Source: an uncultured Alphaproteobacteria bacterium (GTDB lineage: Bacteria; Pseudomonadota; Alphaproteobacteria; CADEGL01). Taken from it: a stretch of 64,000 bases of DNA. Each line of letters opens with the position of its first letter. Positions within the stretch are counted from its first letter, which is position 1. The notes under the pieces are model-generated. The model searched no databases, was not told where the DNA came from, and saw only the letters and a list, made by a program, of their open reading frames with translations. The stretch is from assembly GCA_902826885.1 (NCBI GenBank), contig CADEGL010000005.1:14027-78026 (forward strand), written 5' to 3'. The translations under genes were made by a program, and so were the position numbers. Positions 1 to 64,000 of this stretch are shown here, piece after piece.

Positions 1-292
1 CCACGACGGGGAACGAGACAAAGGCGGCCATGAAGAAGGCCACCTTAACGTAGGTGAAGAAGGCCTCGGTCAAGGCGGTATAGATCATCCGGTGGCTGCC
101 GCCCGACGCCTCGATGCGTTCGCTCAACGGCGCGACCAGAAATCTGAAAATCGGCTCGGCGAAGTGATAGCTGACCAAGAAGGCGATGATGAAGGCGATG
201 GCGGAATAGATGAGCCGCGTGCGCAACTCCATCAGATGCGCCATCAGAGGCATCCGCTTTTCTTCTTCGTTCTCGTTCTTGGTTTCCGACAT
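1..292 (-). CDS. tatC: Sec-independent protein translocase TatC (N-terminal part, cut by window edge)
   Basis: TatC is the multi-spanning inner-membrane receptor of the twin-arginine translocase and recognises signal peptides of folded proteins. The visible 97 residues show a charged, Glu/Lys-rich start, then the family hallmark MAHLMELRTRL at the cytoplasmic edge of the first membrane helix, followed by that helix and the periplasmic loop. The rest of the gene lies beyond base 1. It sits 17 bp after tatB in the order tatA-tatB-tatC, so identity is secure. An alternative in-frame Met just before PLMAHL would shorten it by 13 residues. Confidence 0.95.
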   Translation of the reverse strand, partial: MSETKNENEEEKRMPLMAHLMELRTRLIYSAIAFIIAFLVSYHFAEPIFRFLVAPLSERIEASGGSHRMIYTALTEAFFTYVKVAFFMAAFVSFPVV

Positions 293-309
293 CGCCCCCA
301 CCTGCCTCG

Positions 310-687
310 TCAGGTGCGCGCTGGCGTTTCGCCTTGCGGCGTCGCGGGGGGTGCAGAGGTCTCAGTTGCGGGCGCCGCGGCAGGCGGCAGCGCGGCGGGT
401 GCCGGCGGGGTTTCGATCTTCAAGGCGTTCTCGACCGTGCCGGAGGGATCGATCGTGCGCGCGACCAAGTCTGGATTGGTGGCCTTCTCCAATTCGCGCT
501 TCACTTCGTCCAGTTCAGCTTGGCGCACCATCTCGTCCACATGACCCTGGAAGTCGCGCACCATGCCGCGCGCCTTGCGCGTCCAGTAGGTGAACAGCTT
601 AAGAGCTTTGGGCAGGTCCTTAGGGCCGAGGACGATCAGGGCGATCACCCCGATGACCAGCAGTTCGGACCAGGCGATGTCGAGCAT
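310..687 (-). CDS. tatB: Sec-independent protein translocase subunit TatB
   Basis: A 125-residue single-span protein that partners TatC in the substrate-binding complex of the Tat pathway. The first 20 residues form the membrane helix (SELLVIGVIALIVLGPKDLP, with the conserved Gly-Pro at the hinge). An amphipathic, charged helix follows to about residue 70, and the tail is Pro/Ala-rich and low in complexity, as is usual for alphaproteobacterial TatB. It lies between tatA (47 bp upstream) and tatC (17 bp downstream) on the same strand. Confidence 0.95.
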   Translation of the reverse strand: MLDIAWSELLVIGVIALIVLGPKDLPKALKLFTYWTRKARGMVRDFQGHVDEMVRQAELDEVKRELEKATNPDLVARTIDPSGTVENALKIETPPAPAALPPAAAPATETSAPPATPQGETPART

Positions 688-734
688 GGCGGCCTATCGT
701 GCCGCACCGCGCCAGCGCGGCCGCGGCCGTTCGC

Positions 735-983
735 TCAGGTCTTGACCGCGTCGTCCTTGCGGACCGGCTGCTCGGTGGAGCTGGCGTTCGCGCTGATGGA
801 CGACTGCTGCGGCGCTGCGGTCGTGTCGGAAGACTGGCCTTCGTCGGTGCTCACGCCCTTCTTGAAGTTCTTAATGCCTTTGCCGAGGTCGCCCATCATC
901 TTCGAGAGCTTGCCGCCGCCGCCGAACAGGATGAGCACGATGGCTAGGACGATGAGCCAATGCCAGATGCTGTTGAACCCCAT
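735..983 (-). CDS. tatA: Sec-independent protein translocase subunit TatA
   Basis: An 82-residue TatA, the pore-forming subunit of the twin-arginine translocase. The start [21 protein letters not shown] gives the short membrane helix. The hinge [24 protein letters not shown] is the TatA signature: Phe-Gly hinge, then an amphipathic helix with the G-x-x-x-K-x-F-K pattern. The Ser/Thr/Gln-rich tail is disordered. In many relatives tatA follows scpB directly; here a two-gene ABC transporter lies between them and the gap to it is 95 bp, so tatABC may have its own promoter. Confidence 0.95.
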
Positions 984-1078
984 GCGAGGTACTCCACTAA
1001 AACTGCAGAAAAAACGCGCCGCGCGGCCGGATCATGGCAGAAGACGCCATAGGGGGCAACGAGCGCTTCCCCATGAAT

Positions 1079-2158
1079 CTAGGGTGTCGAGGCAGGAAAT
1101 ACAAAGGCTTGGCTAATATCGAGGGACACTTCCACCGTGTCGCCCTCGGCGAAGGCCACATGCTTGGGCACGCGGCTGTGCAGGTGCAGCGCCCTGCCCT
1201 CTTCGCCTTCCATGTTGAGGTGAAGAAGCGTACTGCGGCCGAGCAGCCGCGCGGCCGTGACCCTTGCGCTGGGCCGGTCGGGCTTCGTATCGGGCGCCCA
1301 TGCCAAGTGAAGCGCCTCGGGCCGGATCAGGATTTCGACCGGCGTCCCGTTTGGGAGCTGTCCCGCATCGAGCGCGCCGAACACCGTGGTCACGCGGCCG
1401 CCTGTGACCGTTCCGGTCAGACGGTTGACGTCGGAGAAAAAGGACGCCGCGAAGGAACTGGCTGGATGAAAGTAAAGTTCGACGGGCCTGCCGATCTGTT
1501 CCAGGTGTCCGTCCCGCATGAGCGCGATCCGGTCGGCCATGAACATGGCTTCTTCCGGATCGTGGGTGACCAGCAAGGTCGCCGCGCCGCTTTCCTTCAG
1601 CACATGCAGCGTTTCGTCGCGGATATGGTCCTTGAGGCGCGAATCGAGCCCGGAGAACGGTTCGTCGAGCAGCATCACGCGCGGCTTCGGCGCGAGTGCC
1701 CGGGCCAGGGCCACGCGTTGTTGCTGACCGCCCGAGAGCATATGGGGATAGGCGTCGGCCAGATCGTCGACGTGGAATTTCGCCAACGTCTCGAGGGCGC
1801 GCGCCCGGCGCGCGGACGGCGCTAGGGCGTGCAGGCCGAATGCCACGTTGGCCGCCACGGACAGATGGGGAAACAGAGCGAAATCCTGGAACACCATGCC
1901 GATGCCGCGCAGTTCCGGCGGCACATTGGCGCCCCCGCCTCCGCACGCGGCCAGTTCGCCCGCGATATGCAGGTGGCCATGCTGAAGCGTCTCCAGCCCC
2001 GCGGCCAGCCGAAGCAACGTGGACTTGCCGCAGCCGGATGGCCCGACGAGACACAAAACCTCGCCCGCGCCGATGGCGAAAGAGACGTCTTCGACCGCGC
2101 GCACGCGTTCGTAGGCGTGGCTGACATGCTCGAAGGAGAGCGCGGGTTTAGCCGTCAT
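1079..2158 (-). CDS. ABC transporter ATP-binding protein, ferric iron (FbpC) type
   Basis: The ATPase of an importer, 359 residues from the chosen ATG at 2158, which overlaps the permease stop by 11 bp; a longer reading into the permease gene has no support. Walker [10 protein letters not shown] is at residues 39-47, with a Q-loop at [11 protein letters not shown], the signature [15 protein letters not shown], Walker [13 protein letters not shown] and the switch histidine in [10 protein letters not shown]. The last third is a TOBE-like regulatory region. The FbpC assignment rests on the fused two-domain permease next door and on general similarity. Other small ions such as thiamine or sulfate are possible, because no binding protein is encoded nearby. 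Confidence 0.85.
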
Positions 2159-3818
2159 GGCCGGGCCTCGACCGTGCGATGCCGCGGGACAGCACGATGA
2201 CGGGCATAAGCCCGACCAGGACAATCATCAGCGCGGGCGCCGAAGCCGCGCGAAGCTGCTCGTCGCCGACCAACTCATAAACCCGGATCGCCAGCGTGTC
2301 GAAATTGAACGGGCGGATCATCAGCGTGGCGGGCAATTCCTTCATCACATCGACGAACACCAGCATGGAGGCCGTGAGCACGCTGCTCCAAACCATGGGC
2401 AGATGCACGCGCGCCAGCGTGGACAAGGGCCCGCGCCCCAGGACGCGCGCGGCGGCTTCCATGCTGCCCGTCACTTTGGCGAAGCCGGCCTCCACGCTGT
2501 TGAAGGCCACGGCGAAGAAACGCACCAGATAGGCGAAGATCACGGCCGCGATCGTACCGCTGAGCAGCAGCCCGGTGGAGACGCCAAGATTGGCGCGCAT
2601 CCAGGCATCGAGCGCGTTGTCGAACCAGCCGAACGGAAGCAAGACGCCGACCGCGACCACGGAACCCGGCACGGCATAACCCGTGCTGGCCAACCGCGCG
2701 GCGAAGACGCCGAGACGGCTGGGCCGCAGGCGCAGCCCATAGGCCACGGCCAGCGACAGCGCGACCACCAAGGCACCCGCGACGGTGGCCAACACCAAAC
2801 TGTTGCCCGCAAAACGCAAGAAGCGCGGATCGGCGAAATTATTGGGGTCTTCGACGGTCCAGGTTAGCAACGCGCCGACGGGAATCCCGAAGCCGATCAC
2901 GGGCGGCAGCGCGCAGGCCAAAACCGCGCCGGTACGCCTCGCGCCTTTCAGCGGATAGCTGGGCAGGCGCTGATACCGCGTCGAGCCGTGGTGAAAGCGC
3001 GCGGTGCCGCGCGACCAACGTTCCAGCGCCAGCACGGCGAAGATGAACAGCATCAGGATGGCCGATAGTTGCGCCGCCGCGGTCGGCGATCCGAGCGCCA
3101 ACCAGGTGCGGTAGATGCCGGTCGAGAACGTGTCGACCGCGAAGAACTGCACCGTGCCGAAATCGTTGAGCACTTCCATCAGCACCAACGCCAGCCCGGC
3201 CGCGATGCCCGGCCGCGCGAGGGGCAGCGCGACGTGCAGGAAACTATGCCACGCCCCACGCCCCAGCGTGCGGCTGACCTCAAGCGCGGCGACGGATTGG
3301 TTGAGGAAGGCCGCGCGCGCGAGAAGATAGACGTAGGGATAGAGCACGAGCGTGAGCATGGCGATCGCGCCGCCCAGCGAGCGGATGGGTGGAAACCAGT
3401 AATCCTGCCGCGTCAGGTGGAACGTCGCGCGCAGCCAGGTTTGAACCGGTCCCGGCACGTCCAGAAGCCCGGTATAGGTATAGGCGATGACATAGGCCGG
3501 CATGGCGATGGGCAGAAGAAGCGCCCACTCGAAGAACCGGCGGCCGGGAAAGCGGCACATGGTGACGAGCCAAGCCGTCGAGACGCCAATCGTCAGCACG
3601 CCCACCCCGACGCCGAGCATCAACCAGACCGTGTTCGCGACGTAACGCGGCAGGACGGTCGAGGCCAGATGCCCCCATACCTCGCCGAAGGGCGCGAAGA
3701 CATGGCTCAGCACGACGAGCACGGGCAACGTCACGGGGATCGCAACGGCGCAAGCCAGAAGGGCCCAGCCATCGACGCGCAAACGGCGCGCGGCGGGAAG
3801 TGTGGCCGCCGCACTCAT
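2148..3818 (-). CDS. ABC transporter permease, FbpB-type fused two-domain
   Basis: A 556-residue inner-membrane permease with about twelve predicted spans in two homologous halves. Each half carries a binding-protein-dependent transport motif with the EAA loop: EVSRTLGRGAWHSFLHVALP in the first half and the EAAARVLGRGP stretch in the second. This fused architecture is typical of ferric-iron (Fbp/Sfu) permeases. The ATPase follows with an 11-bp overlap, so the two are translationally coupled. The periplasmic binding protein is missing from the neighbourhood. The pair sits between scpB and tatA, breaking a commonly conserved gene order. Confidence 0.85.
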   Translation of the reverse strand: MSAAATLPAARRLRVDGWALLACAVAIPVTLPVLVVLSHVFAPFGEVWGHLASTVLPRYVANTVWLMLGVGVGVLTIGVSTAWLVTMCRFPGRRFFEWALLLPIAMPAYVIAYTYTGLLDVPGPVQTWLRATFHLTRQDYWFPPIRSLGGAIAMLTLVLYPYVYLLARAAFLNQSVAALEVSRTLGRGAWHSFLHVALPLARPGIAAGLALVLMEVLNDFGTVQFFAVDTFSTGIYRTWLALGSPTAAAQLSAILMLFIFAVLALERWSRGTARFHHGSTRYQRLPSYPLKGARRTGAVLACALPPVIGFGIPVGALLTWTVEDPNNFADPRFLRFAGNSLVLATVAGALVVALSLAVAYGLRLRPSRLGVFAARLASTGYAVPGSVVAVGVLLPFGWFDNALDAWMRANLGVSTGLLLSGTIAAVIFAYLVRFFAVAFNSVEAGFAKVTGSMEAAARVLGRGPLSTLARVHLPMVWSSVLTASMLVFVDVMKELPATLMIRPFNFDTLAIRVYELVGDEQLRAASAPALMIVLVGLMPVIVLSRGIARSRPGHDG

Positions 3819-3860
3819 GCGCGGTCCGTCAGCGCGTTATCGGAAGACGGCCTGGAGCCG

Positions 3861-4538
3861 TCAGTCGCGCACGGCTTCCCGGGGATCATCAGCGCCCTCT
3901 TCGTCTTCCGGCACCATGTCCCCTTCCGTTTCGTCCGGCAGAACCGGACGATTCTCGCCCGTATCCTCGCCATCGCGCGAGGGTTGGCCGCCGATGGCGG
4001 CCAGGGCGGGACGTTTGTCGAGCAGGCCCGCGGCCTTCAATTCCTCGATGCCGGGCAACGCGTCCAGGCTTTCGAGGCCGAAATGGGTCAGGAAATCACC
4101 GCTGGTGACCCAGGTGAGCGGTTGGCCGGGTGTCTCGCGGCGCTTGCCGGGCCGAATCCAGCCGGCTTCCAGCAAGGTGTCGACCGTGCCCTTGCTGACC
4201 GTCACGCCGCGGATGTCTTCGATCTCGGCGCGCGTGATGGGCTGGTGGTACGCGATGATGGCCAGGGTCTCGATACCCGCGCGCGACAGCTTGCGCGGCA
4301 GCGTGACCTCGGTGCGCAGATACTGTGCCAGGTCGGTCGCCGTGCGCAGCATCCAACGGTCGTTGACGCGTACCAGATTGACGCCGCGCGGAGCGTATTG
4401 CTCCTGCAGTTCGATCAAGAGCGCCTGGAGATCGGCGTCCTCGGGCATGCGCGCCTTGATGGAGGCGTCGTCGAGAGGCTCGGTGGCCGCGAAAAGAACG
4501 GCTTCGAGAATGCGGAGATGTTCGGTGTGCTCGGTCAT
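3861..4538 (-). CDS. scpB: Segregation and condensation protein ScpB
   Basis: A 225-residue winged-helix kleisin-associated protein of the SMC-ScpAB condensin complex, which compacts and segregates the chromosome. The N-terminal winged helix starts RILEAVLFAATEPL. The second carries the very conserved LAIIAYHQPITRAEIEDIRGV, residues about 90-110. The C-terminal 40 residues are acidic and probably disordered. It overlaps scpA by 4 bp (ATGA), as in most bacteria where the two products bind each other. Confidence 0.95.
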   Translation of the reverse strand: MTEHTEHLRILEAVLFAATEPLDDASIKARMPEDADLQALLIELQEQYAPRGVNLVRVNDRWMLRTATDLAQYLRTEVTLPRKLSRAGIETLAIIAYHQPITRAEIEDIRGVTVSKGTVDTLLEAGWIRPGKRRETPGQPLTWVTSGDFLTHFGLESLDALPGIEELKAAGLLDKRPALAAIGGQPSRDGEDTGENRPVLPDETEGDMVPEDEEGADDPREAVRD

Positions 4539-5335
4539 TCTTGTTCTTGTGCCCGCGCCTTGCGCAGGTAGATGGGGCCAAAGGTTTCAGTCTGGCGCAG
4601 CTGAATCGCGCGCACGCGCGCGAGCTCCAAGCTCGCGGCGAAGGTGGCTGCCAGGGCCGAGCGGGTCATCAACCCGCCCTTCAGGCCTGGCGGCAGGAAG
4701 CTGTTGAGCGTGCGCCAATCGGCGGCCTGACCGATCATGCCGGACAGCCGTTCCATGGCATCGTCCATGGAGAACAGCTCCAGCGTCGGCGCGATATGCA
4801 GCGTGCGCGTCTCCTTGCGCCGGCGTTGGTCGCCATAGGCGCTGAGAAGCTCGTAGAGCGAAATTTCGTACGGGCGGTGCGCGATGACGGTAATGCCTTC
4901 GGGCGCGCCGCGCGCGAACACGTCGACGCCCAGCTGCGGCCGGCCCATCAGACGCTGGCCGGATTCGCGCATGGCCTCCAGCCGCTGCAGCTGGAACCTG
5001 AGCGCCTCGGCCATGGCCTCGCCGCTTGGGGCGGCTTCGGCTTCTTCCGGCGTTTGCGGCAGCAGCAGCTTGGACTTCAGGAACGCGAGCCACGCCGCCA
5101 TGACCAGATAATCGGCGGCCAGTTCCAGGCGCAGCTTGCGCGCCTTGGCGACGAACACGAGATACTGCTCGGCGAGATGCAGGATGGAGATCTGCGCCAG
5201 ATCGACCTTCTGGTCGCGCGCCAGGTCGAGCAGCACGTCGAGCGGCCCTTCGTAGCCTTCGAGGCTGACGACGAGTTGGCTGTCGACGGCCCCATCGCCT
5301 TGCGGGGCTTCCTCGAAGGGAGGCTCTGTGTTCAT
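4535..5335 (-). CDS. scpA: Segregation and condensation protein ScpA (kleisin)
   Basis: A 266-residue kleisin that bridges the two heads of the SMC dimer. The hallmark LEGYEGPLDVLLDLARDQKV lies at about residues 26-45, followed by ISILHLAEQYL and DYLVMAAWLAFLKSKLLLP, all standard ScpA segments. The C-terminal winged helix is present (ELLSAYGDQRRRKE region and the RSALAATFAASLELAR stretch). It lies 9 bp after an M50 protease gene and overlaps scpB. It is a normal length for the family. Confidence 0.95.
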   Translation of the reverse strand: MNTEPPFEEAPQGDGAVDSQLVVSLEGYEGPLDVLLDLARDQKVDLAQISILHLAEQYLVFVAKARKLRLELAADYLVMAAWLAFLKSKLLLPQTPEEAEAAPSGEAMAEALRFQLQRLEAMRESGQRLMGRPQLGVDVFARGAPEGITVIAHRPYEISLYELLSAYGDQRRRKETRTLHIAPTLELFSMDDAMERLSGMIGQAADWRTLNSFLPPGLKGGLMTRSALAATFAASLELARVRAIQLRQTETFGPIYLRKARAQEQE

Positions 5336-5344
5336 CCGAACTCG

Positions 5345-6031
5345 CTACTCGAGGCCTGTCAAACCGACGATAAGGCGCAACAGGAACGTTGCCGGTTCGC
5401 CCACGAGCCAGTCGAAGATATTAAGGTCCAACCCGAGCTGCTGCCCGAGCAACGGCAGAATAAACAGCCCGCCGAGGATAATAAACAGTCCGATACGCTC
5501 CAGCCGGGCCAGCGGCCGTGCCAACGGGCTGGGCAAAATGCCCACGAGGACCCGTCCGCCGTCCAAAGGCGGGATCGGCAGCATGTTGAAGACGGCCAGC
5601 ATGACGTTGAGCTGGACCGAATTGACCAAGTTGGCGTCCGTCCATTGACCGACCGTGCCCGGCAGGAGCGCGCTGACATGGAGCGCCAGTGCCGAGAAGA
5701 ACGCCAGGATCAGATTGATGCCGGGGCCTGCCGCGGCCACCCAGATCATGTCCCGCTTGGGATGTTGCAAGCGGGAAAAATTGACCGGTACGGGCTTGGC
5801 CCAGCCGAACAGGAAGCGCACACCGGATAGAAGCAGCAACGCCGGTACGAGGATCGTTCCGACCGGATCGATGTGGCGCAGCGGATTGAAGGTGACGCGC
5901 CCCTGCCGATAGGCCGTGTCGTCGCCAAGGCGCCAGGCCACGAAGCCGTGCGCGGCCTCGTGCAGCGTAATGGCGAACACGGCCGGCAAGACCCAGATCG
6001 AGGCCGTATAGAGGATGTTTGCGATGTCCAA
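5345..6031 (-). CDS. Site-2-protease-like M50 membrane metallopeptidase
   Basis: A 228-residue polytopic membrane protein of the M50B group. The zinc site HEAAH is at residues 24-28 in the first span. The third ligand region NMLPIPPLDGGRVLVG (Asn-Pro-Asp-Gly type motif) lies near residue 150. Five to six hydrophobic segments are visible and there is no PDZ domain, unlike RseP. The physiological substrate is unknown. It sits 12 bp after nagZ and 9 bp before scpA on the same strand, a placement seen in other alphaproteobacteria as far as I recall. Confidence 0.88.
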   Translation of the reverse strand: MDIANILYTASIWVLPAVFAITLHEAAHGFVAWRLGDDTAYRQGRVTFNPLRHIDPVGTILVPALLLLSGVRFLFGWAKPVPVNFSRLQHPKRDMIWVAAAGPGINLILAFFSALALHVSALLPGTVGQWTDANLVNSVQLNVMLAVFNMLPIPPLDGGRVLVGILPSPLARPLARLERIGLFIILGGLFILPLLGQQLGLDLNIFDWLVGEPATFLLRLIVGLTGLE

Positions 6032-6043
6032 GGTGGCCTTCGC

Positions 6044-7072
6044 TTAGGCGTTGGCGAGAAGCGCGTCAAGCGCGGTGGCGGCTTCGCGCGTGTCGAAAGG
6101 CGCGAGGTGGGCCCGCCTCGCCTCTCCCGCCGCGATCCGGCGCCGTGCCGCCGGGGTCAACGGTCCGCATGCCGCCGCGATCTGTTCCATCTCTCCGGCA
6201 TTGCCGTTGCAGTGGAGCGCGACGTCGCAGCCAGCCTCCAAGGACAAGCGCGTCCGCTCCGCGAATGAGCCGCCCAGCGCCTTCATACTAAGGTCGTCGG
6301 ATAGGAGCACGCCGTCGAAGCCGATCCAGCCGCGGATCACTTGACTCACGATCGAAGGCGAAGTCGTGGCGGGGTGCTTCGCATCGAGCGCCGTGTAGAG
6401 GACGTGCGCGGTCATCGCCCATGGCATGTCGGCCAGATCGCGGAACGGGGCAAAATCGGCGGCTTCCAATTCCGCGCGGGACGCATCGACGGCGGGCAGT
6501 TCCAGATGGCTGTCGGCGCGGGCGCGGCCATGGCCTGGCACATGCTTCACGACCGGCAGCACGCCGCCTTCCAGCAGACCTTCGGCGACGGCGCGGCCGA
6601 GCGTGGCCACCTGCTCCGGATTCTCGCCATAGGCACGGTCGCCGATCACGTCGTGGGTCTCGGGCCGACGGACATCGAGCACGGGCGCGCAATCGACCGT
6701 GATGCCGAGGGCGTGAAGATCGTTCGCGATCAGGCGGGCGTTGAGCTTCGCCGCGCGCGCGGCAGCTTTCTTGTCGCGCGCCGCGAGGGCGGCGAAGCGC
6801 GCGGCGGCGGGCCGCTCGGGCCAATGCGGTGGACGCAGGCGCATTACCCGCCCGCCTTCCTGGTCGATCAGGACAGGCGCGTCGGCCCGCCCGACCGTCG
6901 CACGCAGCGCATCAACGAGCGTCCGAATCTGGTCCGGGTCGACGCAGTTACGCGCGAAGAGGATGAAGCCGAGCGGGTTCGTCTCGCGGAAGAACGAGGC
7001 TTCGGAAGGCGACAATCGCGGGCCGGCACAGCCGAAGATGACCGCGCGGGGACCGGCCTCACGGCCGGACAA
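6044..7072 (-). CDS. nagZ: Beta-N-acetylhexosaminidase NagZ
   Basis: A glycoside hydrolase family 3 enzyme that removes N-acetylglucosamine from anhydromuropeptides in cytoplasmic wall recycling. Seen: the family opening PRAVIFGCAGPRLSPSE, then ETNPLGFILFARNC, DQEGGRVMRLRPP, KHVPGHGRARADSH (the His/Asp catalytic loop) and the nucleophile region VLLSDDLSMKALGG. No ATG lies near the family start. I chose the TTG at 7072, which overlaps the upstream SPOR gene by 14 bp. An ATG at 7156 would overlap it by 98 bp and add an unrelated Arg-rich leader. Product identity is firm; the start is less so. Confidence 0.9.
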   Translation of the reverse strand: MSGREAGPRAVIFGCAGPRLSPSEASFFRETNPLGFILFARNCVDPDQIRTLVDALRATVGRADAPVLIDQEGGRVMRLRPPHWPERPAAARFAALAARDKKAAARAAKLNARLIANDLHALGITVDCAPVLDVRRPETHDVIGDRAYGENPEQVATLGRAVAEGLLEGGVLPVVKHVPGHGRARADSHLELPAVDASRAELEAADFAPFRDLADMPWAMTAHVLYTALDAKHPATTSPSIVSQVIRGWIGFDGVLLSDDLSMKALGGSFAERTRLSLEAGCDVALHCNGNAGEMEQIAAACGPLTPAARRRIAAGEARRAHLAPFDTREAATALDALLANA

Positions 7073-7988
7073 CGAGACACCCGATCTTGCGCGATTGGAG
7101 CGAACTGCACAGGGATTTGGCCGCCGTGTCGTCGGCCAACGGACCAGCCTGGACACGATAAAAAATGCCTTTGGCGCCCAGGTCCGCGCGCTGGATCGAC
7201 ATCGTCAGCGAGCCCAGTAAGTCGGAGTGGGCGGCCTTGGCCTTCGCCCACTCTTTCTCAGCCTGCTCCTGGGACGGGACGGAAGCGATCTGAACTTTGT
7301 AACTCCCGTTTTTGGCGGGTGCAGCGGTTGTCGGCGCAGGGGGCGCGGCGGCCGTTTTGGGCGTCTCAGCGGGCTTAGGCGCAGCTTGCGGAGCTGGCGT
7401 GGGCGTCGCGGCGATCGGCGGCGGTGCAGCCAGTTGGGCTGCAGTGGGTGGCTCGGGTTGCGGCGCCTTCGCGTCCGCGGCGGGTGCTTTAGCTTCGGGC
7501 GCCGGAGTTGGAGTTGGCGCGGGTGTGGTCGCCGGTGCGGGAGTCGGAGGCGCGGCCGCAGGCGGCGGTGTGGTGGGCGCAGCCGGTGCGGGTGTCGGAG
7601 CGGTGGCCTGCTGCTGCGGCTTCTTGGGTCGTGCGACCGGCTCTTCCGGCGGCGGCAGGAGTTGCTCGACCTTCTTGCTGTCGTCGGTCGGCTTCACACG
7701 GTCGAAGATCGTTTTGTCCTGGTGCGGCACCTTCATCCCACCGGGATCGTCGGGTTTCACCTTGCTTGGCCGCTGGTCGGCGCGGATTAGAGGAGCGGCG
7801 CCCTCGCTGCCCGTGCGCATGCCGATCGAATAGGCATACCAAGTGCCCGCGCCGAAGATGATCAGGACGACGGCGGCGATGGCACCCTTGATCCAAGGTT
7901 TGCGCCGGCGTTCGGGCGGCTGCTCGTCCACGCGTTCGTCGCGCGGGTCAGCCCGCAATTCGATGGGGGCATCCGACGGGTCGGACAT
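7059..7988 (-). CDS. SPOR-domain membrane-anchored protein
   Basis: A 309-residue bitopic protein. The short cytoplasmic head is charged, one membrane span runs about 34-54 (IKGAIAAVVLIIFGAGTWYA), and a long periplasmic linker of Pro/Ala/Thr repeats covers about 115-230. A C-terminal SPOR domain (GSYKVQIASVPSQEQAEKEW onward) should bind denuded glycan at the division septum. The ATG overlaps the argS stop by one base (TGATG), so translation is probably coupled. Position between argS and nagZ is standard in alphaproteobacteria and fits a wall-remodelling role. Confidence 0.9.
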   Translation of the reverse strand: MSDPSDAPIELRADPRDERVDEQPPERRRKPWIKGAIAAVVLIIFGAGTWYAYSIGMRTGSEGAAPLIRADQRPSKVKPDDPGGMKVPHQDKTIFDRVKPTDDSKKVEQLLPPPEEPVARPKKPQQQATAPTPAPAAPTTPPPAAAPPTPAPATTPAPTPTPAPEAKAPAADAKAPQPEPPTAAQLAAPPPIAATPTPAPQAAPKPAETPKTAAAPPAPTTAAPAKNGSYKVQIASVPSQEQAEKEWAKAKAAHSDLLGSLTMSIQRADLGAKGIFYRVQAGPLADDTAAKSLCSSLQSRKIGCLVVRP

Positions 7989-9769
7989 CAGCGCAACTCC
8001 TCGACCGGCTCGACGCCGAAGACCTGAAGGCCGGAGGCGATCACGATCGCCACGCCCCGCACCATGGCCATCCGCGCGCGCGTCAGGGCCGCATCGCCCG
8101 GCACGATGAAACGAAGCTGGGTCTCCTTATTGCCTCGCGACCAGAGGCTGTGGAATGCAGCCGCGAGTTCCGACAGGTAGAACGCCAGTCGATGGGGTTC
8201 GTGCGTTTCCGCGGCCATCTCCACTAGTCGCGGCCAACCCGCGATCAGCTTGATCAAACCCAACTCATCGGAATCGGTCAAGCGAGCAAGTTCCGCGGAC
8301 GCCAGCGACACGTCGCCAAGATCGAGGGACGGATCGATCTCTTTGGCCTGCCGCGCGACCGAACAGGCGCGCGCATGGGCGTATTGAACATAGAAGACCG
8401 GATTGTCCAACGACTGCTCCGTCACCTTCGATAGGTCAAAGTCGAGCGCGGCGTCGTTCTTGCGCGTCAGCATCATGAAGCGCACGACATCCTTGCCCAC
8501 CTCGTCCACCACTTCGCGCAGCGTGACGAACGTACCCGCGCGCTTCGACATGCGGACAGGCTGGCCTTTGTCGAGCAGGTTCACGAGCTGGCACAGCTTG
8601 ACGTCGAGCGCCCCCTTCCCGTCCGTGATGGCGGCGACAGCGGCTTTCATGCGCTTGACGTAGCCGCCATGGTCGGCGCCCCAAACGTCGATCAGGTCGG
8701 AATAGCCGCGCCGGAACTTGTCGAAATGATAGGCGATGTCGGCGGCGAAATAGGTCCAGGAGCCGTCCGATTTCTTCAGCGGGCGGTCGACGTCGTCGCC
8801 GAATTGGGTGGCGCGGAACAACGTCTGCGGGCGCGGCTCCCAATCGTCGGGCAACTGGCCTTTCGGCGGCTCCAGCGTGCCGACATAGATGTGGCCCTTC
8901 TTCTCCAGGTCGGCCAAAGCCTCGTCCACCCTGCCCGCGTCGATCATCGCGCGCTCGGAGGTGAAAACCTTTTGGTGGATGCCGAGGGCAGCCAGATCCT
9001 CGCGGATCAGGGCCATCATGGCGTCCACGGTGGCGATGCGGAACTGCGCCAGCCACGCTTCCGCCGGCTTGCCCGCGAAGACGTTGCCGTGGGCTTTGGC
9101 CAGCGCCTCTCCCACGGGCTTGAGGTAATCGCCCCGGTACTCCCAGTCCTGGCCAGGAAACAGGGTTTTGAAGCGCGCCTCGTCGATCGTCTGGCCCAGC
9201 GCTTCCAGGTAACGGACGTGGACCGAGTAGGCCAGCTTATCGACCTGGGCGCCGCCGTCGTTGATGTAGTACTCGCGCAGCACCGTGTGGCCGGCCTTTT
9301 CCAGCAGCGCGGCCAGCGCGTCGCCGACAACCGCGCCGCGCGCGTGGCCGACATGGAGGGGCCCCGTGGGGTTGGCCGAGACATATTCCACGTTGATCGG
9401 CGGCTTGCCCTTACCCCAGCCCGAATCGCCATAGCCGCGACCGGCCTTCAGCACCTCGGCCAGCCGCGCGTGCCAGAGTTCCTGGCGCAGGCGCAGGTTG
9501 ATGAAACCCGGGCCGGCGATCTCGACCGCGGTGACCCCGTCCAAAGTCTGGAGCCGTTCGCCCAGGAGCGCGGCCAGGTCGCGAGGCTTCATTCCGGCCG
9601 GCTTGGCCAGGACCATGGCGGCGTTGGTCGATAGGTCGCCATGGGCGGCGTCGCGGGGCGGCTCGACTGAAATGCGGTTGGGATCGAGTCCATCGGGCAG
9701 CTTTCCCGCGCGGACTAGGGATTTTAGTTCTGCTTCAACTAAATCTTTAAACTCATTGAATATATTCAT
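7988..9769 (-). CDS. argS: Arginyl-tRNA synthetase
   Basis: A 593-residue class I synthetase charging tRNA-Arg. The N-terminal tRNA D-loop binding domain is followed by the HIGH-type motif in [15 protein letters not shown] (about residue 130). The KMSK equivalent is in [21 protein letters not shown]. The DALR anticodon-binding domain is at the C-terminus. The first about 17 codons are unusually AT-rich compared with the rest of the gene, which may keep the start region unstructured. The start abuts the dgt stop with no gap. Confidence 0.97.
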
Positions 9770-10924
9770 TTATTCTTCTTTCGGCGCGCATAAGCGCTGG
9801 TGCTCATCCAAGGCAAATCGATCGGTCATTCCAGCGATGTAGTCGGCGACCGCCCGCGCACGGTCTCCCGGATCGCCCGCGGCTTCGTGTCGCAGAACGG
9901 GCGCCGGCGGGTCGCCCATATAGACAAGGAAGAGGTCCCGCACCACCTCCCGCGCGTGATCGGTCATCTGGTTGACCCGCTCGTGGCGGTACATCCGCCG
10001 GAACAAGAAATCCTTGAGCGCCCGGTTATGCGCTTCCATCCCGGCGCTGAAGGCGACCATGGGCCGCGCCTGGGCGCGAACATCCTCGGCCGAGCGGGGC
10101 TTGGCCGCCTCGAGCCGCCGCCGCGTCTCGGCCAGGAGGTCGGACACCATCAAATTGATCAGCCGCCGAATCGATTCGTGGATCAGGCGCGGCCGTTCGA
10201 TCCCCGGATAGCGGTGACTCACCTCGTGGAAGACCTGGCCGACCAACGGTAGGCCGGCCAAGTCCTCGACCGCGAACAACTCGGCCCGGAGCCCGTCGTC
10301 GATATCGTGGTTGTTGTAGGCGATGTCGTCGGCCAGCGCCGCCACTTGGGCTTCGAGCCCGGCATAAGTACCGAGCTCCAGGTTGTTGCGCGCGTTATAG
10401 GCCAGGATGGTCTCGTGCACGTCCGGGCCGCTCAACGGACCGTTGTGCTTCACCAGGCCCTCCAGTGTTTCCCAGGTCAGGTTCAGCCCGTCGAACTCGG
10501 CGTAATGCCGCTCCAGAGAGGTGACGATCCGCAGCGCTTGGGCGTTGTGATCGAAGCCGCCATGGCCGCGCATGCAGGCGTCCAGCGCCTCTTCCCCCGC
10601 GTGACCGAAGGGTGTGTGGCCGAGATCGTGGGCCAGCGACAAGGCTTCGGCCAGATCGTCGTCGAGCCCAAGCGCCCGCGCCATCGAGCGCGCGATCTGG
10701 GCAACCTCCAGGCTATGGGTCAGGCGCGTGCGGTAATGATCGCCTTCGTCATAGACGAAAACCTGGGTCTTGTGTTTCAGGCGCCGGAAGGCGGTGGAAT
10801 GGATGACCCGGTCGCGGTCGCGCTGAAAGACACTGCGGGTCTGGCTTTCGGGCTCGGCGTAAAGCCGCCCGCGGCTCGCCTCGGCATGCGTGGCGTAGGG
10901 AGCGAGACGGCGGAGCGCGTTCAT
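9770..10924 (-). CDS. dgt: dGTP triphosphohydrolase-like protein (HD domain)
   Basis: A 384-residue HD-superfamily dNTP triphosphohydrolase that removes triphosphate from deoxynucleotides and helps balance dNTP pools. Key stretches: [24 protein letters not shown], then [17 protein letters not shown] (first metal His), and [19 protein letters not shown] (the HD pair and second helix). The start at 10924 ([13 protein letters not shown]) matches the family; an ATG 12 codons upstream adds an unrelated leader. It heads the minus-strand operon and is divergent from erpA across about 110 bp. Confidence 0.93.
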
Positions 10925-11037
10925 GGCGCGGAAGCTACAGGCGCCCCGATCCCCTGGCAACGCGATTTGACATTCAATTTGAAGGGATTACATAGATTTA
11001 GCGGGCTACCGAGGCCCGTTTGGCGTAGGATGCGGAC

Positions 11038-11397
11038 ATGGCGGAAGGTGTTGCGACGATCGAGCAACCGGCCCTGGCGATCAGCCCGGGGGCGGCGAAG
11101 CGTATCCGCGCGATGATGGACCGGGGCGACGCGGCGCCGGGCGCGGTGTTCCGTGTGTCGGTCAGCGGCGGCGGCTGCTCCGGCTTCCAATATGGCTTCA
11201 GCTTCGACGAAAAGCCGGCCTCGGACGACGTGATCTTCGAGGCCGATGGTGTGCGCGTGGTCGTGGACGAAGTTTCGCTCGAACTCGTGAAGGGGTCCGA
11301 ACTCTCCTATGTCGAGGACCTGGTCGGCTCCTTCTTCAAGATGAGCAACCCGAACGCGAAATCGTCCTGCGGCTGCGGCACGTCCTTTTCGCTCTAG
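11038..11397 (+). CDS. erpA: Iron-sulfur cluster insertion protein, ErpA/HesB type
   Basis: A 119-residue A-type carrier that passes iron-sulfur clusters to apo-enzymes. All three conserved cysteines are present: one in GGGCSGFQY (about residue 55) and two in the C-terminal CGCG (near 115), followed by the family ending SFSL. The fold region VVVDEVSLELVKGSELSYVEDL is intact. It is divergent from dgt, a common alphaproteobacterial arrangement. IscA/SufA cannot be fully excluded, but the location and ending favour ErpA. Confidence 0.9.
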   Translation: MAEGVATIEQPALAISPGAAKRIRAMMDRGDAAPGAVFRVSVSGGGCSGFQYGFSFDEKPASDDVIFEADGVRVVVDEVSLELVKGSELSYVEDLVGSFFKMSNPNAKSSCGCGTSFSL

Positions 11398-11431
11398 CCG
11401 CCCTCTTCTCTCCGGTTAAAAAGGAATCTTC

Positions 11432-11950
11432 ATGGCCGATGTCTGGCTGCGATTCTCATGGCGGCTTCCGGGCGCGGCGTTCGTCGCGCCGCCGCCCGCC
11501 GGTTACGTAATCCGCGCGGCGAACAAAGACGAGTGCGAAGCCGTCGTGACGGCCGCTCTGGCCGCTTATGAGACCGACGAGACCTGGGTCTCCATGATGG
11601 GGCGTATCCGAGAGCGCCTGTCGGCGCGTATCCGCGCCACGCTGGGCAAGCCGGGCACGCGCTATGCCGTGGCCGTGAAGGATGACGAAATCGCGGGTGT
11701 CTCGGCCGCGTCGTTGGAGCGCCACGACGGCCATAATCTGATCACGGGCGTCTGCGTGGTACCCGCTCACCAGGGCCGCGGGCTGGCGCGTTCGCTCCTG
11801 CTCGATAACCTGGTCTGGCTGCGCGACCAGGGCGTGGAGGAGGCGCAGGTCTTCACCGACCCGCGCGCCACGGCCGCCAGGCGCGTCTATCCGATGTTCG
11901 GCGCCCAGGTCGACGAAGCGCCCGAGTACCGCGCGCCCGAGGCCGCTTGA
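11432..11950 (+). CDS. GNAT family N-acetyltransferase
   Basis: A 172-residue protein with a single GNAT domain. The acetyl-CoA binding motif A is visible as GVCVVPAHQGRGLARSLL (Q-x-x-G-x-G/A type), preceded by a strand with AVAVKDDEIAGVSAA. The end shows YPMFGAQVDEAPEY, the usual C-terminal tyrosine-helix region. The substrate is unknown. The N-terminal 25 residues are hydrophobic and Pro-rich without a recognised function. It begins 34 bp after erpA. Confidence 0.85.
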   Translation: MADVWLRFSWRLPGAAFVAPPPAGYVIRAANKDECEAVVTAALAAYETDETWVSMMGRIRERLSARIRATLGKPGTRYAVAVKDDEIAGVSAASLERHDGHNLITGVCVVPAHQGRGLARSLLLDNLVWLRDQGVEEAQVFTDPRATAARRVYPMFGAQVDEAPEYRAPEAA

Positions 11951-11995
11951 AATGCCCCTGCGGCTCGCCTTTGATGGCGTCCGCAACATGAGGGC

Positions 11996-12787
11996 ATGAT
12001 GGTCAAAATCGCCACCTGGAACGTCAACTCGATCAAGGCGCGGCTGCCGAACGTGCTCGCGTGGCTGAAAGAAGCCCAGCCGGACGTCGTGCTGTTGCAG
12101 GAGATCAAGTGCGTCACCGAGCAATTCCCGGAGATGGAGATCGGCGATCTGGGTTACAACGTCGCCGCGGTCGGCCAGAAGACCTATAACGGCGTCGCCA
12201 TTCTCTCGAAATCCCGCATCGAGGTGGAACACCGTGTTCTGCCCGGCGGTGACGGCGGTGAAGAACAGGCGCGCTATGTCGAAGCACTGATCGACGCCAA
12301 GCCCGCGCCCTTTCGCGTAGCCTCGATCTATTTGCCGAACGGCAACCCCATCGGCACCGAGAAGTTTTCCTACAAGCTGTCCTGGATGGAGCGTCTGCGC
12401 GCCCACACCCAGACGCTGTTGGCGGGCGACGAGGTGGTCGTGCTGGGCGGCGACTACAACGTGATCCCTTGGGACATCGACGCGCGCAACCCCGCCGCGT
12501 GGGTCAACGACGCGCTGGCGCAGCCGGAATCGCGCTCGCATTTCCGCGGCCTGCTCTATCTCGGCCTGACGGATGCGTTCCGCGCGCTCCACCCCGAAGG
12601 CGGGCATTACAGCTTTTGGGACTACCAGGGCGGCGCATGGCCACGCGACGACGGCATCCGCATCGACCATCTCCTTCTCTCGCCCCAGGCGGCCGATCGG
12701 CTGGCGGAGGCTGGGATCGACCGCGGCCCGCGCGGCAAGGAAAAGGCGTCGGACCACACCCCCGTCTGGTGCGAGCTGAAACTATAG
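11996..12787 (+). CDS. xthA: Exodeoxyribonuclease III
   Basis: A 263-residue AP endonuclease/3'-exonuclease of the EEP superfamily, acting in base-excision repair. All family blocks are seen: KIATWNVNSIKARLPN (catalytic Asn), VLLQEIKC (metal Glu), NGVAILSK, GGDYNVIPWDID (Asp and Asn), GIRIDHLLLS and the terminal SDHTPVWCEL (catalytic Asp-His). An ATG one codon later is equally possible. It is followed after 2 bp by the first GFA-type gene. Confidence 0.96.
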   Translation: MMVKIATWNVNSIKARLPNVLAWLKEAQPDVVLLQEIKCVTEQFPEMEIGDLGYNVAAVGQKTYNGVAILSKSRIEVEHRVLPGGDGGEEQARYVEALIDAKPAPFRVASIYLPNGNPIGTEKFSYKLSWMERLRAHTQTLLAGDEVVVLGGDYNVIPWDIDARNPAAWVNDALAQPESRSHFRGLLYLGLTDAFRALHPEGGHYSFWDYQGGAWPRDDGIRIDHLLLSPQAADRLAEAGIDRGPRGKEKASDHTPVWCELKL

Positions 12788-12789
12788 CC

Positions 12790-13197
12790 ATGGCTGAAAG
12801 CTACGAAGGCGGTTGCCTCTGCGGCGCGATACGGTTCCGGGCGGCTGGCGCGCCGCGCTTCGTGGCCCATTGCCATTGCCAAAGCTGTCGCCGGCAAGTC
12901 GGCGGCGTGATCGCCACCTTTGCCGGCTATGCGGTGAAGGATGTGGAATGGACCAAGGGGCACCCGGGTGTCTACGCCTCCTCGCCTGGCGTGACGCGGA
13001 GTTTCTGCAAGAATTGTGGCACGCCATTGGCCTACGAGAGCGAGAAGCGGCCTGGCGATATCGACCTGTTTCTCGGCGCCTTTGACGAGCCGGGAAAACT
13101 GCCCGCGCGCTCCCATGTCTGGACCGAGGCGCGCGTCCCTTGGTTCCACGCCGATGAGCATCTGCCCATGCATTTGCGTTCCGGCCTGGAGGACTGA
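12790..13197 (+). CDS. GFA/CENP-V family zinc protein, copy 1
   Basis: A 135-residue protein of the family named after glutathione-dependent formaldehyde-activating enzyme. Zinc ligands are visible in GGCLCGAIRF, HCHCQSCRR and FCKNCG, and the C-terminal block is RVPWFHADEHLPMH. The biochemical role of these single-domain homologues is mostly unproven. The chosen ATG lies 2 bp after xthA; upstream in-frame starts run through xthA and are rejected. It is the first of four paralogues in this cluster and abuts the LysE gene by 1 bp. Confidence 0.88.
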   Translation: MAESYEGGCLCGAIRFRAAGAPRFVAHCHCQSCRRQVGGVIATFAGYAVKDVEWTKGHPGVYASSPGVTRSFCKNCGTPLAYESEKRPGDIDLFLGAFDEPGKLPARSHVWTEARVPWFHADEHLPMHLRSGLED

Positions 13198-13198
13198 C

Positions 13199-13825
13199 AT
13201 GGATCAAGCGCTGGTGATCTTCGGCGCGGCCTTCATTTGGTTTCTGGCCGTCGTCAGCCCGGGCCCGAATTTCCTGATCGTGTCGCAACTTTCCGTCGCG
13301 CGCTCGCGGGCGGCGGGCATGGGCGCGACCGTCGGCGTCTCGACGGGCGCCTTGACCTATGCCTCCCTTACCCTGTTCGGCCTCAGCATCGTGCTGAATC
13401 AGATGGCCTGGCTGCACGATCCGATCCGCATCGCGGGTGGGGCTTATCTGATCTATCTCGGGATCAAATCCTGGCTGGGCGCGCGCAAGCCGCCGCCGGC
13501 GGTGGACTTCACCGACGCGGCGCCCGGGCACTTCGCTCATGGGTTGCGCGTGGGGCTTCTGACCCAGTTCACCAACCCCAAATCCATCGCCTTCTGCGTC
13601 GGCCTGTTCGCCGCGGCGGTACCGCCGTCCACGCCCTTGTGGGCCAAGCTTTCGATCCTGGCCGCCGGCGCCGTCATCGAGTTCGGCTGGTACTCGTTGG
13701 TGACCATGGTTCTGTCCTCGGGCCGCTCGCGTGCGTTTTATCTGCGCGCCAAGGCGGCGATCGACCGGACCGTGGGCGGGCTGCTGGTTTTGCTGGGCGC
13801 GCGCCTCCTGCTGGAGGAGAATTAA
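13199..13825 (+). CDS. LysE family translocator
   Basis: A 208-residue inner-membrane exporter of the LysE/RhtB superfamily, which export amino acids or related small molecules. The signature VVSPGPNFLIVSQLS lies near residue 15. Six hydrophobic segments are present, and GLLTQFTNPKSIAFCVGLFA is the conserved central loop with Asn-Pro-Lys. The start overlaps nothing and lies 1 bp after a GFA gene; the next GFA gene begins 3 bp after its stop. The placement suggests co-expression with the zinc proteins, but the cargo is not evident. Confidence 0.92.
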   Translation: MDQALVIFGAAFIWFLAVVSPGPNFLIVSQLSVARSRAAGMGATVGVSTGALTYASLTLFGLSIVLNQMAWLHDPIRIAGGAYLIYLGIKSWLGARKPPPAVDFTDAAPGHFAHGLRVGLLTQFTNPKSIAFCVGLFAAAVPPSTPLWAKLSILAAGAVIEFGWYSLVTMVLSSGRSRAFYLRAKAAIDRTVGGLLVLLGARLLLEEN

Positions 13826-13828
13826 GCC

Positions 13829-14263
13829 ATGGCTGTCAAAGCGAAGAAGAAACCCGCGAAGCCGCGCGCCAAGACCTATACCGGCGGATGCTTGTGCGGC
13901 GCGGTACGGTTTCGCGTGACGGGCGTCCCCTTCTATGTCGCGCATTGCCATTGCAGCATGTGCCGCAAGGCGTCCGGCGCGCCGGTCGTGACCTTTACGC
14001 GCTTCCCCCTCGAAGGTTTCGCCTTCACCAAGGGCAAGCCGAAGGAATACGCCTCCTCCAAGCCGAACCGGCGCGGCTTCTGTGCCAGGTGCGGCGGACA
14101 GATCTATTTCAAGGCGGGCCGCAAGCCGGACAGCATCGGCCTCAACGTGGGCTGCTTCGACAAGCCCGAGAGGCTGACGCCCACCAGCCATATCTACGTG
14201 GACACGATGATTCCCTGGCTGCACATGCGCGACGGTCTGCCGCGCCATAAGGATCACGGATGA
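13829..14263 (+). CDS. GFA/CENP-V family zinc protein, copy 2
   Basis: A 144-residue GFA-domain protein with a basic N-terminal extension (MAVKAKKKPAKPRAK) absent from copy 1. Cysteine clusters GGCLCGAVRF, HCHCSMCRK and FCARCGG are all kept, and IPWLHMRDGLPRHK closes the domain. It starts 3 bp after lysE and overlaps copy 3 by 4 bp (ATGA), so the cluster is probably one transcript. The reaction is unknown. Confidence 0.88.
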   Translation: MAVKAKKKPAKPRAKTYTGGCLCGAVRFRVTGVPFYVAHCHCSMCRKASGAPVVTFTRFPLEGFAFTKGKPKEYASSKPNRRGFCARCGGQIYFKAGRKPDSIGLNVGCFDKPERLTPTSHIYVDTMIPWLHMRDGLPRHKDHG

Positions 14264-14667
14264 ACGACCATACCGGCCGTTGCCTCTGCGGTGCCGTGCG
14301 CTATGTCGCGCGCGGTGCGCCGAAGAGCGTCAGCAACTGCCATTGCGGCATGTGCCGCCGCGCCTCCGGCGGCCCCTTCATCACCTTCGCCCGTTATGGC
14401 AAGGAGCAGGTCGAATTCACCCAGGGCTCACCTTCCTGGTACCGCTCTTCCGACAGTGCAGAACGCGGCTTTTGTTCTTCTTGCGGCGGATCTTTGGCCT
14501 ATCGCGAGGCCAGGCGGTCGGATTCCATTTGGCTGACCGTGGCCATGATGGACAACCCGCGCGACCTGGCGCCCCAATACCATATCTTCACGGATTCCAT
14601 GCTGCCGTGGCTGCGCATCGACGATGATCTGCCCCGTCACGGACAATGGCCGACGGCGCACGCGTAA
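14260..14667 (+). CDS. GFA/CENP-V family zinc protein, copy 3
   Basis: A 135-residue GFA-domain protein. Ligand clusters RCLCGAVRY, NCHCGMCRR and FCSSCGG are intact; the first histidine of the HCHC block is replaced by Asn. The C-terminal block LPWLRIDDDLPRHG matches the other copies. It is translationally coupled to copy 2 by a 4-bp overlap and followed by copy 4 after 11 bp. Confidence 0.88.
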   Translation: MNDHTGRCLCGAVRYVARGAPKSVSNCHCGMCRRASGGPFITFARYGKEQVEFTQGSPSWYRSSDSAERGFCSSCGGSLAYREARRSDSIWLTVAMMDNPRDLAPQYHIFTDSMLPWLRIDDDLPRHGQWPTAHA

Positions 14668-14678
14668 GAGAGGCGATC

Positions 14679-15080
14679 ATGGCGAAGGGGACGATCAAGG
14701 GCGGCTGTCTATGCGGCGCGGTGCGTTATACGGCGAAAGGCAAGCCCGAGCATCTGGGCCATTGTCACTGCAACATGTGCCGGAAAAGCACCGGCGCGGC
14801 CTTTGGCACCTTCGCTGGTTTTCCTTCCGCTGACGTACGCTTCACCAAGGGCAAGCCGAAATACTTCCGTTCTTCCAAATGGGCGGCGCGCGGCTTTTGC
14901 GCCAAGTGCGGCGGCACCCTCGTCTATAAACTGGTCAAGGACGATTCGAAGATCTGGCTCTCCGTCGGTTCCATGGACGATCTGGGCGCAGTGAGGCCGG
15001 AGATGCACATCTTCACCGCGGAAATGGCGCCCTGGCTCAAGCTGGCCGATGGGTTGCCGCGCCATAAGGGGATGCCCTAG
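14679..15080 (+). CDS. GFA/CENP-V family zinc protein, copy 4
   Basis: A 133-residue GFA-domain protein. I chose the ATG at 14679 (MAKGTIKGGCLCG) because AGAGAGG sits just upstream and the family fold begins there; an ATG at 14646 would overlap copy 3. Cysteine clusters GGCLCGAVRY, HCHCNMCRK and FCAKCGG are intact, and the ending APWLKLADGLPRHK is nearly that of copy 2. It is the last gene of the GFA-LysE cluster. No clear terminator follows. Confidence 0.87.
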   Translation: MAKGTIKGGCLCGAVRYTAKGKPEHLGHCHCNMCRKSTGAAFGTFAGFPSADVRFTKGKPKYFRSSKWAARGFCAKCGGTLVYKLVKDDSKIWLSVGSMDDLGAVRPEMHIFTAEMAPWLKLADGLPRHKGMP

Positions 15081-15151
15081 CCACGGCTATTTCATGCCCG
15101 CGACAGGGAAAGGTAGAATCGGTCATTGCCGTTCAATCGAGGGAGGGCTCG

Positions 15152-15580
15152 ATGAGCACACTTCTAAACCCGAACGATCTCCAGAAGATCGCGAGCGACA
15201 TGGAGATGCAGAAGATCAATGAATTCCGGACCCGAGAGGCCAAGGAAAAGCAGCACACGAAGGAATTGCACGAGGCCTTCATGTCGCGCGGAGTCCACCC
15301 GGACGTGCAGAGCCGGGTCAACAACGCCGTACGTCATGCGGCCGAGCAAGGATTGACCGAGCTACGGGTCCTGGTCTTTCCCGCTACTTATTGCAACGAC
15401 GGCGGAAGGCGCATCAATAACTTTGACCCCGACTGGCCTGTTTCCCTCGAAGGCTTTGCCAAGAAGGCCTACGACTATTACGACGCGGAGTTGAAACCGC
15501 TCGGCTACAAGCTGTCCGCTCAGGTGCTGAACTATCCGAACGGCATGATGGGCGATGTCGGCATGTTTCTTAAATGGTGA
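15152..15580 (+). CDS. Hypothetical protein, 142 residues
   Basis: I do not recognise this family. The first about 60 residues are charged and probably one long helix (MEMQKINEFRTREAKEKQHTK). The second half looks like a compact mixed fold with GLTELRVLVFPATYCNDGGR and ends MGDVGMFLKW. There is no signal peptide and no membrane span. A good ribosome site (GAGGGAGG) precedes the ATG at 15152. GC looks lower than in neighbours. It lies 32 bp upstream of the PPK2 gene on the same strand, so the two may be co-transcribed. Confidence 0.75.
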   Translation: MSTLLNPNDLQKIASDMEMQKINEFRTREAKEKQHTKELHEAFMSRGVHPDVQSRVNNAVRHAAEQGLTELRVLVFPATYCNDGGRRINNFDPDWPVSLEGFAKKAYDYYDAELKPLGYKLSAQVLNYPNGMMGDVGMFLKW

Positions 15581-15612
15581 TGGGACTGCCATTTTGATTC
15601 CCCGGGGGAGCT

Positions 15613-16581
15613 ATGGCGAAAAAGAAAGAGCAGCAGGCGGCCAAAGATGCCGGTGTCGTCCAAACGGAGTTCGAACAAGGCGGGCTGAAGCAGAAGATCA
15701 GCCGCAGCGAGGAATTCGCCGCGCCCTACCGGATCGACAAGGGCAAGAAATTCCGCCTGAAGGATGTCGATCCCGCCGATACCGCGGGGCTTAACGCCGA
15801 GGACAAGCCCCGCGCGAAGGAAATCCTGGCCACGGGCCGCGAGGTCTTGTCGCAATTACAGGAGCGGCTTTATGCCCAGGACCGGTGGGCATTGCTGCTG
15901 ATCTTTCAGGCCACCGATGCCGCGGGCAAGGACGGCGCCATCAAGCACGTCATGTCGGGCATCAATCCGCAAGGCTGCCAAGTCTATTCCTTTAAGGCCC
16001 CCTCGGCCGAGGAGCTTGATCACGACTTCCTCTGGCGCTGCATGAAGAACCTGCCCGAGCGCGGACGCATCGGCATCTTTAACCGCTCCTACTACGAGGA
16101 AGTGCTGGCCGTGCGGGTGCATAAGGAATTCCTGGATGCTCAGCGCCTGCCACCCAAGCTGGTCACATCCAAGATTTGGGACGAGCGGTTCGAGGATATC
16201 CGCAACGTCGAAAAATACATGTCGCGCAACGGCATCATCGTGCGCAAATTCTTCCTCCATCTTTCCAAGAAGGAACAGAAGAAGCGCTTCTTGGCGCGGC
16301 TGGACGATCCGAAGAAGAACTGGAAATACTCGCTGGCCGACGGCCGCGAGCGCGGCTTTTGGAACGAATATCAGAAGCACTACGAAACGATGATCCGCGA
16401 GACCGCCACCAAGGACTCGCCCTGGTACGTCGTTCCGGCGGACAATAAATGGTTCACGCGCCTCGTCGTCGCAGCCGCCATCATCGAAGCGTTGGGCTCG
16501 CTCGATCTTCAGTTTCCGGCGGTCAGCGCGGAGAAACAGAAGGAATTGGCGAAAGTCCGCGCGCAGCTGGAGCGGGAGTAG
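15613..16581 (+). CDS. Polyphosphate kinase 2 family protein
   Basis: A 322-residue PPK2-family kinase that uses polyphosphate to phosphorylate nucleoside mono- or diphosphates, or the reverse. The Walker A-like loop is in IFQATDAAGKDGAIKHV (about residue 100). The lid and Walker B-like region follow in GRIGIFNRSYYEEVL and in the KKRFLARLDDPKKNWK segment. Single-domain length and the KRFL-DDP-K-WK block fit PPK2 class III or class I; the nucleotide preference cannot be fixed by eye. The N-terminus is charged. It converges on the VOC gene with only 6 bp between stops. Confidence 0.9.
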   Translation: MAKKKEQQAAKDAGVVQTEFEQGGLKQKISRSEEFAAPYRIDKGKKFRLKDVDPADTAGLNAEDKPRAKEILATGREVLSQLQERLYAQDRWALLLIFQATDAAGKDGAIKHVMSGINPQGCQVYSFKAPSAEELDHDFLWRCMKNLPERGRIGIFNRSYYEEVLAVRVHKEFLDAQRLPPKLVTSKIWDERFEDIRNVEKYMSRNGIIVRKFFLHLSKKEQKKRFLARLDDPKKNWKYSLADGRERGFWNEYQKHYETMIRETATKDSPWYVVPADNKWFTRLVVAAAIIEALGSLDLQFPAVSAEKQKELAKVRAQLERE

Positions 16582-16587
16582 CGCGGC

Positions 16588-17040
16588 TCAGCCGCACTTG
16601 TTGTTCTTCATCCACTCTTCCGCGCGGCGCTTCATCTCGTCGTCCGGCACGTCTTCGACCCGCGTCGAGATCCACCAGAGGTTTCCAGCCGGATCGCGCA
16701 CGCCGCCGTGGCGGTCGCCATAGAACTGGTCAGCCACTTCCATCACCGATTCAGCGCCGGCTTCCAGCGCCTTCTTGTAAACGGCATCCGAATCCTTGAC
16801 GTAGAGGTAGATGCCCGACGGCATCGGCTTCCACTCTTTCTTCGCCTCGCCCAGCATGATGCGCGAATCGCCCACCTGCATCTCGGCATGGCCGATCTTT
16901 CCGTCTGGCCCGTCGAGCCTGAAATTCACCGTCGCGCCGAATGCCTTCTGCATGAATTCGATCACCTTGTCGGCACCGGTGACGACAAGGTAAGGCGTGA
17001 CGCTGTGATAGCCCTCGGGGATCGCGTTCTTGGCGGCCAT
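16588..17040 (-). CDS. VOC family protein (glyoxalase/PhnB-like)
   Basis: A 150-residue protein of the vicinal-oxygen-chelate superfamily. It has the paired beta-alpha-beta-beta-beta units typical of PhnB-like and bleomycin-resistance-like members: SVTPYLVVTGADKVIEFMQKAFGA at the start, IGHAEMQVGDSRIML in the middle, and DQFYGDRHGGVRDPAGNLWWIST near the end (family motif with Asp-Pro-x-Gly-x-x-Trp). The substrate is unknown. A good ribosome site (GAGGAG) lies upstream of 17040. It stands alone with its own short leader. Confidence 0.88.
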   Translation of the reverse strand: MAAKNAIPEGYHSVTPYLVVTGADKVIEFMQKAFGATVNFRLDGPDGKIGHAEMQVGDSRIMLGEAKKEWKPMPSGIYLYVKDSDAVYKKALEAGAESVMEVADQFYGDRHGGVRDPAGNLWWISTRVEDVPDDEMKRRAEEWMKNNKCG

Positions 17041-17122
17041 GGCGGACTCCTCTCGTCGCGGGCGTTTGTGGAGATATAAGACGCGCTTCGGGTTACGCCT
17101 GTGTGAACACCGTGACCGGCGG

Positions 17123-18631
17123 TCAGTTCCGCCGGAAGGGTTTTCCCAGCGGCGAGGTGCGCACGCCCTCGCGCAGATGCTTGAAATCCAATAAAGCGGA
17201 ATCGGCGGTGCTGGGGCCCGGCGCGGCCACGACCAGGATCTCCTCGGCCAGCGGCTGGAAATCGGCGCGGAAATGGACCGAGCTTTTAAGGCCGAGGATC
17301 TTCTGATCCTTGGGCTCCAGTCCGACGTGGCGCAGCATCTCCTGGTCGGCGCATTGCTGCTTCAGGCTGGAGACCACGACGCGAACCCCGCCCACGTTGA
17401 GCAACGCCATCGGGCCGATCTGCATGCGGCTGCCGGCATAAAACGGGCCCGTCGCGGTGAAGGCGCCGCTGACGGCGCGTTCCACCTTGTAGGCCGCCTG
17501 GAATGGCGCATGACCCGGCAACTTCGAACCCTCGCCCAAGCCGATGTTAATCTCGCTGCCTTCGCCCGCCGCATGCGCGGCGCGCGCGGCCAGGGGGTCG
17601 TTCAGCAAACCCAGCACGGCACCCTCGGCCTTGAGCTTGACCATCGCGCGCAGAAGCCCGGTCGTATCGCTGTCGGCGCCCGCGCCGGGATTGTCTTGCG
17701 TGTCGGCCAATACCACCGGCTTGCCCCGGCCCTTGCGCGCTACGGACATCGCATGGGCGACGGCTTCCTCCGGCTCCCAAAGCTTGCCCGCGAAATCGCC
17801 TTCGCGCTCCAGCACCATTTGGGCCAGCCGGTCGGCCGTGCGGTTCACCACCGCTTCGTCCGCGCCATAGACCTGTACCGTCGGGCCGCAATCGCGGATA
17901 TCGGCCAGCGGGAAACCCAGCGGCACGCTGATACTGCCGATGGGATCGCGTTCCATCGCCCCCACGTCGCGGTAGATCGACACGGCGGGCTCGATCAGCG
18001 TGCATTGCCACGAGATCGGGATGAGGAACGGCAATTGCCGATAGGCTTTGTGCTTCACAACCGGCTCGCCCTTGAGGGCGCGGCTCATCAGCGCGGCCGT
18101 GCGCAGGCCCGTCTCGGCCATGTCGACATGCGGATAGGTGCGATAGGCCACGAGCGCGGTGGCGTGTCTGGCCATCGCGGGCGTGACGTTGGCGTGGAAG
18201 TCGAGCGAGACGAAGATCGGCAGTTCGGGTCCAGCCAGCTTGCGGATGCGGGCCAAGAGCTCGCCTTCCCCGTCTTCCAGATGCTCGGTCACCATCGCGC
18301 CGTGCAGGTCGAGATAGAGCGCATCGACCGGCAGGACGCGCTTCAGATCCTCCAGCATCATGGCGGCGATGCGCTCGTAGGCATCCTTGGCGACATGGGC
18401 CGAGGGCGAGGCTTCGCACCAGAGCAGCGGTACCAGCTCATGCCCTTCCGCGCGCGCGGCATCCAGGAAACCGCAGACCGGAATGTTGATACCCTGCAAT
18501 GCTTCCAACAGCACGGGGCCACGCGACAGGCCGGGCCAGCCGCTGGGCTTCTCGAAATCGGCATAAGTCGCCTTGGTGGGGGCGAAGGTGCTGGTCTCGT
18601 GGTGCCAGCCGCCGACGGCGATGCGGGCCAT
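17123..18631 (-). CDS. M81 family metallopeptidase (microcystinase C-like)
   Basis: A 502-residue protein resembling MlrC, the last hydrolase of microcystin breakdown; most homologues have unknown substrates. The N-terminal M81 domain (DUF1485) shows GGWHHETSTFAPTK, DLHGAMVTE and SLDFHANVT, with probable metal ligands. The MlrC C-terminal domain has LADTQDNPGAGADSDTTGLL and GPMALLNVGGVRVVVSS. The ATG at 18631 shares one base with the ilvD stop (TGATG), so it is coupled to ilvD. A longer reading through ilvD is rejected. Confidence 0.9.
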   Translation of the reverse strand: MARIAVGGWHHETSTFAPTKATYADFEKPSGWPGLSRGPVLLEALQGINIPVCGFLDAARAEGHELVPLLWCEASPSAHVAKDAYERIAAMMLEDLKRVLPVDALYLDLHGAMVTEHLEDGEGELLARIRKLAGPELPIFVSLDFHANVTPAMARHATALVAYRTYPHVDMAETGLRTAALMSRALKGEPVVKHKAYRQLPFLIPISWQCTLIEPAVSIYRDVGAMERDPIGSISVPLGFPLADIRDCGPTVQVYGADEAVVNRTADRLAQMVLEREGDFAGKLWEPEEAVAHAMSVARKGRGKPVVLADTQDNPGAGADSDTTGLLRAMVKLKAEGAVLGLLNDPLAARAAHAAGEGSEINIGLGEGSKLPGHAPFQAAYKVERAVSGAFTATGPFYAGSRMQIGPMALLNVGGVRVVVSSLKQQCADQEMLRHVGLEPKDQKILGLKSSVHFRADFQPLAEEILVVAAPGPSTADSALLDFKHLREGVRTSPLGKPFRRN

Positions 18632-20361
18632 CAGATATCCGCGTAGGCGAGGGTTTCGGCGGACGCACCCGGATGGGTGACCGCGCCGAGGGCCGCGGAG
18701 CCGACATTCTGGGCATACCGCCAGATCACGCCCGTTTGATACTCGTGCGCGCGGGGCTTCCATTTGGCGCGGCGCTTCTTCAGTTCGGCCGCGCTCAATT
18801 CGACGTCCAGCGTGCCCTTCACCGCGTCGATGCGGATGATGTCGCCGTTCTTGAGCAGGCCGATTACCCCGCCGGCCTGGGCTTCTGGCGAAACATGGCC
18901 GATGCAGAAGCCGCGCGTGCCGCCGGAGAAGCGCCCGTCGGTGATCAGCGCCACCTTCTCGCCCATGCCCTGGCCGTAGAGCGCTGCCGTGGTGGACAGC
19001 ATCTCGCGCATGCCGGGGCCGCCCTTGGGGCCTTCGTTGCGGATGACCAGCACTTCGCCTTCCTTGTATTTGCGCTGCAGGACCGCCTTGAAACAGTCCT
19101 CCTCGCACTCGAACACGCGCGCGGGTCCGCTGAAGACCAGCCGCTTCATGCCCGCGATCTTCACGATGGCACCTTCGGTCGCCAAGTTGCCCTTAAGCCC
19201 GACCAATCCGCCGGTCTTGGACAAGGGCCGCGAGACCGGGTGGATCACATCCTGGTCCTTGGGCAGTTTCACGCCGCGCAGATTCTCCGCCATCGTCTTG
19301 CCGGTGACGGTCATGCAGTCGCCGTGCAGATAGCCGCCGTCGAGCAGCGCCTTCAGCAAAATCGGCACGCCGCCGACCTGATACAGGTCCTTCATCAGGT
19401 ATTTGCCGCCAGGCTTCAGATCGCCGATGAGCGGTGTGCGGCGGAAAATCTTGCAAGCATCTTCCAGCGTGAAGCGGATACCCGCTTCGTTGGCGATGGC
19501 GGGCAGATGCAGGCCGGCGTTTGTCGAGCCGCCCGTGGCGGCCACCACCATGGCCGCGTTCTCCAGCGCCTTGCGGGTCACGATGTCGCGCGGACGGATA
19601 TCCAACTTCAGAAGCTTCATGACCGCCTCGCCCGCTTGCGTCGCGAACGTATCGCGCGATTCGTAGGACGCCGGCGGCGCGGCGGAGTATGGCAGCGCCA
19701 GGCCGATGGCCTCCGACACGCAAGCCATGCTGTTGGCCGTGAACTGGCCCGCGCAGGAGCCCGAGGTGGGCACGGCGATGCGCTCCATGGCGTTCAGCTC
19801 GCGCGCGTCCATGGTGCCCTTGGCCAAGGCGCCCACGCCTTCGAACACTTCGAGGAGGGTGATGTCCTTGCCCTTGTAAAGCCCCGCCATGTTGGTGCCG
19901 CCATAGAGGAACACGGACGGCACGTTGAGCCGCACCATCACCATCATGATGCCGGGCAGAGACTTGTCGCACCCGGCCAATCCCACCAGCGCGTCATAGC
20001 AATGGCCGCGCATGGTCAACTCGACCGAATCGGCGATCACCTCGCGGCTGACCAGCGACGATTTCATGCCTTGGTGACCCATGGCGATGGCGTCGGTGAC
20101 CGTGATGGTGGTGAATTCGCGCGGCGTGCCGCCCATCGACTTCACGCCCTTCTTCACCGCCTGGGCCTGGCGGTGCAGCGTGATGTTGCAGGGCGCGGCC
20201 TCGTTCCAGGTCGTGGCCACGCCGACGAAGGGCTGGGCGATCTCGGCGTCCGTCATGCCCATGGCGTAATAGAACGCGCGGTGCGGCGCACTGGCGGGTC
20301 CGACCGAGACGTGCCGGCTGGGCAGCTTTGCTTTCGGATTCTTCCGTTTCTTGGACGCCAT
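18631..20361 (-). CDS. ilvD: Dihydroxy-acid dehydratase (IlvD/Edd family)
   Basis: A 576-residue iron-sulfur dehydratase; IlvD makes 2-keto acids for valine, isoleucine and leucine. Cluster cysteines are in GHCYDALVGLAGCDKSLPG and VPTSGSCAGQFTANSM. Later blocks VAATGGSTNAGLHLPAIA and LITDGRFSGGTRGFCIGHVSPEA are canonical. The start at 20361 has a strong GGGGAGGG site upstream. Sugar-acid dehydratases belong to the same family, so coupling to an M81 gene rather than to ilv genes leaves some doubt about the physiological substrate. Confidence 0.88.
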   Translation of the reverse strand: MASKKRKNPKAKLPSRHVSVGPASAPHRAFYYAMGMTDAEIAQPFVGVATTWNEAAPCNITLHRQAQAVKKGVKSMGGTPREFTTITVTDAIAMGHQGMKSSLVSREVIADSVELTMRGHCYDALVGLAGCDKSLPGIMMVMVRLNVPSVFLYGGTNMAGLYKGKDITLLEVFEGVGALAKGTMDARELNAMERIAVPTSGSCAGQFTANSMACVSEAIGLALPYSAAPPASYESRDTFATQAGEAVMKLLKLDIRPRDIVTRKALENAAMVVAATGGSTNAGLHLPAIANEAGIRFTLEDACKIFRRTPLIGDLKPGGKYLMKDLYQVGGVPILLKALLDGGYLHGDCMTVTGKTMAENLRGVKLPKDQDVIHPVSRPLSKTGGLVGLKGNLATEGAIVKIAGMKRLVFSGPARVFECEEDCFKAVLQRKYKEGEVLVIRNEGPKGGPGMREMLSTTAALYGQGMGEKVALITDGRFSGGTRGFCIGHVSPEAQAGGVIGLLKNGDIIRIDAVKGTLDVELSAAELKKRRAKWKPRAHEYQTGVIWRYAQNVGSAALGAVTHPGASAETLAYADI

Positions 20362-20442
20362 GGTGCCCTCCCCGCGTTTCATCTCATCGCGCGGAAAGCA
20401 TAGCGGCGGGATTCCGCCGCGTCCAAGCAAGCGAAGATACGG

Positions 20443-23091
20443 CTAGACGCCGCTCAGACGGTTCAGCGCGTCCTTCATTTTGGCCTTGGCGGTTTCGGCG
20501 TCGGCGCGGCGCTCGCGCTGGGTCTCGACCACCTCGGGCGGGGCCTTGGCGACGAAAGCTTGGTCGCCGAGCTTCTTGTCGATCTTGCCGATCTCGCCGT
20601 CCAGCCGTTCCACCTCGCGGGCCAGCCGCGCGCGTTCCTTGTCGAGGTCGATCACGCCGGCCAGCGGCAGCACCACGGTCGATTCGCCCAGCACGATCTG
20701 CACCGCGCCCTTGGGCACGGCCTGGTCGCGTTCGATCGTCTTGAGGCGGGCTAGGCGCTGGATCAGGTCGCGATGCGCTTCCAAACGTCGCGCCACCTCT
20801 GCCCCGCCGCCGTTGAGGATCATGTCGATCTGGGCCGCGGGCGGTACGTTCATCTCGGCACGCACGGCGCGAATCTGGGAAATGAGATCGACAACCCAAT
20901 TCATTTCCGCGGATGCCGCGGCATCCGCGAGGTCCGCATCAAGCTTGGGCCACGGCGCCATGATGAGCGCTCCGTCCTTGCCCGGCCCCTGCTTCTGCCA
21001 CAGATCTTCGGTGATGAAGGGCATGATCGGATGCAGGAGCTTTAGGATATCGCGGAAGACGGCGCCGGTGACGGATTTGGTTTCCGCCTTGGCCCTCTCG
21101 TCTGTTCCCATCAGGATCGGCTTGGACAGTTCCAGATACCAATCGCAGAACGTGCCCCAGGTGAACTGATAGAGCACGTTGGCGGCTTCGTTGAAGCGGT
21201 AGCCGGCCAGCGCCGCGTCAGCCGCCTGGATGGTGCGCGCCAGCTCGCTCGCGATCCAGCGGTTCACGGTCAGTTTGGCGTTCTTAAGGTCATAAACCTT
21301 GCCCAGGTCGACCTCGTTCATCTCGCAGAAGCGCGCGGCGTTCCACAGCTTGGTGCCGAAGTTGCGGTAACCCTCGACCCGCTTCTCGGAAAGCTTGATG
21401 TCACGGCCTTGCGCCGCCAAAGCGGTCAGGGTGAAACGCAGCGCGTCGGCGCCGAATTTTCCGATCAACTCCAAGGGATCGATGATGTTGCCCTTGGACT
21501 TGGACATCTTTTGCCCGTGCTCGTCGCGCACCAGGGCATGGATATAGACCGTGTGGAACGGCACCTCCTTCATGAAGTGCAGCCCCGCCATCATCATGCG
21601 GGCGACCCAGAAGAAAATGATGTCGAACCCGGTCACCAGCACGTCGGTCGGGTAATAACGCTTCAACTCCGGCGTTTCGTCCGGCCAGCCGAGCGTCGAG
21701 AACGCCCACAAAGCCGACGAGAACCAGGTATCCAGCACGTCGCTGTCGCGTTTGAGCGGCACGGGCTTGCCGTAGTGCTTGGCCGCGGCGGCCTGGGCCT
21801 CCGCTTCCGTCATTTCGACGAAGATGTGCCCATCCGGCCCGTACCAGGCCGGAATCTGATGGCCCCACCAGATCTGGCGCGAGACGCACCAGGGCTGGAT
21901 GTTGCGCATCCACTCGTAATAGGTGTTCGTCCATTGCTCCGGCACGAAGCGGGTCTTGCCCTGCTCGACCGCCGCGATGGCGGGCTTGGCCAGTGTCGCC
22001 GCGTCGACGAACCACTGGTCGGTGAGCCACGGTTCGATCACCACGCCCGAGCGGTCGCCATAGGGCACGGTGTGAACGATCTCCTCGGTCTTCTCCAGAA
22101 GGCCCAGCGCCTCGAAGTCGGCCAGCACCTTCTTGCGCGCGTCCTCGCGGCTGAGATTGCGATAGGCCTCGGGCACGGTATCGATCGTGCGCGCGTCCTT
22201 GTCGAAGATGTTGACCATCTCGAGCTTGTGCCGCCGCCCGACCTCGAAATCGTTGAAGTCGTGCGCGGGCGTGATCTTCACCGCGCCCGAACCGTGTTCC
22301 GGATCGGCGTAGGAATCCGGCACGATCGGAATGCGCCGGCCGACCAGCGGCAGCACCGCGTGCTTACCGATCAGGCTCTGATAGCGCTCGTCCTCCGGAT
22401 TCACGGCGATACCCGTATCGCCCAGCATTGTCTCCGGCCGCGTGGTGGCCACGGAGATGAAATGGCCTTCCATGCCCTCGATCGGGTACTTCAGGTGCCA
22501 GAGATGTCCCTTCACCTCGCGCTGCTCGACTTCCAGATCCGAGATCGCGGTGTGCAGCTTGGGGTCCCAGTTCACCAGCCGTTTGTCGCGGTAGATCAGC
22601 CCTTCCTTGTGCAAGCGCACGAAGACCAGGCGCACGGCCTTGGACAAGCCCTCGTCCATGGTGAAGCGCTCGCGCGACCAATCGGCCGAGACGCCCAGCC
22701 GGCGCAACTGGCGGTTGATCGTGCCGCCGGACTCGGCCTTCCAGGTCCAGACGCGTTCGACGAATTTCTCGCGGCCCAAATCGTGGCGCGTCTTGCCCTC
22801 GGCGGCCAATTGCCGCTCGACCACCATCTGTGTCGCGATGCCGGCATGGTCGCTGCCGGGTTGCCACAGCACGTCCTTGCCGTTCATGCGCGCGTGGCGC
22901 ACCAGGATGTCCTGCAATGTGTTGTTGAGCGCATGGCCCATGTGCAGGCTGCCGGTGACGTTCGGCGGCGGAATGACGATGCAGTATTTGGGCTTGCCCG
23001 AGGCCGGATTCGCCGCGAAGGCGCCGGATTTTTCCCAGGCGTCATACAGGGTCTCTTCGACCTCGGCGGGCCGAAAGTTTTTATCGAGCAT
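20443..23091 (-). CDS. valS: Valyl-tRNA synthetase
   Basis: An 882-residue class I synthetase charging tRNA-Val. The HIGH motif appears as [17 protein letters not shown] (about residue 40), the zinc-free editing domain follows, the catalytic KMSKS as [14 protein letters not shown] (about 530), then the anticodon-binding domain and the C-terminal coiled coil ([25 protein letters not shown]). It follows the PopZ-like gene by 44 bp on the same strand, part of the pcm-tolC-popZ-valS run. Confidence 0.97.
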
Positions 23092-23135
23092 GGTTGAACG
23101 CTAGTTGAGGGTGGAAACGCGGACGGAGCGCATGG

Positions 23136-23555
23136 TCATGCCCCGCCCGAACGGCGCGCGATGTCGCGGATTTCTTTTTCGACCAGGCGCTCGACCAGCG
23201 GCGCCAGATTGGCATCCATCCATTCGCGCAGCATCGGGCGCACCAATTCCTGGACGACGTCCTCGACGCTGCGGTTGGAGCCTTCGCCGAGCGAGACGGA
23301 CTGCCGCTCGGCCTCCTGCCGCACGGCGATGCGCAGCGCTGCCATGGCGTTCGCGGAGCGGTCGGCGGCGTTCTCGGACACCAGGCGGCCGTCCGCGGCG
23401 GCGGGCGGGCGTCCCTCCTCCAGCACCTCGGTCAATTCGATGATGTCGGCCGAGCCCAATTCGGCGGCGGCATGACCCGGCACATCCTCCGCGATGATCT
23501 TGCGGATGGACGCCAGAATCTCCTCCATCGACGGTTCGGGCGGGTTCTGAGCCAC
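23136..23555 (-). CDS. PopZ-like (DUF2497) polar-organising protein
   Basis: A 139-residue acidic protein with the PopZ/DUF2497 layout. A short N-terminal helix EPSMEEILASIRKIIAEDV is followed by a disordered acidic middle, then the C-terminal helices SVEDVVQELVRPMLREWMDANLAPLVERLV that drive oligomerisation at the cell pole. I chose the GTG at 23555, with AAAGGAA seven bases upstream, since the family starts just before EPSMEEIL; a longer reading adds an unrelated basic leader. The place between tolC and valS is typical in alphaproteobacteria. Confidence 0.87.
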   Translation of the reverse strand: MAQNPPEPSMEEILASIRKIIAEDVPGHAAAELGSADIIELTEVLEEGRPPAAADGRLVSENAADRSANAMAALRIAVRQEAERQSVSLGEGSNRSVEDVVQELVRPMLREWMDANLAPLVERLVEKEIRDIARRSGGA

Positions 23556-23667
23556 CGGGTTCCTTTCATCAGGCCGCGATACCGTGCGAGCCCGCGCTAA
23601 TCCCACGCGGAGTATAGCCCAAGGATGCGGGGGAACAACGCGGCGGCCGGTCCCGCCGCGCGTTGGT

Positions 23668-25128
23668 TTACGGCGTCGTCGGCTTGGGCTTGCCGGCCTC
23701 TTGGGCCTGCTCGGAGCTGTCGATCGCCTCGGGCACGCCCGTGCCGAACCACTTGTCGCGCGACCAGTCGGCATAGGCGTTGGGATTGTAGGCCTCGATG
23801 GGCAGTTCGAGCTGCGCCACCGTCAGGGCACCCACGGCGACCTTCACGCGGTAGGCGCCGACCACGTAGTCGTGGCGCGCGCGCACCAAATTGACGCGCG
23901 AGGTGAACAGTTCCTGCTCGGCGTCCAGGACGTCCAGGACCGTGCGCAAGCCGGCGGCCGCTTCCTGCTCGACGCCTTCCAGCGCGATGCGGTTGGCCTC
24001 GGACTCTTTCGTGAAGGATTCGACGCGCGAGCGCGCGGAAACCATCTCTTCCCAAGACGCGATGGTCTGCTCGACGACCTGCCGGCGCGCTTCGTCGATT
24101 TGCACCTTGAACTGGCTGGAGATCTGCTTGGCCTCGCGGACTCGCGAATAGACCGCGCCCTGTTGATAGATCGGCACGCTGAATCGCGCGAAGACGCGCG
24201 CCAAGTTGTCCCGGCTGTATACGTCCTGCGTGTTGTCCATCTTCCGCAGCTCGCCGATGATCTGGACCGTCGGCAACAGCTCGCCGAACACCAGGTCGAT
24301 ATTGGCTTCGGACGCCTTGAAATCGTAATCGGCGGCCAGAACGGTCGGATTACTGACCTTGGAAACCTCGATGGCCTCGGGCAGCGAGGTGGGCAGGCGC
24401 CGCGGCGGTGGCGGTTCCACCAGCTTGCCGGCCGTCTCGCCGGTGAAGCGCTGGTAGGCGGCGCGCGAGGTCTCGAGCTGGCCTTCGGCGGTGATGCGGT
24501 CGGATGTGGCGCGCGCGAGGCGGGCTTCGGCCTGGGACACGTCGGTGCGCGTCACCTCGCCGACCTCGAAGCGGTCGACGGTGGCTTCAAGCTGTTTGCG
24601 CAACACTTGCTCGTTGTTGACGCTGAGGTCGAGCACGGCCTCGTCGCGAACCACGTTCATGAACGCGATAATCGCGTCGCGCATGACCTGCTGTTCGGTG
24701 TTGGCCAGGCGCTGCCGCTCGGCCTCGATGCGCATCTCGGCGCGTTTGGTCTCGGCCTCGGTGCGGAAGCCGCGGAACACAGGCTGCGCGACCTGCAGTG
24801 CATAGCTGCGCTCAAAGCGATTCTCGGTCGGGAATGTGAGCGCCGAGGCGTTATTGTCGTTGGCGGTCAGACTCTCGTTCGCGTAGCCGATATCGGTCGA
24901 GAAGGTCACCGTCGGGCGCCAGTTGGCCAGCGCTTGGGGCACTTGCTCATCCACCGCGCGCAGCTTGGCGCGCTGGGCGCCGATGGTCGGATTACCCTGG
25001 TAGGTCTTGACCAAGGATTCTTCCAGCGTCTGGGCGATCGCCTGGCTCAGACCGAAGGACAGGAAAACGGTGGCCGCCGCCGCGATGAGACGGCAGCTTG
25101 CGCGCGCATTGAACCGTCCCTCAAGCAT
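23668..25128 (-). CDS. tolC: TolC family outer-membrane channel
   Basis: A 486-residue outer-membrane efflux duct for type I secretion and RND pumps. A signal peptide of about 32 residues ends at AIA-Q. The mature protein begins TLEESLVKTYQGNPTIGAQRA and shows two OEP repeats with long coiled-coil helices, each with the family Asn-Pro near the start (GNPTIGAQR and VSNPTVLAAD), and QPVFRGFRTEAETKRAE. The second repeat includes TVLDVLDAEQELFTSRVNLVRARHDYVVGAYR. It lies 20 bp after pcm and 112 bp before the PopZ-like gene. Confidence 0.94.
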   Translation of the reverse strand: MLEGRFNARASCRLIAAAATVFLSFGLSQAIAQTLEESLVKTYQGNPTIGAQRAKLRAVDEQVPQALANWRPTVTFSTDIGYANESLTANDNNASALTFPTENRFERSYALQVAQPVFRGFRTEAETKRAEMRIEAERQRLANTEQQVMRDAIIAFMNVVRDEAVLDLSVNNEQVLRKQLEATVDRFEVGEVTRTDVSQAEARLARATSDRITAEGQLETSRAAYQRFTGETAGKLVEPPPPRRLPTSLPEAIEVSKVSNPTVLAADYDFKASEANIDLVFGELLPTVQIIGELRKMDNTQDVYSRDNLARVFARFSVPIYQQGAVYSRVREAKQISSQFKVQIDEARRQVVEQTIASWEEMVSARSRVESFTKESEANRIALEGVEQEAAAGLRTVLDVLDAEQELFTSRVNLVRARHDYVVGAYRVKVAVGALTVAQLELPIEAYNPNAYADWSRDKWFGTGVPEAIDSSEQAQEAGKPKPTTP

Positions 25129-25148
25129 GTTGGAGCGTGATCCCTTGG

Positions 25149-25802
25149 CTAGAAGACGAAGTGCGGTTCGGCCAGGAAGCCCGGCAGAACCGGCGTCGCG
25201 GCATCGAAGATCTGCCGGCGCGAGACGATACCCGCGGATTTGAGATACAGCGTGCCGCGTCCGACTCCGCCGTCGATGTGAACGGTCACCAGCCGCCCGC
25301 CTTCGGCCAACTGGTCGAACAGCGCCTGGGGAATACGCTCCACCGTGCCGTTCAGAAGGATGACGTTATAGGGAGCCTGGCGCTTGTAGCCTTCCGTCAA
25401 GGCGCCTTCGGCGACCACGACATTGTTGATCTGAAGCTCGTCGAACAGCGCGTTGGCGCGCGCGACCATGCCGCGGTCGCTTTCCAGCGCCACGACCGCC
25501 GAACACAGGCGTGCCAGCACGGCCGAGGCGTAGCCGGTGCCGCAACCAACATCGAGCGCGATGTCTTCTGGCTTCGGCTCGGCGATTTGAACGAGGCGCG
25601 CGAGCACCATCGGTTCCATCATGAACCGGCCACGCGTGAGTTCGAGGTCTTCGTCGATATAGGCCACGCCGCGCAGCCCTTCGGGCACAAAACGCTCGCG
25701 CGGCAGCTCGCTGAAAGCGCCGATCACCGCAGGATCAGTGACCTTGTTTGTGCGGATTTGGCTTTCCACCATATTGTGTCTGGCGGTGGCGAAACTTTGC
25801 AT
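25149..25802 (-). CDS. pcm: Protein-L-isoaspartate O-methyltransferase-like protein
   Basis: A 217-residue SAM-dependent methyltransferase of the PCMT family, which methylates isoaspartyl residues as the first step of their repair. The SAM motif is in IALDVGCGTGYASAVLARLC. The N-terminal region has HNMVESQIRTNKVTDPAVIGAF, and the central part is PMVLARLVQIAEPKPED. Members next to tolC form a distinct branch, and their role in repair is less proven than for E. coli Pcm. It heads the tolC-popZ-valS group; about 200 bp upstream separates it from tRNA-Cys. Confidence 0.85.
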   Translation of the reverse strand: MQSFATARHNMVESQIRTNKVTDPAVIGAFSELPRERFVPEGLRGVAYIDEDLELTRGRFMMEPMVLARLVQIAEPKPEDIALDVGCGTGYASAVLARLCSAVVALESDRGMVARANALFDELQINNVVVAEGALTEGYKRQAPYNVILLNGTVERIPQALFDQLAEGGRLVTVHIDGGVGRGTLYLKSAGIVSRRQIFDAATPVLPGFLAEPHFVF

Positions 25803-26005
25803 GTGACTACAACATCTTGTGGTTCGGACGTCAAGTCGCGACGCAGCTTAGGACCATGGCCTTATTACTCCCTCCTCTTTCAGGGGACAAGCGCTAACCC
25901 CTAGGGTGGCCTTGCATTTCGCGCGGGTGTGGCCGCCGCGCGCGGCTTGACCGGCTCGCGACCGAGGTCCTATACCTCGCGGCGCTTCTGCGACCTCACC
26001 GCGGC

Positions 26006-26079
26006 GGCCGGGTGGCAGAGTGGCCATGCAGGGGACTGCAAATCCCCGTACGTCGGTTCGATTCCGGCCCCGGCCTCCA
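26006..26079 (+). tRNA. tRNA-Cys (anticodon GCA)
   Basis: A 74-base tRNA with an encoded CCA end. The acceptor stem GGCCGGG (26006-26012) pairs with CCCGGCC (26069-26075), followed by U and CCA. The anticodon loop reads CTGCAAA within the stem GGGGA/TCCCC, giving GCA for cysteine. The T-loop GTTCGATTC is canonical. It ends 22 bp before the TTG start of the PhzF gene, so read-through transcription is possible. Confidence 0.97.
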
Positions 26080-26101
26080 TTTTCCGTCGCAGGAGACCGC
26101 T

Positions 26102-26896
26102 TTGCGAGTCCCCCTCTATAAGTTGGACGCCTTCGCCGACCGCCTGTTCGGCGGCGGTCCAACGGCGGTCTGCGTGTTGGACGAAAGCCTGCCAGACACG
26201 GCGCTTCAGGCCATCGCGACCGAGAACAACTTGGCCGAGACCGCCTTCATTTGGCCGGATGGCGCCTCCTGGCGCATCCGCTGGTTCACGCCCGTTTGCG
26301 AGGTCGACCTCGCGGGCCACCCGACGCTCGCCGCGGCCTGGGTGGTGCTCGAAAAGCTGCGGCCCGGCGACCAGAAAGTGCTGTTCCACGGCCCTCTCGG
26401 CCCGCTGCCCGTCGAAAAGCGTGGCGAACGGCTGCGCATGGATTTCCCCGCCGTGCCGCCCCGTCCGGCCGAAGCGCCCGCGGAGATCGCCAAGGCCGTG
26501 GGCGGCGCGATCAAGGAAGCGTTCGAAATGGAGCGCATCCACCGCGTCGAGTACCGCATGTTCGTCTACGCCGATGAAGCGGCCGTGCGCGCGCTGGCGC
26601 CGGATTACGACGTCCTCGTGCGGCGCCAGGTGAACATCCTGGTCACGGCGCCCGGCGACAAGGTGGATTTCGTCTCCCGCGTGTTCTGCCCCGCCGTGGC
26701 CGAGCCCGAGGACCCTGTCACTGGCTCCGCCCATTGCACCTCGGCGCCCTATTGGGCGCAAAAGTTGGGTAAGCGGGCGTTGACGGCCTGCCAGGTCTCG
26801 CCGCGCGAGCCCAAGCTGTTCTGCGAAGTGGCCGGCGACCGCGTCTTCATCGCGGGTACTTGCGTGCCGTATCTGGAAGGCACGATCACCGTTTAG
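26102..26896 (+). CDS. PhzF family isomerase/epimerase-like protein
   Basis: A 264-residue protein of the PhzF fold, related to diaminopimelate epimerase. It shows LYKLDAFADRLFGGGPTAVCVL, the acidic NNLAETAFI (catalytic-type Glu), EVDLAGHPTLAAAWVV and the second-domain block EDPVTGSAHCTSAPYWAQ. The substrate is unknown. The likely start is TTG at 26102 with AGGAGA five bases upstream; a longer reading begins inside tRNA-Cys and is rejected. The gene for a PLP decarboxylase follows after 82 bp. Confidence 0.88.
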   Translation: MRVPLYKLDAFADRLFGGGPTAVCVLDESLPDTALQAIATENNLAETAFIWPDGASWRIRWFTPVCEVDLAGHPTLAAAWVVLEKLRPGDQKVLFHGPLGPLPVEKRGERLRMDFPAVPPRPAEAPAEIAKAVGGAIKEAFEMERIHRVEYRMFVYADEAAVRALAPDYDVLVRRQVNILVTAPGDKVDFVSRVFCPAVAEPEDPVTGSAHCTSAPYWAQKLGKRALTACQVSPREPKLFCEVAGDRVFIAGTCVPYLEGTITV

Positions 26897-26978
26897 ACCA
26901 GCCATCGCGGCGTGACGCGACCGGACCGTCTGTACTAGGCTTTCCGCGTCCCCATTTCCTCCTGACGGAGAATTGCCC

Positions 26979-28259
26979 ATGGCCAAGAGCAACACGGTGT
27001 TCCCCAAAACCGGCATTCCGTGGAAAGAACTGCACAAGGCCATGGACGACGTCCGCAAGGGCGATTCGGACTGGCATGGCGGCCGCATGGCCATGTCGAC
27101 CTACGTGGTGGACGACGAGGTCTCGCGCGTCAGCCACGAAGCCTATGGCATGTTCCTGACCGAGAACGCGCTCTATTCCGGCGAGATGGCCAAGAAGCGC
27201 AAGGTCGGTTTCATCAGCCTGACCCTGTTCCAGGAAGAGATCATCGAGATGGCGCTCGAGATCTTGAACGGGCCGGAGGGTTCCGGCGGCCAGATCACGA
27301 CGGGCGGCACGGAAAGCATCTTGTTGGCCGTACTGGGCGCGCGCGAATGGGCCCGGAAGCACAAGCCCCACATCCGCACCCCGCGCTTGCTGCTGCCGCG
27401 CACGGCTCATCCCGCCTTCAACAAGGCCGCGCATTTCTACAACCTCGAGGTCACGCGCATCCCGCAAGGCGCCGATTGCCGCGCCGACGTGGCGGCCATG
27501 GAAGCCGCGCTGACCGACGACGTCATCATGATGGTGGGCTCGGCGCCCTGTTATCCGTTCGGCGTCATCGACCCGATCGCGGAACTGGCCGCCGTCGCCG
27601 CCAAGCGTGACATCTGGTTCCACGTCGACGCCTGTGTCGGCGGCTATGTCGCGCCTTTCGTGCGTAAACTGGGCTATCCGGTGCCCGAGTTCGACCTGGG
27701 CGTGCCGGGTGTGTGGTCGGTCTCGGCCGATCTGCACAAATACGGCTATGCGCCCAAGAACATCTCAACGGTCCTGCTGCGCGACGCCGGCCTGAAGGAC
27801 TATTTCACCTTCCGGTTCGAGGAATGGCCCTATGGCAGCTACTCCACGCCGACCATCGGGGGCTCGCGCACGGGCGGTTCGCTGGCCGGCGCCTGGACGA
27901 CGATGAAATATCTGGGCGAGGAAGGCTATCTGAAGGCCGCGAAGACCATCATGGATACGCGCCAGAGGCTGCTCGGCACGCTCGACAGGCTCGGCGGCTT
28001 CGAGGTGCGCGGCAAACCGGATATCGGCCTGGTCAATTTCGGTGCCCAAGGTTTCGACATCTACGCGGTCGCCGATGGCATGGCGGCCAAGGGCTGGGCG
28101 GTCGCGCGCGGCCGCGATCCCAACGGCATGCACGTGGCGCTCAACCCGATCCACGCCAAGTCGATCGACTCCTACGTGAACGACCTGAGCGACGTGACTG
28201 GCGCGGTGCGCAAGAGCGGCATCCGCGGCAAGGACGAAAAGGCCGTCTACGCCGGCTGA
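26979..28259 (+). CDS. PLP-dependent decarboxylase/lyase (group II, sphingosine-phosphate-lyase-like)
   Basis: A 426-residue fold-type I PLP enzyme. The cofactor lysine lies in VSADLHKYGYAPKNISTVL (about residue 250), the Asp pairing the pyridine nitrogen in WFHVDACVGGYVAPF, and the glycine loop in ITTGGTESILLAVLGARE. The sequence resembles the sphingosine-1-phosphate lyase and glutamate/aromatic decarboxylase group. Bacterial members may act on amino acids or on phosphorylated long-chain bases, so the reaction is open. The ATG at 26979 has GACGGAG upstream; a TTG two codons earlier is the alternative. It converges on the Rieske gene. Confidence 0.85.
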   Translation: MAKSNTVFPKTGIPWKELHKAMDDVRKGDSDWHGGRMAMSTYVVDDEVSRVSHEAYGMFLTENALYSGEMAKKRKVGFISLTLFQEEIIEMALEILNGPEGSGGQITTGGTESILLAVLGAREWARKHKPHIRTPRLLLPRTAHPAFNKAAHFYNLEVTRIPQGADCRADVAAMEAALTDDVIMMVGSAPCYPFGVIDPIAELAAVAAKRDIWFHVDACVGGYVAPFVRKLGYPVPEFDLGVPGVWSVSADLHKYGYAPKNISTVLLRDAGLKDYFTFRFEEWPYGSYSTPTIGGSRTGGSLAGAWTTMKYLGEEGYLKAAKTIMDTRQRLLGTLDRLGGFEVRGKPDIGLVNFGAQGFDIYAVADGMAAKGWAVARGRDPNGMHVALNPIHAKSIDSYVNDLSDVTGAVRKSGIRGKDEKAVYAG

Positions 28260-28284
28260 ATTAGGTCGTCGGAGCAGCGTCCAT

Positions 28285-29415
28285 TCAGAAATTCATCGCG
28301 CTCTTATAGAGGCGTTGGAAGTGATGGACGGCATGTTCGCTCCAACCGGCGCGACGTGTTGGATCGATGATGAATTTTCCTTGCGTGTAGCCGCGCGAAT
28401 GCAGGCCCCGTTGCACGCCCTCGCAAATCGCCTTGTCTTCCAAGCGTAGTGTCCTCTCGACGTATTCGATCTGTCCGCGCTCGGTGGCGTCCCCTTGTTT
28501 GTCCTCGAAGTAAAAATCGACGATTTGCAGCGTGCGCTCCGCCGATATGGGGACGTGGTTGTAGACCATTACGCTGCCTCGCCCCGGGAATTGCTCCCAC
28601 ATCACATACGGCCAAATCCACCAGTTGCATTGAACGCCCTGGCTGGCGCCGCGGAAATCGAAGGATACGGGCGCATCGCTGGCTTTCTGATAACCGTAGG
28701 TGCTCGTGTAGTTGCCGTTAAGGACATAGCCGTAGTCTTCCATGTCGAAATCGTTGGAAAGCGCGGGGTGCACTTTGTAGCAGTGGTAGCATTCCAGATA
28801 ATTCTCAACGACCACCTTCCAGTTCGCGGCCAAATCGAAGGTGCAGCGGTATGCGTGGGTCAATCGGTCCAAATTTGGCGTATAGCGACGGACCTCGTCC
28901 TCCAAGCCGGGATAGGTTTCGGCCACGCTCCGCGCGTTCGGATCGAGGTTGACGAATACGAAGCGGCAAAATTCCTCGACGCGGACTGGCGTGAGGCAAA
29001 TCGCGGATTTGTCGAAGTAGGCAGCCGCGTCCGCGTAGGGCGCGCCTTGCAGCCTGCCGTCAAGCCGATACGTCCACGCGTGGTAAGGACATACGATTCG
29101 GGCAACGTTACCGGAGCCTCGGAGCAAATCGTGCCCGCGGTGCTGGCAGACGTTGTAAAATGCCCGTAAGCGGGCGTCCTTTCCGCGGACGACCAAAATA
29201 TCCTGGCCTCCGATATCGACCGTCAGATAGTCGCCGGTATTCGCCAGTTCTTCGGCATGGGCAACTTGAATCCAATTTCGCTGAAAGATCGCTCTTCGCT
29301 CTGCCTCGAAGATTTCCGGCCGGTGATAAAGATGTCCTGGAAGCGTCCATGACGTTTCCGGATCGTCATGGAATCGATCGAGTGCGGAGCGCAGTTCCTG
29401 TCCCATCGCATCCAT
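28285..29415 (-). CDS. Rieske non-heme iron oxygenase alpha subunit
   Basis: A 376-residue ring-hydroxylating or N-demethylating oxygenase. The Rieske [2Fe-2S] ligands are CQHRGH and CPYHAW (about residues 90-115). The mononuclear iron site is in NWKVVVENYLECYHCYKVHP, a form typical of the GbcA/stachydrine and related quaternary-amine branch. No reductase partner is present nearby. GC is visibly lower than in neighbours (one sampled 60-base row is 50 percent, against 63 percent in a row of the M81 gene), suggesting later acquisition. A terminator separates it from the BKACE operon. The ATG at 29415 has AGGAGG six bases upstream. Confidence 0.88.
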   Translation of the reverse strand: MDAMGQELRSALDRFHDDPETSWTLPGHLYHRPEIFEAERRAIFQRNWIQVAHAEELANTGDYLTVDIGGQDILVVRGKDARLRAFYNVCQHRGHDLLRGSGNVARIVCPYHAWTYRLDGRLQGAPYADAAAYFDKSAICLTPVRVEEFCRFVFVNLDPNARSVAETYPGLEDEVRRYTPNLDRLTHAYRCTFDLAANWKVVVENYLECYHCYKVHPALSNDFDMEDYGYVLNGNYTSTYGYQKASDAPVSFDFRGASQGVQCNWWIWPYVMWEQFPGRGSVMVYNHVPISAERTLQIVDFYFEDKQGDATERGQIEYVERTLRLEDKAICEGVQRGLHSRGYTQGKFIIDPTRRAGWSEHAVHHFQRLYKSAMNF

Positions 29416-29501
29416 CACCGTCCTCCTGGGCTCTCCCCTTGGATAGGTTTGGGTTCAATAGTCGAGGATTACACCGTCGCGCGCCACGCCTCGGTGGAGT
29501 T

Positions 29502-29537
29502 AAAAAAAACACCCTCGCGCGAGGCGCGAGGGTGTTT
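29502..29537 (-). terminator. Rho-independent terminator after the BKACE gene
   Basis: A perfect 13-bp stem (29507-29519 with 29525-29537) and a 5-base loop, GC-rich in the middle. On the minus strand it is followed by a run of eight T (complement of 29502-29509). It lies 27 bp past the stop of the DUF849 gene and should end the hyuAB-BKACE transcript before the Rieske gene. The AAA/TTT ends make weak bidirectional action possible. Confidence 0.92.
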
Positions 29538-29564
29538 CGATAAACTACGGATATAGCGCTATTT

Positions 29565-30464
29565 TTACGACTTGGGCGCTGACTGGCCGCGTGGCGGCAA
29601 TTCGAGGATTTCAGCCGCCCGCTTGGGTTCGACCGGTTCGCCGCCCAACTCGCGGATGATGCGCACGGCCTTCTCGACCAGCTGTGCGTTGGAGCCGAAG
29701 ACGCCCTTTTCCAGGTACAGGTTGTCTTCGAGGCCGACGCGCACATGGCCGCCCAGGTTGACCGCGGCGGCCACCATGTTGAATTCCGAGCGCGAGATGC
29801 CGAACGCGGCCCAGTTGGCGTTGGCCGGCAGCTGATTGCGCATGGTCTGCATGACCTCGGGCGTCGCCGGCGCGCTCCACTGGATGCCGAGGCACAGCTG
29901 GAACAGCGGCGGGTCTTCGATAAAGCCCTTCGCGATCAGTTCCTTGGCCAGAAGGATGTGGCCGAGTTCGAAGCACTCGATCTCCGGCTTCACGCCCAAT
30001 TCCTTGATGCGCTTGGCCATGATGCGCAGATGCTCGGGCGTGTTCATGAACACGCTCTCGCCGAAGTTCATCGTGGCGACGTCGAGGGTGGCGATGTCGG
30101 GACGCAGCTCTTCGATGTGCTGGAGACGGTCCAAGGGCTTCATGATCGTGGTGCCGGGGCCGCCGACCTTCGGGTTCTCCTCGCTGGGCACATAGCGGCC
30201 GCCCTCGCCCGTCGTCAGGTTGATGATGACGTCGGAGCCCGAATCACGGATGCGGCTGACGACCTCGCGGAACAGCGCGGGATCGTAAATACGCATGCCC
30301 GTCTTGGGATCGCGCACGTGGATATGCGTCACCGCCGCACCCGCCTTGCGCGCCTCGATGCACGCGTCGGCGATCTGCTTCGGCGTGATCGGAAAGTTCG
30401 GGTGCTTACCAAAGTTACTGTGCGCGCCGGTGACGGCGCAGGTGACGACGACTTCTTGAGCCAT
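29565..30464 (-). CDS. Beta-keto acid cleavage enzyme (BKACE, DUF849)
   Basis: A 299-residue TIM-barrel zinc enzyme. Family members condense a beta-keto acid with acetyl-CoA, yielding acetoacetate (or acetoacetyl-CoA) and a new acyl-CoA or amine product; known substrates include 3-keto-5-aminohexanoate and dehydrocarnitine. Zinc ligands are seen in THIHVRDPKTG, and GVKPEIECFELGH and VRVGLEDNLYLEKG are characteristic. Substrate specificity is not evident. It lies 30 bp after hyuB, the last gene of the MarR-controlled operon, and is followed by a strong terminator. Confidence 0.9.
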   Translation of the reverse strand: MAQEVVVTCAVTGAHSNFGKHPNFPITPKQIADACIEARKAGAAVTHIHVRDPKTGMRIYDPALFREVVSRIRDSGSDVIINLTTGEGGRYVPSEENPKVGGPGTTIMKPLDRLQHIEELRPDIATLDVATMNFGESVFMNTPEHLRIMAKRIKELGVKPEIECFELGHILLAKELIAKGFIEDPPLFQLCLGIQWSAPATPEVMQTMRNQLPANANWAAFGISRSEFNMVAAAVNLGGHVRVGLEDNLYLEKGVFGSNAQLVEKAVRIIRELGGEPVEPKRAAEILELPPRGQSAPKS

Positions 30465-30494
30465 TGAAAATTCCCTCCCTTGGGTTCGCGTAGT

Positions 30495-32234
30495 CTACGC
30501 CGTGCGACGGCGCAATTCCTGTGTCGCCTTCGCGTCGACCGCGAAGCTCTTGGGATCGACGGCCACGCCGAAACGCTTGGCCGCCTCCTCCGCCGTATAG
30601 TAACCGAACGATACGTCCCGTCCGACAGCGGCCGGGTCGCGCTCGAACGGCTTACCATAGCCGCCGCCACCCGGCGTAGAGACATGCACCGTGTCGTTCT
30701 CGGCCACGTGCAGGCCCTGGTCCTTGGAGAAGTGCGGCAGGACATAATCAGGCTCGCCCTTGCGGCGCACCATGATGTGGTTCGCGCCGCCGTCCGCACC
30801 GCCTTGCACGCCCGCGGGTCCGGTACGGCCGTGATCCATGACGAAGGACGCCAGCGCGCGGCCGCGCCGGATCTTGACGCGATAGTTCACGCCGAAGCCG
30901 CCGCGATGCTTGCCCTCGCCGCCCGAACCTTCGCGCAGCGAATACTCCTCGAACAGCACCGGATAGAACTGCTCCATCACCTCGAGCGGCTGGGTCTTGG
31001 AAATGCCGATCGTCGAGCAGCCGTTGGAGATGCCGTCGCCGTCATGCCAGCCGCCGTATCCGCCGCCGGAAAAGATGTACATGACGTAGTTGCGGTTGCG
31101 CACGGGATCGAAACCACCGAGCGCGAAGTTGCCGCTGGTGCCCGCGGGTGCGGCGAACAGCTTGTCCGGGATCACTTTCGCCAGCGTCACGAACACGGAT
31201 TCGCAGATACGCTGGCTGACCTCGGCGGCGCAGCCCGACACGGGACGCGGATACTTGGCGTAGAGGAACGTGCCTTCCGGGTCCGTGATGTGGATGGGCT
31301 CGAAGGTGCCGGCGTTCAACGGCACATCGGGGAAGATGTGCTTCATGGCGATGAAGACGGCCGAGCGCGTGGTCGCGATCACGCTGTTCAGCGGGCCCAT
31401 GCAGGGCGGGCTCGATTCCGACATGTCGACATACATCTCGGAGCCTTCGACCCTGATCTTCATCTTGATCCGCAAGGGCTCGTTGACGATGCCGTCCGAA
31501 TCGAGCGCGGCCTCGCCCTCGTAGCTGCCGTCCGGGATCTGCTTGATCTTGGCCCGCATCTGCTGGGCCGCGCGGCGCTTCAGCTCGTTGATCGAATCCT
31601 CGACCGTGTCGCGGCCGTAGCGGTCCATGAGCGAGGTCAGGCGCTTCTCGCCGATGCTGAGGGCTGCGGCCTGGGCGCGAACGTCGCCTAGCGTCTGATC
31701 GGCAGTGCGGATGTTGGACATCACGATCGCGAGGATTTCCTCGTCGACCTTGCCCTCCTTGATCAGCTTCACAGGCGGAAGGCGCAATCCTTCCATCTCC
31801 ACGTCGGTCGCATGGGCCGAGAAGCCGCCAGGCACCGCACCACCCGTGTCGCGCCAGTGGCCGGTGTTGGCCAGCCAGCAGAACAGCTCACCCTTATAGA
31901 AGAATGGCCGGTAGAAGCGGACGTCCATCAAGTGCGTGCCGCCCAGATACGGGTCGTTGGCGATGAAGACGTCGCCGGGCTTCACGTCCTTGGCGCGCTT
32001 GATCACCTCGGCGGTGCCGTACTGCATCGTGCCCATGAAGATGGGCAGGCCCAGATCGCCCTGGGCGATCAGCTCGCCGTTGTCGCGGTGATAGATGCCG
32101 TCGGAACGGTCATAGGCTTCCGAAATCACCGGGCTGAACGCCGAGCGTTCGAACGCCATGTCCATCTCGTTACAGACCTGGACCAGACCGTTTTGAATGA
32201 CGGCCAAGGTGACGGGATCGATGTTCTTGCTCAT
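30495..32234 (-). CDS. Hydantoinase B/oxoprolinase-type subunit, copy 1
   Basis: A 579-residue HyuB subunit that works with HyuA in ATP-dependent opening of cyclic amides (hydantoins, 5-oxoproline, caprolactam) or in acetone-carboxylase-like reactions. Visible blocks: AFERSAFSPVISEAYDRSDGIY, FIANDPYLGGTHLMDVRFYRP, GHWRDTGG and the C-terminal TPGGGGYGKP, all HyuB hallmarks. It starts 5 bp after hyuA and is followed by BKACE after 30 bp. Confidence 0.92.
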   Translation of the reverse strand: MSKNIDPVTLAVIQNGLVQVCNEMDMAFERSAFSPVISEAYDRSDGIYHRDNGELIAQGDLGLPIFMGTMQYGTAEVIKRAKDVKPGDVFIANDPYLGGTHLMDVRFYRPFFYKGELFCWLANTGHWRDTGGAVPGGFSAHATDVEMEGLRLPPVKLIKEGKVDEEILAIVMSNIRTADQTLGDVRAQAAALSIGEKRLTSLMDRYGRDTVEDSINELKRRAAQQMRAKIKQIPDGSYEGEAALDSDGIVNEPLRIKMKIRVEGSEMYVDMSESSPPCMGPLNSVIATTRSAVFIAMKHIFPDVPLNAGTFEPIHITDPEGTFLYAKYPRPVSGCAAEVSQRICESVFVTLAKVIPDKLFAAPAGTSGNFALGGFDPVRNRNYVMYIFSGGGYGGWHDGDGISNGCSTIGISKTQPLEVMEQFYPVLFEEYSLREGSGGEGKHRGGFGVNYRVKIRRGRALASFVMDHGRTGPAGVQGGADGGANHIMVRRKGEPDYVLPHFSKDQGLHVAENDTVHVSTPGGGGYGKPFERDPAAVGRDVSFGYYTAEEAAKRFGVAVDPKSFAVDAKATQELRRRTA

Positions 32235-32239
32235 GGCGA

Positions 32240-34288
32240 TCAGGCTCCTCGGTGCGGAACGGTGACGATCAAGTTACCGTACGCATCCATTTCAACGGTG
32301 TTATCGGGCTCGACGATGGTCGTGGTGTCGAGCTGCTCGATGATGGCTGGGCCGGAGAACTTCGCACCGGACGGCAGCTTATCGCGGAAATAGACCGGCG
32401 TGTCGTGCCAGCCGCCGTCAAACCAGACCTTGCGCGTTTCCGTCTGGGCGTCCTTCAGCGCCTTGCCGTGGGCGGCGGTGTCGACCAGCGCCTTGAGCGA
32501 GACCACCTTGCGCTTGCCGATGGCGGCGGTGCGCAGGTTGACCAGCATGGCGCGGATTTCCGGCAGACGAACCTCGAAACGGCTGAAATAGACCTTCTCG
32601 AATGCCTCCTGCAGCCCTTCGCGCGTCACCTCGATGCTGTCCAGCGGCACGGTGAGCACGTGGCTCTGCCCCTGGAACTGCATGTCGGCCTCGTGGATGT
32701 AGACGATCTTCTCGATGGGGATCTGCTCGCCCTCGATCGTCTTCTTACCCTCTTCCCGCTGGGCTTTGAGAATTTCCGCGGCTTGCTTCATGTCGGCCAC
32801 GGCCAGCGGCTTGTTGACCGTGCGCACATAGTCGTGGCGTACGTCGGCCACGATGCAGCCGAGCGCGCTCGTGATACCCGGACGCACCGGCACCAGCACC
32901 TTGGGAATCGCCAACTCGCGCGCGAGCGCGATGGCGTGCAAGGGACCAGCTCCACCAAAGGCGAACAGCGCGAAGTCGCGCGGGTCTTGCCCGCGCGACA
33001 GCGAGACCATGCGTAGCGCGCCGGCCATCTTGTCGTTGGCGATGCGCACGATGGCGGAGGCCGCTTCGACCGCGCTCATGCCCAGCTTGGAGCCGATCTG
33101 CTCCTCGATGGCGCGCGAGACGTCGGCGACGGAGACTGGCGAATCCACCGCCAAGAGCTTCTTGGCGTTCAGACGGCCCAGAACCAAGTTGGCGTCGGTG
33201 ATGGTCGGGCGCGTGCCGCCGCGGCCATAGCAGATGGGGCCCGGTGTGGCGCCCGCGCTCTGCGGGCCGACCTGCAGGATGCCGGCGTCGTCGATATAGG
33301 CCAGGCTGCCGCCGCCCGAGCCGATCGTGTGGATATCCACCATCGGCACGTGGACCGGCATGGCGTATTCCAGCTCGAACTCGGTCGTGACCTGCGGGAT
33401 GCCGTCGCGGATCAATGCGACGTCGGTCGATGTGCCGCCCATGTCGTAGGTCACGACGTTGGGAAAGCCCGCGGTCGCGGCGGTGAAGGCCGCGGCCTTC
33501 GCGCCGGAGGCCGGCCCCGAAAGCACCGTATGCGCCGCCGCTTCGGCCACGATGGAAGACGAGACCGTGCCGCCGTTGCCCTGCATGACCAACAGGTCAT
33601 GGCCGTAGCCGCGGGAAGCCAGCTCTTCGCGCAGACGCTTGATGTAGCGGTCCAGCACTGGGCGGATGGAGGCGTTCACCGCCGCCGTCACGCCGCGCTC
33701 GTATTCGCGGAACTGCGGCAGGATCGAGGTGCCCGAAGTGATATAGGGATTCGGCCACACCTTGGCGGCGACCGCGACCGCGCGCTCCTCGTGGGCCGCG
33801 TTGATGTAGGAATTGAAGAAGTGGATGACCAAGGCCTCGCAGCCCTTGGCCAAGAGCGCCTTGGCGGCTTCGGTCACGGCCTTCTCGTCGAGCGGCGTCA
33901 CCACTTCGCCGTCGGCGTCCATACGCTCGTCCACCTCCAGGCGCAGGTCGCGCGGGATCAGCGGGCGGAAGGTGCCGGTCAAGCCATAGGCATTGGGGCG
34001 CGTGCGGCGGCCCAGCTCCAGCACGTCGCGGAAACCCTTGGTCGTGATCAGGCCGACCTTGGAAATCTTGCGCTCCAGCAACGCGTTGGTGGTGGCCGTG
34101 GTGCCATGAACGATGGAGGCCAGTTCCGACAGCGGCACCTTGGTGGCTTCCAGCGCATTGATGACGCCAAACGCCTGGTTCTCGACCGTGGTGGGCACCT
34201 TGGTCACCTGGACCTTGCCGCTCGCCTCGTCGACGAGCATGAGATCGGTGAAGGTGCCGCCAACGTCGATGCCGACGACTTTGCTCAT
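32240..34288 (-). CDS. Hydantoinase A/oxoprolinase-type subunit, copy 1
   Basis: A 682-residue HyuA subunit with the actin-like ATPase fold. The phosphate loop GIDVGGTFTDLML is at the N-terminus, followed by IVHGTTATTNALLERK, SGPASGAKAAAF, TYDMGGTSTDVALI and the IGSGGGSLAYIDDAG loop. It phosphorylates the lactam oxygen before ring opening by HyuB in known homologues. The ATG at 34288 overlaps the molybdenum hydroxylase stop by 4 bp (ATGA), so the two are coupled. Confidence 0.92.
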   Translation of the reverse strand: MSKVVGIDVGGTFTDLMLVDEASGKVQVTKVPTTVENQAFGVINALEATKVPLSELASIVHGTTATTNALLERKISKVGLITTKGFRDVLELGRRTRPNAYGLTGTFRPLIPRDLRLEVDERMDADGEVVTPLDEKAVTEAAKALLAKGCEALVIHFFNSYINAAHEERAVAVAAKVWPNPYITSGTSILPQFREYERGVTAAVNASIRPVLDRYIKRLREELASRGYGHDLLVMQGNGGTVSSSIVAEAAAHTVLSGPASGAKAAAFTAATAGFPNVVTYDMGGTSTDVALIRDGIPQVTTEFELEYAMPVHVPMVDIHTIGSGGGSLAYIDDAGILQVGPQSAGATPGPICYGRGGTRPTITDANLVLGRLNAKKLLAVDSPVSVADVSRAIEEQIGSKLGMSAVEAASAIVRIANDKMAGALRMVSLSRGQDPRDFALFAFGGAGPLHAIALARELAIPKVLVPVRPGITSALGCIVADVRHDYVRTVNKPLAVADMKQAAEILKAQREEGKKTIEGEQIPIEKIVYIHEADMQFQGQSHVLTVPLDSIEVTREGLQEAFEKVYFSRFEVRLPEIRAMLVNLRTAAIGKRKVVSLKALVDTAAHGKALKDAQTETRKVWFDGGWHDTPVYFRDKLPSGAKFSGPAIIEQLDTTTIVEPDNTVEMDAYGNLIVTVPHRGA

Positions 34289-36642
34289 GCGGATGTTCCG
34301 TTCTTCTTGGAGGTGGAATTCGATTTTGCGCTCTGGATGGCCCGCCACACGCGTTCGGGCGTGGTGGGCATGTCGACATGGCGGACGCCCAACGGCGCCA
34401 GCGCGTCGACGATGGCATTGACGACGACCGAAGGCGCCACGATGGCGCCGGCCTCGCCGCACCCCTTCACGCCGAGCGGATTCGTCGTGCAGGGCTCGTT
34501 GTTGTAGCTCACGTCGAAATACGGCAGGTCGTCGGCCCTCGGCATGCAGTAGTCCATGAACGAGCCGGTCAGTACTTGGCCGTCGGAATCATAGACCGCG
34601 CCTTCCAGCAAAGCCTGACCGATACCCTGGGCCACGCCGCCATGGATCTGGCCTTCGACCAGCATGGGATTCAGCAGCACGCCGAAATCGTCGACGATGC
34701 TGTAGCGCTCCAAGGTCACGATGCCGGTTTCCGGATCGACCTCGGTCTCGCAGACATGCACGCCGTTGGGGAATGTATGGGCCGCCGGCTGATAGACCGC
34801 CGTCTCGTCGAAGCCGGTCTCCATGCCCTTGGGCAGCTTGGCCGGATTGAACGCCGCCGCCGCCACGTCTTTGAACGAAACCGAGCGATCGGTGCCGACG
34901 ATGGTGAAGCTGCCATCGGTGAATCCGATATCGGCTTCGGCGGCTTCCAGCAGATGGGCCGCGATGCGCTTGCCCTTCTCCACGATTTTCTCGGATGCGA
35001 AATGGATCGCGCCGCCGCCGGCATGGAGCGAGCGCGAACCGCCCGTGCCGTTACCGGCCTTCACCATGTCCGTGTCACCTTGGACAAGCTTGATCTGGTC
35101 GATATCGAGGCCGAGACGCTCGGCCACGATCTGGGCATAGGCCGTCTCGTGCCCTTGCCCGTTCGATTGGGTGCCGACCATGACGGTGACGGTGCCATCC
35201 GCGGCGACGCTCATCGTCGAGGTCTCGTCCGAGCGCTGGACCGTGTCTTCCATATAAGCCGCGACGCCCAGGCCGAGCAGCTTGCCCTTGCGCGCCGCCG
35301 CGGCGCGGCGCTCCTCGAAGCCTTTGCGGTCGGCCGCGCCCAACACCTGATCTAGGCTGCGTTCGAAAGCTCCGCTATCGATCCGATGCTTGGTCAACGT
35401 GGTGAAGGGCATTTCGCCCTGGGGAATAAAATTGCGGCGGCGCAACTCAGCGGGCTCGCGCTTTGTTTCACGCGCCGCCGTGTCGATCAGCCGCTCGACG
35501 ATGAAGTTCGTCTCGGGCTTTCCCGCACCGCGATAGGCGTCGACCGGCACGGTATTGGTGAAGACGGCCTTCACCTCGGCATAGAGCGCGCCCCAACGAT
35601 AGACCGACGGCAGGATCAAATGTCCCGCCATCGTCGGGATATAGGCACCGTACATCGACATGTAGGCACCCAGGTTGGCCATCGTCCGGACGCGCAAGCC
35701 GAGGAAGCTCCCTTCCTTGTCCAGCGCCAGCTCGGCCACGGTTTTTTGATCGCGCGCTTGCGCATCGCCCAGGAACGCCTCGCCGCGATCACCGATCCAG
35801 CGCACGGGGCGCTTGAGCGTTTTGGTCGCCCACACGACCGCGACCTGTTCGGAATAAAGATAGATCTTCATGCCGAAGCCGCCGCCCACGTCGGGCGTGA
35901 CAACGCGCAGCTTTTCTTCTGGAAAATCAAAGACGTCGTGGGACAGCTTGGCGCGCAGCTTGTGACCGCCTTGCGTGCCCGTATAGAGCGTCAGTTTGTC
36001 GGCGGCCGCGTCATAGGCCGCGATGGCGCCGCGCGTCTCGATGGCATTGGGCACGATGCGGTTGTTGAGCAACTCGACGCGCGTGATGTGCGCGGCTTTG
36101 GCAAAAGCGGCATCGGTTGCCGCCCTGTCGCCGATCTCCCAATCGAGCGAGACGTTGTTCGGAGCCTCCGGCCAGATCAGCGGCGCGCCCTTGGCGACCG
36201 CGTCATCCAGCGTGATGACCGCGGGCAGCGCATCGTACTCGACCTCGACCAGCTCCGCCGCGTCGCGCGCCTTTGCGGCGGTTTCGGCGATCACCACCGC
36301 GACGGGCTCTCCCACGTAGCGCACCACGTCCACCGGCATGGCGGGATGCGGCGGCGTCACCTGCTTGCTGCCGCCCTTGCCCGCCATGGGCGCGATGTTG
36401 GGCATGCTGCCGAGCTTGTCGGCCGCGAAGTCGGCCCCTGTCGCAACGCGAACGACGCCCGGCGCCGCAGCGGCCGATGCCGTGTTGATCGAGACGATGC
36501 GCGCATGGGCATGGGGCGAGCGCACGAAATGCGCGTAAAGCTCGTCCGGCAACCGGACGTCCTCAAGATACTGACCACGGCCGGTGAGAAATCGTACGTC
36601 CTCGACCCGGCGAACCGACTGGCCTACTCCGAAGCGCCCCAC
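34285..36642 (-). CDS. Xanthine dehydrogenase-family molybdopterin-binding subunit, copy 1
   Basis: A 785-residue large subunit of the molybdenum hydroxylase (CoxL/XdhB) superfamily; such enzymes insert water-derived oxygen into N-heterocycles or aldehydes. Seen: [21 protein letters not shown] at the start, [23 protein letters not shown] (AYRGAGRPE type, not the AYRCSFR loop of CO dehydrogenase), [12 protein letters not shown] and the catalytic Glu in GVKGCGEAG. The iron-sulfur (CoxS) and FAD (CoxM) subunits are not encoded here. It lies 32 bp after a putative MarR operator and is coupled to hyuA. Confidence 0.9.
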
Positions 36643-36673
36643 CCTCGTAATCCTCCGGCCAGCCGTTCCAAAT

Positions 36674-36691
36674 TAGTTCAATACGGAACTA
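36674..36691. promoter_or_regulatory. Putative MarR operator before the molybdenum hydroxylase operon
   Basis: An inverted repeat TAGTTC-6 bp-GAACTA with a perfect 6-bp arm, 32 bp upstream of the hydroxylase start. Its reverse complement with flanks matches the site before the marR gene at 17 of 21 positions. The shared position relative to the two start codons argues for one regulator binding both. Binding itself is inference. Confidence 0.78.
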
Positions 36692-36747
36692 TATTCCAAA
36701 GACTATACGGGCGCGCTCAAGGCCGCGCAACGGGATTCCCTGTCCTA

Positions 36748-37227
36748 TCACTGCGCCGCCTCCCGGGAATCCAAACCGGCCACCAGCTTGTCCAAAAGCC
36801 GGTCGAAAGACTGCCGTTCCCGCGCGGTCAGGGCGGACAGCATGGCGTCCTGACGCGCCTGAAAAACCGGCACGATCTTGCGGAACATCGTCAGGCCGGC
36901 TTGGGTGAGCGTGAGCGTCTTTTCCCGCCTATCGGCCCGGTCCGCGCTCTGTTCAACCAGCCTCTTTCGCAGCAGCATATGGACACCGCGGCTGATGCTG
37001 TTCTTGGGCCGCGCGCTGATCACGCTGACGTCCTTGGCACGCAGCGCCGGGATGTGGCCCAGACAGAAGAGGATGGTGACCTCGGATTCCGTCAGGCTCA
37101 GCTCGCGCTCGATGCGGGCGAAGGCCGGCACAGCGTACCAGTTGCGCACCGTCGTAATGCGGAAGCCGTATTTGACCGGGCTATCCGCGATCAGCTCCAA
37201 GGTGGTCGGTATTTTCGGCGCGGCCAT
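36748..37227 (-). CDS. MarR family transcriptional regulator 1
   Basis: A 159-residue winged-helix repressor. The dimerisation helix comes first, then the recognition region ALRAKDVSVISARPKNSISRGVHMLLRKRLVEQ and the wing with ADRREKTLTLTQAG, which matches the MarR motif D-x-R-x-x-x-x-x-L-T-x-x-G. The start at 37227 excludes a leader that would read through the operator. It precedes the hydroxylase-hyuAB-BKACE operon on the same strand and has its own copy of the inverted repeat upstream, so it likely represses itself and the operon. The ligand is unknown. Confidence 0.9.
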   Translation of the reverse strand: MAAPKIPTTLELIADSPVKYGFRITTVRNWYAVPAFARIERELSLTESEVTILFCLGHIPALRAKDVSVISARPKNSISRGVHMLLRKRLVEQSADRADRREKTLTLTQAGLTMFRKIVPVFQARQDAMLSALTARERQSFDRLLDKLVAGLDSREAAQ

Positions 37228-37262
37228 GGCGCTCTCCCCGCCGCGTGGGCGCGGCTGCCAGA

Positions 37263-37280
37263 TAGTTCCATACTGTACTA
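37263..37280. promoter_or_regulatory. Putative MarR operator before its own gene
   Basis: An inverted repeat TAGTTC-6 bp-GTACTA with one mismatch in the arms, 36 bp upstream of the marR start. It is the near-twin of the site at 36674-36691. Its location between the promoter region and the gene fits autoregulation. Confidence 0.75.
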
Positions 37281-37394
37281 TTGAGGAAATGGGGCCGCTA
37301 GGCCGTGGACATGGGACACGCCGCGCTTGACCGCCCTTCCCGGCTTCCATAAGTTTCGCGCCAACGCGCGGCCGGGGAGACCGGCGCGCCGTGA

Positions 37395-37470
37395 TCCCCG
37401 GTAGCTCAGTTGGTAGAGCAAGCGGCTGTTAACCGCTGGGTCGCTGGTTCGAGTCCGGCCCGGGGAGCCA
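37395..37470 (+). tRNA. tRNA-Asn (anticodon GTT)
   Basis: A 76-base tRNA with an encoded CCA end. The acceptor TCCCCGG pairs with CCGGGGA, with G as discriminator. The D-arm has GCTCAGTTGGTAGAGC, and the anticodon stem-loop AGCGGCTGTTAACCGCT gives GTT for asparagine. The T-arm is GCTGGTTCGAGTCCGGC. No integrase gene or repeated 3' end was found nearby. The MFS gene begins 43 bp downstream. Confidence 0.97.
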
Positions 37471-37512
37471 CCTTTCCACCGCCGCCAAACCGCGCGGCAG
37501 GGTTTTACCTCC

Positions 37513-39042
37513 ATGGCTGACACGGCCAGCACGCCCAAGGCAACGCGGCGCGAATGGATCGGCTTGGCGGTCATCGCCCTGCCCTGCCTCCTCTATTCGA
37601 TGGACCTTACGGTCCTGAATCTGGCGGTGCCGCATCTGATCGCGGACTTGAAGCCCAGCGCCGCCCAGCTTTTGTGGATCGTCGACATCTACGGGTTTCT
37701 GGTCGCCGGTTTCCTGGTCACCATGGGAACGCTGGGCGATCGAATTGGACGCCGGAAGCTTCTTCTGATCGGCGCGGCCGCCTTCGGCGTGACCTCGTTG
37801 ATCGCCGCCTTCGCCCATACGGCCGAGACTCTGATCGCGGCGCGCGCGGTGCTGGGAGTGGCCGCGGCGACGCTGGCACCGTCTACCCTCTCCCTTCTTC
37901 GCAACATGTTCCATGATGCCAGGCAGCGCAGCGTGGCTATCGGCATCTGGATGGCCAGCTATGCCGCCGGGGCCGCGCTGGGGCCGCTGATCGGCGGCGC
38001 GCTGCTGGAGCATTTCTGGTGGGGCTCGGTTTTCCTCGTTGCCGTGCCGATCATGGCGATGCTGCTGGTCTTGGGCCCGATCTTCCTGCCGGAGTTCCGC
38101 GCGCCTTACACCGGACCATTGGATCTCGTCAGCGCGATTCTTTCCCTCGCGTCGGTATTGGCCGCGATTTACGGCATCAAGGATGCCGCCGAGCATGGCA
38201 TGAACGGGCCGGCGGGCGCGGCCATCGTCGCGGGATTGGTGCTCGGCGTGCTGTTCGTACGGCGGCAGCGCACGCTCGCCGATCCGCTGATCGACCTTCG
38301 CCTCTTCCGCGCGCCCGCCTTCAGCGTCTCGGTGGGCGCCAATCTGTTCGGCGTGTTCGGCGCTTTCGGCTGCTATCTCTTGATCGGACAGTATTTCCAG
38401 CTCGTGCTGGGGATGACACCGCTCGAGGCAGGCCTGTGGACGGCGCCGTCGGGGATCACGTTTATCGTCGGCGCCTTGCTCGCGCCCGTTTTGCTGCGGC
38501 ACTTTAGCCCGCGCCAGGTCATGGCGGGCGGCGCCGCATTGGCGGCGTTCGGTTTTGCCGTCCTGACGCTGGTCGAAGCCGGTGACCTTGCCGTGCTGAT
38601 GACGGGTTTCATTCTGTTCTGCCTCGGCATCGCGCCGCTCGGCACCCTGACCACCGATCTGATTGTGGGCTCGGCCCCGCCGGAGCGCGCGGGCGCCGCC
38701 GCGGCCATTTCGGAGACTAGCTCGGAGTTCGGCGGCGCGCTGGGCATTGCGGTGCTCGGTGCCATCGCCACGGCCTGGTATCGCGGCGTCATGCTGGATG
38801 CCCTGCCCCCCGGCCTATCCGGTGAAGCGGTGCAGGCCGCCAGCGCGACGTTGGGCGCTGCCGTGGCGGTATCCGCCTCTTTGTCCGCCGAGGCCGGGAC
38901 GGCCCTTCTGTCTGCGGCCCACGAGGCCTTTACGCAGGCGCTCGCGCTCGCGGCGGGGGTGTGCGCGCTGATCTCCGCGGCCGCGGCCGTTATGGCCGCG
39001 CTTCTGTTGCGCGATGTGCGGATCGGTCCGGCCCATTCCTGA
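37513..39042 (+). CDS. MFS transporter, DHA2 (14-span, EmrB/QacA) type
   Basis: A 509-residue inner-membrane drug:proton antiporter-like protein with about fourteen hydrophobic segments. Motif C-like and motif A-like blocks are seen: SMDLTVLNLAVPHLIADL in span 1 (Asp in the membrane, DHA2 hallmark), GDRIGRRKLLLIGAAAFG after span 2, and GVAAATLAPSTLSLLRNMF. The substrate is likely a cationic or hydrophobic drug but is not certain. It stands alone downstream of tRNA-Asn, with no regulator next to it on the same strand. Confidence 0.9.
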   Translation: MADTASTPKATRREWIGLAVIALPCLLYSMDLTVLNLAVPHLIADLKPSAAQLLWIVDIYGFLVAGFLVTMGTLGDRIGRRKLLLIGAAAFGVTSLIAAFAHTAETLIAARAVLGVAAATLAPSTLSLLRNMFHDARQRSVAIGIWMASYAAGAALGPLIGGALLEHFWWGSVFLVAVPIMAMLLVLGPIFLPEFRAPYTGPLDLVSAILSLASVLAAIYGIKDAAEHGMNGPAGAAIVAGLVLGVLFVRRQRTLADPLIDLRLFRAPAFSVSVGANLFGVFGAFGCYLLIGQYFQLVLGMTPLEAGLWTAPSGITFIVGALLAPVLLRHFSPRQVMAGGAALAAFGFAVLTLVEAGDLAVLMTGFILFCLGIAPLGTLTTDLIVGSAPPERAGAAAAISETSSEFGGALGIAVLGAIATAWYRGVMLDALPPGLSGEAVQAASATLGAAVAVSASLSAEAGTALLSAAHEAFTQALALAAGVCALISAAAAVMAALLLRDVRIGPAHS

Positions 39043-39118
39043 ATAATTTGTAAGACCGGAACAGCGCGGCTCTTGGCGCGTTGACGCAGACGGAATCCCC
39101 ATAACCCCGGGGCTGGCC

Positions 39119-39574
39119 GTGGCGGCGCCGAAACGCAACCAGAAGAAAAACAGCGGGCGCAGGCGCGATGCGTTCTCGCGCTTCGCCTCGTCGGTCTCGC
39201 GCCTGGCGGGCAAGCCCATCGTCTTTGCGATGGCTTGCGGGATTATCGTCGTTTGGGCGGCGTCAGGGCCGATGTTCGGCTACTCCGATACCTGGCAGCT
39301 TGTGATCAATACGGGCACGACGATCATCACTTTCCTCATGGTGTTCGTGATTCAGAACTCGCAGAACCGCGACGGCGCGGCGTTGCAGATCAAGCTAGAC
39401 GAGTTGATCCGCGCGTTGGAAGGCGCCGAAAACGCCCTTCTCGACCTGGAAGAGCTGGGCGACGTCGAGCTGGAAAAGATCCGGCAGGAATATGAGGAAC
39501 TGGCGGCAAAGGCACGCGAAGAACTGGACAAGATCGACGAAGGGCAGCGTTCGCCGCAGCCTGCTAACCGTTGA
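39119..39574 (+). CDS. Low-affinity iron permease family small membrane protein
   Basis: A 151-residue protein with two membrane spans (about 35-50 and 62-78). The segment TGTTIITFLMVFVIQNSQNRDGAALQIKLDELI is the signature of the bacterial low-affinity iron permease family. The C-terminal half is an acidic, probably coiled-coil helix (ELGDVELEKIRQEYEELAAKAREELDKID). Iron transport is an annotation by family and unproven for bacteria. It starts with GTG at 39119, and its 3' end overlaps the convergent SDR gene by 11 bp. Confidence 0.8.
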   Translation: MAAPKRNQKKNSGRRRDAFSRFASSVSRLAGKPIVFAMACGIIVVWAASGPMFGYSDTWQLVINTGTTIITFLMVFVIQNSQNRDGAALQIKLDELIRALEGAENALLDLEELGDVELEKIRQEYEELAAKAREELDKIDEGQRSPQPANR

Positions 39575-40424
39575 TGATTTCCCCGCCATTCGGGTGCAGC
39601 ACCTGGCCGGTCATGTAGCTCGAATCTTCCGATGCCAGGAACACGTAGCATGGCGCGATTTCATCTGGCTGGCCCGCGCGGCCCATGGGCGCTTTCATGC
39701 CGAATTCCGCCACCTCTCTAGCCTTGAAACTCGACGGGATCAGCGGCGTCCAGATTGGCCCGGGCGCTACGGCGTTGACCCGGATATCGCGGCGGATCAG
39801 CGCCTGCGCGATTGAACGCGTAAAGGCGACCAAAGCCCCCTTGGTCGCGGCGTAGTCGATGAGATGCCCGCTGCCGCGATAGGCCGTGACCGACGTCGTG
39901 TTCACGATCGCGCCCCCCTTGGGCAGGTGCTTGAGCGCGGCGATGGTCAAGTAGAACGCGCCGAAGACGTTGGTCTCGAAGGTACGTTTCAGATCCGCCG
40001 TCTTGATCTTGGCAGGGTCGTCTTGGGGAAACTGCACCGCCGCGTTGTTGATCAGCACGTCGAGCCCGCCGAACGCCGAGACCGTCCGCTTCACCGCGCG
40101 CCGGCAAAACGCCTCGCTGCGCACGTCGCCACGCAAGCTCAGGCACGCACGGCCCGCCTCTTCCACCAAGGATTGCGTCTTCCGTGCGTCGGCGCTTTCC
40201 TCCAAATAGAGGATCGCCACGTCCGCGCCTTCCTTTGCGCAAGCCACCGCGACCGCGCGGCCGATACCGCTATCGCCGCCGGAGATCAGCACGATCTTGC
40301 CGCGCAGGCGATTGGCGCCCACATAGCCCGCCGCATCGCCCTCGGGCCTGGGCCGCATCAGGCGTTGCCGCCCGGGCTGGCGTCGCTGGTGCTGCGCGGG
40401 CCTGGCATTCTTTGGCGCGGCCAT
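39564..40424 (-). CDS. SDR family oxidoreductase (YghA-like)
   Basis: A 286-residue NAD(P)-dependent short-chain dehydrogenase. A basic, disordered leader of about 35 residues precedes the cofactor loop SGGDSGIGRAVAVACAKEGA. The catalytic Ser and Tyr-x-x-x-Lys are in TTSVTAYRGSGHLIDYAATKGAL, and the family ending SSYMTGQVLHPNGGEIING is present. It lies 4 bp after the ku gene; SDRs of this branch are often found beside stress and DNA end-joining genes, though the link is unexplained. Confidence 0.88.
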   Translation of the reverse strand: MAAPKNARPAQHQRRQPGRQRLMRPRPEGDAAGYVGANRLRGKIVLISGGDSGIGRAVAVACAKEGADVAILYLEESADARKTQSLVEEAGRACLSLRGDVRSEAFCRRAVKRTVSAFGGLDVLINNAAVQFPQDDPAKIKTADLKRTFETNVFGAFYLTIAALKHLPKGGAIVNTTSVTAYRGSGHLIDYAATKGALVAFTRSIAQALIRRDIRVNAVAPGPIWTPLIPSSFKAREVAEFGMKAPMGRAGQPDEIAPCYVFLASEDSSYMTGQVLHPNGGEIING

Positions 40425-40428
40425 GAGG

Positions 40429-41340
40429 TCAGCCTCGCCTTCTGCGCTTGGCGGGGGCTTTCACGGCGGAGCGGCGTTTCGGTGCGGATTTCTTGCGCGA
40501 CGGCAGATGATGAATCGTCGCCGACTTCTTATCGCCGCTTGCCTCCTTGCTTTTCCCTTTTCCTTTACCCGCGAGGCTCCGTTTGAGCGCGGTCATCAGG
40601 TCGACCACGTTCGATCTATCTTCTTCCTCGGGCTCCTCTGGCAGCTTCTCGCCCGCCAGCTTGGCGTCGATCAGTTCGCGCAGCCGGTCCTCGTAGCGGT
40701 TCTTGAAGTCGGCGGGGTCGAAATCGCCGGATTTCTGCTCCACCAGCTTGGCCGCGATGGCAACCATGTCGGCCTCCGGTTTGCCGCCCGCGCCGCGCAG
40801 GACGTCGGACATATCCCGGATGTCCTCGGCCTCGTGCAGGCTGTGGCCGACCATGCCCTTGCCTTCCGGTTCAATGGCGACGACGCGCTCGCGGCGTGAG
40901 ATCACCACGCGGGCCAGCGCCACCTTGTTCGCTTTCCTCATGGCCTCGCGGATGACGCCGAACGCCTCGTCATCGGCCTTTCCTGCGGGCACCACGTAAT
41001 AGGATTGGTCGTAGAAGATGGGGGCGATATCCGTCGCGGGCACGAACTTCTCGATGGCCATCACGTCGGACGTCTCGATCTTCAATTCGTCCAGTTCCTC
41101 GTCGGTCACCACGACGTAACGGTCCTTGGAGTATTGGTAGCCTTTCACCAGATCGGCACGCTCCAGTTCCTCGCCTGTCTCGGCATCGGTGGGCTGCATG
41201 CGGATGCGATTCCCGGTCTCGGGGTTCAATAGGTTGAAATGAATTTCCTCGCGGTGGGTCAGCACCGGGAAAAGTTTGACCTCGCACGAAACCAGCGAGA
41301 GTTTGAGCTGGCCCTGCCAAAGCGGGCGTCGTTCGGCCAT
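40429..41340 (-). CDS. ku: Non-homologous end joining protein Ku
   Basis: A 303-residue bacterial Ku that binds DNA ends and recruits LigD. The opening WQGQLKLSLVSCEVKLFPV and the blocks GYQYSKDRYVVVTDEELDEL, FYDQSYYVVPAG and EKFVPATDIAPI are typical of the Ku core barrel. The C-terminus is Lys-rich (GKGKGKSKEASGDKK and RKKSAPKRRSAVK), as in many LigD-partnered Ku proteins. It follows ligD by 9 bp on the same strand. Confidence 0.96.
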   Translation of the reverse strand: MAERRPLWQGQLKLSLVSCEVKLFPVLTHREEIHFNLLNPETGNRIRMQPTDAETGEELERADLVKGYQYSKDRYVVVTDEELDELKIETSDVMAIEKFVPATDIAPIFYDQSYYVVPAGKADDEAFGVIREAMRKANKVALARVVISRRERVVAIEPEGKGMVGHSLHEAEDIRDMSDVLRGAGGKPEADMVAIAAKLVEQKSGDFDPADFKNRYEDRLRELIDAKLAGEKLPEEPEEEDRSNVVDLMTALKRSLAGKGKGKSKEASGDKKSATIHHLPSRKKSAPKRRSAVKAPAKRRRRG

Positions 41341-41349
41341 GGTCGCCTC

Positions 41350-44061
41350 CTAACGAAGCTTGAGGGTCTTCCGCGCGGCGGCGGAGATGGTTCGCGCGGC
41401 ATCGAAGAAGCCGGCCCAAGGATCGTGCTTTCGCCGCGCGATACGCGCCGGCACGGTCGCCATGGTGAAGCGGCGCGGGTCGAGCGAAGCCGTAACCTCC
41501 GACCATGCGAGGGGGGTGGCCACTGTCGCTTCCGGCCGGGCGCGCGGCGAGAATGGCGCGACGGCGGTGGCGCCGCGGCCGTTGCGCAGATAATCCACGA
41601 ACACCCGTCCCTTGCGTGCGCGCTTGGAGGCGACGGCAACATAGGTTTCGGGGTCGCTTTCCTCCATATGGTCCGCGATGGCCTTCGTGAACGCTTTCAC
41701 CTCTGGCCATGCGGCGGCCGGTTTCAGGGGTGCTACGACATGCAGCCCCTTCCCGCCCGTGGTCTTGCAAAAGCTTTCTAGCCCCAGTTCGCCCAACAGC
41801 TTCCGCACGGCATGCGCGCCTTCGACCACGCGTGCGAACTTCAACCCTTCATCTGGGTCGAGGTCGATGACGATCTGGTCCGGTTTCTCGATTGTCTTGA
41901 GGCGGGAACTCCACAGATGGATTTCCAGAACACTCATCTGCGCCAGCGCGACAAGACCGTCCGCGTCCTGGATGGCCAGGACCTCTTCCTTCCCCGCGCG
42001 CACGGTTTTGATCGGTTTTGGAAAGCCAGGAGAGGCATGCTTCTGGAAAAAGCACTGTCCTTCCGCACCATCCGGACAACGGACCAACGCCAAGGGTCGG
42101 TTCCCGATATGCGGTAACGCAACCTCCGCCATGGCCCGCCAATAAGCCGCCAGGTCGGCTTTCGTGATTGTGGCCTCGGGCCAAAGGACGCGGTCCGGAT
42201 GCGTCAGCCGCACATCGCCCTCGTGCGTCTCGCGTGCATCGATGATGGTCGGCGCGCCGCGCTTGGGCTTCGCCGCCTTGCCGCGCGCGGCAGGCCGTTT
42301 CGATGGCCTTCTGGCCACGACGATCCGCGCGCCCGGACGCCGGACGATGGCGGGCGCGCCCATATCGGCGTCGCTCTCGGGTGCTTCACGCACAACCTCC
42401 TCGGCCGCCTTGTCGTCTCGTAGGCCAAGGAAAGTGGAATGACGCAGGATTTTATCGGGCGTCCAACTTCCATACTGGATCTCGACGACCAGCTTGGGCT
42501 TTACCCAGCGAATGCCCTTCGGCACCTCACCCGCATGGAAGGCGATGGATGGGCCGGTCTTTACTTCCAAGTCGTCCAAGGCGCGCCGGAGAGTACTCAG
42601 AGTTTTGCGATCGAAGCCCGTGCCCACGCCGCCCGCATAATGCAGCGCGCCTTCACCGTCGTAGTAGCCGAGGTGCAGCGAGCCCAGCCCTTCGCGGCTT
42701 CCTGACGGTTCAGTGAAACCCAGGATCACGAATTCCTCGCGGCCGATACATTTCACCTTCAGCCAGCTTCTGCTGCGGCCCGATTCGTAACGCGCGTCCG
42801 CGCGCTTGCAGATGATGCCTTCCAGATGCATGGCGCAGGCTTTGGCGCGCATGGGTTCCGCCGAACCTTCGACATGGTCGCTGAAGCGCAACGCGCCGCC
42901 GTCGTGGCCTTGCAACAAGACCTTGAGCGCGGCCTTGCGGTCGGTCAGAGGACAGCGTTGCAGATCGTATCCATCCAGATAAGGCAGATCGAACAAGTAG
43001 TAGAACAGCCGGTCGCTGCGGCCGTCCGACAGGTCGCTCTTCAGCTGGCCGAAATTGGAACGGCCTTCCGCATCCAGCGAGACCACCTCGCCATCCAAGT
43101 AGGCCTCGTGCAACCCCAGCCCTTCCAGCGGCGGCACCAGGTGTGGCAGCTTGCGGGTCCAGTCGAGTCCGTTGCGGCTCCAGATAGTGACCTTGCCGCG
43201 CTCGACCCGCGTCAGCATCCGATATCCGTCGAACTTAATCTCGCTGAGCCACCCCCGCCCTTCCGGCACCTCCTCGGTGAGGGTCGCGAGCTGGGGCGCC
43301 AGCTTGCGGGGCAATCGTGCGCGGCGGCTGCCCGCAATGCCGTTAGGATCGAGCCGGATGGCCGCGGCGGCGGGCTTTCGCTTTGCCTTGGCAGGCGCCT
43401 TCTTCTTGAGGGTCTCGACTTTCTCTTTCCGAGCCTCCGCCTTTCTGGCCTTGCGCCGGGGCGCATCGCCGCCGGCGATCGCGTCCATTTCACGGCCGGT
43501 GGCAACAGAGGCCATGTTTTCGCGCACGACCTTGTCGTTGCTGCCCTCCTCGGCCTGGTCATCGTGCCGTTTGATGAGCAGCCAGTTGTTGCGCTTCTCC
43601 TTCGGGCGGCGCTTCAGACGCGTGAGGATGAATTCGCCCTTCAGCCGCTCGCCGTTCAAGCGGAAGTGAAGCGTGCCTTTGCGCAACGCCTTCAGCGGCT
43701 CTTCCTCGGGAAGCCAGGTGCCTTGATCCCATAGCATGACGGTGCCGCCGCCATATTGGCCTTGCGGGATGGTGCCTTCGAAGTCGCCATAGTCGAGCGG
43801 GTGGTCCTCGACCTCGACCGCTAGGCGACGCTGCTTGGGGTCGAGCGATGGACCCTTGGGAATGGCCCAGCTCTTGAGGACGCCGCCGACTTCCAGACGG
43901 AAATCGTAGTGAAGATGACTCGCGGCGTGTTTTTGGATCACGAACCGCGACGCCGATTTTTTCGCGCGCAAACGACTGCCACGCGGCTCGGGCGTGCGGC
44001 GGAAGTCGCGCTTGGCGTTGTAGGTCCGAAGTTCGGGCGTCGCCATATGAGCCTTCGCCAA
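41350..44061 (-). CDS. ligD: Multifunctional ATP-dependent DNA ligase LigD
   Basis: A 903-residue end-joining enzyme in the order phosphoesterase-ligase-polymerase. The phosphoesterase domain (about 20-170) has HAASHLHYDFRLEVGG and DHPLDYGDFEGTIP. A basic linker leads to the ligase with the nucleotidyl-transfer lysine in LSEIKFDGYRML and YLDGEVVSLD. The primase-polymerase domain (about 620-900) starts THPDRVLWPEATITKADLA and carries the metal Asp pair in VIDLDPDEG. All three active sites look intact. It is upstream of ku on the same strand. Confidence 0.96.
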   Translation of the reverse strand: MAKAHMATPELRTYNAKRDFRRTPEPRGSRLRAKKSASRFVIQKHAASHLHYDFRLEVGGVLKSWAIPKGPSLDPKQRRLAVEVEDHPLDYGDFEGTIPQGQYGGGTVMLWDQGTWLPEEEPLKALRKGTLHFRLNGERLKGEFILTRLKRRPKEKRNNWLLIKRHDDQAEEGSNDKVVRENMASVATGREMDAIAGGDAPRRKARKAEARKEKVETLKKKAPAKAKRKPAAAAIRLDPNGIAGSRRARLPRKLAPQLATLTEEVPEGRGWLSEIKFDGYRMLTRVERGKVTIWSRNGLDWTRKLPHLVPPLEGLGLHEAYLDGEVVSLDAEGRSNFGQLKSDLSDGRSDRLFYYLFDLPYLDGYDLQRCPLTDRKAALKVLLQGHDGGALRFSDHVEGSAEPMRAKACAMHLEGIICKRADARYESGRSRSWLKVKCIGREEFVILGFTEPSGSREGLGSLHLGYYDGEGALHYAGGVGTGFDRKTLSTLRRALDDLEVKTGPSIAFHAGEVPKGIRWVKPKLVVEIQYGSWTPDKILRHSTFLGLRDDKAAEEVVREAPESDADMGAPAIVRRPGARIVVARRPSKRPAARGKAAKPKRGAPTIIDARETHEGDVRLTHPDRVLWPEATITKADLAAYWRAMAEVALPHIGNRPLALVRCPDGAEGQCFFQKHASPGFPKPIKTVRAGKEEVLAIQDADGLVALAQMSVLEIHLWSSRLKTIEKPDQIVIDLDPDEGLKFARVVEGAHAVRKLLGELGLESFCKTTGGKGLHVVAPLKPAAAWPEVKAFTKAIADHMEESDPETYVAVASKRARKGRVFVDYLRNGRGATAVAPFSPRARPEATVATPLAWSEVTASLDPRRFTMATVPARIARRKHDPWAGFFDAARTISAAARKTLKLR

Positions 44062-44124
44062 AGATTCCTTGGCTCAACGCCTTGGCCCTGCGGAGAGTTC
44101 CGCCCGGCACGACCGCAGAAAAGA

Positions 44125-44153
44125 AAACCGCCGGCCTTTTGGGCCGGCGGTTT
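44125..44153 (-). terminator. Terminator after the FecR-domain gene
   Basis: A perfect 12-bp stem (44125-44136 with 44142-44153) with a 5-base loop. On the minus strand it is followed by TTTCTTTTC. It begins 4 bases past the stop of the FecR-domain gene. Confidence 0.88.
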
Positions 44154-44156
44154 CAC

Positions 44157-44960
44157 TCACATCTTCATCCCTGGCATTCGCGACGGCGGCGTCATCGCGG
44201 GTGGCGGTGACGGCGGCGGTGTGACGACTGGCGGTGTTGGGGCCATCTGAAGCGTCCGCAGCTGCGACTGGCCGGAAAGCCCGCTGGGCGGGCCGCCTCC
44301 GCCGTCGCCCAGCGAGTCATCGCTGTCGAACCAGGCCGTCATCTTTTCCGACGACCCGTTGGCATCGCCGGGCACAGCGTCGACCTTCACGTCGGCGCCG
44401 CCCTTGTCGACCTTGCCCTGGTAATTGGGGTCGATCACGGTGAGTTGACTGCTCGGACGCAGCGGTGTGATCACGACCTGGCCGCTGATCACGGCCACGC
44501 GCGTATCGCCGGCCGGCGTGACTTCAAGGAGAAGATCGGTACCGCGCACACCGATGACGGCGGACGGTGTTTGGATCTTGTAGCCGGCCTTGTTCATCGT
44601 GCCGGTGACGAAGCGGAACATGCCCTGGCCTACGTTCAGGACCAGTTCTCCTGTCTTTTTCTGCGGGTCGTAGACGAACTTATCCAGCACCACCACGCTG
44701 CTGCCGCCAACACGGAAATCGGTATCGTCGCGGAAGCGGATCTGCGCCCAGGCGGATTTCTGGGTTTCGACGCGTTCGCTACCGAACACGTCGGTCTGAA
44801 TGGAGAGCGTGCGCCGTGTCTGTCCGGGCGGCGTGCCGAACGCATCGGGCTGGACGCCGCTGATCGAGCCGATCGACGCCAATTGCTGGGTTTGACCGGG
44901 CGCGGCCACCAAGACGAGCCCGCCCGTGATCATGGTGACGGTCAGTATCCGTCGAAGCAT
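44157..44960 (-). CDS. FecR-domain exported protein with proline-rich tail
   Basis: A 267-residue secreted or periplasmic protein. A signal peptide of about 26 residues (MLRRILTVTMITGGLVLVAAPGQTQ) is followed by a FecR/PpdD-like domain: AWAQIRFRDDTDFRVGGSSVVVLDKFVYD, MFRFVTGTMNKAGYKIQTPSAVIGVRGTDLL and ISGQVVITP. The last 30 residues are proline-rich (PTPPVVTPPPSPPPAMTPP). I chose the ATG at 44960 because GAGGC precedes it and the signal peptide begins there. There is no sigma factor or TonB receptor partner, so it is not a classical iron-citrate sensor. Its function is unknown. Confidence 0.82.
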   Translation of the reverse strand: MLRRILTVTMITGGLVLVAAPGQTQQLASIGSISGVQPDAFGTPPGQTRRTLSIQTDVFGSERVETQKSAWAQIRFRDDTDFRVGGSSVVVLDKFVYDPQKKTGELVLNVGQGMFRFVTGTMNKAGYKIQTPSAVIGVRGTDLLLEVTPAGDTRVAVISGQVVITPLRPSSQLTVIDPNYQGKVDKGGADVKVDAVPGDANGSSEKMTAWFDSDDSLGDGGGGPPSGLSGQSQLRTLQMAPTPPVVTPPPSPPPAMTPPSRMPGMKM

Positions 44961-45261
44961 GTCTGCCTCGTATTGCTTGCCTTCTAGGCCGGACAATCCC
45001 GGCCGGACGCCCCCGTCCCCGCCGAATGATCCTCCATCCCGGCGCGTGTCTTATCAGTGACCGACGTCACTGGCCCAAACAAGCTTAAAGCACTGATCGA
45101 ATGTAGGTTCTTGTCGGTTAAGCGATTTCGAAAACGCATCGCTCCGCCGATCGGAATATGCGCGCGCATGCTTCCGGCTGACTTTGCACGGGATTTGCGT
45201 ATACTTCATCTGGTAGGCGCCTCGCGTCGCCAACCCAAATCTCGCGGAGGGGGTGGGTCAT
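44961..45261. other. Intergenic region of about 300 bp with an inverted repeat
   Basis: No gene is supported here. It separates the divergent FecR gene and a small plus-strand gene, so it should hold both promoters. Positions 45055-45072 form an inverted repeat CAGTGAC-CGAC-GTCACTG with perfect 7-bp arms, a possible operator. GC is lower than in the surrounding genes. No RNA gene was recognised. Confidence 0.6.
45055..45072. promoter_or_regulatory. Inverted repeat, possible operator
   Basis: Perfect 7-bp arms CAGTGAC and GTCACTG around CGAC, about 95 bp upstream of the FecR gene start and about 190 bp upstream of the small gene. No regulator gene lies adjacent, so the binder is unknown. Confidence 0.4.
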
Positions 45262-45528
45262 ATGCGAGAAACGAGCGTGAGCCGCGGCCAGTGTTTTCAA
45301 AAGGCCGACGGGACAGGAATTGTCTTTAAGGTCATAGAGTTGGTTGACCGCGCTCACATGCCGCATGCGCGCCTCTCTCGCCTGGACAATCCGAGCGAAG
45401 AACGGGTGATCGCGGTCACGGCCTTGCGGGACAAGCGGTTGTTCGTGCCCGCTTCGGCCGGCGCCTTACCGGTGCGGGAACGGCAGGACGCGGCCGATCT
45501 GACCTTGGAGCCGGCGCCCGGCGACTAG
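45262..45528 (+). CDS. Small hypothetical protein, 88 residues
   Basis: I do not recognise a named family. The sequence begins MRETSVSRGQCFQK and reads as a compact beta-rich fold: GIVFKVIELVDRAHMPHARLSR, then RVIAVTALRDKRLFVPA. It may bind or sense a small ligand, but nothing proves it. The ATG at 45262 is preceded by GGAGG about 11 bases upstream; a GTG at 45253 would be too close to that site. There is no signal peptide or membrane span. It converges on the second molybdenum hydroxylase gene across a terminator. Confidence 0.65.
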   Translation: MRETSVSRGQCFQKADGTGIVFKVIELVDRAHMPHARLSRLDNPSEERVIAVTALRDKRLFVPASAGALPVRERQDAADLTLEPAPGD

Positions 45529-45548
45529 GTACGGACGACGAAAGAAAA

Positions 45549-45574
45549 AAGGCCCGCCGTTTCTGACGGGCCTT
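45549..45574 (-). terminator. Terminator between the small gene and hydroxylase copy 2
   Basis: An 8-bp stem (45549-45556 with 45567-45574) with a 10-base loop. On the minus strand it is followed by six T then CTTTC, ending the hydroxylase transcript about 16 bases past its stop. It lies between convergent genes and may also serve the plus strand. Confidence 0.85.
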
Positions 45575-45589
45575 CGTTCATTTCACCGC

Positions 45590-47935
45590 TTATTCGGCGG
45601 CTTTGCGCTTGGCGCCGTGGATGGCGCGCCAGATACGTTGCGGCGTCACCGGCATGTCCAAGTGATTCACGCCGTATGGGCGCAAGGCATCGACGGCCGC
45701 GTTCACCACCGAGGGCGGGCCGCCGACGCAACCCGCTTCGCCGCAGCCTTTGACACCCAGCGGATTGGCCGGGCTCGGCACTTCGTTGTAGCGGAACGAG
45801 AAGGACGGCAGGTTGTCCGCCCGCGGCATGCAGTAATCCATGAACGAGCCGGTCAGCAACTGGCCGTCCGAATCGTAGGACACGCCTTCCAGCAACGCCT
45901 GGCCTAGCCCCTGTCCCAAGCCGCCATGGACCTGGCCCTCAACCAGCATCGGATTCACCACCCGGCCGAAATCGTCGACGATCGTGTAGGCCACGACATC
46001 CAGCTTGCCGGTATCGGGATCGATCTCGACCTCGCTGATGTGGCAGCCGTTCGGGAAGGTGAAGCCGGTCTGCTTGAAGATCGCAGTCTCGTTGAGGCCC
46101 GGCTCGACCTCGACGGGCAGGCGTCCGGCCTGAAAGGCGCGGGCGCGCACATCGTCGAAGGAAACCTTCTTGTCCGTGCCGGCGATGGTGAACGTGCCGT
46201 CGCCGAAGGTGATATCGGCTTCGGCGGCCTCCAGCATGTGGGCGGCGATCTTCTTGGCCTTCGCGATGACCTTGTCTGCCGCCATGTTGATGGCCGGGCC
46301 GGCCGTTTGCAGCGAGCGCGAGCCACCCGTGCCCGAGCCGTAGATCACGGCGTTGCTGTCGCCCTGAAGCAGCTTGATCGATTCGAACGGAATGCCGAGC
46401 CGCTCCGACAGCACCTGGGCATAGGCCGTCTCGTGCCCCTGCCCGTTCGACTGGGTGCCGACCATGAGAGTGACGGCGCCGGTCGAATCGATCCGGACCT
46501 CGGCCATCTCGCTGCCGCCGGTGCCGCAGATCTCGATGTAATAGGCCATGCCGATGCCGCGGGCCTTACCGCGCTTGGCGGCTTCCCTGCGGCGGGTCTC
46601 GAAGCCCGCCCAGTCGGCGGCCTTGAGGGCCTGATCCATGTTCGTTTCGTAGTTACCGCTGTCGTAGGTCAGGCCCGTCACCGTCTTGTGCGGGAAGGAC
46701 GCGGGCGGGATGAAATTCTTCCGGCGCAGCTCGGCCGGATTCATGCCCATCTCGTGGGCGCCCGCCTCGACCATGCGCTCCACCACGTAGGCCGCCTCGG
46801 GGCGTCCCGCGCCGCGATAGGCTTCGATCGGCGTGGTGTTGGTGAACATCACCTTGAAGGTGATGTGGAGGTTCTGAATCGAATAGACCGCGGCATGCAT
46901 GGCGCCGGCGGGCTCGGTCGGGATGCACGGCCCCCAGCAGGACAGATAGGCGCCCATGTTGGCGATGCCGTGGACGCGCAACCCCAGGATCTTGCCGTCC
47001 CGGTCGAACGCCATCTCGGCGTGGGTCGCGTGGTCGCGGCCATGCGTGTCGGACAGCATGGCATCGGAACGCTCGCTGATCCACTTCACGGGACGCTGCA
47101 GCCGCTTGGCGGCCCATAGGACCAGCGCCTGCTCACGATAAGGCACGGCCTTCATGCCGAAGCCGCCGCCGACGTCGGTGGTGATGACGCGCATGCGATT
47201 GGTCGGCACGTTGAAGACGTTGCCGGCCATGACGCCGCGTACGGAATGGACGCCTTGGCTGCCGGTGTAGAGCGTGAAGCGGTCCTCGGCCGGCTCGTAT
47301 AGGCCGGTCATGCCGCGTGGCTCCATCGATGCCACGATGACGCGGTTGTTGATCAGGTCCAGCTTGGTGACATGGTGCGCCTTGGCGAAGGCCGCGTCGG
47401 TCTTGGCCTTGTCGCCCAACTCCCAGTCGGCGCACATGTTGTTCTTCACATCGGCGAACAGCTGGGGCGCGCCCGGCTTTCCGGCTTCGGCGCAGTCGGA
47501 CACCGAGGGCAGCATGTCGTATTCGATATCGATCAACTCGGCCGCGTCGCGCGCCTCGGCCACGGTTTCAGCCACGATGAAGGCCACGGCATCGCCCACG
47601 AAACGGACCTTGTCCGTTGCCAGCACCGGATAGGGCGGCAGGGCGCAGGTGGAACCGTCCTTGTTGTTGATGGGTGCCAAGCACGGCAACGTGCCGATCT
47701 TGTCGGCGGCGGCGTCCGCGCCGGTCAGGATCAGAACGACACCCGGAGCCTTCAGCGCCTTCTTGGTGTCGATCTTGCCCAGCTTGGCGTGGGCATGGGG
47801 GGAGCGCAGGACGAAACCGTGTGCCTGGCGGCCGAGATTGATGTCGTCGGAATAGCGTCCATGACCGGTGATGAAACGCTTGTCTTCCGTGCGCCGGACG
47901 GCCTGTCCCGCGCCGTATTTCCGAACCGTGACCAT
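45590..47935 (-). CDS. Xanthine dehydrogenase-family molybdopterin-binding subunit, copy 2
   Basis: A 781-residue paralogue of the large subunit at 34285-36642. It has the same blocks: [61 protein letters not shown] and [14 protein letters not shown] with the catalytic Glu. It likewise lacks iron-sulfur and FAD partner genes nearby. Compared with copy 1, about half of the aligned residues appear identical by eye. It lies 114 bp downstream of an MFS gene and is followed by a terminator, so it may have its own promoter. Confidence 0.9.
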   Translation of the reverse strand: MVTVRKYGAGQAVRRTEDKRFITGHGRYSDDINLGRQAHGFVLRSPHAHAKLGKIDTKKALKAPGVVLILTGADAAADKIGTLPCLAPINNKDGSTCALPPYPVLATDKVRFVGDAVAFIVAETVAEARDAAELIDIEYDMLPSVSDCAEAGKPGAPQLFADVKNNMCADWELGDKAKTDAAFAKAHHVTKLDLINNRVIVASMEPRGMTGLYEPAEDRFTLYTGSQGVHSVRGVMAGNVFNVPTNRMRVITTDVGGGFGMKAVPYREQALVLWAAKRLQRPVKWISERSDAMLSDTHGRDHATHAEMAFDRDGKILGLRVHGIANMGAYLSCWGPCIPTEPAGAMHAAVYSIQNLHITFKVMFTNTTPIEAYRGAGRPEAAYVVERMVEAGAHEMGMNPAELRRKNFIPPASFPHKTVTGLTYDSGNYETNMDQALKAADWAGFETRRREAAKRGKARGIGMAYYIEICGTGGSEMAEVRIDSTGAVTLMVGTQSNGQGHETAYAQVLSERLGIPFESIKLLQGDSNAVIYGSGTGGSRSLQTAGPAINMAADKVIAKAKKIAAHMLEAAEADITFGDGTFTIAGTDKKVSFDDVRARAFQAGRLPVEVEPGLNETAIFKQTGFTFPNGCHISEVEIDPDTGKLDVVAYTIVDDFGRVVNPMLVEGQVHGGLGQGLGQALLEGVSYDSDGQLLTGSFMDYCMPRADNLPSFSFRYNEVPSPANPLGVKGCGEAGCVGGPPSVVNAAVDALRPYGVNHLDMPVTPQRIWRAIHGAKRKAAE

Positions 47936-48049
47936 GTCCCGTGGTCTCCCCTTTGGCGTCTGCCGCCGTCCGCGTCCCTGAACGCTCCGGCCGCCTTGAA
48001 GCTGGAATGATACAGGGAGAAAACCGCGCGAACCAAGGGGCAGATGGGG

Positions 48050-49309
48050 CTACCGCGCCGCCCGCTCCATGCTGGGCGGGATATCCTTGGAACGGGTGTA
48101 AACCAGCATGCCACACACAAGACACATGGCCAGAAAGCCGAACATGGCGCGATAGGCGATCTCGGGCGCGCCGCCGTCCGTAGCTGGAAAGCCGCGGATG
48201 ATGTAGCCGGTCGCGACCTGCATCACGGCGATGCCGAACATATTGACGCAATTGACCAGCGTCACCGCGCGGCCGACCAGGCGAAGGGGAAACAGGGCGC
48301 GGCCGTGGGCGAAAATGACGACGATGTAGTTGCACGCCACGCCCAGCACGCAAAGAAGAGCCATCGCCGCCCATAGGGACAGGGCGGGAAACAGGGCCAA
48401 GCCCGCCAGCGCCACGGCACTGATGGCGGCGCCCGCCAGCACGACGGGCTTACGCCGGTCGAACAGGCGGTCCAACGGCCCGAAGCCCACGTTGCCGACC
48501 AGCATGGCCAAGGTGAAGACCAGCAGCATGTTGCCGCGCGCGATGGCATCGAGCCCGAAGACGTCGGCAAGATACGGCCCGGCCCACAAGGCGCGGATGG
48601 TCAGCACCATCGACAAGGAAACGAACGCCAACGCCAGCATGGGCCAGATGGCGCGGCTGCCCAGCACTTCGCCGAGGCCGCGAAAGATGGCGCCCAGGGT
48701 TTCGCGCGCCTCGCCGTGATAGGGATGGCCCGGCGGCGCATCGCGCACCAGCAGGAACATCTGGCCGACCAGCACCACGTTGATCGCGGCCATGAAGAGA
48801 AAACTGTCGCGCCAGCCGAATTCCCCAATGGCCGCTGCCAAAGGCGTTGCGGATAGCAAGATTCCGACATTTCCCATGCCGCTGTAGAGCGAGATCATGG
48901 TGGCGATGCGGTCGGTGGGAAACCAGCGCGCGAAAACGACGATGGCGCCCGAAAGACCCACCGCGCAGCCCGCGCCCATGATCCCCTGCCCCAGCGCCAA
49001 TTCGCCGACCGATTGCGCCTGGGAAAACACGACCGCGCCGGCCGCCGGTACGAGCATCATGACAGTGATCGTGGCGCGTGGGCCGAAACGGTCGAGGAAC
49101 AGTCCGATCGGGATCTGCATCACGGCAAAGGCGACGTAGAACGTGCCAGTCAACAGACCCAGCTGATCGGCCGCGATACCCATCTCTTCCCGCAGGACGG
49201 GCGCCAGCACGGCGTTGGTCGAGCGGTAGAACATGCTCATGAGATAGAGCACGTAAAGGCTTAGGACGACGCGGACGGCCGCGCCCTTGGTTCCGCCGTG
49301 ATCGGTCAT
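48050..49309 (-). CDS. MFS transporter (12-span)
   Basis: A 419-residue inner-membrane transporter with about twelve hydrophobic segments. The first span has LYVLYLMSMFYRSTNAVLAPVL, with loop motif A as GLFLDRFGPRATITVM and GIMGAGCAVGLSGAIVVFARWF in spans 4-5. It resembles metabolite and organic-anion members rather than multidrug pumps. The M28 peptidase gene lies 4 bp upstream on the same strand, so it may import or export that pathway's compound. Confidence 0.88.
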   Translation of the reverse strand: MTDHGGTKGAAVRVVLSLYVLYLMSMFYRSTNAVLAPVLREEMGIAADQLGLLTGTFYVAFAVMQIPIGLFLDRFGPRATITVMMLVPAAGAVVFSQAQSVGELALGQGIMGAGCAVGLSGAIVVFARWFPTDRIATMISLYSGMGNVGILLSATPLAAAIGEFGWRDSFLFMAAINVVLVGQMFLLVRDAPPGHPYHGEARETLGAIFRGLGEVLGSRAIWPMLALAFVSLSMVLTIRALWAGPYLADVFGLDAIARGNMLLVFTLAMLVGNVGFGPLDRLFDRRKPVVLAGAAISAVALAGLALFPALSLWAAMALLCVLGVACNYIVVIFAHGRALFPLRLVGRAVTLVNCVNMFGIAVMQVATGYIIRGFPATDGGAPEIAYRAMFGFLAMCLVCGMLVYTRSKDIPPSMERAAR

Positions 49310-49313
49310 GCCG

Positions 49314-50621
49314 CTATTCGAGGCCTTTGAGGAGCGGCTTCATTTCGGCGTCGGTCTTGTGGCGCGCGATCGAGCCCGTGCGCGTGAGGCCATGCCAGAC
49401 GAATTCGGCCGCGACGCAGGCGCCGTTCTTGAATTCGGCGGCGTTTACTTTGTCGCGCGTGTCGGACGCCATCAATAGGTGCCGCACGCCCGCCTCGGGT
49501 TCGTCGAAGCCGGCGACCAGGCGCAGCGCGGGAATGCCTCGCCGCGCGAAGTTGTAGTGGTCCGAGTTGCGCTTAATCGGACGCACCACCTTGATCGGCA
49601 TGGCCAGCCGCTCGCTGACACCGGCGGCCAAGTCGGCCAGTTCGTCGAACTCGCTGGAGAGGCACGAGATGTTCGGGCTACCCGCGATGGTATCGAGTTG
49701 GACGCAGAGCGCGATCTCCTTGCGCGCCTCGGGCGTCTGGGCATCGACCCAGACCCGGCTGCCATGAAGCCCCCACTCTTCGGTCGTGAACAGCATGACG
49801 CGCAGGCCGCGCGGCAGATTGGCCGCATGCGGTTGCACGCGGCGCAGGATTTCGAGTGCCGCGGCCACGCCGGTCGCGTTGTCGAGCGCGCTCTGGCCCA
49901 GGTCGTGGCCGTCATAATGGGCGCCGAGGACGACCCATTCCTTGCCCCGTCCGGGGGCCTCGGCGATCACGTTCACGGCTTTCGCGGGGCCGCGCTTGGC
50001 TTCGATCTCCATGCGGACCTTGGCGCCCGCTTCCATCGCCGCGATGGCGGCCCCCGTCTCCAGGCTCAGGCCCAGCGCAGGGATGTCCTTCGGCGTGTTA
50101 TCGGCGGCGAAGCCCGTCACCACCATCTCGCCTTCGATATTGTTGGCGATCAGAAAGCCGGCCGCGCCGCGCTCGCGCGCCCACATGTACTTCTTCAGCC
50201 GGTGGATCGTCTCGGTACAGAACGGATGCTCGTGGCGTACCAGCACGATGCGGCCCTTGATACGCGCGGCGTTCGTCTCGAACGCCTCGAAGGTGCCGCG
50301 GCCGAGATCGACGACCTCGGCCTCGAGACCGCCCTTGGGCGTGTCGGGCGACCACATCAGCGAATGGGCGGGGCGCGTCCGCGATTCGGCGCCCAGGAGC
50401 GTGATCTGCGAACGCACGCGCTGCCAACCGCTGTATTCGTAATCGTGCTCGCGCACCCGGATGCCCGGAATTTCGGCCAACCGACCGCGCAGGTAGTGGA
50501 GGGCCTTAGCCTCGCTTTCCTCGCCGCAGAAACGCCCGCCAAAGGAGCAGAGCGCATCCAAGTCCTTGAACATCTCGGACGAGCGCCAAACCTCGCCAAT
50601 GATCGATTCATGCACGCCCAT
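49314..50621 (-). CDS. M28 family zinc metallopeptidase with PA-like insert
   Basis: A 435-residue aminopeptidase or amidohydrolase of the M28 family. Zinc ligands are visible in VLGAHYDGHDLGQSALDNATG (His and bridging Asp), TTEEWGLHGS (catalytic Glu and Glu ligand), VQLDTIAG (Asp) and SDHYNFARRGIPALRL (His). A PA-like domain with GRIVLVRHEHPF and GAAGFLIANN lies before the catalytic domain. No signal peptide is apparent, so it is probably cytoplasmic. Substrates may be peptides or N-acyl compounds. It is closely spaced with MFS downstream. Confidence 0.88.
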   Translation of the reverse strand: MGVHESIIGEVWRSSEMFKDLDALCSFGGRFCGEESEAKALHYLRGRLAEIPGIRVREHDYEYSGWQRVRSQITLLGAESRTRPAHSLMWSPDTPKGGLEAEVVDLGRGTFEAFETNAARIKGRIVLVRHEHPFCTETIHRLKKYMWARERGAAGFLIANNIEGEMVVTGFAADNTPKDIPALGLSLETGAAIAAMEAGAKVRMEIEAKRGPAKAVNVIAEAPGRGKEWVVLGAHYDGHDLGQSALDNATGVAAALEILRRVQPHAANLPRGLRVMLFTTEEWGLHGSRVWVDAQTPEARKEIALCVQLDTIAGSPNISCLSSEFDELADLAAGVSERLAMPIKVVRPIKRNSDHYNFARRGIPALRLVAGFDEPEAGVRHLLMASDTRDKVNAAEFKNGACVAAEFVWHGLTRTGSIARHKTDAEMKPLLKGLE

Positions 50622-50659
50622 CTTCGCCCCGCGGTTCCTTGGATTGCCTTATAGGAATA

Positions 50660-51169
50660 TCAGATTTTCCGGCTGTCATATGCCCATTGGAGAAGTGCCT
50701 GCCGCTGCCGCGGGCGGCATGTCAGATTGCCGGGCTCGCAATGGTGCTTGACCTGAGCCACATGCCGCCGGATCGCGCGCCATCGCTTGATCTGCCGCTC
50801 GTCTTCCTCGGGCAGCCGGCGGCCCATGTAATAGCGGCAATACCACTGAAACCAGCCGCGCGGGTCGTCCCGGTGAATCCATCCCTTCTTCCGCCACTCG
50901 GATAAAGGCTGGCTGGCATCGACGCCGAAAAAATTGAGCGAAGCATCGCGCCTGTCCGGCGACAGCTTCGCCCCCGCAAACCAGCTCGCCGGGAACTCCT
51001 TCCGTGTGTCCGTCATGTACTTGCCGCCAAACACACCAAGCCGGAGCATCTGCTTGGGCGTCAGTTCGGGCTCGAACCCGGGCGCGAAATCCCGTCCGAG
51101 ACGGGCGCTCAGTTCGTAGCTGTATCTTTTCTGCATCCGGTCATTGACGGTGACCGTGCGCCTTCGCAT
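50660..51169 (-). CDS. Hypothetical protein, 169 residues
   Basis: No function is known to me. The sequence is rich in aromatic and basic residues: the middle has LGVFGGKYMTDTRKEFPASWF, and the second half GWFQWYCRYYMGRRLPEEDERQIKRW, ending CRPRQRQALLQWAYDSRKI. I recall similar uncharacterised proteins in bacteria and some eukaryotes, but cannot confirm it here. It has no signal peptide or membrane span. It follows the AstE-like gene by 4 bp and precedes the M28 gene by 38 bp, so it is probably part of that operon. Confidence 0.78.
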   Translation of the reverse strand: MRRRTVTVNDRMQKRYSYELSARLGRDFAPGFEPELTPKQMLRLGVFGGKYMTDTRKEFPASWFAGAKLSPDRRDASLNFFGVDASQPLSEWRKKGWIHRDDPRGWFQWYCRYYMGRRLPEEDERQIKRWRAIRRHVAQVKHHCEPGNLTCRPRQRQALLQWAYDSRKI

Positions 51170-51173
51170 GAGA

Positions 51174-52193
51174 TTAAAGCGGCACTCCGAGTTGGCAGAC
51201 CCGTTCGCCCGCCGAGACGATGGGAAATGTGGCCACGCGCACGACGCGGCCGGACAAGGGTGCCCTCACCTCTTCCACCTTCTCGCCGAAGACATTGGTG
51301 ACGATGCCGACGACCTGGCCTTTCTTCACCTCGTCGTTGAGGTTGCAAAGGCGCTGCAGCAACCCAGCGCGATTCACGCGCACGACTGCTTGATCCTTGA
51401 TCACCATGCAGCGTCCGATCTTTTTTACCTTGCCGGACAGCATACCGATCTTGCACATCACGTTGCGCAGACCTGCCAGCGCGCGTTTGGTGTCTTCCGG
51501 GTGGATGTGGCTGCCTTCGCTGACCTCGACGCCGAAGGCGATCTTGCCCTGGCGGGCCAGCACGACGTGCGGGCTTTCCTCCATCACATAGACACCCTTC
51601 TCCGTATACAAGATGAAGTCGGGGCCGAAGATCTTGGCCAACTCCAGCGCTTGCTTCGCGGCCTTGCCGACGCGCGGCGGCGGCATGAAAGCAAAGGGCG
51701 CGTAGCGGCCGCCCGTGGTCGGCGTATGGATATCGATGATGTAGTCGGCATGCCGCATGAACTTGGTGTGGATCGCATAGGCCACGCGCGCGGCCGTATT
51801 GCCCAAGGGGTCGCCCGGGAACGCGGCCCATGGGTCGGCCGGGCTTTGGTCGAGGGGCGAGCGCAGGAAGGTGCTGACCGCGTAGCGGTGTTGGGCTTGC
51901 ACCGCCAGCGGGTTCTGAACCGGCAGGATGATGACCGTGCCCTTCAGCGTCTTCAGGTCGGTCGCGTTGGCGAATTTCGTGACGATCTCGATGCCGTTGA
52001 TCTCGTCACCATGGACGCAAGCGCCCAGCAGCAGGACCGGTCCGGGCCTAGCGCCGCGCAGCACGATGACCGGAAGCTCGACCCAGCTCCCGTCGGCCTG
52101 CTCGGCCACGGGCATGCGCTTGTGCTCGCGCGTGCCGCGTTTCAGCGCCATGCCTTCGATGCGGAGCGTCTCGTCCGATGCCGTGCGTGCCAT
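51174..52193 (-). CDS. Succinylglutamate desuccinylase/aspartoacylase family protein (AstE/ASPA-like)
   Basis: A 339-residue zinc carboxypeptidase-fold deacylase. Zinc ligands are in GACVHGDEINGIEIV (His-x-x-Glu) and YIIDIHTPTTGG (His); the usual Arg lies near NPLAVQAQHRYA. The C-terminal beta domain (GKVKKIGRCMVIKDQ and the GVPL end) is typical of the aspartoacylase branch. The substrate is probably an N-acyl or amide compound. The marR gene lies 13 bp upstream on the same strand. Confidence 0.87.
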   Translation of the reverse strand: MARTASDETLRIEGMALKRGTREHKRMPVAEQADGSWVELPVIVLRGARPGPVLLLGACVHGDEINGIEIVTKFANATDLKTLKGTVIILPVQNPLAVQAQHRYAVSTFLRSPLDQSPADPWAAFPGDPLGNTAARVAYAIHTKFMRHADYIIDIHTPTTGGRYAPFAFMPPPRVGKAAKQALELAKIFGPDFILYTEKGVYVMEESPHVVLARQGKIAFGVEVSEGSHIHPEDTKRALAGLRNVMCKIGMLSGKVKKIGRCMVIKDQAVVRVNRAGLLQRLCNLNDEVKKGQVVGIVTNVFGEKVEEVRAPLSGRVVRVATFPIVSAGERVCQLGVPL

Positions 52194-52206
52194 GCGATTC
52201 CCCCTT

Positions 52207-52743
52207 CTATTTCTTACCGTCCAAAGACAAGGCGCGCTCGGCGCCCGCGACCAATCCTTCGACGATGCGCGTCAGCGTCCGGAACGCGCGCGCATCGAGA
52301 CTGCCGAACACCTCATCGTTGATCGTCTGCAGTCGCGGTGCGAAGGCCGCCAGCGTCCGATGCCCGCTGGGCGTGACCGACAGCAAGACCCCGCGCCGGT
52401 CGACCTTGCTGTCGCGCTTGGCCAAGATGCGCTTACGGATCAGCTTTCCGGTCTCGGTCGTGACGAAGGCCGGAGTCACACGAAGCCTTCGCGCGATCGT
52501 CGAAACGTTGACGCCATCTTCTCCCTCGAAATGGGCGACGGCGAGGAACAGACCAAACTGAGGGCCCGTGATACCAAGCTGACGCGCCATCCGCGCGCGC
52601 AACTCGATCAACTGGCTGGCCATGGCGTGAAGATTCGCGATGAGGCCGCGGAAAGCTTGGTCCGAGCCGCCCACCAGCAAGGCCGGATTGCTGACGGACA
52701 AAGGCACTTTCAAGCGGCGGTTGTTTCTCTTTCTCGTTGTCAT
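52207..52743 (-). CDS. MarR family transcriptional regulator 2
   Basis: A 178-residue winged-helix regulator. The DNA-binding half is GVNVSTIARRLRVTPAFVTTETGKLIRKRILAKRDSKVDRRGVLLSVTPSG, with the wing Arg-Arg-Gly. The N-terminus is basic and low in complexity (MTTRKRNNRR). Its start overlaps the HpaB-like stop by 4 bp, so it is coupled to that gene and probably autoregulates through the palindrome before it. The effector is unknown, but the family often senses aromatic acids. Confidence 0.88.
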   Translation of the reverse strand: MTTRKRNNRRLKVPLSVSNPALLVGGSDQAFRGLIANLHAMASQLIELRARMARQLGITGPQFGLFLAVAHFEGEDGVNVSTIARRLRVTPAFVTTETGKLIRKRILAKRDSKVDRRGVLLSVTPSGHRTLAAFAPRLQTINDEVFGSLDARAFRTLTRIVEGLVAGAERALSLDGKK

Positions 52744-54200
52744 GCGGTTCGATATTCCCCTGGTATGTCGTAGCTGGCGAGAAGCCGGTCGAGCACTCCC
52801 GCCATCTCACCCCAGGGACATTCGCGGAAACTGTGATTGCGCACAACAAAGGACGGGCCTGCGTAAAATTTTTCGTACTGCATGTGCCGGCCGCCGAACT
52901 CGGAGCCGACGAGGTCCCAAGCCAGCTTGAAGAGCTTCATGCGGTCGAGGGCTGGCTGGCCGGGCGTCGACCAATGGCTTTCGAACGTGCCGCGCGTGGC
53001 TTGATCGAGCACCGAAATGTCCGCCGGCATCATGAAGACACCGCCGCCCATCAATTCGCGCAGCGTGTCGCAGAGCATCGGATAGTTTTCGGTGCACCAG
53101 GACAAGGCGCCGTACATATAGCGGCGGTTGAACGAGACATAGCCGTTGCCCAGGTCCTCGTGCGCCATGCATTGGCCGTGAACCATCGCCGCGATGGTGG
53201 CTTCGTAAGCCGCCAGGCGGCCCAGCGTTTCCTGCACGGCGGGAATCTTGATGGTGCCGTTGACGTCGGCGATGCGCCGGGCCAAGGCCAATATGAGCCG
53301 CAGCTTCGACCAGAAGCGGACGTTCGACTGATGATTGCCGAAGCAATGCGAGGGTGTGCGGATGTAAATTTCGCGCGACAGGGCGACATGGTTGTGGACG
53401 AAGACGTTTTCCCACGGAACTTTGACGCCGCGGCACACGACGACGGCGTCCGTCTCGTCGAAGCGATGGGCCAACGGGCTGTCGAACTCGCTGCCGGCAT
53501 CGCGTTCCAGCGGCTTGCGCGCCCATAGACTCATCCCTTCCGCCGCGACGGGGACGGCGCAGGTGATCGAGAGTGCCTCCTGCCCAGGCCCGAGCGGCTG
53601 GAGGTTACCGAGCCAGATTTCGTCGGCCAGCACGCCTCCGGTCGCGAGCGTTTTGATGCCCTCGATGGTGACACCGGAATTGTCCTCGCCGATCACGCGC
53701 AATGAGGGCGAGACATAGCCGGGCTGGCGCTGGCTGAACTCCGGATCGCGCCCGCCTTGGGGCGGCAACACGGCATAGGCGATGTAGCTGTCGGCGGAAC
53801 GCGCGCGGCGGTAATAGCCGAGAAGATTGTCGCGATAATCCGGTTGGAAGATTTCCGGCTGCAGGGCCAGGCCGGCCACGAAGCTGGCGACATGGTCCGG
53901 CGAACGGCCGAACAGCCCATAGGTCTGGTCGGAGATGAGCTTGTGTGCGTGCGAGCGCTTGAGCAGATCGTCTCGGTCGCGCGGCAGCAGGTAATACATG
54001 CTGTGGCGCTCACCCTCTTCCTCGTAGGACAGCGAGTCGTGGTGCGCCGGATCGCGCTTGAGATCGTAAAGCCCCGCCACGGTACGGGCCGCGTTGCGAA
54101 AGGCCGGATGGGCGGTGACGTCGGCGACCTTCTCGCCACCGACATAGACGACGCGCCCGTCGCGCAACCCATCGAGATAATCAGCACCCGATTTCAGCAT
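52740..54200 (-). CDS. 4-hydroxyphenylacetate 3-monooxygenase (HpaB) family flavin monooxygenase
   Basis: A 486-residue oxygenase of the two-component FADH2-dependent family that ortho-hydroxylates phenols such as 4-hydroxyphenylacetate. Seen: LKSGADYLDGLRDGRVVYVGG, DDLLKRSHAHKLISDQTYGLFGRSPDHVAS and CRGVKVPWENVFVHNHVALSREIY with the flavin and substrate loops. The end shows GRHMQYEKFYAGPSFVVRNHSFRE. The start at 54200 has GGGAGGG upstream; an ATG six codons earlier is rejected. The flavin reductase partner (HpaC) is not in view. The downstream marR gene overlaps by 4 bp. Confidence 0.88.
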   Translation of the reverse strand: MLKSGADYLDGLRDGRVVYVGGEKVADVTAHPAFRNAARTVAGLYDLKRDPAHHDSLSYEEEGERHSMYYLLPRDRDDLLKRSHAHKLISDQTYGLFGRSPDHVASFVAGLALQPEIFQPDYRDNLLGYYRRARSADSYIAYAVLPPQGGRDPEFSQRQPGYVSPSLRVIGEDNSGVTIEGIKTLATGGVLADEIWLGNLQPLGPGQEALSITCAVPVAAEGMSLWARKPLERDAGSEFDSPLAHRFDETDAVVVCRGVKVPWENVFVHNHVALSREIYIRTPSHCFGNHQSNVRFWSKLRLILALARRIADVNGTIKIPAVQETLGRLAAYEATIAAMVHGQCMAHEDLGNGYVSFNRRYMYGALSWCTENYPMLCDTLRELMGGGVFMMPADISVLDQATRGTFESHWSTPGQPALDRMKLFKLAWDLVGSEFGGRHMQYEKFYAGPSFVVRNHSFRECPWGEMAGVLDRLLASYDIPGEYRTA

Positions 54201-54226
54201 GGCGCCCTCCCGCCGCATAATGCTTA

Positions 54227-54243
54227 GTAGCTTAATTAACTAC
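54227..54243. promoter_or_regulatory. Imperfect palindrome before the HpaB-like gene, possible MarR site
   Basis: A 17-bp imperfect inverted repeat GTAG-9 bp-CTAC with an AT-rich centre, 26 bp upstream of the chosen start. Twelve of seventeen positions match its own reverse complement. The marR gene overlapping hpaB is the natural candidate for binding. Confidence 0.5.
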
Positions 54244-54259
54244 CAGACATCTGCAAGCG

Positions 54260-54295
54260 AAAAAAGGGCCGGCGGGAATGGCTGCCCGCCGGCCC
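54260..54295 (-). terminator. Terminator after the ThDP enzyme gene
   Basis: A perfect 11-bp stem (54266-54276 with 54285-54295) with an 8-base loop. On the minus strand it is followed by six T (complement of 54260-54265). It lies about 25 bases past the stop of the ThDP enzyme and separates it from the HpaB promoter region. Confidence 0.92.
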
Positions 54296-54319
54296 GGCCG
54301 TCGAGTGCGGAGGGATACG

Positions 54320-56056
54320 CTACTCGGCGGCGGCGAGCGCCAACGGATCTTTTCCCGTCTTTTGCAACCAGCGATAGACCGGCGGGATGACATCGCCGAT
54401 CGATTCCACGGCCACGTCGACGAAGCTGGGGCCCTTGGTCGCGAAGGCCGCGTCGAGCGCGGCTTCCAATTCCTCCGGCGTCTGGGCACGGAAGGCCGCA
54501 ACGCCGAAGGCCTCGGCCACGCGGCGCATGTCGCCCGGATTGAAGTCGACGGATACGAATGCCTCGTTCGCGCCCGGCCGCGCGTGGACGCGCTGTAGCG
54601 CCTTGATCCAACCGAAGCAGGCGTTGTTGAAGTGGATCAGCACGGCTGGGACTTGCAGCCGCGCCAGCGTTTCCAACTCGCCCGCGGCCATGCCGAAGGA
54701 ACCGTCGCCGAACAACCCGACCGGCCGCGCGTCGGGCCGTGCGAGCCAGGCCGCGACCACGGCGGGAATGGCGTAGCCCAGCCCGCCGAACGCGCGCGGG
54801 ATTACCAGGCTGGACCCCCGGCCGTTGAGGCGCAGGAAGCGCGAGGCATACGGCGTGGGGGTTCCTGCGTCCGAAACGACGATGACGGGCTCGGGTAGCC
54901 GCTTGTTCACCGCTGCAATCACGCGCTGGGGCTTGAGTGGCACGGCGTCGGACTCCAACGCATCCTTCACGGTGTCCCAGAAGCTGGCGCGGTCGCGGTT
55001 GAGCGAGGCCACCCAGGCTTCCGTGCGGCGCGGGTCGCGCGGATTCGCGGCACGCAGCAGGTCCTCCAGCACCAGGCGCGCATCGCCGGCGATGCTGAGC
55101 GCATTGTCGAAGGTATTGGCCAAGATCTCCGGGTCGCTGTCGATCTGGACCACGCGGCGCGTCTTAGCAGGTACCGGAAAGCTCCAGCCGATACTGGCGA
55201 CCGAGCCCATGCGGCAGCCGATGTAGATCGCCAAGTCCGACTCATCCAGGGCGCGATGCGCATGGGGATGAAAACCATTGTCGCCCACCACCCCCATCGC
55301 GAACGGATGGTCGTCGGGGATGATGCTCTGGCCTGTGATGGTGGTGACCACGGGCGCCGCGAAGCGTTCGGCCAGTGCCAGGATCAGCGGTCCAGCAACG
55401 CCCCGGTTGGCGCCGCCGCCGGCCACGATCACGGGCCGCTCGGCGATGGCCAGCCAATCGGCCAGCCGCGCCACCGATTCCGCTTCGCCCCGTGTGGGAT
55501 AAGCCGGGGCGCGGACGCATTCGGTTTCGACCCGCAGCGGTACGCTGGGCGACACGGGCTCCACCATCACGTCCTCGGGGAGCGTGATCTGCACGGCGCC
55601 GGGCTTGCCCGTGGTCGCGGCACGGAAGGCGCGGCGCACGGTCTCCGGCAATTTGTCGGCCGACTTCACCTGGACCGACAGCTTGGTGACCGGCTCGAAC
55701 AGCCGGACGCAGTCCAGCTCGGTCAAGGTCGCGCGCCCCTCGCCCGCCAACGGGATGTCGTTGATCAAAAGGATCAGCGGCACGGAGGAGCTGTTGGCTT
55801 CCGCCACGCCCGGAATCGAATAAAGCACGCCCGCGCCGCTTGGGCACTCGCAGACGCCGGGCTTGCCGGTCAGGCGCGCATAGGCGTCGGCCATGTAGGC
55901 GGCCGAACGCTCGTCGCGCGCCAGCACGTGGCGGATGGGTCCGCCCGCGTCGCGGATCGCGTGGTAGAGCGGCACGTTGGTATCGCCCGGCACGCCGAAT
56001 ATATATTCGACGCGATAATCGATCAGCATCTGGACCAAGGCTTCGGCGGCGTTCAT
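54320..56056 (-). CDS. Thiamine diphosphate-dependent enzyme (acetolactate synthase/benzoylformate decarboxylase-like)
   Basis: A 578-residue three-domain ThDP enzyme. The Glu that activates the cofactor is in HVLARDERSAAYMADAYARL, the middle domain has VAGGGANRGVAGPL, and the ThDP-Mg motif is in LFGDGSFGMAAGELETLARL with FNNACFGWIKALQ (Gly-Asp-Gly to Asn). Decarboxylation or carboligation of a 2-oxo acid is likely; the exact reaction is open. A ribosome site GGGAGACAG precedes 56056. An Lrp-type regulator is divergent from it, and a terminator follows. Confidence 0.88.
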   Translation of the reverse strand: MNAAEALVQMLIDYRVEYIFGVPGDTNVPLYHAIRDAGGPIRHVLARDERSAAYMADAYARLTGKPGVCECPSGAGVLYSIPGVAEANSSSVPLILLINDIPLAGEGRATLTELDCVRLFEPVTKLSVQVKSADKLPETVRRAFRAATTGKPGAVQITLPEDVMVEPVSPSVPLRVETECVRAPAYPTRGEAESVARLADWLAIAERPVIVAGGGANRGVAGPLILALAERFAAPVVTTITGQSIIPDDHPFAMGVVGDNGFHPHAHRALDESDLAIYIGCRMGSVASIGWSFPVPAKTRRVVQIDSDPEILANTFDNALSIAGDARLVLEDLLRAANPRDPRRTEAWVASLNRDRASFWDTVKDALESDAVPLKPQRVIAAVNKRLPEPVIVVSDAGTPTPYASRFLRLNGRGSSLVIPRAFGGLGYAIPAVVAAWLARPDARPVGLFGDGSFGMAAGELETLARLQVPAVLIHFNNACFGWIKALQRVHARPGANEAFVSVDFNPGDMRRVAEAFGVAAFRAQTPEELEAALDAAFATKGPSFVDVAVESIGDVIPPVYRWLQKTGKDPLALAAAE

Positions 56057-56153
56057 CTCTGTCTCCCGGTTGCGCAGTCCGCAGAATCGATGGACGCCGT
56101 GCGGGAAGAAACTTGCGAAGCGTCAGGACAGGCCGCCATTTCGCCAGTTAACA

Positions 56154-56168
56154 CCGGCAATTCGCCGG
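56154..56168. promoter_or_regulatory. Inverted repeat in the ThDP enzyme-Lrp divergent region
   Basis: Perfect 5-bp arms CCGGC and GCCGG around AATTC, 45 bp upstream of the Lrp-type start and about 100 bp upstream of the ThDP gene. It could be a regulator site for the divergent pair. In a GC-rich genome such short repeats arise by chance, so confidence is low. Confidence 0.28.
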
Positions 56169-56212
56169 AAACGTCCTTGCCGGGCTTGGCTCGCATCGGT
56201 AACGATTTCGCC

Positions 56213-56653
56213 ATGAGCCGCCCCGTCAACGATGCCAAGGACCGGCAATTGATCAGCCTTCTGCGCGTGAATGCGCGGGAGTCGCTGACCAATCTGGCCA
56301 AGCGCCTGGGTGTGTCGCGCAGCGCGGTGCAGCAGCGCCTGGCGCGGCTCGAGCGCGACCGGGTGATCGCGGGTTACACGGTCGTGATGGGCGACGGCGC
56401 CATGCCCGGCGTGCTGAAAGCCCATGCCTTGATCGAAATCGACGCGCGCCATCTCGCCGGTATCGTGCGTGCCCTGCGCGCCATGCCCGAGGTACGCCGC
56501 TGCAGCACGGCCAGCGGACCGTTCGACCTGGTCGTGACGGTGGAGGCCATGACAGCGGAGCGTTTGGATCAAACGCTCGACGCGATCGGCCAACTGACCG
56601 GCGTGAAGCGCACGGCCACGACGGTGCTGCTGGCCGATAAGTTCGAGCGTTAA
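56213..56653 (+). CDS. Lrp/AsnC family transcriptional regulator 1
   Basis: A 146-residue feast/famine regulator. The N-terminal winged helix has VNDAKDRQLISLLRVNARESLTNLAKRLGVSRSAVQQRL and ERDRVIAGYTVVMG. The C-terminal RAM ligand domain is seen in VLKAHALIEIDARHLAGIV, ASGPFDLVVTVEA and TGVKRTATTVLLADKF. The start at 56213 fits the family length; the reading frame stays open far upstream but has no support there. It is divergent from the ThDP enzyme gene, its probable target. Confidence 0.9.
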   Translation: MSRPVNDAKDRQLISLLRVNARESLTNLAKRLGVSRSAVQQRLARLERDRVIAGYTVVMGDGAMPGVLKAHALIEIDARHLAGIVRALRAMPEVRRCSTASGPFDLVVTVEAMTAERLDQTLDAIGQLTGVKRTATTVLLADKFER

Positions 56654-56701
56654 GAGGATTTTCCGGTTACAACCGGCCGGACATCCGATGGAGAGCGTGC
56701 C

Positions 56702-57118
56702 GTGCCGAAAGCTTTAACGTCCGTCGCGAGCCGTGCGGGCATCCCCATACTCGCCCTCCTCGCTTTGGCCGCGTGCCAGCAGGACGAGATTCGCGCGCGC
56801 GGCTCGCAGGGCGGCGATATCGTTCGCGGCAATCCTGCGGAGCTCGCGAGTTGCGCGGCGAAAAGCTTCGACAGCCAGACGTGCGGTTTCCTGACCGCAT
56901 GTCCCAACAGCGTGGTGACCGTGACCGAAGGCGGCGAGAAAGCCAGCGTGCACAGCAAGGTCGGTACCACCAGCGTATGGATTGTCGATCTGGCCGGGCG
57001 TCCGGGCGACGTGGTCGAGGCTACATATTATCTAACCAGCGCGGCGCCGACGGACACCCAGGGCGGCATCGCCGCGATCAGTGGCATCATTCAGGCGTGC
57101 GGCAAGCCGGTATCCTAG
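56702..57118 (+). CDS. Small putative lipoprotein
   Basis: A 138-residue protein with a lipoprotein signal: basic start, hydrophobic stretch, then the lipobox LALAAC with Cys at about residue 25. The mature part has four further cysteines (ASCAAKSFDSQTCGFLTACP and the terminal QACGKPVS). Its function is unknown. The likely start is GTG at 56702. It lies 48 bp after the Lrp gene and converges on an SDR gene with a 6-bp gap. Confidence 0.78.
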   Translation: MPKALTSVASRAGIPILALLALAACQQDEIRARGSQGGDIVRGNPAELASCAAKSFDSQTCGFLTACPNSVVTVTEGGEKASVHSKVGTTSVWIVDLAGRPGDVVEATYYLTSAAPTDTQGGIAAISGIIQACGKPVS

Positions 57119-57124
57119 CGGCCG

Positions 57125-57838
57125 TCAGTACGATGCCTCGGCGAAAATATTGACCGGCAGTTCGGCGACCGAGGCCGTGTTGGGCAACGCCAGCAGCATC
57201 GCCACCATCTCGGCCAGCGTCCCGGGGTCGATTTTGTCTTCCTTGGCGATGCCGGTCCCCTCGCCCATGTCGGTGTCGATAACGCTGGGGCACAAGGCCG
57301 TGGCCCGGACGCCGTGTTCGAACCCCTCCTGCCGGATGGCGTGCGTCAACGCGACCAAGGCGAATTTGCTCATCGAATAGCCGAAATAGTCCGGCCGGCG
57401 GACGCGCAGACCCAGAAGCGATGCCACGTTCACCACGCGCCCCTGCCCGCTTTTCTTCAGATGCGGGAGCGCCGCCCGGGTGAGAAGCGTCGGTCCCTTG
57501 GCATTGACCGCCCACATCTCGTCCAGACGCGCTTCGTCGGCGGCTTCGACGCTGAATGCGTGCAGCACGCCGGCATTGTTGACGAGACCGTCGAGTTTAC
57601 CGAAGCGCGCAACGGTGGCGGCGACCCAGGCGTCGCCCGTGCAGGAGTCCTTGGCGTCGTGCTTGTGGAGCAACACGCGCGTCTTCTCCATGCCGCCATG
57701 GGCTCTTTCCAGCGCGGCCGCATCGCGCGCGCCCAGACTGAGCGTGTATCCCTCGTCGTAGAGTCGTTTGGCGATGACAGGGCCCAGGCCGCGCGCGGCG
57801 CCGCTGACCATGACGACACGCCCCTTCGGGTTCAGCAT
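57125..57838 (-). CDS. SDR family NAD(P)-dependent oxidoreductase
   Basis: A 237-residue short-chain dehydrogenase. The cofactor loop is GAARGLGPVIAKRLYDEG, with LVNNAGVLHAF and the catalytic Ser and Tyr-x-x-x-Lys in NVASLLGLRVRRPDYFGYSMSKFALVALTHAIR. The substrate is unknown. It stands alone on the minus strand, downstream of the DUF6356 gene in the same direction, with about 69 bp between them. Confidence 0.88.
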   Translation of the reverse strand: MLNPKGRVVMVSGAARGLGPVIAKRLYDEGYTLSLGARDAAALERAHGGMEKTRVLLHKHDAKDSCTGDAWVAATVARFGKLDGLVNNAGVLHAFSVEAADEARLDEMWAVNAKGPTLLTRAALPHLKKSGQGRVVNVASLLGLRVRRPDYFGYSMSKFALVALTHAIRQEGFEHGVRATALCPSVIDTDMGEGTGIAKEDKIDPGTLAEMVAMLLALPNTASVAELPVNIFAEASY

Positions 57839-57907
57839 GGCAAATCCTCCCGGCGCGAAGCCTCGCGCGGGCGGATGCCCTAGTCCAGGAGAAGTTGGCT
57901 AAACCCG

Positions 57908-58162
57908 CTACTCCGCGGCGACCGCGTCGGCGCGGAGGCGTTCCATCACGGGTTTGCGATGGCCGGACGACAGGCGGTCATACAGACGGCGAATGGTGCG
58001 GCTGCCCACGGTCGTGCAGGTGAAGGGAAACAGCCCATGGAGGATGCAAGCCAAGCCACCGATGACCATCCAGAACCCTGTCGCGGAGGCGAAGCGCAGA
58101 TGCTCGGCATAGGTCTCGCTGACCGTGGCCGGGTGGGCGGTGAAGGGATTGCGCAGGGTCAT
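57908..58162 (-). CDS. DUF6356-like small membrane protein
   Basis: An 84-residue protein beginning MTLRNPFTAHPATVSETYAE, followed by a hydrophobic segment (GFWMVIGGLACILHGLFPF) and a basic end (GSRTIRRLYDRLSSGHRK). This matches DUF6356 as I remember it: alphaproteobacterial, of unknown function. Starts further upstream (58177 or 58231) are possible but add residues outside the family. It is divergent from the second Lrp gene. Confidence 0.75.
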   Translation of the reverse strand: MTLRNPFTAHPATVSETYAEHLRFASATGFWMVIGGLACILHGLFPFTCTTVGSRTIRRLYDRLSSGHRKPVMERLRADAVAAE

Positions 58163-58233
58163 CTGGAGTCCAACCATCTGTACTGTCGATAAATTCCAGC
58201 ATCGCACGGGTTGGTTAGAAGCAGCGACCAAAG

Positions 58234-58271
58234 TTGAGCGCGAATTATCTCTATAGTAGAATTTAATTCTA
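58234..58271 (+). promoter_or_regulatory. Promoter and palindromic operator of the second Lrp gene
   Basis: A candidate sigma-70 promoter: -35 TTGAGC at 58234-58239, a 17-bp spacer, -10 TAGAAT at 58257-58262. The -10 overlaps a perfect 15-bp palindrome TAGAATT-T-AATTCTA at 58257-58271, which suggests autorepression. The region is sharply AT-rich compared with its surroundings. Confidence 0.6.
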
Positions 58272-58296
58272 TCTTTTATCTATAAGAGAGAAATTC

Positions 58297-58827
58297 ATGC
58301 GCCTGGATGCAATCGACCGCCGCATTCTTAATGCGCTCCAAGCCGACGCGACCATCCAACTCGCGGACCTCGCCAAGGAAGCCGGCCTGTCGCCCACGCC
58401 CTGTTGGCGGCGGGTGAAGAATCTGGAGGAGGCCGGGGTGATCCGCGGCCGCGTGGCGTTGCTCGACCGGGCGAAACTGAATCTCAATGTGACGGTGTTC
58501 GTGGCCATCCGCACAAACCAGCACAACCCGGAGTGGCTGGAGCGGTTCGCGCGCGCGGTGCTGGAGATTCCGGAGGTGGTCGATTTCTACCGCATGAGCG
58601 GCGATATCGACTACCTGCTGCGCGTCGTGGTGCCGGACATCGCCGCCTATGACGAGGTCTATAAACGCCTGATCAAGCGCATCGACCTCTATGACGTCAG
58701 CTCCAGCTTCGCCATGGAGGAGATCAAGTGCACGACCGCCCTGCCCGTCCGCTATGCGGACGCGGTGGAGGAAGAGGCCGCGCCGCCTAGGAAGGCAGTA
58801 CGGCGACGGCCGAAATCTCGACCATGA
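58297..58827 (+). CDS. Lrp/AsnC family transcriptional regulator 2
   Basis: A 176-residue feast/famine regulator. The helix-turn-helix is LDAIDRRILNALQADATIQLADLAKEAGLSPTPCWRRVKNLEEAG; the Ser-Pro-Thr-Pro-Cys-Trp-Arg-Arg recognition helix is the branched-chain or amino acid type. The RAM domain follows (VAIRTNQHNPEWLERF, MSGDIDYLLRVVV). The C-terminal 25 residues are basic and disordered and overlap the convergent RidA-like gene by 41 bp. A ribosome site AAGAGAG precedes the ATG. Confidence 0.9.
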   Translation: MRLDAIDRRILNALQADATIQLADLAKEAGLSPTPCWRRVKNLEEAGVIRGRVALLDRAKLNLNVTVFVAIRTNQHNPEWLERFARAVLEIPEVVDFYRMSGDIDYLLRVVVPDIAAYDEVYKRLIKRIDLYDVSSSFAMEEIKCTTALPVRYADAVEEEAAPPRKAVRRRPKSRP

Positions 58828-59218
58828 GTTCCGGGAAGGCCAGGCCGGCCACCTCGACGATGGCGCTGGAGGGACCGCCCTTGGGCCAGTGCTTTAGGCG
58901 CGCGTCGCGAATCTCGTCGAGCACGCGGATGTCGGTGACATAGACGATCACCTGGACCACGTCCGCCATGGTGGCGCCGTTGGCCTTCAGAATGGTCAGG
59001 ACGTTCTTGAGCGTCTGTTCGGCTTGCTTGGCCGGGTCGCCCTTACCGACAATGCGGCCCTTGGCGTCCATCGAGACCTGGCCGGAAACGAACAGCAGCG
59101 GTCCGGATTCGACCCGCACGCAGTTGGAATAGTAACCGCGGATGGGTGCCGGCACGCCCGGCGGATTCCACGACCGCTTGCGCCCCTTCGTGGTTTTCTT
59201 TCTGGTTTTGGTCGCCAT
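58787..59218 (-). CDS. RidA (YjgF) family protein lacking the catalytic arginine
   Basis: A 143-residue protein of the RidA family, whose active members deaminate reactive imines and enamines. The core is clear: GYYSNCVRVESGPLLFVSGQVSMDAKG, then QTLKNVLTILKANGATMADVVQVIVYVTD and PELMVEISAVAVLP. The usual Pro-Ala-Arg-Ser block with the essential Arg is GPSSAIVEVAGL here, so the Arg appears replaced by Ser. That places it in a Rid subfamily without imine deaminase activity. The N-terminus is basic (TKTRKKTTKGRKRS). Confidence 0.87.
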   Translation of the reverse strand: MATKTRKKTTKGRKRSWNPPGVPAPIRGYYSNCVRVESGPLLFVSGQVSMDAKGRIVGKGDPAKQAEQTLKNVLTILKANGATMADVVQVIVYVTDIRVLDEIRDARLKHWPKGGPSSAIVEVAGLAFPELMVEISAVAVLPS

Positions 59219-59236
59219 CGTCCCCTCCCCTCGTGG

Positions 59237-59307
59237 GCCTCATGCGCCAACGGGCTCGGCATGAGGCGCTTATTGATGAATCCTCACCCTGAATTTGTCG
59301 AAGGGTG
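59237..59307 (-). repeat. Two-hairpin intergenic repeat, copy A
   Basis: A compound palindromic element. Hairpin 1 spans 59237-59267 (arms GCCTCATGC and GCATGAGGC) and hairpin 2 spans 59285-59307 (arms CACCCT and AGGGTG). It aligns along its length with the reverse complement of the element at 62529-62600. It lies between the RidA-family and SDR genes, wholly outside coding sequence. Confidence 0.82.
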
Positions 59308-59319
59308 CGCTTCGTTTCC

Positions 59320-60120
59320 TCACGAAAACTTACAGGTCAGCCCGCCGTCCACCACGATGCCCTGGCCCGTGATGTATTCGGAATCGTCCGACGCCAGAAA
59401 CAGCGCCAGCTTGGCAACATCCCAGCCCGTGCCCGCGCGGCCATAGGGTACCGAGGCGTCGCGGTTCTTGAGGAACGTTTCAAGCTCCGCCGGTTTCATC
59501 TGCTTTTCCCAGCGCGTCGTCATCATGGGCGTGTTCATCATGCCCGGCAGGATGGCGTTGCAGCGAATCTTCTTCTTGCCGAAGTCGAGCGCCACCCCGC
59601 GGGTGAAGCCCAGCACACCGGCCTTGCTGGTGTAGTACGCGATGAAGGGCCTGCCGTTGTGGCGGATGGCCGAGATGGACGACAGGTTCACGATCGCGCC
59701 GCCGCCCTGCTTCTCCATCAAGGGGATGACGTGTTTGCAGGTCAACATCATGGATTTGAGGTTGACCGCCATCGTGTGGTCCCACTCTTCTTCCGTCACG
59801 CCAACCACGTCGGTGGTGTCGGTGATACCGACATTGTTGTGCAGAATGTCGATGCGGCCATAGGTGTCGACGCAACGCTTCACCAGCGCCTCGACCTCTT
59901 TCGCCTTGGTCACATCGGCCTGATGCGCCGTGGCCGCACCGCCCTCCTTCTCGATGATGGACTTCGTCTCCTCGGCGGCGGCCAAGCTCTGGTCGACGCC
60001 GAAGACCTTGGCGCCCTCGCGCGCGAACAGTACCGCCGCGGCCTTGCCATTGCCCCAACCCGGCCCCATCGAGCCAGCGCCAATGACGAGAGCCACTTTG
60101 CCTTTGAGACGATCACCCAT
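59320..60120 (-). CDS. SDR family oxidoreductase with long glycine-rich cofactor loop
   Basis: A 266-residue short-chain dehydrogenase. The cofactor loop is longer than usual (GAGSMGPGWGNGKAAA), as in a recognised SDR subgroup. Other blocks are LHNNVGITDTTDVVG, the catalytic Ser in NLSSISAIRHNG and Tyr-x-x-x-Lys in AYYTSKAGVLGF. The start at 60120 has AAGGAGATC upstream; a longer reading adds an unrelated leader. It is divergent from the second hyuA gene across about 265 bp that should hold both promoters. Confidence 0.88.
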   Translation of the reverse strand: MGDRLKGKVALVIGAGSMGPGWGNGKAAAVLFAREGAKVFGVDQSLAAAEETKSIIEKEGGAATAHQADVTKAKEVEALVKRCVDTYGRIDILHNNVGITDTTDVVGVTEEEWDHTMAVNLKSMMLTCKHVIPLMEKQGGGAIVNLSSISAIRHNGRPFIAYYTSKAGVLGFTRGVALDFGKKKIRCNAILPGMMNTPMMTTRWEKQMKPAELETFLKNRDASVPYGRAGTGWDVAKLALFLASDDSEYITGQGIVVDGGLTCKFS

Positions 60121-60385
60121 GCCTTTGATCTCCTTGCTTGGTGCGGGATATTGGCGGGAACACATGGGGGGCGGCAACAGCCGTACGCCATCCCGAGCTC
60201 GCGCAAGGCCGGTAAATGGCGAGGGGCCGGATTTCACCCTTTGAAACTGTCGCTTCGCCAGGTTCGGATTGCGGAACGAAAGGCGCGGTTTCGCGGCCCG
60301 CCATGCGCAAAACGCAGGTTCACAAAGCTTGCCGGACGTCACGGGTCCGTTATAGTCCCCCGCGAATTCCGCAGGCGGAGACCAC

Positions 60386-62512
60386 ATGAGCACGAACAAG
60401 AATTCCGCGCGCGCCGCGCGTAAGCCCCAGGCGCGCCTCGGTGTCGACATTGGCGGCACCTTCACCGACGTGGCCCTCGAAGTCGGCACCACCGCCTATT
60501 CGGCGAAAACGCTGACCACCCATGGCGCCCCCGAGCGCGGCGTGCTGATCGGCATGCGCGACGTGATCGCCAAGGCAGGCATCACGCCGCAGGACATCGA
60601 CATCATCATCTACGGCACCACGCTCGCCACCAACATGCTGATCGAGCGGCGCGGCGCCAAGACGGCGCTGGTGACCACGGAAGGTTTCCGCGATTCGATC
60701 GAGATGCGGAACGAGAACCGCTTCGAGCAGTACGACATCAATATCGACCTGCCCGAGCCGCTGGTGCCGCGCCATCTGCGCTTCCCCATTCCCGAGCGCC
60801 TGACCGCGCAAGGCCGCGTGCTGATGCCGCTGCGCGAGGATGCGGTCGAGGCGCTGATCCCGCAGCTTGAGAAGGAAGGCATCGAATCGATCGCGGTCGG
60901 CTTTATCCATTCCTACGCCCACCCGATCCATGAAAAGCAAGCGCGCGACATTCTGTCCCGCCGCCTGCCCAAGGTTTCGATCACGCTGTCTTCGGAAGTC
61001 TCGCCCGAGATGCGCGAGTTCGAGCGCTTCTCGACGGCCTGCGCCAACGCCTATGTCCAGCCGCTGATGAGCCGTCATTTGACGGCGCTCGGCCGCGACT
61101 TGCGCGACGCCGGCTTCCAATGCCCCCTCTTCCTCATGCTTTCCGGCGGCGGCATCACGACACTGGAAACGGCCATCGAATTCCCGGTCCGCCTGGTGGA
61201 ATCGGGCCCGGCGGGCGGCGCCATCTTCGCAAGTCACGTGGCGCACCAGTGCGGCGTGAAGGACGTCGTGTCCTACGATATGGGCGGCACGACGGCGAAG
61301 ATCTGCATGATCGACGAGTTCCAGCCCCAGACCTCGCGCACTTTCGAGGTCGCGCGCGTCTACCGCTTCATGAAGGGCAGCGGCCTTCCCTTGCGCATCC
61401 CGGTCATCGAAATGGTTGAGATTGGCGCGGGTGGCGGCTCGATCGCTCATATCGACTCGCTCGGCCGCATCGCGGTCGGTCCCGAGAGCGCGGGCTCCGA
61501 ACCCGGCCCGGCTTGCTATGGCCGTGGCGGCTCCAAGCCCGCCGTGACCGACGCCGACGTGACACTGGGCAAGATCGACCCGGACAACTTCGCGGGCGGG
61601 CGCATGAAGCTCGACCGCGACGCTTCGGCCAAGGTCATCGCGGCCGACGTGGGCAAGCCCCTCGGTCTCGAAGTCTCCCACGCCGCCCTCGGCATCTCCG
61701 AAATGGTGGACGAGAACATGGCCAACGCGGCCCGCGTCCACGCCATCGAAAGCGGCAAGGATATCGAAATTCGCACCTTGATCGGTTTCGGCGGCGCGGC
61801 GCCCATTCACGTCTCGCGCTTGGCCGAGAAGTTGAACGTGCCGCGCGTGATCATCCCGACCGGCGCGGGCGTCGGCTCGGCCGTCGGCTTCCTGCGCGCG
61901 CCCGTGGCGTACGAGGTCATTCGCAGCCATCACCAACGCCTGTCCAAGTTCAACGGGCGCGCGGCTACGGCCCTCATCGCCGAGATGCGCGCCGAGGCCA
62001 AGAAGGTCGTCGAGCCCGGCGCCAGCGGCGCCAAGCTGGTCGAAAAGCGTATTGCGTTCATGCGCTATGTCGGCCAGGGCCACGAGGTGGCGGTAAACCT
62101 GCCCGCCGACAAGTTCGGCGCCGATGCGGCGAAGTCGCTGCGCAAGGCGTTCGAGACCGCCTACAAGGCGCTCTATGACCGGACCATTCCGCATCTCGAC
62201 GTCGAGGTGCTGACTTGGGCGCTGCTTCTTTCGACGCCGCTGCCCAAGGTGTCGTCGGCCAAGCCGGTGAAGAAGAAGATCAAGGCCAAGCCGGTCGGCA
62301 AGCGCAAGATCATCGACCAGGCCACGGGCCAATTTGTCACCGCCGCGGTCTATGACCGCACGCAGCTCGTGCCCGGCTCGGTCATGCCCGGCCCGGCCGT
62401 GATCGTCGAGGAGCATACGGCGACCGTCGTGGGTAAGGCCTATGATGCGAGCATCAACGCCCTCGGGTATATTGTCCTGGACCACCGCAAGCTGGGCAAA
62501 AAGGCCCGCTGA
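60386..62512 (+). CDS. Hydantoinase A/oxoprolinase-type subunit, copy 2
   Basis: A 708-residue HyuA subunit. The ATPase loops GVDIGGTFTDVAL, YGTTLATNMLIERRG, SGPAGGAIFASHVA, YDMGGTTAKICMI and IGAGGGSIAHIDSLG are intact. A lysine-rich insert near residue 630 (KPVKKKIKAKPVGKRK) is not seen in copy 1 and is probably a surface loop. A GGCGGAG site precedes the ATG. It is separated from hyuB copy 2 by the two-hairpin repeat. Confidence 0.92.
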   Translation: MSTNKNSARAARKPQARLGVDIGGTFTDVALEVGTTAYSAKTLTTHGAPERGVLIGMRDVIAKAGITPQDIDIIIYGTTLATNMLIERRGAKTALVTTEGFRDSIEMRNENRFEQYDINIDLPEPLVPRHLRFPIPERLTAQGRVLMPLREDAVEALIPQLEKEGIESIAVGFIHSYAHPIHEKQARDILSRRLPKVSITLSSEVSPEMREFERFSTACANAYVQPLMSRHLTALGRDLRDAGFQCPLFLMLSGGGITTLETAIEFPVRLVESGPAGGAIFASHVAHQCGVKDVVSYDMGGTTAKICMIDEFQPQTSRTFEVARVYRFMKGSGLPLRIPVIEMVEIGAGGGSIAHIDSLGRIAVGPESAGSEPGPACYGRGGSKPAVTDADVTLGKIDPDNFAGGRMKLDRDASAKVIAADVGKPLGLEVSHAALGISEMVDENMANAARVHAIESGKDIEIRTLIGFGGAAPIHVSRLAEKLNVPRVIIPTGAGVGSAVGFLRAPVAYEVIRSHHQRLSKFNGRAATALIAEMRAEAKKVVEPGASGAKLVEKRIAFMRYVGQGHEVAVNLPADKFGADAAKSLRKAFETAYKALYDRTIPHLDVEVLTWALLLSTPLPKVSSAKPVKKKIKAKPVGKRKIIDQATGQFVTAAVYDRTQLVPGSVMPGPAVIVEEHTATVVGKAYDASINALGYIVLDHRKLGKKAR

Positions 62513-62528
62513 CGGCTTGGAACGCGGA

Positions 62529-62600
62529 CCTCACCCTTCGACGGGCTTGGGTGAGGCTCTTGTAATAAATGCTCTCATGCTGAGCCCGTCGAAGCATGAG
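62529..62600 (+). repeat. Two-hairpin intergenic repeat, copy B
   Basis: A compound palindromic element. Hairpin 1 spans 62529-62556 (arms CCTCACCC and GGGTGAGG) and hairpin 2 spans 62574-62600 (arms CTCATGCT and AGCATGAG). The two loops are themselves nearly complementary (centred on GACGGGCT and AGCCCGTC). It is the inverted copy of the element at 59237-59307 and sits between hyuA and hyuB. Confidence 0.85.
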
Positions 62601-62631
62601 ACCGCTGCAAAACCTCGCTAGAGGACTGACC

Positions 62632-64000
62632 ATGGCCAAGAAGAACGACGCCCTCGCCCAGATCCACATGCAGGTCATGTGGAACCGCCTGATCTCCGTC
62701 GTGGAGGAACAGGCGCAGACCCTGGTGCGCACCGCTTTCTCCACCTCCGTGCGCGAGGCCGGCGACCTTTCGGCGGGCGTCTTCGACGAACAGGGCCGCA
62801 TGCTGGCCCAGGCCGTGACCGGCACGCCGGGCCACATCAACTCGATGGCCGAGGCTGTGCCCCACTTCATCGCCAAGTATCCGATGAGCAAGATGAAGCC
62901 GGGCGACCACTTCATCACCAACGATCCCTGGCAGGCGTCTGGCCACCTGCACGACTTCACAGTCGTCTCGCCGACCTTCCACAAGGGCCGGGCGGTCGCT
63001 CTGTTCGCCAACACAATCCACGTCGTCGATATTGGCGGCCGCGGTTTCGGCCCCGACGGGCGCCAGGTTTTCGAGGAAGGCCTGAACATCCCCATCATGC
63101 ACCTCTTCAAGGAGGGCAAGGCCAACGAGACGCTGATGGAGCTCATCCGCACCAACGTGCGCGAGCCCATGCAGGTCGAGGGCGACCTGTTCGCCGCCGC
63201 GGCTTGCAACGACACGGGCTCCAAGCGCCTGGTCGACATGATGACCGAGTTCGAGCTGAAGGACCTGAACAAGCTCGGCGCCTTCATCATCGAATCCTCG
63301 CGCAAGGCGACGATCGAGAAGATCCGCAAGCTGAAGCCCGGCACCTACCGCAACACGATGCAGACTGACGGCTACGACGCGCCGGTCACCATCTCCGCGG
63401 CGCTGACGGTCGGCAAGGACGGCATCCACGTCGACTACGAAGGCACGTCCGGCGCCAGCCCCTACGGCATCAACGTGGTGTTCAACTACACCAAGGCCTA
63501 CACCTGCTTCGGCGTGAAATGCATCGTGGCTCCGGACATTCCGAACAACTACGGCTCGCTGCTGCCGATCACCTTCTCGGCGCCCGAGGGCTCGATCCTG
63601 AACGTCCAGCGTCCTTGGGCCGTGGCCGCGCGCCACATCATCGGCCACTGCCTGCCCGACACGGTGTTCGGCTGCCTGCACCAGGTGGTGCCGGAAGGCG
63701 CCCAGGCCGAGGGCTCGGCCAGCCTGTGGAACGTGCAGCTGCGCGGCGGCCCGTCCGTCTCCGGCGGCGTGGCCTTCAAGGGCAACATCCCCGAGTTCGA
63801 GATGCTGCAGTTCAACTCCGGCGGCACGGGCGCCCGCCCGACCAAGGACGGTCTCAACTCGACGGCCTTCCCCTCCGGCGTGCGCGGCATGCCGGTCGAG
63901 GCCAACGAAGCCATCACCCCGGTCGTGTTCTGGAAGAAGGAACTGCGTCCGGATTCCGGCGGCGCCGGCACCCAGCGCGGCGGCCTCGGCCAGATCATCG
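62632..64000 (+). CDS. Hydantoinase B/oxoprolinase-type subunit, copy 2 (3' end cut by window edge)
   Basis: The first 456 residues of a HyuB subunit. Seen: RTAFSTSVREAGDLSAGVFDEQGRMLAQAVTGTPGH, HFITNDPWQASGHLHDFTVVSP and, near the cut, DSGGAGTQRGGLGQII (the Gly-Gly-x-Gly block). It carries the family features of the N-terminal and middle regions. The start at 62632 is preceded by AGAGGAC. It is partner to hyuA copy 2 across 119 bp of repeat. The ending is unseen, so completeness cannot be judged. Confidence 0.92.
   Translation, partial: MAKKNDALAQIHMQVMWNRLISVVEEQAQTLVRTAFSTSVREAGDLSAGVFDEQGRMLAQAVTGTPGHINSMAEAVPHFIAKYPMSKMKPGDHFITNDPWQASGHLHDFTVVSPTFHKGRAVALFANTIHVVDIGGRGFGPDGRQVFEEGLNIPIMHLFKEGKANETLMELIRTNVREPMQVEGDLFAAAACNDTGSKRLVDMMTEFELKDLNKLGAFIIESSRKATIEKIRKLKPGTYRNTMQTDGYDAPVTISAALTVGKDGIHVDYEGTSGASPYGINVVFNYTKAYTCFGVKCIVAPDIPNNYGSLLPITFSAPEGSILNVQRPWAVAARHIIGHCLPDTVFGCLHQVVPEGAQAEGSASLWNVQLRGGPSVSGGVAFKGNIPEFEMLQFNSGGTGARPTKDGLNSTAFPSGVRGMPVEANEAITPVVFWKKELRPDSGGAGTQRGGLGQII

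Follow-up and report, generated by a model that had tools for sequence, protein, structure and literature searches.

The window (the whole 64-kb stretch of DNA that was analysed) contains at 12790-15080, on the + strand, a LysE gene along with four genes for single-domain GFA/CENP-V proteins (Table 1), all of which probably belong to an operon led by xth. The GFA genes appear to be old and divergent, having come to lie behind argS, dgt, erpA and xth through separate acquisition and local duplication and not through recent amplification. Their products would be zinc proteins that hold thiol adducts, with lysE as a passenger or an export side-branch. Taken as a whole, this explanation is given about an even chance of being right.

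The tight run of genes began at xth, which the preliminary description had passed over and whose stop lies 2 bp upstream of gfa1 on the same strand. Gaps of 1 bp (gfa1-lysE) and 3 bp (lysE-gfa2), a 4-bp overlap of gfa2 and gfa3, and an 11-bp gap between gfa3 and gfa4 followed; the last value applies to a gfa4 start at 14679, and an alternative earlier ATG at 14646 gives an overlap of 22 bp with gfa3. The coordinates agree with the earlier placing of LysE between copies 1 and 2, and with the gaps and the overlap reported there. No sigma-70-like promoter was detected in 10900-15700 (0 found, 0.7 expected from shuffles), so the order xth-gfa1-lysE-gfa2-gfa3-gfa4 is proposed as a probable operon from gene spacing.

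Table 1. Genes of the probable operon, with positions in the window.
Gene	Position	Strand	Product and Pfam score
xth	11996..12787	+	exonuclease III / AP endonuclease family; PF03372 114.8 bits; first gene of probable operon
gfa1	12790..13197	+	single-domain GFA/CENP-V, 135 aa, CxCxSC type; PF04828 92.9 bits
lysE-family exporter gene	13199..13825	+	208 aa; PF01810 108.8 bits
gfa2	13829..14263	+	single-domain GFA/CENP-V, 144 aa; PF04828 102.3 bits
gfa3	14260..14667	+	single-domain GFA/CENP-V, 135 aa; PF04828 95.7 bits
gfa4	14679..15080	+	single-domain GFA/CENP-V, 133 aa; PF04828 100.9 bits

All four GFA copies passed the gathering score of PF04828 (24.3 bits) with 92.9-102.3 bits, and the LysE protein passed that of PF01810 (LysE-type translocator; 25.6) with 108.8 bits. 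The seven zinc-ligand cysteines, arranged as CxC, CxCxxC and CxxC, were complete in gfa1-gfa4, confirming the four genes with full cysteine sets noted previously in this interval; they were invariant across 24 aligned relatives, and the pattern was found in 140 of the 141 domains of the tree set. The genome had ten PF04828 matches over the cut-off, four at this locus and six elsewhere.

Structure prediction, carried out for gfa4 alone with a 24-row alignment, yielded a model with a mean pLDDT of 94.8 and a pTM of 0.87. Its best structural match was PA2722 of Pseudomonas aeruginosa (PDB 8ajq; Z 19.2, rmsd 1.7 over 123 residues), a single-domain CENP-V/GFA protein of 132 aa that is like gfa4 in length, fold and full-length alignment, with 32% identity in the structural alignment and a sequence E of 9.8e-17. 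No paper naming 8AJQ was found in the open-access papers searched, and there was no PA2722 function to transfer. The next matches were Gfa of Paracoccus denitrificans (PDB 1x6m/1xa8; against 1x6m, Z 13.6, rmsd 2.3 over 131 residues) and RSP_2168 of Rhodobacter sphaeroides (PDB 3fac; Z 11.6, rmsd 2.7 over 102 residues), and those ranking after these three had Z near 7. RSP_2168 is of the same fold family as gfa4, with a weak sequence match (E 0.068), and we know of no function for it. Paracoccus Gfa has the same zinc cysteines as the window copies (CxC + CxxC and CxCxxC), whereas it differs from gfa4 in its greater length (about 190 aa) and in sequence (18% identity). In the available passages of PMC4682968, the zinc ligands of this Gfa are C31, C33, C99 and C102 and C52, C54 and C57, and the cysteines of gfa4 align with the two sites as given there. 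The prediction for each GFA protein is a small beta domain that has two zinc sites, a structural one formed by four cysteines and an open one formed by three.

The gene order argS-dgt-erpA-xth was kept in most of the xth loci compared from 60 other families. An xth match was present in 284 of 385 genomes, and one locus was taken from each of these 60 families among the matches listed (~157), so that the sample consists of the listed matches most similar to the window's xth and is not a random draw. A GFA gene lay directly behind xth on the same strand (domain start -50 to 600 bp from the xth stop) in 8 of the 60 loci among the matches listed, one per other family and with a second copy in one case, and anywhere within 5 kb on either side of xth in 11 of the 60. 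Nine of the contigs end <2.5 kb downstream, an effect that could lower the count of GFA neighbours but not raise it. The class sample of 96 genomes contained 267 GFA (PF04828) matches, with at least one in 58 genomes, or about one per Mb (267 matches in 269 Mb). At this density 0.02 GFA genes would be expected behind xth among the 60, or 0.08 at fourfold density; as the families are not independent draws, binomial probabilities computed from these numbers are not to be read at face value. These counts suggest that GFA sits behind xth more often than chance and that xth is a recurrent neighbour. Within the same family as the window, the block argS-dgt-erpA-xth ... mlrC-ilvD carried a single GFA gene in G002 and, some 2.4 kb from xth, a pair in G004. 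In another family, G020 had three tandem GFA genes about 1.7 kb behind xth (L047:2769-4142). G020 also has a second GFA pair elsewhere (L048:5796-6897), and tandem GFA genes thus occur outside the window's genus.

The stretch behind xth could instead be a variable landing site for small genes, at which GFA is common enough to recur. The genes next to xth at the 51 other loci scanned were widely varied (ilvD 6, rhomboid 3, MlrC 2 and the rest shown single, these being automatic picks, some of them doubtful), but GFA, with all eight cases on the same strand, exceeded every one of these families as well as the 0.02-0.08 expected, making such a landing site unlikely. Under a further reading, xth and GFA would be recurrent functional partners in Alphaproteobacteria: the single-domain GFA protein, expressed together with exonuclease III, would bind aldehyde- or electrophile-thiol adducts from which abasic or alkylated DNA would otherwise arise, and in this lineage the partnership would have grown to four GFA members that share out the adducts. 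This is considered rather improbable, and a transcript shared with xth need not imply a shared role. No description of the xth-GFA linkage was found in the open-access papers searched.

The LysE protein fell under every NCBIfam equivalog or subfamily cut-off, including that of the threonine/homoserine exporter subfamily TIGR00949. Its best full-length matches, and nearest NCBIfam models, were both from the RhtC/2A76 branch of LysE exporters, with scores below the cut-offs (TIGR00949, 136.9 bits against 183.95; NF007591, 116 bits against 288). Among 385 genomes searched, relatives at E up to 1e-50 were confined to two genomes of the genus; at 1e-20, 18 of 96 genomes had a match, the best outside the genus having 40% identity. 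A GFA-LysE unit was sought from both sides and none was found outside the genus: 11 of 175 GFA loci also contained LysE, all of them the window's own locus or that of G001, a sister species of the same genus with an assembly in 90 contigs, and none of 20 other LysE loci contained GFA, many flanks in both searches being only ~1.5 kb. LysE was also absent from all 60 other xth loci. The GFA-LysE link, which the preliminary description had raised for relatives, therefore did not extend beyond the genus in the loci compared.

In G001, gfa1 had a 231-bp in-frame deletion by which five of the seven cysteines were lost and two were left, and lysE had a 48-bp in-frame deletion (16 codons) with the rest conserved (dN/dS 0.069). 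An assembly error is possible for these deletions, though both are in frame. In that genome the interval between lysE and gfa2 (L040:4522-6279) contains two genes, one for an EamA transporter (- strand) and one for a MarR/ArsR-type regulator (+ strand); both are absent from the corresponding place in the window. A detoxification unit, in which GFA forms a thiol or amino-acid adduct and LysE exports it, would fit the closeness of lysE to both of its GFA neighbours, gfa1 and gfa2, and the purifying selection on lysE apart from its deletion. Against it stand the cysteine loss and the lysE deletion of G001, the two genes that split lysE from gfa2 in that genome, and the locus counts, and such a unit seems quite doubtful.

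A separate true Gfa (S-(hydroxymethyl)glutathione synthase) of 190 aa was present in the genome at L054:5012-5584, apart from the four-copy cluster. It scored 322.9 bits with the curated equivalog model TIGR02820 (cut-off 234.55 bits), whereas gfa4 scored 23.8 bits, below the cut-off, and gfa1, gfa2 and gfa3 had no match; canonical Gfa identity was thereby rejected for the four copies. Among the ORFs listed beside the canonical Gfa, inspection by eye revealed neither an obvious alcohol dehydrogenase nor an obvious S-formylglutathione hydrolase. According to the available passages of PMC4682968, Paracoccus Gfa has two zinc sites and binds glutathione, with no detectable catalysis and no detectable speed-up of S-hydroxymethylglutathione formation. 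That gfa1-4 are extra synthases, catalysing the opening step of glutathione-dependent formaldehyde oxidation, is thus very unlikely: the family name, the zinc cysteine set in common and the fold match with 1x6m (Z 13.6) agree with this role, but the TIGR02820 scores set the four copies apart from the separate Gfa, and in those passages even the catalysis of Gfa itself is disputed.

Concerning the age of the copies, gfa2-4 were 39-42% identical to gfa1 as aligned and 45-51% identical among themselves, all four copies thus falling within 39-51%. The orthologues found in the same place in G001 were far closer, with 88% identity for gfa2, 90% for gfa3 and 94% for gfa4, and dN/dS values (NG86) of 0.126, 0.043 and 0.034, respectively, indicated purifying selection on each. 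The copies therefore diverged long before the two species did, and gfa2, gfa3 and gfa4 have each been kept separately. This divergence, together with separate conservation, fits distinct conserved jobs, as in the division of substrates suggested in the preliminary description, although the jobs themselves are conjectural.

Two trees were computed, a careful one of 55 rows, the bootstrap of which had not settled, and a quick one of 141 rows, and many forks were weakly resolved. In the 55-row tree, gfa1 grouped with ten rows of other genomes (100/98), and gfa3 was sister to the gfa4 group (93/91), within which the single copy of G002 was sister to gfa4 (99/91). There, gfa2 joined the same-locus copies of G003 and G004 weakly (83/51), a branch that was starred, at 97, in the 141-row tree. 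AU tests did not reject monophyly of the eight local rows (p 0.139), nor of the seven that remain when gfa1 is left out (p 0.431), and were borderline for a twelve-row family-locus group that had been named after the tree was seen (p 0.0457). In the gfa1 clade, the CxCxSC signature had S in 20 of 25 rows, compared with 4 of 116 others, in columns that were also used for the tree and are therefore not independent of it. The gfa1-type copies of G003 and G004, which belong to the same family as the window, adjoin NMT1/THI5-like, DHDPS and NIPSNAP genes, and other members of the gfa1 clade (L142, L154 and L155) adjoin xth. A mixed origin of the copies is a fair reading of these data, with gfa3 and gfa4 probably arising by local duplication, gfa1 probably of separate descent, and gfa2 perhaps separately acquired. 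The refuting outcome named in the preliminary description, copies in distant clades with unrelated neighbourhoods, is half borne out: gfa1 falls in another clade, with members from the same family beside unrelated genes, whereas gfa3 and gfa4 look locally duplicated.

On the 141-row tree, 18 label changes were needed for the 24 rows labelled as xth-linked, at least 7 of them forced by starred branches, compared with a shuffled mean of 22.5. This does not support the view that the xth-linked GFA genes are all strict orthologues. Either several GFA lineages have come to occupy the site behind xth, or losses from an old set were uneven.

Recent local amplification for dosage, by which one GFA gene would have been multiplied in place as more of one activity was needed, was also put forward in the preliminary description and would suit the four adjoining copies on one strand, the grouping of gfa3 with gfa4 (93/91) and the local clade that the AU test did not reject (p 0.139), but it is largely refuted, and made highly improbable, by the divergence of the copies (39-51%) against that of the species (88-94%), by the separate clade of gfa1 (100/98) and by a sister species that lost gfa1 function through deletion yet keeps gfa2-4.

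In the preferred explanation, that of old GFA genes of mixed origin behind xth, gfa1 and perhaps gfa2 would have been acquired separately, and gfa3/gfa4 would stem from local duplication. Since Gfa binds glutathione without detectable catalysis in the available passages of PMC4682968, a thiol-binding zinc protein is the best mechanism that can be offered. The four GFA proteins are likely to be zinc proteins of this kind that handle electrophile adducts. The open zinc site would hold a thiol such as glutathione, the protein so loaded may sequester or present adducts of thiols with aldehydes or similar electrophiles, and different copies may take different adducts. The lysE gene would be a genus-specific passenger or an export side-branch, and the xth neighbour may place GFA expression alongside base-excision repair of electrophile-caused damage.

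The open-access papers searched yielded no tested role for single-domain GFA proteins, which fits the earlier remark that these homologues lack proven roles, and no description of a tandem GFA array; the available passages of PMC12542648 and PMC10315480 deal with other genes. Made of ordinary parts, the locus is a multi-copy, divergent example of an established protein family at a site that recurs, and is of modest interest, chiefly because of the xth-GFA linkage. The recurrent xth neighbour is a first guilt-by-association lead for single-domain GFA proteins, and should the pairing prove functional, thiol-zinc proteins would be connected with the repair of DNA damaged by electrophiles. The sister genomes, with gfa1 intact in one and gutted in the other, show which copies are retained by selection. 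Directly behind gfa4, at 15152-15580, lies an ORF of 142 aa that matched neither Pfam nor NCBIfam models; its counterpart in G001 was 77% identical, with a dN/dS of 0.106.

Follow-up and report, generated by a model that had tools for sequence, protein, structure and literature searches.

The two mutually inverted repeats that bracket an SDR gene and a hyuA-like gene in the window (the whole 64-kb stretch of alphaproteobacterial DNA analysed here) are very probably two independent copies, A and B, of a non-autonomous, dispersed REP dimer of the BIME-like kind. Such dimers appear to be acquired in steps of about 100 bp, mostly no more than 20 bp past stop codons, and the segment lying between A and B very probably plays no part. 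Each repeated unit forms a hairpin of 29 nt, in which the core (TGAGCNNGTCGAAG) is fixed while the stems covary and can be exchanged.

Copy A (59237 to 59310) is identical to the reverse complement of copy B (62528 to 62601) at 55 of about 78 aligned columns, and the alignment score of 73.5 lies far above those of shuffled sequences (mean 26.3, standard deviation 5.6, maximum 49; n = 2000). This similarity, with two stem-loops in each copy, had been recognised in an initial annotation of the window, whose coordinates proved correct to a few bases. The two hairpin units of each copy are of opposite orientation. In copy A the CCTC tags face inwards, and an ATGC-stem unit is followed, after a 15-nt AT-rich spacer, by an ACCC-stem unit: unit A1 (59238 to 59266, minus strand; model R1, 38.3 bits) has the stem CCTCATGC/GCATGAGG and a degenerate core, CGAGCCCGTTGGCG, and unit A2 (59282 to 59310, plus strand; 37.9 bits) has the stem CTCACCCT/AGGGTG and the core TGAATTTGTCGAAG. 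Copy B is a dimer of the same type, in which an ACCC-stem unit, B1 (62529 to 62556, minus strand; CCTCACCC...GGGTGAGG; 29.0 bits), precedes the near-consensus ATGC-stem unit B2 (62573 to 62601, plus strand; TCTCATGCTGAGCCCGTCGAAGCATGAGA; 46 bits). The family's covariance model recovered all four units in the 64-kb window, with E values from 3.6e-10 to 1.7e-5, and no other match below E 0.2 was found there except the same palindromes on the opposite strand. As the training set of this model includes some of the A and B units, independent support comes from the genome-wide set described below. The halves of copy B, whose loops had been described as nearly complementary, can indeed pair with each other, giving a single long hairpin (-40.4 kcal/mol, z = -6.8), and two separate hairpins form in copy A (z = -1.6 and -2.5 for the two strands).

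Gene calls agreed with the earlier view that both copies are intergenic. Copy A lies 9 bp past the stop codon of the SDR gene (59320 to 60120, minus strand, an ORF call; PF13561, E 1e-63) and 19 bp ahead of the start of a RidA/L-PSP family gene (58787 to 59218, minus strand; PF01042, E 6e-24), which is downstream of it in the direction of transcription. Copy B lies approximately 16 bp past the stop codon of the hyuA-like gene (hydantoinase/oxoprolinase A; 60386 to 62512, plus strand; PF01968, E 6e-81) and approximately 30 bp ahead of the start of a hyuB-like gene (hydantoinase B; 62632 to 63999, plus strand; PF02538, E 3e-125), which runs off the window.

The structure of the unit was derived from a gapless 29-nt alignment of 31 units, all from this genome. 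Each consists of CCTC, a variable arm (ATGCT, ACCCT or ATCCT), the fixed core GAGCNNGTCGA, the complementary arm, and an unpaired tail of GAG plus any base; the CCTC tag stands at the conserved end of most units, and a GTAG (or GYRG-type) tag is absent from those aligned. The two arms covary: 26 cells changed on both sides, compared with 9.9 in shuffles, none of 500 of which reached 26, and controls in which the partner positions were slid gave 0 to 5 cells. The stem of eight positions contains two G-A mismatches, so that the loop is CNNGT (5 nt) if the G-A pairs are counted as stem and 11 nt otherwise. ATGC and ATCC types begin with AT and ACCC types do not, with approximately half of the stems beginning AC. 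The same arrangement was seen by eye in distant genomes, where the core is constant and the stems differ (CATGG in G029, CTTCGCCC in G032 and CGTTCGCCC in G016). In the last of these, a complete genome of the same class, the model gave about 115 weak matches that combine the same core with CGTTCGCCC/GGGCGG stems (L226, L233, L240 and L247). Judged from their sequences, these represent a related family with different stems, in a separate lineage of the class.

In the genome to which the window belongs (G000), the covariance model detected about 55 units at about 32 loci (E below 0.02), which bears out the initial proposal of a dispersed REP/BIME-like family. By hand tally, these loci comprise 17 inverted dimers with outward tags, 11 with inward tags (including A and B), one direct pair and three single units; inverted dimers thus account for 28 of the approximately 32 loci and usually combine one ACCC-type unit with one ATGC- or ATCC-type unit. 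The general features of REP/BIME elements are all present, namely short palindromes in many intergenic copies with a common consensus and inverted pairing. A mere local duplication, with only two copies and none in relatives, had been considered as the alternative; however, 34 units were found in a congener (G001), and two genomes from a second genus of the family, G003 and G004, contain 71 and 29. Although these relatives carry 29 to 71 units, the covariance model found none in a further genome of the same family (G002, 95% complete). In a class-wide sample, 14 of 144 alphaproteobacterial genomes gave a match at E below 1e-4, and the exact ATGC-type consensus occurs in at least 112 stretches of the species-genome collection, all of which, among the matches listed, come from alphaproteobacterial records or from records given only as 'Proteobacteria'. 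The repeat family therefore recurs within the genus and in a second genus of the same taxonomic family, with a patchy occurrence across the Alphaproteobacteria. A simple count of the core pattern with two mismatches (571 + 552, against 444 + 526 in the control) was swamped by chance, and the covariance model was used instead. An Rfam search returned no relevant match, its one hit, to SNORD125, being attributed to chance at 23 bits (cut-off 56), and an exact-sequence literature search for the core found nothing.

Comparison with the congener, based on the stretches of this genome around the repeats, revealed turnover of these loci. In G001, about 17 of the approximately 26 comparable loci are empty, including A and B; four (L257, L261, L264 and L277) are clearly common to both genomes and L259 is partly so, while at L260 and L266 a different type of repeat occupies the site in G001. 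Conversely, some dimers of G001 are missing from this genome. An all-against-all comparison of the contig stretches around the repeats added one clean empty site (L089/L120), with no readable duplication at approximately 72% identity. No units are present at L263 and L270 in G002, G003 and G004, or at L268 in G002. Since the outgroups are empty at A, B, L263, L268 and L270, gain is the simpler reading there, and we infer that most sites reflect gains and not losses; the intergenic DNA can scarcely be aligned with that of the outgroups, and some absences could be losses.

The clean junctions share a pattern in which a short word occurs once in the congener and twice in this genome, with one copy at each end of the insert. 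These flanking direct repeats are CCGCTGA (7 bp) at L263, GGCCCTCG (8 bp) at L274 and (G)AAGGGTT (7 to 8 bp) at L268. The first two were found by an automated word search, which missed the third because of a neighbouring one-base indel; that word was read by eye. Shorter words flank L270 (TCAT, 4 bp) and copy A (TCGT, 4 bp; 6 of 8 positions in a longer frame), and the other sites compared showed no readable duplication. In shuffled inner flanks the longest word was 5 in 900 trials. The ends of the inserts vary relative to the dimer, lying approximately 3 to 23 nt from it on one side and 1 to 22 nt on the other.

The direct repeats of 7 to 8 bp at three sites suggest insertion at a staggered cut. 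Our tentative proposal, which we hold to be possible but somewhat less than probable, is that the dimers are still moving and insert as units of approximately 90 to 100 bp with a target-site duplication of 7 to 8 bp, the stems being interchangeable and the core fixed. The cuts would be staggered, made in trans by a DDE-type transposase or through another mechanism that leaves staggered ends, in contrast to the single-strand Y1 chemistry put forward for GTAG REPs. An alternative hypothesis is that the dimers are old and dying, and that the empty sites of G001 arose by palindrome-stimulated deletion between short direct repeats. Slippage of this kind would indeed leave direct repeats at variable distances from the dimer, as observed. 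However, as the outgroups are empty as well, deletion would need up to four independent losses per site, and many copies are close to the consensus; insertion is thus favoured, and we regard the deletion hypothesis as unlikely.

Other differences between the orthologous regions were also observed. At L264 (G000:C42:3800-9800, units at 2986 and 3033) and its counterpart L284 (G001:C10), and at L259 and L305, the ACCC and ATGC stem types are swapped, with both arms changing together. Between L264 and L284 the exchange is reciprocal and involves both units of the dimer, so that the heterodimer state is kept; the order of the loops argues weakly against an in-place inversion of the whole dimer as the cause. 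A different intergenic repeat family, with palindromes of the form CTCACCC...CCCTCTCC...GGAGAGGG, is present in this genome (L275:2945-3095 and L262:4850-4965) and in G001 (L300, L302 and L305), where it sometimes fills a gene-end position that is taken by a REP dimer in this genome. In addition, a 558-bp stretch at L256:2537-3050 (G000:C4, approximately 101,440-101,950) is absent in G001. It contains two tandem short ORFs with a common leader (MNPNENS..EFDDEL.DEALD) and Cys-rich ends, resembling, by sequence, precursors of a ribosomally synthesised peptide natural product, and a REP dimer directly follows these ORFs.

The dimers are strongly biased towards gene ends. According to an in-house codon model trained on this genome, the neighbouring genes are co-directional at 21, convergent at six and divergent at four of the 31 loci for which both neighbours were called, and approximately 25 of the 27 non-divergent loci start within 20 bp of a stop codon. 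By analogy with proposals for other REPs, this position suggests that the dimers are transcribed as 3' hairpins. We envisage that an enzyme that is not a Y1 transposase of the IS200/RAYT type may recognise the core and insert the dimer in trans; that most insertions would fall no more than 20 bp past a stop codon, which would place the dimers as hairpins in the 3' untranslated region of the preceding gene; and that, once transcribed, these hairpins would at most influence where the transcript of that gene ends or how its mRNA decays. A further hypothesis is that the dimers are not mobile at all but serve as terminators or as hairpins that stabilise mRNA, being under selection and maintained or copied through gene conversion. 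The gene-end bias fits this hypothesis, as does the swapping of stem types with pairing kept at the two orthologous sites described above. Nevertheless, the clean gains of approximately 100 bp occur at unrelated sites whose flanks have no similarity, and an intrinsic-terminator scan found none at A or B, with no terminator-like T-run past the hairpins of either copy. We therefore consider this hypothesis distinctly improbable, even more so than deletion.

Mobilisation by a Y1/HUH transposase in trans, as for GTAG-type REPs and the REPINs moved by RAYTs, would agree with hairpin dimers that are intergenic, dispersed and patchily distributed, and the initial annotation had pointed to a RAYT-type transposase as the enzyme to look for. 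However, the profile of the IS200/IS605 and RAYT Y1 transposases (PF01797) found nothing in this genome, which is 96.9% complete, or in G001 to G004, three of which carry 29 to 71 units, while the control genomes yielded matches as they should. Furthermore, the units do not track Y1 genes across the 144-genome sample, in which such genes occur in two of the 11 genomes with at least nine units and in 33 of the 133 others (Fisher p = 1). The units also bear no GTAG tag, and enzymes of the IS200/IS605 type do not produce larger target-site duplications (PMC2817692). A PF01797 Y1 transposase was thus rejected as the mobiliser, and the RAYT hypothesis as a whole appears very unlikely.

For the window itself, it had been suggested that the segment between A and B could invert or was mobilised as a unit, and the two copies are indeed mutually inverted on the plus strand. 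This look arises because the SDR gene is on the minus and the hyuA gene on the plus strand; relative to transcription, the order in both copies is identical, an ACCC unit followed by an ATGC unit. Such an orientation is no rule, as the heterodimers of the genome face either way relative to transcription (approximately 10 against 8, p = 0.8); their orientation is random, and an inverted pair such as A and B is therefore expected half the time. In G001, the gene content, order and orientation of the region are unchanged, at approximately 85 to 91% DNA identity, and neither copy is present: the stretches that hold A (92 bp) and B (98 bp) here shrink to 12 and 23 bp. The SDR and hyuA genes are likewise adjacent in the same arrangement in G003, where both copies are absent. 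The segment is not inverted between these genomes, and, given both this collinearity and the random orientation, an invertible or jointly mobilised segment is hardly credible. As the region is collinear and both copies are absent in G001, A and B were most likely each gained separately, most simply in this lineage. A false lead has thus been removed for the window, which holds no invertible cassette around SDR and hyuA.

Among described repeats, the best fit is the CGTC REP superfamily surveyed by Di Nocera et al. in 2013 (PMC3733652), with which the units were compared by described features. According to that survey, members carry a CGTC, TGTC or CCTC tag, a stem of 8 to 9 bp starting with paired A and T, a loop of 4 to 5 nt and an unpaired tail mostly fitting CCA; their dimers are mainly head-to-head (tags outside), with tail-to-tail ones rare, and they occupy mostly co-directional or convergent intergenes near stop codons and have no known transposase. 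The family studied here agrees in the CCTC tag variant, its alphaproteobacterial hosts, the inverted heterodimers, the location of 27 of 31 loci between co-directional or convergent genes with about 25 of them close to a stop, and the lack of a dedicated Y1 transposase. The loop would be of the described length, at 5 nt, only with the G-A pairs counted in the stem. The family differs in that the units are CCTC nearly throughout and end in GAG instead of CCA, in the two G-A mismatches and the roughly half of the stems that start with AC rather than AT, and in the abundance of dimers with inward tags (11 of 29). Since the CCA tail and the rarity of inward dimers are not found here and the stem matches the description only in part, we refer to the family as CGTC-like and do not file it as a member.

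Other systems resemble it less. GTAG REPs and REPINs with their RAYTs (PMC2817692; PMC3116915) are likewise inverted hairpin pairs, non-autonomous and dispersed between genes, and are set apart by their tag and their Y1 transposase. Br-REP1 and Br-REP2 of Bradyrhizobium are also alphaproteobacterial palindromes in 3' untranslated regions, but their consensus sequences are unrelated (PMC5082802). Bacterial MITEs (PMC2229807) share a length of approximately 100 bp, inverted halves, a possible short target duplication and a position near genes, whereas outside the hairpin units the dimers lack a fixed terminal sequence and, unlike in a classical MITE, their insert ends vary.

In the 2013 survey, the spread of CGTC REPs was left open between an ongoing extinction and movement by unspecified transposases (PMC3733652). 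The lineage-specific copies described here argue against a plain extinction of CGTC-like REPs in this genus and, together with the possible duplications of 7 to 8 bp, make the spread of CGTC REPs directly testable in strain collections.
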